This document shows, piece after piece, positions 1-13,870 of a DNA stretch of 13,870 nucleotides. Within the stretch, counting starts at the first letter, position 1. Each line of letters opens with the position of its first letter. The notes under the pieces were generated by a model, which was not told where the DNA came from, ran no database searches, and saw only the letters and a list, made by a program, of their open reading frames with translations. The DNA lies in contig CACZAK010000115.1 of assembly GCA_902779075.1 (NCBI GenBank), positions 1-13,870 of the forward strand, given 5' to 3'. The stretch is from an uncultured bacterium. GTDB taxonomy: Bacteria; Verrucomicrobiota; Kiritimatiellia; RFP12; UBA1067. The position numbers were made by a program, and so were the translations under genes.

Positions 1-48
1 AGCCTTCTGATAATTGGAAACAACTATTTAAAACAACTTGCCTTTGGC

Positions 49-70
49 GCGCGGGCTAACTCGCCCGCGC
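49..70. repeat. GC-rich hairpin in upstream non-coding DNA
   Basis: A perfect 8-bp stem (GCGCGGGC at 49-56 pairing with GCCCGCGC at 63-70) encloses the 6-base loop TAACTC. No T-run follows on the + strand. On the minus strand the hairpin is followed by AAAGG, so it is not a textbook intrinsic terminator in either direction. It may end an upstream gene outside the window, or it may be a dispersed palindromic repeat. Only the inverted repeat itself is certain. Confidence 0.5.
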
Positions 71-215
71 CCATTTGCCGATCCTCAAACTACCACAATT
101 CCGAATGTTCAAGGTGCGCCCGCAGGATAATGTTGTTTTTGAAAGTTGTCATGGTTGTTTCCAAATCCCAATACATATGGGTGAAAAACGCAGATGCGCC
201 CGCTTGCGTTCTGAG

Positions 216-235
216 TCGCGATTCTCGCGATTCTC
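216..235 (+). repeat. 9-bp tandem repeat just upstream of promoter
   Basis: The 9-mer TCGCGATTC occurs twice in direct tandem (216-224 and 225-233), with the first two bases of a third copy following. It ends two bases before the -35 hexamer at 238. A direct repeat with this period so close to a promoter could be a regulator binding site with two half-sites on almost the same helix face. A comparable ATTCT pair with 9-bp period lies upstream of the second promoter (4877-4890). The binding-site role is inference. Confidence 0.4.
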
Positions 236-237
236 TG

Positions 238-267
238 TTGCCGGGTTACATCGGGGTTTGATATAAT
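238..267 (+). promoter_or_regulatory. Sigma70-like promoter of the first gene
   Basis: TTGCCG at 238-243 and a perfect TATAAT at 262-267 are separated by 18 bp, with TTTG just before the -10 box. Transcription would start near 274. That places the ATG at 276 almost at the transcript start and favours the ATG at 294, which has a Shine-Dalgarno-like AAAGG at 279-283. The rest of the leader (1-215) shows no gene that I can support. Confidence 0.65.
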
Positions 268-293
268 AACCGCACATGAAAGGCTACATATCA

Positions 294-1664
294 ATGAGAA
301 AAACATCATTTCAATTCAAGGCCGTTTGCCTTGTGGTAGCGACCGTATCGGCGCAGGTTTTCGCGGGGGCGAATCTCATTCAGAATGGTACATTTGAAGG
401 TTCGGCGACGCAGCACAAGTGGGGCGGGTACTGGGACAGCAAGGGGTTTTCCTGTCCGGGGTGGAAGTTTGAAGGGCTTTCTGGAATTGCCAAGTCCGAT
501 GGCGTGTGGGTGGCGGAGAAATATTCCGTGGGCAGGTACGCCATGTTCCTGCAGCCGTGGAAGGATGCGGCCGTCTCACAGGTCATTCCCGTTTTGCCGC
601 AGGGCGACTATCGGCTGAGCTTCAACTACGTGGCGCGCCCGAACCATCCCGGCAACACGCAGATCTGGCTGGGGACGAAGAAACTGGGCGAGGTGGAGTC
701 CGATGCGACAATGCGTCACTTCTCTACGGACTTCTCGCTTTCCGAGAAACAGGAAAACGTGCTGTTCAAATTCTTCAGTCCCGCCCGCGACGCCGAGAAG
801 GACATCGCAATCGAAAACGTCGTCTTTCAACGTCTCGACGCCTCGATCGGTGACGCGAAGTATCCAGATCTCCTGACGGCGATGATCCATGCCGCAGACG
901 GCGATACGATCGTCTATTCGCCGGCGGGCGGCGACGCGGAACTGAAGGACGGCGTGGCGCTGGCTCGGCGCGCGACGGGACGCGTCCGTTCGCTCAAGGA
1001 AGAGGACGGCAAGTTGATCCTCGTCGTCGGGTCGGCGGCGCAGGGGAAAGGCGCTTCCGCCGACGTTGGACTTCTCCCGGCGGAAATCGGCCTCGGCTGG
1101 GAGAACGGCTGGGTAAAGGAATGGGTCCGCGACGTGCCGGGGCTCACGGTCACCGACGTCCGCACGCCTGCGGGCAACGGCTTTGAGCGCGTGGTGCGTC
1201 GTTGGGTGTGGCATGGCGCGAAGCCGCTCGAGAAGGTCACGCTTTCCGTCCGCTACCGGATGAAGGGCGATCCCAAGGCCCTCAAGCCGTTCCTGCCCGG
1301 CGTCCTCCTGTACGGCAATCCGTCCAACCGCGGGATCAAGGACGGACGCGTTCCCGTGTACTTCGGCGGGAAGGGCGAGTTCGGGATCTTCGAGGAGCCA
1401 TCGGCTGCCGATGCCGTTCTCGCTGCTGGAAAATGCCGCGACCGGCGATTTCGCGGCGCTGCACATCTGGCCGTCGCCGGTCAAGGGCGCGGTGCATCCC
1501 GACCAGTGGTGGAGCGCCGGCGTGGAGGCGGGCGAGGACGGCGCGGACATCGTGATGATGTCGGGCCCGGTCGGCTTCAACGGACGCCGCTCGACGGTGA
1601 AGGGCATTCCGTTCGACGGCGGCTGGACGAAATACGACGAGGCGTACATCACCCTCCAGCCTGA
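294..1664 (+). CDS. Secreted beta-sandwich protein, N-terminal part (frameshifted)
   Basis: This is the N-terminal part of a large exported protein that continues in another frame at 1411-3027. The ATG at 294 is preferred: AAAGG lies 10 bases upstream and it opens directly into a signal peptide (MRKTSFQFKAVCLVVATVSA, cleavage likely after QVFA). An in-frame ATG at 276 exists but sits at the predicted transcript start. After cleavage, a jelly-roll or carbohydrate-binding type domain begins with NLIQNGTFEG and runs to about residue 185, with the alternating hydrophobic strands expected of a galactose-binding fold. A second beta-rich region runs to about residue 370. The frame makes sense up to FGIFEEPSA near 1406. 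Beyond that the translation becomes Arg/Gly-rich out-of-frame sequence ending in a chance stop at 1664. An extra C in GCC at 1407-1409 would explain the break. The family is not recognised with certainty; the domain fold calls are inference. Confidence 0.75.
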   Translation: MRKTSFQFKAVCLVVATVSAQVFAGANLIQNGTFEGSATQHKWGGYWDSKGFSCPGWKFEGLSGIAKSDGVWVAEKYSVGRYAMFLQPWKDAAVSQVIPVLPQGDYRLSFNYVARPNHPGNTQIWLGTKKLGEVESDATMRHFSTDFSLSEKQENVLFKFFSPARDAEKDIAIENVVFQRLDASIGDAKYPDLLTAMIHAADGDTIVYSPAGGDAELKDGVALARRATGRVRSLKEEDGKLILVVGSAAQGKGASADVGLLPAEIGLGWENGWVKEWVRDVPGLTVTDVRTPAGNGFERVVRRWVWHGAKPLEKVTLSVRYRMKGDPKALKPFLPGVLLYGNPSNRGIKDGRVPVYFGGKGEFGIFEEPSAADAVLAAGKCRDRRFRGAAHLAVAGQGRGASRPVVERRRGGGRGRRGHRDDVGPGRLQRTPLDGEGHSVRRRLDEIRRGVHHPPA

Positions 1665-3027
1665 GAAGCCGATTGAGAAGCTGTTCTGGATCCAGACCGG
1701 CACGGCCACGAAGGACTCGTTCGGGTTCCAGCAGGCGATGCGCAAGTCGCTCGACATTTTCCAGCCCGAGCGCGCGCTGGTGCGCGAGGCGCCGCTCAAG
1801 CGGATCATGGCGGCGAAGCGCAACTACTCGCTGACGCGCTGGAGGGAGGACCCGACGAACGGGATGTGCGGCTTCACCACGTTCTGCAAGCCGCGTCCGA
1901 ACATGGTGTACCGTCAGCCGGTCGACTTCTACCACAACTCCTTCGGGCTGGGCTGGGTGGACCAGTCGGAGGCGTGCAGCTTCGGTCTGGCGGTGCTGGG
2001 GGTGACGCCGGACGACCGCGTGAAGGCGCAGCGTTCCCTTGACGCCATTGCCGACGCGTTTACGGACACGATCATGCCCGACGGACGTTTCTCTGTGCGC
2101 TATGTCTTTGGAGGGCAAATGCCCAAGAAGGGACACGGGGTCGGCTCGATCGTCAACTGCGCCATGACGCTCGACACCGTGATGCAGGCGGTGATCTTCG
2201 CCGACGCGCATCCGGAGGCGGGGCTCGACAGCGCGAAGTGGAAGACCTTCGTGAAGAAATCGCTCACGGCGCTGGCGGAACACGTGACGGGCAAGAACTG
2301 GCGCGGGCCGCACAACGCGGGCGACGGCTATCTCGTGCCGCCGCTCGTGATGGGCAGCGAGGTGTTCGGCGATCCGCGGATGCTGGCGGCGGCGGAGCGG
2401 ATCGCCGACGCGCTCGCCAAGCGGTTCATCTCCTACGATTCCGTTTACTGGGGCGCGACGCTGGACGCCCGCTGCGAGGACGGCGAAAGCTGCCAGTCGG
2501 CGTTCATGGGCTTCGAGGCGCTGTTCCGAAGTGCGGTCAAGCGCGGCGACAGGGACGCGGCGGCCAAGTGGGAACGGTGCGTTCGCCACGCGCTTGACAT
2601 GTCGCTCACCTACATGGTGTCCTGGGACATCCCGACGCCGGAGGGCAGCGACCTCTTCAACCACGCCTTCCGGGCGACCGGCTGGATGATGGTGTCGCCG
2701 CAGAACCAGTGCATGGACTGTCTGGGCGCGATCGAGGCGCCGGCGACATGGCGCATGGGCGTTTACTGGAAGGACCGGCGTCTGCAGGACCTCGCGAAAC
2801 TCCGGTTCGCGAGCGGCTGCCAGCTGCTCGACGAGGAGGGCGCGTCGGGCGAGAACATCCAGCTGACGAATTTCGGCAACCTCCTCGACGACCACCGGCA
2901 TCCCCCGCGCGACAGCGACGCGACGAAGTTCCGCGGCGTGTACCGCGACAGTTGGGAGATGCTCTGGATGACGGCCATCCACATGAAGGCCGGCTGCGAA
3001 TTCATGCTCATGGGCGTCGATTGGTAG
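1411..3027 (+). CDS. C-terminal part of the same protein: six-hairpin (alpha/alpha-barrel) glycosidase-like domain
   Basis: This frame continues the protein that starts at 294. The ATG at 1411 is only the first Met after the frame change; there is no ribosome binding site, and MPFSLLEN joins smoothly to FGIFEEPSA of the preceding frame. If restored, the product would be about 910 residues. The first 100 or so residues complete a beta-sandwich. The remainder (from about NYSLTRW onward) is rich in amphipathic helices, with glycosidase-like stretches such as VDFYHNSFGLGWVDQ, IMPDGRFSVRY and a GDGYLVPPLVMGSEVFG segment. This pattern fits an (alpha/alpha)6 six-hairpin fold as in several glycosidases, epimerases and lyases. 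I do not recognise a named family and cannot assign catalytic residues. The gene ends in TAG; the GH5-like gene follows after 65 bases with no terminator visible, so the two are probably co-transcribed. The frame break could be a true mutation or an assembly error. Confidence 0.7.
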   Translation: MPFSLLENAATGDFAALHIWPSPVKGAVHPDQWWSAGVEAGEDGADIVMMSGPVGFNGRRSTVKGIPFDGGWTKYDEAYITLQPEKPIEKLFWIQTGTATKDSFGFQQAMRKSLDIFQPERALVREAPLKRIMAAKRNYSLTRWREDPTNGMCGFTTFCKPRPNMVYRQPVDFYHNSFGLGWVDQSEACSFGLAVLGVTPDDRVKAQRSLDAIADAFTDTIMPDGRFSVRYVFGGQMPKKGHGVGSIVNCAMTLDTVMQAVIFADAHPEAGLDSAKWKTFVKKSLTALAEHVTGKNWRGPHNAGDGYLVPPLVMGSEVFGDPRMLAAAERIADALAKRFISYDSVYWGATLDARCEDGESCQSAFMGFEALFRSAVKRGDRDAAAKWERCVRHALDMSLTYMVSWDIPTPEGSDLFNHAFRATGWMMVSPQNQCMDCLGAIEAPATWRMGVYWKDRRLQDLAKLRFASGCQLLDEEGASGENIQLTNFGNLLDDHRHPPRDSDATKFRGVYRDSWEMLWMTAIHMKAGCEFMLMGVDW

Positions 3028-3092
3028 CATCGGAACCGATCTGACAGTTCCTGCTTGATGGGCGTTAAGAGGTATCCCAAGGACAAATAACT

Positions 3093-4781
3093 ATGAAGAA
3101 AGAAATGAACATACTCCTGGCGGCGGGTGTCGCCTTGATGACAAGCTGCGGCGTTGCCGTAGAAAAAATGGGCGATGGCTTCGCTCCGCTCGACTGGATC
3201 GAGTCCACGGGCGGACAGTACATCGACACGGGCGTGGACGCCGGCGCGAATACGACTATAGACATGTCGTTCGGGCGTTGCGTCTATGAAAACGGAAGCA
3301 CGCTCTTCGGCAAGGACGTGTGGGATCCGCACGGCTGGCTGTTCATCATGCAGAACGGCCATTTCCGCTTCTTCGGCGCGAAGGGAAAGGAGCCGGGCGA
3401 AGCGTGGAACCTGGTCGCGAAGGACGATACGGAAGAGCGCGACTACCGTTTCACGCTCGGTACGGACGGTAAGGCGCGGATGTTCGACGCAAACGGCACG
3501 GAGCTGTGCGCGCTCGCGACCGACCGCTCCGCCGCCTCGCACCACTCGCTGTGGCTTTTCAAGAACGCCAGCAAGCATGGAAAGTCAGGGCAATTCCGAC
3601 TCTACTCGGCGAAGATCGGCACGGACGCGGGCGAGAAACTGCGCGACTTCGTGCCCGCGCGCCGCATGAATGACAAGGCCGTAGGCCTCTACGACCGCGT
3701 GACGAAGAGCTTCTTCGCAAACGCCGGCACGGGCGCGTTTCTTGCGCCGGGTGATCCGCCTCCGCGAGGCAGGCGCTGGACGCTCGCCCGGGCGCGCGAG
3801 TGGGGACGGGCGAATCCGTGGTACTGCGGCTTCAACCATGTTCCGGCGAACGCGATAAACGACGTGGAAATCTGGGCGAAGGAAACGTTTTCGCCGGACT
3901 TGATCCGCAGCGAGTTCAAGCTGGCGACGGGGCTTGGCTTCAATTGCGTGCGCATCTTCTTGCAGTACAAAGTCTATGAAGCGGATCCCGTCTGGTTCCG
4001 AGAGGCGTTCGAACGGTATGTCAAACTCGCCGACGAGGCGAAACTCAAGGTTATGCCGGTTCTTTTCGACGACTGTTCGTTCTGGCCCGCGACCGATCCG
4101 CAGCTTGGCAAGCAGACCGATCCTTTGCCCGGCTGGGGCATGTGGGGCTGGGTGCCGTCCCCGGGGCATACGATGGTGGTCGACTATCGCACGCACGGAG
4201 CATTGGAGAAATACGTCAAGGACATCATATCCCGGTACAAGGACGATCCGCGCATTTTCATCTGGGATCTCTACAACGAGCCTACTAACAGCATGAGACT
4301 CCCCAGGCTTAGAAAATACTCGATCGACCTCATGCACAAATGCTTCCGGTGGGCGCGGGAAACAGCCCCGTCGCAGCCTCTCACCGTCGCATGCTTTCGC
4401 CCTGTCGACCCGGTGTTCGACAAGATCGCGATGGCTGAAAGCGACATCATCACGTTCCATTTCTACGGAAACGCAGCCGGGACTCGCAAGAAGATCGCGG
4501 AAATGTCCGTTGCGGGGCGACCGATAATCTGCACGGAATGGCTCTTTCGTCCGTCCGGTTGCGACGTGCCGAACATTCTTTGCATCTACAAGGAGACGGG
4601 AATCGGCTGCATGTTGTGGGGGCTTGTCAACGGCAAGGCGCAGACGCACCTGCCCAACGGAGAGTTTACCCCGAATTTCAAAGGCCCGTGGAAACACGAC
4701 CTCTTCCACTCCGACCACCGCCCGTACAGCGTGAAGGATCTTGAACTTATCCGTGCCGCCACCCGTGCCGCAACAAAATAA
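3093..4781 (+). CDS. Secreted GH5-like (clan GH-A) glycoside hydrolase with N-terminal LamG-like module
   Basis: The product is a 562-residue exported hydrolase. AAGGA at 3079-3083 lies 9 bases before the ATG. The N-terminus (MKKEMNILLAAGVALMTSC) is a signal peptide and could be a lipoprotein signal with Cys19 as the anchor, although Met at -3 makes the lipobox imperfect. Residues about 30-225 form a ConA/LamG-like module with the hallmark phrases IESTGGQYIDTG, LRDFVPARR and VGLYDRVTKSFFANAGTG. From about residue 245 a TIM barrel follows: WYCGFNHVPANAIND, then FNCVRIFLQYKVYE, then DLYNEP with Glu396 as the likely acid/base, HFYG, and ICTEW with Glu482 as the likely nucleophile. Proteins with this barrel are often labelled '1,4-beta-xylanase' or 'cellulase family glycosyl hydrolase' in Bacteroidota. 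The retaining mechanism follows from clan GH-A; the substrate (xylan, mannan or another beta-glycan) is not determined. Confidence 0.85.
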   Translation: MKKEMNILLAAGVALMTSCGVAVEKMGDGFAPLDWIESTGGQYIDTGVDAGANTTIDMSFGRCVYENGSTLFGKDVWDPHGWLFIMQNGHFRFFGAKGKEPGEAWNLVAKDDTEERDYRFTLGTDGKARMFDANGTELCALATDRSAASHHSLWLFKNASKHGKSGQFRLYSAKIGTDAGEKLRDFVPARRMNDKAVGLYDRVTKSFFANAGTGAFLAPGDPPPRGRRWTLARAREWGRANPWYCGFNHVPANAINDVEIWAKETFSPDLIRSEFKLATGLGFNCVRIFLQYKVYEADPVWFREAFERYVKLADEAKLKVMPVLFDDCSFWPATDPQLGKQTDPLPGWGMWGWVPSPGHTMVVDYRTHGALEKYVKDIISRYKDDPRIFIWDLYNEPTNSMRLPRLRKYSIDLMHKCFRWARETAPSQPLTVACFRPVDPVFDKIAMAESDIITFHFYGNAAGTRKKIAEMSVAGRPIICTEWLFRPSGCDVPNILCIYKETGIGCMLWGLVNGKAQTHLPNGEFTPNFKGPWKHDLFHSDHRPYSVKDLELIRAATRAATK

Positions 4782-4903
4782 CCGTAAGAGGCACGCGCGT
4801 TTATCCCATTTGAAACCGATCCAGGTAGCGTTGTGTTTTGCGAACGAAATCAACAGATTGCGCACTTGCGTGCGACATTCTGTACATTCTCGAAGCTCTT
4901 CGC

Positions 4904-4931
4904 TTGCCAGTGTAAGTATCTTTGGTAAACT
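4904..4931 (+). promoter_or_regulatory. Candidate promoter of the GH127-GH2 gene run
   Basis: TTGCCA (4904-4909) and TAAACT (4926-4931) are separated by 16 bp. TTTG precedes the -10 box at the same distance as in the first promoter (TTTG-N-TATAAT against TTTG-N-TAAACT). The spacer is one base short of ideal and the -10 is imperfect, so this is weaker than the first promoter. It supports a new transcription unit starting about 90 bases before the ATG at 5028. Confidence 0.45.
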
Positions 4932-5014
4932 GTTCACCATGCGACCCTGTATTACACCAATGAGGGCGAGAGCCTCGTAGTTGGAATGGTTTGTGAAATT
5001 TCAAGTGAAGAAAC

Positions 5015-5020
5015 AAGGAG
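5015..5020 (+). promoter_or_regulatory. Ribosome binding site fixing the start at 5028
   Basis: AAGGAG lies 7 bases before the ATG at 5028. It selects that start, which opens directly into a signal peptide, over an in-frame ATG at 4986 that would add a charged stretch ahead of the signal and has no Shine-Dalgarno sequence. Confidence 0.7.
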
Positions 5021-5027
5021 AAACAAA

Positions 5028-5318
5028 ATGAACATGATCATCAATATAGCCTGGAAGGGTACGCTTGCTGCTGCGGCCTTTTGCGCGGCGCCGGCGTATG
5101 CGGGGGATGTCGATTTCTCGAAGATCCCCGACGTGCGAATCTTCGAGGGCGACTGCTACAAGAATTGCTCCATCGGCATCGCGTGGTCCGATGACCTGAA
5201 GGAGTGGACGTGGCCCGGCAAGACATGCAAATTGGGCGCAGGGCCTTTCCTTCAACGGCAAGACGCGCCAGTTCAAGGCCGGCGTCGCGGAGAGTGTAAA
5301 GTTGAAAGTGTAAAGTGA
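5028..5318 (+). CDS. Short signal-peptide ORF, probably the remnant of a collapsed secreted-enzyme gene
   Basis: The ORF encodes 96 residues, with a strong ribosome binding site (AAGGAG, 5015-5020) and a clear signal peptide (MNMIINIAWKGTLAAAAFCA, cleavage likely after AYA). The next 45 residues look like real protein, including SIGIAWSDDLKEWTWPGK, which recalls beta-propeller glycosidases such as GH43 or GH32 but is far too short to assign. From about 5240 the frame turns into an Arg/Gln-rich run that looks out of frame. The +1 frame there reads sensibly as GLSFNGKTRQFKAGVAESVK and stops at 5311-5313. The simplest reading is that a longer gene lost its middle, leaving its 5' and 3' ends out of frame. 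The present stop (TGA, 5316-5318) overlaps the GH127 start codon by one base, so the ORF may still matter for translating GH127. No function is assigned. Confidence 0.55.
   Translation: MNMIINIAWKGTLAAAAFCAAPAYAGDVDFSKIPDVRIFEGDCYKNCSIGIAWSDDLKEWTWPGKTCKLGAGPFLQRQDAPVQGRRRGECKVESVK
5293..5316. repeat. 14-bp-period direct repeat at the GH127 start
   Basis: The 10-mer AGTGTAAAGT occurs at 5293-5302 and again at 5307-5316, separated by TGAA, giving a 14-bp unit (AGTGTAAAGTTGAA). The second copy ends two bases before the GH127 ATG. The repeat takes the place of a normal Shine-Dalgarno sequence, supplying only weak purine-rich stretches. It could be slippage-generated or a copy of a dispersed intergenic repeat. 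Confidence 0.6.
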
Positions 5319-7375
5319 TGAATGCGATCACATGTGTTGCCGCCGTCGCTGCGATTTCGGGTGTGACGTTGGCGGGGGGGTATCCGTATTCGCTGGCTGC
5401 GCTGAACGACGTGAGGGTGACGGGCGGGTTCTGGCTGCCGCGCGTCGAGACAAACAGGCTCGTGACCGTCAAGACCGACTTCCGCAAGTGCGAGGAGACC
5501 GGGCGCATCGCGAACTTTGAGAAGGCCGCGCGGCGCGAGAAGGGTGGCTTCAAGGGCGTACCGTGGGATGACTCCGACGTCTACAAGGTGATCGAGGGCG
5601 CGGCCTACACGCTCGCGCAACATCCAGACGCGGAACTCGACCGCTACCTCGACAACCTCATCGCACAGATCGCCGGTGCGCAGGAGCCGGACGGCTATCT
5701 CTACACCGCCCGCACGCTCGGACACAAGGCGAAGATGATGGGGCCGAAGCCGTTCAGCCAAAACCGCGACGCCTGCGAGCTCTACAACGTGGGCCACCTC
5801 TACGAGGCCGCCGTGGCGCACTACGAGGTGACGGGCAAGCGCTCGCTCCTCGACGTCGCGATCAAGAACGCCGACCTCGTCGCAAAGACGTTCGGCCTCG
5901 GCGAGGGACAGAACCGCGAAGTGCCCGGCCACGAGGAGATCGAGATCGGCCTCTGCCGCCTCTACCAGGCGACGGGCGACGCGAAGTACCTCAAGCTCGC
6001 GCAGCACTTCATCGATATGCGCGGACGCAAGGACCTGCGTCCCGTCTGGGGTGCGGCCTACCAGGACCACAAGCCGGTGCTGGAGCAGAAGGAGGCGCTC
6101 GGACACGCCGTCCGCGCCGCGTATCTCTACGCCGGCATGGCCGATGTCGCGGCGCTCACGGGCAACACGGCGTATGTGGACGCGATCGACGCGCTCTGGG
6201 AGAATGTCGTCGGGCGAAAGCTCCACCTCAACGGCGGAATCGGCGCAAGGCGTCATGTCAAGTACCGCGACCCCGCGCTCGGCAGCGCGCACGAGGCGTT
6301 TGGCGACGAGTACGACCTGCAGAACCTCGACGCCTATCTTGAGACGTGCGCGGCGATCGGCAACGCGCTTTGGAACGAGCGTATGTTCCTTCTGCACGGC
6401 GACGCGAAGTACATCGACGTGATGGAGCGCACGCTCTACAACGGACTCATCAGCGGCGTCTCTATCGGCGGCGACGAGTTCTTCTATCCGAATCCGCTGG
6501 CGTCGAAGGGCGGATACGCGCGCTCGAAGTGGTTCGGGTGCAGCTGCTGTCCCGTGAACGTGGTGCGCTTCATCCCGCAGATCGGACGTTTCGCCTATGC
6601 GACGAAGGGGAACGCCGCGTACGTGAACCTGTTCGTGGAAAGCGAGGCGACGCTGCGTCTCGCCAGTGGCGAGGTGAAGCTCGCGCAGAAGACGGCATAT
6701 CCGTGGAAGGGCAGCGTGAGGATCGAGGTTGCGCAAGGTAGGGCGGGCAGCCCTCTGCCCGCCGCGGCGGTCGCGGGGCGACCGCCCTACCAGCGCTTCG
6801 CGCTCAACATCCGCGTGCCGGGGTGGTGCGTGGGGCGGCCGGTGCCGAGCGATCTCTACGAGCAGGTTGTGACGGGGGCGCTGGATGATTTCTGCGTGAC
6901 GGTGAACGGCGCGGCGGTGAAGGTCGCACCTGTGAAAGGCTACTGCGTGATCGACCGCGCATGGAAGGCGGGCGATGTGGTGGAGATTTCAATGAACATG
7001 CCGGTTCGCCGCATCAAGGCGAACGACAAGGTCGCGGCGGATCGTGGACGGGCCGCGGTGGAGCGCGGTCCGATCGTCTTCTGCGCCGAGGGAATCGACA
7101 ACGGCGGCAAGGTGCTGGATGCCTGTCTGCCGCTGAACACCACATTCACCGAAGGCGAGGTCGAGATCGCTTCGACGCGGATGGTGTCGCTCACGGGCGG
7201 CGGGCTGACGCTTGTGCCGTATTTCGCGTGGTGCCATCGCGGCGCGGGCGAGATGCAGACGTGGTTCGCCGAAAGCGCGGAGGCGGTCATGGAGAAGGTG
7301 CGCGCCGCGCGCGTTCAGGCGTCGTACTGCCGTCCGAAGAGGTCGGCCGGTATCGTCGAGGTTCGCACACGCTAA
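5318..7375 (+). CDS. GH127 family glycoside hydrolase (beta-L-arabinofuranosidase type, DUF1680)
   Basis: The product is 685 residues, exported by a short hydrophobic N-terminus (MNAITCVAAVAAISGVTLAG) that unusually lacks Lys or Arg. A stop at 5303-5305 leaves only GTG 5315 or ATG 5318 as starts, so the signal is not truncated by start choice. The family uses a cysteine nucleophile next to a zinc site in an (alpha/alpha)6 barrel. The catalytic set is intact by comparison with the characterised HypBA1: Glu326 in HEAF as acid/base, Glu342 and Cys344 in LETC as zinc ligands (the 16-residue spacing from Glu326 matches), and Cys410-Cys411 in CSCCPVN as nucleophile and zinc ligand. Other hallmarks are GGFWLPRVETN, FKGVPWDDSDVYKVIEG and LYNVGHLYEAAVAHYE. 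A C-terminal beta-sandwich begins about residue 440 and carries an in-frame palindromic insert (residues 474-491). Known activities include beta-L-arabinofuranosidase and, in rhamnogalacturonan-II systems, aceric acid hydrolase; which applies here is open. Translation is probably coupled to the overlapping upstream ORF. Confidence 0.93.
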   Translation: MNAITCVAAVAAISGVTLAGGYPYSLAALNDVRVTGGFWLPRVETNRLVTVKTDFRKCEETGRIANFEKAARREKGGFKGVPWDDSDVYKVIEGAAYTLAQHPDAELDRYLDNLIAQIAGAQEPDGYLYTARTLGHKAKMMGPKPFSQNRDACELYNVGHLYEAAVAHYEVTGKRSLLDVAIKNADLVAKTFGLGEGQNREVPGHEEIEIGLCRLYQATGDAKYLKLAQHFIDMRGRKDLRPVWGAAYQDHKPVLEQKEALGHAVRAAYLYAGMADVAALTGNTAYVDAIDALWENVVGRKLHLNGGIGARRHVKYRDPALGSAHEAFGDEYDLQNLDAYLETCAAIGNALWNERMFLLHGDAKYIDVMERTLYNGLISGVSIGGDEFFYPNPLASKGGYARSKWFGCSCCPVNVVRFIPQIGRFAYATKGNAAYVNLFVESEATLRLASGEVKLAQKTAYPWKGSVRIEVAQGRAGSPLPAAAVAGRPPYQRFALNIRVPGWCVGRPVPSDLYEQVVTGALDDFCVTVNGAAVKVAPVKGYCVIDRAWKAGDVVEISMNMPVRRIKANDKVAADRGRAAVERGPIVFCAEGIDNGGKVLDACLPLNTTFTEGEVEIASTRMVSLTGGGLTLVPYFAWCHRGAGEMQTWFAESAEAVMEKVRAARVQASYCRPKRSAGIVEVRTR
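6737..6791. repeat. 55-bp palindromic double-hairpin element inside the GH127 gene
   Basis: Perfect 10-bp terminal inverted repeats (GGTAGGGCGG at 6737-6746, CCGCCCTACC at 6782-6791) enclose two tandem perfect hairpins. The first is GGCGGGCAG/CTGCCCGCC (6742-6750 with 6755-6763, loop CCCT). The second is GGCGGTCGC/GCGACCGCC (6766-6774 with 6778-6786, loop GGG). This resembles REP/MITE-type short palindromic elements. It is read in frame as residues 474-491 (GRAGSPLPAAAVAGRPPY), a Gly/Ala/Pro-rich stretch between beta strands. No stop codon is introduced. No second copy is visible in this window. Confidence 0.8.
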
Positions 7376-7423
7376 GGACGATGGGGACTCTCGAATAGTC
7401 GAAGTTACTGGAGATATTCAACC

Positions 7424-10400
7424 ATGAAACATTCAATGGAACATTTGATGGCTTTCGGTGCCGCTTTCATTGCGCTGGCGGCATGTGCATATCTGCCGCC
7501 CGTCGAGGAACGGTGCGGCGTGAAGGTGGAGATTGGCTCGTTCCCGCAGGCGACAGAGCGCCCCGGGAAGAATCCGTACGCCTGGCCGCTCGGCGTCACC
7601 GAGGTGCAGGCCGGCGCGCCGCGAGCTTTTCCGGTGACGCTGGAGAACAAGACGGAGAAGTCCGTTTCCGGCGAACTCGAGGTGTGGATGAACGACGACT
7701 GGGACGTGGTGGGCCCGCAGGGCCCCCTCACGCTTGCGCCCGGCGAGAAGAAGGAGCTCGCCTACACGGGCACGGCGCGTCCGCGCGCTCTCAACGCGCT
7801 CTATCCAGTCCATGCGCGCTTCACGCCTGCGGGCGCGAAGAAGGAGGACGCGCCGCACCCGATCGCGGTCTTCATGTACAAAAATCCTCACGCGCCGCGT
7901 CCCGTGCGCAAGGTGTCCAAGCCGAAGCTCGGTCCACAGCCGAAGGTGCCGGATGAGGCCGACTGGAAGGCCCGCTGCGCGGCGGCGCTCGCAGCGGCGA
8001 AGACGGCGCGCGCATCCGGAACGGACGCGTCTGTGGGACGCTGGCGCCTGGACGCAGGCGACGTGGTGTACGGCGCGGGCGTGGCGTATGGAGAGCGCGG
8101 TCTCATCGACGGTGCGCTCGCGTTCACGGACGGCGAACGTTCGGTGGTTTTTCGCGGCTTCACCGCGCGGGTGGAGACGGGTGATGGTTCCGCACCGCCA
8201 GAGGCAAAGGCGTTCCTGCGCGAGGAGAAGGGCACGCTGCGAATCTTCTGGTCGATTCCCGGCGTGAAACGCGACTCGGCTGGATTCCCGCGCATCGCGG
8301 ATCTTGCCGTGGGGCCCGCCTCCGAGACGCCGCATCGCGTGTACATGGGCTTCGGCAACGTCGTGGAGGGCCCGAAGAGGTTCTCGCTTCACGCGAACGG
8401 GTTCGGACTTTCCACGCGCCACGTGGGCGCGGACTACGCGAACGGACTTTCGGTGGTGCAGGCCGTGGACGTGGTGCAGGATTCCGTTTCCTGCGATGGC
8501 GAGAGGAACCTCTTCTCCCTACACGCGCACCATGATGCGACGTTTACTTTTGTGCCCTCGTCTAAGGGCGCGTTCGAGGCAGGGCGCCGCTTCCGCGCCG
8601 TCGCGGGCTACAAGGCGAGTCCCGGACTGGCTGCGCTCGGCTCGCGCATGTGCCTCGACCAGTGGAGCGGCGACTACGCGAAGGCGGCGGAAGACATTGC
8701 GAAGGCCGCCAAGTACGGGCTGAACGACTCAATCTTCGTGAAGCACGACTGGCAGCGCTGGGGGTACGACTACCGCCTGCCCGAGATTTATCCGCCGCGC
8801 GGCGATCAAGAAGCGTTTGGCGCGATGCGCAATGCCTGCCGCGCTGCGGGGATGCTCTTCTGTCCGCACGACAACTACACGGACATCTATCCAGACTGCG
8901 ACCGTTACTCGTACGACCTCACGGTGTTCAACCTCGACGGCACCCCGCAGCTTGCGTGGTTCAACGCCGGGCGCCATGCGCGTTCCTACCGCTGGGCACC
9001 GCATGCGTTTCATCCGTGGTGCCTCCGCAATGCCAAGCTGCTGAAGAAGGGTTACGATCCCGATGCGATCTTCATCGACGTGTTCACGGCGCATGGTCCG
9101 TTAGACTATCTCGACCGTGAGGGACGCTTCCACTCGAAGAACGAGACGTCGGCGAGCTGGGGACGTGGTTTCGAGCTGTACCGCGAGGGCTTTCGGCGTC
9201 CGGACGCCGTGTGCGTGAGCGAGGCCGGACAGGATCACCTCGTGGGCATTGCGGACGCCGGACAGAGCGACCACTTCGGCGCGCCGAAGCTGCTTGGTGG
9301 GGCGAACTTCGCCGACAGCGAGCGCACGCCGTGGCATGACATCGCCACGCACGGCTACTATGTGCTCTTCGCGGGCGGACTTGGCGGACGCTACCAGGAG
9401 GAGGCGGGCTGGGACAAGGGCGGCGACGCTGAACTCCACGGCTACGGCTCTGACGACTACCTATCCAACTGCATCATCGGCGGGCGCAACCCGATGTGCG
9501 ACGGGCCGTTCTCGCGCAACGCGGTGAAGACGTACTGGCTCCAGCACGATGCATGCGCGGAGCTCGGGCGCGCCGAGTTCCTCGACTTGAAGTACGAGGG
9601 CAACATCCACCGCCAGTATTCGTTCTTCTCCGACGGCGGGGAGGTGTGGGTGAACCGCCAGACGAACGCGACGTGGCGCCTGCCGAACGGCATCGTGCTG
9701 CCGCCATACGGCTACTACGCGCGCACGCGCAGTACGGCGAGCGGCGTGGTGGAGAAGGACGGCGTGCGCTACGCCTTCGCGAAGTCGCCGAAGGGCATTT
9801 TCATTGACGCGCGCAAGCCGTCCTTGAGCCGCGCCGATGGCGGCATCACGTATCCGCTGCGCGCCGAGGTCGTTGCGCCCGATCGGCTGCGGCTCCACGT
9901 GTTGTGGGAGATGACTCGTCCTGCGCCCGAATACCAGCCGTTCGTGCACATCTGCGACGAGAGCGCGGAGCATGAGGGCATCGTTTTCCAGTGTGCCATG
10001 GCGCGCGCGAAGGAAGTGTTCGCGAAGGCCGGCAAATGCGAAACGTTCATCGATCTGGTCGTGCCGTCCGAAACGGCAGCAGGCACCTACCGGGTGCGCT
10101 ACGGCGCGTGGAATCCGAAGGGTGGTCCCCGCCTTTCGCTTGGCGGCGCGCCGACGGATGGCCGCCGCCGCATCAAGGGCGGCATGATCGAGGTGGCGCG
10201 CTCGGGCGACAAGATCTCCGGCGTGACGTGGAAGCTAGAGGGTCTGTCGGACGAGGAGGCGGCGCGCGACAGACTGCTTGGAGTGAACTGCGCGGGGCGT
10301 GAGGTGCAGTTCGGCGGTGTGAAGACAGACGGTTCGTTCCGCTTTGCGGACTGGACGATCACGCCGCTACCGGACTCCGACGCCTTTACCGCCGAGATTG

Positions 10401-10555
10401 ACCTTGCAGCGTTCGGCGCGGCGGGCCGCGTGGTGGTGGGCGTGGACGCGGTCGATCCGGAGAAGGGCGCCGCGTTGCCGGTCTGGAGCCAGTCCGGTAA
10501 CCTGCTGAAGGTCAAGTGCGACGCAAAATCCTTCGCCTACCGCATCCGGCTATGA
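7424..10555 (+). CDS. Large secreted TIM-barrel glycoside hydrolase-like protein (uncharacterised family)
   Basis: The product is 1043 residues. GGAG at 7410-7413 lies 10 bases before the ATG. The N-terminus contains LAAC (Cys21), a good lipobox, so a lipoprotein is likely. Residues about 35-155 form an Ig-like domain (FPVTLENKTEKSVSGELEVW, then APGEKKELAYTG). Residues about 190-400 are a beta-sandwich of the kind that precedes catalytic barrels. Residues about 405-705 form a TIM barrel with SIFVKHDWQRWGYDYRLPEI, CPHDNYTDIYPDCDRYSYDL, AIFIDVFTAHGP and CVSEAGQDHLVGIADAGQSD. Asp552 (FIDVF) and Glu600 (SEAG) are my candidates for nucleophile and acid/base; this is inference from their strand-end positions. 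Beta domains follow, including a C-terminal module (about 920-1043) that could bind carbohydrate. The layout recalls DUF5696 and GH101/GH129/GH36-like alpha-glycosidases, but I cannot assign a family or substrate. It lies 48 bases after GH127 and 58 before GH2, so it is probably in the same operon. Confidence 0.8.
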   Translation: MKHSMEHLMAFGAAFIALAACAYLPPVEERCGVKVEIGSFPQATERPGKNPYAWPLGVTEVQAGAPRAFPVTLENKTEKSVSGELEVWMNDDWDVVGPQGPLTLAPGEKKELAYTGTARPRALNALYPVHARFTPAGAKKEDAPHPIAVFMYKNPHAPRPVRKVSKPKLGPQPKVPDEADWKARCAAALAAAKTARASGTDASVGRWRLDAGDVVYGAGVAYGERGLIDGALAFTDGERSVVFRGFTARVETGDGSAPPEAKAFLREEKGTLRIFWSIPGVKRDSAGFPRIADLAVGPASETPHRVYMGFGNVVEGPKRFSLHANGFGLSTRHVGADYANGLSVVQAVDVVQDSVSCDGERNLFSLHAHHDATFTFVPSSKGAFEAGRRFRAVAGYKASPGLAALGSRMCLDQWSGDYAKAAEDIAKAAKYGLNDSIFVKHDWQRWGYDYRLPEIYPPRGDQEAFGAMRNACRAAGMLFCPHDNYTDIYPDCDRYSYDLTVFNLDGTPQLAWFNAGRHARSYRWAPHAFHPWCLRNAKLLKKGYDPDAIFIDVFTAHGPLDYLDREGRFHSKNETSASWGRGFELYREGFRRPDAVCVSEAGQDHLVGIADAGQSDHFGAPKLLGGANFADSERTPWHDIATHGYYVLFAGGLGGRYQEEAGWDKGGDAELHGYGSDDYLSNCIIGGRNPMCDGPFSRNAVKTYWLQHDACAELGRAEFLDLKYEGNIHRQYSFFSDGGEVWVNRQTNATWRLPNGIVLPPYGYYARTRSTASGVVEKDGVRYAFAKSPKGIFIDARKPSLSRADGGITYPLRAEVVAPDRLRLHVLWEMTRPAPEYQPFVHICDESAEHEGIVFQCAMARAKEVFAKAGKCETFIDLVVPSETAAGTYRVRYGAWNPKGGPRLSLGGAPTDGRRRIKGGMIEVARSGDKISGVTWKLEGLSDEEAARDRLLGVNCAGREVQFGGVKTDGSFRFADWTITPLPDSDAFTAEIDLAAFGAAGRVVVGVDAVDPEKGAALPVWSQSGNLLKVKCDAKSFAYRIRL

Positions 10556-10613
10556 CTCGCTTTCGCCAGAAAAAGCAAAACCATCAACAACAAACCTGAA
10601 AGGACAATAAATT

Positions 10614-13280
10614 ATGGTTCACCAACGAACATGTCATGTAGCGCTGTCGCCGTTGTGTGCGTTTATGGTTCTGGCTGCGTTGTGCGCGCCCGCAGCTTCT
10701 GCGATTCCACTGCCAGAACATCCAAGACCGGACTGGGAGCGGTCGCAGTGGGTCAACCTGAACGGACAATGGGACTTCGGCTTCGAGAAGGGCGCATACG
10801 ACAGGAAGATCACCGTTCCGTTCGGATGGGGCTGCGAGTTCTCTGGCGTGAAGGACGAGAAGGGCAAGGACACCGGCTACTACCGCCGCACGGTGAAGGT
10901 GCCGCCGGCGTGGAAAGGGAAGCGCGTGTTCCTCGTCGTGGGCGCGTCGGACTACGAGACGGAGTTCTCGTTCGACGGCAAGAACCTCGGCAAGCACGTC
11001 GGCGGCTACATGCCGTTCGAGTTCGAGCTGACGGATCTCGTCAAGTGGGGCGAGGAGCAGACGGCCGAGTTCAAGATCTGGGATCCCGATTTCCTTACGG
11101 CTCTCGTCGGACACTACCTCATCGGCAAGCAGGGTTACGGCAACGTGCGCGGCATCTGGCAGACCGTCTATCTCGAGGCGCGCGGAAAGGACTATCTCGA
11201 TAGCACGCGCTTCACGCCGAGCATTGCGAAGTCTTCCGTGAAAGCCGAGCTGCGGCTCGCCTCTCCGGCGCGTGCCCCGCTCGTCGCAGAGGTGGAGCTG
11301 GACGAAAAGACCACGAAGGTGTCGTTTGAGCAAGGCGAGATTGCGAAGACCGTTGACATTGCCCTCGCTTCGCCCAAGCTGTGGGATCTCGACAATCCCA
11401 ACCTCTACGACGTCACGCTCACGTTGGGCGACGACGCCGTGAAGACCTACTTCGGCTTCCGCGAGGTCGGAACAGGCAAAAACGCGAACGGCGACCCATA
11501 CGTGACGCTGAACGGCAAGCCCATCTACTTGCAGCTGTGTCTCGACCAGACCTTCCATCCGCAGGGCTATTACACGTTCCCGTCGGACGAGTTCATGAAG
11601 AACGATATCCTCCTCTCGAAGCGGCTGGCGCTGACCGGCAACCGTGTGCACGTGAAGGCCGAAGTGCCGCGCAAGCTGTACTGGGCGGACAAGCTGGGGC
11701 TCCTCATCCAGGCGGACGTGCCGAACGCCTGGGGCGCGGTGTGCGACGAGATGTTCGCCGAACATTGGGAGTGTTTCGTGGGGATGGTGAAGCGCGACTT
11801 CAACCATCCGTCCATCTACCAGTGGACGCTGTTCAACGAGACGTGGGGACTTCGCTCCGCGGGCTACGGCAAGCGTGGCGCGAAATACAGGCCCGAGGCG
11901 CAGCGCCGTGTCGCGGACGCCTACCACAAGGCGAAGACTCTCGACCCCACGCGACTGATCGACGAAAACTCTGCCTGCATGTACGACCATGTGGTGACCG
12001 ACGTCAACACCTGGCACTTCTACGAGCCGGCGCACAAGTGGATGGCGAGGATGGAGGACGTCTGTGCCAAGACGTATCCCGGATCGAAGTGGAACTACGT
12101 TTCCGGACGTGTCCAGAGCGGCGTCCCGATGATGGGCGCCGAAACGGGCACCTACACGAGCGGCGGACATTGCGACCACGACATCACGTGGGACTACCAC
12201 GGCATGATCAACGCGCTCCGCAGCCATCTCAAATGCGCGGGATTCTGCTTCACCGAACACCACGACGTCGTCGCGGAATGGACCGGTTACGTCCACGAGG
12301 ACCGTTCGCCGAAATACTTCGGCATCGAGGAGCTGGCGGACGGCATGACGTTCGCCGACTTCCACGCGAAGGCGGCGATCACGTTCCTCGGGACGCGCGG
12401 AAGCGAAATCGGCGAAACGGTGTCGCCCGGCGCGGAGGTGAAGATTCCGGTGGGCGTGTCGTTCATCACCGACGAGTATGCGGGGAAGAAACTGACGCTC
12501 GTGAAGCGCGCGTGGTGGTACGACGGCGCAGGGCGGAAATGCGTCGCAGACGCCGTGACCGCCACTGGTTCGTTTGTCGCGAAAAGCTGGCAGTGCGAAA
12601 AGCTCTGGGACGAAAAGTTCGTCGCACCGGGCGGTCCCGCGTGCGGGTGCGTTGTTTTTGACCTGATGGCCGATGGCAAGCGGATCGCGCGCAACTTCTG
12701 GTCGTTCTCCACCGTGGTGAAAGACGCGGTGATGCTGAAGCCGAAGGCGTCTGAGTGGTCGGAGGGAACGTCTGAGGTGTTGGGCGGACTGAAAATCAAC
12801 GGATTCGGCAAGGGCTGGTTCGAGTACGAGGTTGCCGTGCCGCCGCAGGGCGGGACGTTCCGCGTGGAGCTTTCGGCGAAGCGTCGGAACTGGAAGGACC
12901 GCAAGGAGAAGGGCCGCCAGATCGACTACGTGATCGGTAAGAGATCCGCAGAGCGCACGAAGAACCCCAGCGCCTATCCGCAGACGAGCGACGAGAAGTT
13001 TCCGGCGAACCTGACGGTGCGCGTGGGCGGCACGGTCGCGCTGAAGCGCGTCCTCCCCGATGACCCAGCGGACCATCGCGGCATCCTCTCGTGGCTGGCG
13101 CAGCCGCGTAAGGGCTACCTCCGCGATGCGGGAAGCTACGGCTATCTTGTGGAAGTGAAGATTCCGCCGGAGGCCGTGAAGGATGGCAAGGCGACGATCC
13201 GGCTGGAATCCGACGCCGGTCTCGCCGTCTATGGCCCGCGCTTCGGTCGCTATCCCCTCGGACCAGTCGTATCGCAGTAG
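10614..13280 (+). CDS. Secreted glycoside hydrolase family 2 enzyme
   Basis: The product is 888 residues, exported by a signal peptide (ending APAASA, about residue 30). AAGGA at 10600-10604 lies 9 bases before the ATG. Domains run in the usual GH2 order. First is a sugar-binding jelly roll (from WVNLNGQWDFGFE through YYRRTVKVPPAW to GYGNVRGIWQTVYLE). Next is an Ig-like domain ending LWDLDNPNLYDVTLTLGDD. Then comes a TIM barrel (GKPIYLQLCLDQTFHPQGYY onward) with Glu409 in LFNET as acid/base and Glu510 in MGAETGTY as nucleophile. A further beta-sandwich and a C-terminal galactose-binding-like domain (about 730-888, with LPDDPADHRGILSW and GRYPLGP) complete it. Both catalytic glutamates are present, so a retaining beta-glycosidase is expected. 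GH2 covers beta-galactosidase, beta-glucuronidase, beta-mannosidase and others; the sequence does not decide between them, and I see no clear glucuronidase N-x-K motif. It is probably co-transcribed with its neighbours. Confidence 0.92.
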   Translation: MVHQRTCHVALSPLCAFMVLAALCAPAASAIPLPEHPRPDWERSQWVNLNGQWDFGFEKGAYDRKITVPFGWGCEFSGVKDEKGKDTGYYRRTVKVPPAWKGKRVFLVVGASDYETEFSFDGKNLGKHVGGYMPFEFELTDLVKWGEEQTAEFKIWDPDFLTALVGHYLIGKQGYGNVRGIWQTVYLEARGKDYLDSTRFTPSIAKSSVKAELRLASPARAPLVAEVELDEKTTKVSFEQGEIAKTVDIALASPKLWDLDNPNLYDVTLTLGDDAVKTYFGFREVGTGKNANGDPYVTLNGKPIYLQLCLDQTFHPQGYYTFPSDEFMKNDILLSKRLALTGNRVHVKAEVPRKLYWADKLGLLIQADVPNAWGAVCDEMFAEHWECFVGMVKRDFNHPSIYQWTLFNETWGLRSAGYGKRGAKYRPEAQRRVADAYHKAKTLDPTRLIDENSACMYDHVVTDVNTWHFYEPAHKWMARMEDVCAKTYPGSKWNYVSGRVQSGVPMMGAETGTYTSGGHCDHDITWDYHGMINALRSHLKCAGFCFTEHHDVVAEWTGYVHEDRSPKYFGIEELADGMTFADFHAKAAITFLGTRGSEIGETVSPGAEVKIPVGVSFITDEYAGKKLTLVKRAWWYDGAGRKCVADAVTATGSFVAKSWQCEKLWDEKFVAPGGPACGCVVFDLMADGKRIARNFWSFSTVVKDAVMLKPKASEWSEGTSEVLGGLKINGFGKGWFEYEVAVPPQGGTFRVELSAKRRNWKDRKEKGRQIDYVIGKRSAERTKNPSAYPQTSDEKFPANLTVRVGGTVALKRVLPDDPADHRGILSWLAQPRKGYLRDAGSYGYLVEVKIPPEAVKDGKATIRLESDAGLAVYGPRFGRYPLGPVVSQ

Positions 13281-13306
13281 ACCGATTGCTCCCTTGTCCG
13301 ATAGTC

Positions 13307-13313
13307 AAGGAGG
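13307..13313 (+). promoter_or_regulatory. Strong ribosome binding site fixing the start at 13319
   Basis: A full AAGGAGG lies 5 bases before the ATG at 13319. It is the strongest Shine-Dalgarno sequence in the window and identifies that ATG as the start of the last gene. Confidence 0.85.
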
Positions 13314-13318
13314 AAAGA

Positions 13319-13870
13319 ATGAAAAAACTGAAGAAAATTAGAGGAATGCTGGCGTACGCTGCGTTGGTGCTGACGTGCACTGCGCACGGGGTCGAGACGA
13401 AGTGCCTCGACGGACTGTGGGAGTTTGCGTTCGCGGAGGGGAAGTCCCTCGCGGAGGCGAAGGCCGACTTCGCGGCGACGGACCGGATGCCCGTGCCGGG
13501 CTGCTACGACCTCGTGCCCGGCTACTACATGAAGCGCGGGACGGGGCTCTACCGCCGCGAGTTCACGCTGGCGCGCGGCGTCCCGGGCGCGCGGCTGCGC
13601 ATCAAGGGCATGGGGCTTCGCATGAAGCTCTGGCTGGACGGACGCGAGATCGGGGCGTCCAAGCTCGTGTTCTCGGACCTCGAGTTCCAGACGGGGCCGC
13701 TTGCCGCCGGGCGCCACACGCTCGCCGCCGCGCTCGACAATCGGCTGTTCAATGCGAACAATGAGATGTTCCAGCCCTACTACGACTATGTCGCGTCCGG
13801 CGGGTTCTACCACGGCGTGGAGCTGCGCCTGCAGTCGCTGCCCGTCGAGATCGACCGCGTGCTTGTCCGC
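13319..13870 (+). CDS. Second GH2-type protein, N-terminal part (runs off the window)
   Basis: An open frame of 184 codons continues to the window edge without a stop. It starts at the ATG following AAGGAGG, 38 bases after the preceding GH2 gene. The N-terminus (MKKLKKIRGMLAYAALVLTC) is a classic basic-plus-hydrophobic signal peptide, cleaved around TAHG. The mature part begins as a GH2 sugar-binding jelly roll: CLDGLWEFAF, MPVPGCYDLVPGYY, GLYRREFTLARG, LRIKGMGLRMKLWLDGREIG, then ALDNRLFN and GGFYHGVEL. This matches the N-terminal domain of GH2 beta-galactosidases, glucuronidases and mannosidases. The catalytic barrel lies outside the window, so activity and completeness cannot be judged. Confidence 0.88.
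   Translation, partial: MKKLKKIRGMLAYAALVLTCTAHGVETKCLDGLWEFAFAEGKSLAEAKADFAATDRMPVPGCYDLVPGYYMKRGTGLYRREFTLARGVPGARLRIKGMGLRMKLWLDGREIGASKLVFSDLEFQTGPLAAGRHTLAAALDNRLFNANNEMFQPYYDYVASGGFYHGVELRLQSLPVEIDRVLVR

Follow-up and report, generated by a model that had tools for sequence, protein, structure and literature searches.

The 55 bp at positions 6737–6791 of the window, by which we mean the whole stretch of 13,870 nt analysed here, are a real REPIN, read in frame as part of an intact GH127 gene. The unit very probably belongs to a family of GTAG REPs that is dispersed across one family of Kiritimatiellae living in ruminant guts, and a RAYT would have moved or copied it into a loop of the GH127 enzyme that keeps turning over.

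The sequence of the element is GGTAGGGCGGGCAGCCCTCTGCCCGCCGCGGCGGTCGCGGGGCGACCGCCCTACC, with terminal repeats (GGTAGGGCGG/CCGCCCTACC) that pair over 10 bp without a mismatch. Each of the two inverted hairpins carries GTAG at its 5′ foot, and only 2 nt separate them (Table 1). The description given in the earlier note, a 55-bp unit with perfect 10-bp terminal repeats and two 9-bp-stem hairpins located within coding sequence, is thereby confirmed. No other perfect 9-bp stem with a loop of 3–6 nt exists in the entire window, where 60 dinucleotide shuffles gave a mean of 0.52 per window and a maximum of 4. The RNA fold of the 59 nt from 6735 to 6793 reaches −43.6 kcal/mol (z −4.6), a value as low as which was obtained in none of 200 shuffles. 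On each strand the foot's TAG shuts one reading frame of the unit, leaving two open. No second copy could be detected in the window, as a search with the terminal repeat allowing up to 2 mismatches returned 7 matches against 5.7 expected, and those with fewer than two mismatches were the element's own two ends. Searches of Rfam, of viral contigs (exact pattern) and of plasmids (blastn) likewise gave no match to the element.

Table 1. Positions of the element, its two halves and the host gene in the window
Feature	Position	Strand	Remarks
GH127 beta-L-arabinofuranosidase gene, carrier of the element	5315..7375	+	start GTG 5315 or ATG 5318; PF07944 (360 bits), PF20736, PF20737
REPIN, 55 bp, two GTAG REPs in inverted orientation	6737..6791	+	in-frame peptide GRAGSPLPAAAVAGRPPY
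Left REP	6738..6763	+	foot GTAG 6738–6741; hairpin 6742–6763, 9-bp stem, 4-nt loop
Right REP	6766..6790	−	hairpin 6766–6786, 9-bp stem, 3-nt loop; foot CTAC 6787–6790 (GTAG on the minus strand, 6790–6787)

The open reading frame of the host gene continues across the element, whose peptide corresponds to residues 475–492 when counted from the GTG; that is, the in-frame insert of about 18 residues noticed earlier stands, while its numbering as 474–491 does not. The catalytic, middle and C-terminal domains of GH127 are all present in the protein, and the element-encoded residues fall within the Pfam domain Glyco_hydro127M (residues 436–562). Residues E327, E343, C345, C411 and C412, which correspond to those serving catalysis and zinc binding in HypBA1, are unchanged across 46 aligned rows. 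The best fold match is the GH127 enzyme 6EX6 (46% identical), and the sequence alignment with it leaves a gap of 16 residues opposite the insert, at a tight turn. In an AlphaFold2 model built from the 46-row alignment (mean pLDDT 79.7), the insert forms a low-confidence loop (pLDDT below 50 at residues 479–486) flanked by strands 467–473 and 492–500. The enzyme is probably still active with the insert. About five regions of GH127 vary in length, the element's loop being one among them, and the loop is not a unique hotspot in the protein.

The nearest relatives of the gene are found in Kiritimatiellae MAGs, many of them from ruminant guts. Four of these (L001–L004) have the unit at the identical GH127 site, with 55 of 55 positions matching in three and 54 of 55 in L004. 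The same four genomes account for every REPIN (4 of 30) among the GH127 loci fetched from a search of 114 family genomes, one of the 30 loci, L151, stopping at the loop. When the REPIN is judged by its peptide, there are four carriers among the best 120 of 7,999 scored protein homologues (P0004, P0005, P0009 and P0012), some of which are the same sequences as L002 and L003. These relatives also bear on the idea that the element is an assembly artefact, since they are metagenome assemblies in which a 55-bp repeat would be open to short-read misjoining. However, both sides of the element belong to one GH127 in a single frame, and the same arrangement recurs in the different assemblies of L001–L004 and, by peptide, in the four protein homologues, which makes an artefact extremely improbable.

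In many homologues the loop is short and of the TPxKDGxR type, and it is likewise short in the solved homologue 6EX6. The earlier note was thus right in expecting homologues without the insert, but the insert is not a plain addition to a constant loop, as close relatives carry other repeats there. With the element, the loop gains about 14 codons over the usual short version and lacks the host codons in between; this comparison does not support the proposal that additional bases were brought in or duplicated upon insertion. A clean empty copy of the loop was not found among the GH127 relatives compared; L006 lacks the unit, but its gene differs otherwise too. The one clean pair of filled and empty forms is seen elsewhere in the gene, in L001, where a single GTAG REP (L001 8157–8182) lies in frame near residue 70 in addition to the REPIN in the loop. 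This REP represents a 36-bp gain relative to the window and L002–L006, with both flanks matching, and no target duplication was found there by eye, the flanking 10 bp agreeing at about 7 positions.

The 114 family genomes were searched with the pattern GGTAGGGCGGN{25,50}CCGCCCTACC, with the reversed pattern as control. The pattern retrieved 46 copies in 16 genomes and the control none. The 55-bp unit is therefore multi-copy in relatives of the window, as the earlier note had envisaged. The units measure 50–68 bp, each of them pairing two hairpins drawn from a small set. Single hairpins were clearly above control in eight of ten genomes; the counts of matches versus control on both strands, in which some hairpins were matched twice, were 207/8 in G004, 144/5 in G005, 137/6 in G001, 116/8 in G041, 38/5 in G006, 28/7 in G003, 24/5 in G002, 18/1 in G018, 9/7 in G008 and 6/3 in G014. 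With at most one mismatch, the right arm of the window's element is present in 102, 14, 12, 127, 104 and 0 copies in G001 to G006, respectively, and the left arm in 3, 2, 2, 2, 5 and 0 copies. One of the two left arms in each of G002 and G003 is the GH127 locus itself.

Reading the ORFs around all 46 REPINs, we scored a copy as lying in a gene when domain matches covered the unit or stood on both sides of it, or when the gene could be aligned to orthologues. By this measure 21 of the 46 copies, at 12 sites, are in frame within recognisable genes. The hosts are GH127 (4 copies), a ferredoxin-like gene (4), LeuC (3) and GH2 (2, the second of which, L123, was assigned through its likeness to L085). 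Single copies occur in two DUF5107-TPR proteins, a pyruvate-formate-lyase-like enzyme, an MFS transporter, a second GH127-like protein, a RAYT-like gene, a GH67-N-like protein (match below cut-off) and a zinc alcohol dehydrogenase (second domain below cut-off). The ferredoxin-like gene of L126 may be broken, as a TAG precedes the element by about 60 codons; G041, the genome concerned, has another copy. Two further copies (L134 and L138) have no Pfam family match at their ORFs and probably lie in genes, and the remaining 23 are intergenic, near gene ends or in doubtful ORFs. In the MFS transporter of G041, one loop holds both the REPIN and, close by, a second single REP (L142 606–663 and just downstream). 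At the 12 in-gene sites the foot is read as GGT-AGG in ten and as G-GTA in two (L090 and L125), so that the TAG is read in none. Since this TAG closes only one of three frames per strand, an insertion within a gene can survive. The units at these sites are 55, 56, 58 and 68 bp long; none of these lengths is a multiple of three, which means that host bases gained or lost must restore the frame.

A candidate for the mobilising enzyme came to light in the surroundings of the REPINs. Two proteins examined scored 70.8 and 62.8 bits against the NCBIfam model REP_Tyr_transpos, below its cut-off of 80, and had no Pfam match at 0.001; we refer to such proteins as RAYT-like. With E ≤ 0.001 as threshold, 48 of the 114 family genomes have a match; 14 do so at E ≤ 1e-19. 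At the latter threshold 7 of the 16 REPIN-bearing genomes have a match, compared with 7 of the 98 others (p = 0.0006, a rough value given that the threshold was picked after viewing the list and that the genomes are related and the MAGs incomplete). GTAG hairpins lie in or beside the gene at 12 of the 14 strongest loci (L236–L249), and at three of them (L236, L237 and L244) the window's own right-arm hairpin does so. Furthermore, the loop following the HUH motif is an in-frame REP-derived peptide at 9 of the 14 loci, with differing hairpin types (2 have none and 3 were unread). The RAYT-like gene of G005 (L244 1268–1528) contains several in-frame REPs, three of them consecutive after the HUH motif. 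In G004, G005 and G041 the hairpin types present at the RAYT recur elsewhere in the same genome. The RAYT's own REP type was compared with samples of 176–400 kb from five genomes: in the G055 sample the RAYT carries the genome's own type, and the samples of G056, G035, G046 and G104 held 1–12 GTAG hairpins each, near the controls (1–16), with the RAYT's own type uncommon. G002 and G003 carry the element, yet their RAYT-like matches are weak (E 4.5e-4 and 6.1e-4). These weak matches and the few left arms there make recent transposition in the two genomes doubtful. A Pfam Y1_Tnp search, which was not the source of the REP-bearing RAYT-like genes, had matches in all eight genomes searched; the first 20 of the 25 loci listed had no GTAGGGCGG hairpin beside them and gave no candidate for the element's transposase.

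The GTAG feet, inverted hairpins, dispersed copies and RAYT-like genes bearing such REPs in relatives bear out the suggestion that a REP-type mobile palindrome has inserted in frame. A RAYT-type HUH transposase, guided by the GTAG foot, would cut and rejoin single-stranded REP hairpins, and such an enzyme may have moved or copied the REPIN to where two beta strands of the GH127 middle domain are joined by a turn. The insertion would survive in the gene provided that the net length keeps the frame and that the loop tolerates some 18 Gly/Ala/Pro-rich residues.

The features shared with the published GTAG REPs and REPINs of the RAYT/TnpAREP systems, as far as described in PMC3116915, PMC3733652 and PMC8266576, are the GTAG foot, the hairpin, the inverted dimer, the dispersed copies and the REP-bearing RAYT-like gene, the last two being found here in relatives. 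The GTAG is described as important for TnpAREP cleavage, to a degree that depends on the system (PMC8266576). Published accounts place REPs mainly between genes (PMC3733652, PMC3116915), whereas nearly half of the copies reported here are in frame in genes, with perfect stems. Nevertheless, GTAG REPs inside genes are reported from several species, most of them in Opitutus terrae, another member of the Verrucomicrobia; these intragenic REPs, singles as well as dimers, are in frame in genes of many functions, as they are here (PMC3733652). An extragenic location would thus be a tendency of REPs rather than a requirement, given these published members. Likewise, subclass 2.4 TnpAREP genes, which abound in Cyanobacteria and Bacteroidetes and have a scattered occurrence in other phyla, hold in-frame REPs according to PMC6006769, and so do the RAYT-like genes found here, a likeness that is not tree-based. 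REPs within genes and TnpAREP genes with in-frame REPs have therefore already been published (PMC3733652, PMC6006769), and what is added here is an unusually visible turnover of loops. Different REPs at about one site are described for recB of two Xanthomonas species (PMC3733652); in our case the orthologous loop has a REPIN, a single REP, heptamer-type or other repeats, and this in three genes. A survey of titles and abstract openings, in literature outside most subscription journals, found none on REPs in Kiritimatiellae, and titles from the same range of journals included none on loop turnover by REPINs.

The Rickettsia palindromic elements, with which the unit had been compared, raise a further alternative, namely that it represents an independent class of selfish coding palindromes and not a REP. 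Both are palindromes that stay in frame with the many unrelated genes harbouring them, and as an analogy the comparison holds. We know of no GTAG foot or RAYT link for the Rickettsia elements, whereas here the feet are GTAG, the hairpins are of REP size and paired in inverted orientation, and RAYT-like genes bear the same hairpins, all of which points to GTAG REPs and REPINs as the closer family, and we consider a separate class highly unlikely. RPE-1 is also longer than the present element, and RPE-4 and RPE-6 are themselves classed as CGTC REPs in the account of PMC3733652.

Turnover was observed in at least three genes, near-identical proteins having different repeats in one and the same loop. 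For GH127, the row nearest to the window in the protein tree (P0001; 98% identical over 608 tree columns and 93% by BLASTP over the protein) has the heptamer-type peptide NSQLSTRN where the window has the REPIN peptide, and P0002, a neighbour of L001, has GETASVQQQVVRPETQN at the loop. At the DNA level, the GH127 loop contains heptamer arrays in L152, L154 and L161 (the reversed heptamer pattern matches the same arrays and provides no usable control) and a GETASVQQQ repeat in L005, L168 and L174. With up to 2 mismatches, copies of the latter repeat number 7 in G005, 3 in G004, 2 in G001 and 1 each in G046 and G047, with 0 in six others. On the tree (35 rows, 32 of them different, loop columns excluded), the four loop states, defined for the P rows by peptide motifs of our choosing and not by DNA, require 12 changes, against a least possible number of 3 and a shuffled mean of 17.8. 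Five changes involve the REPIN state, of which 4 are forced by starred branches, some branches near the window being weakly supported. Recombination from strain to strain could move loop states and would lower the number of events.

In LeuC, 30 loci comprised 3 with a REPIN, 6 with a single GTAG hairpin, 1 with a reversed half and 18 with none (2 were unread). In the ferredoxin-like gene, also at 30 loci, there were 4 REPINs, 2 other double palindromes, 8 heptamer-like arrays and 16 with neither, a few of these 16 containing other short inverted repeats. The two other double palindromes (L211 and L212), GGGAGGGCC...GGCCCTCCC without GTAG, are placed where relatives have a REPIN or heptamers. 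Moreover, the ferredoxin-like REPINs of L206 and L207 differ in one arm while their flanks are nearly identical. The differing arms within near-identical flanks, and the occurrence of single REPs, REPINs and unrelated repeats at one place in relatives, indicate that the loop keeps turning over after insertion, and in GH127 such repeats seem to keep rewriting it. We tentatively raise the wider possibility, somewhat short of an even chance in our judgement, that permissive loops in these Kiritimatiellae are exchange sites where REPINs, single REPs, heptamer arrays and other dispersed repeats swap in frame, such that loops evolve much faster by swapping than by point mutation and REPIN copies are kept alike by conversion. 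If true, such exchange would give secreted enzymes and core metabolic proteins alike a general way of acquiring new loops.

The palindromic DNA of the element is conserved better than the gene around it, and not less well than the amino acids, the outcome that would have pointed away from an inserted palindrome. On a five-sequence tree set by hand from pairwise identities, (((window, L001), L004), (L002, L003)), a single change is needed over the 55 sites of the element, as against 482 over 1,871 sites in the remainder of the gene. The gene-average rate predicts 14.2 changes in the element (Poisson P ~1e-5 under one uniform rate). None of the 1,762 other overlapping 55-nt windows of the gene had one change or fewer, the lowest having 2. 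Third codon positions changed at 0 of 18 sites in the element versus 293 of 624 in the rest, and the flanks have 17 changes in the 37 nt before and 9 in the 39 nt after. A DNA sequence conserved more strongly than its protein is not expected of a dead insertion, and the sameness of the 55 bp could result from homogenisation by other copies, repeated insertion or constraint on the hairpins. The last of these leads to the alternative that hairpin DNA, RNA or peptide has a function in the GH127 gene (pausing, mRNA stability or a binding loop) and that selection explains the conservation. This would fit the near absence of changes, at third positions too, and the very stable fold of the element's RNA. 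However, close relatives have unrelated repeats or the short turn instead, the same hairpins are found at many other places, and REP doublets are described as more conserved than singlets, with no host function reported in the account given by PMC3116915. We therefore regard a function in the host gene as unlikely, and favour a REPIN spread within the family.

REPs are named for an extragenic location, and their spread and their effects on proteins are still open questions. The Kiritimatiellae group offers REPINs in frame in nearly half of the cases, near-identical genes with different loop repeats, and RAYT-like genes bearing REPs. These features make it possible to test how REPINs enter genes without breaking them, and if the evolution of protein loops is driven by mobile repeats.

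Some further observations concern the DNA upstream of the element. A heptamer-like array (AGTGTAA AGTTGAA AGTGTAA AGTGATG) at 5293–5317 of the window abuts the GTG/ATG start of the GH127 gene. The short ORF at 4986–5318 has a signal-peptide-like start and its second half carries on in another frame; it resembles what is left of a longer gene after truncation or a frameshift. Finally, within 276–3027, the long ORFs 276–1664 and 1411–3027 overlap in different frames and look like one gene with a frameshift near 1410, either real or from the assembly.
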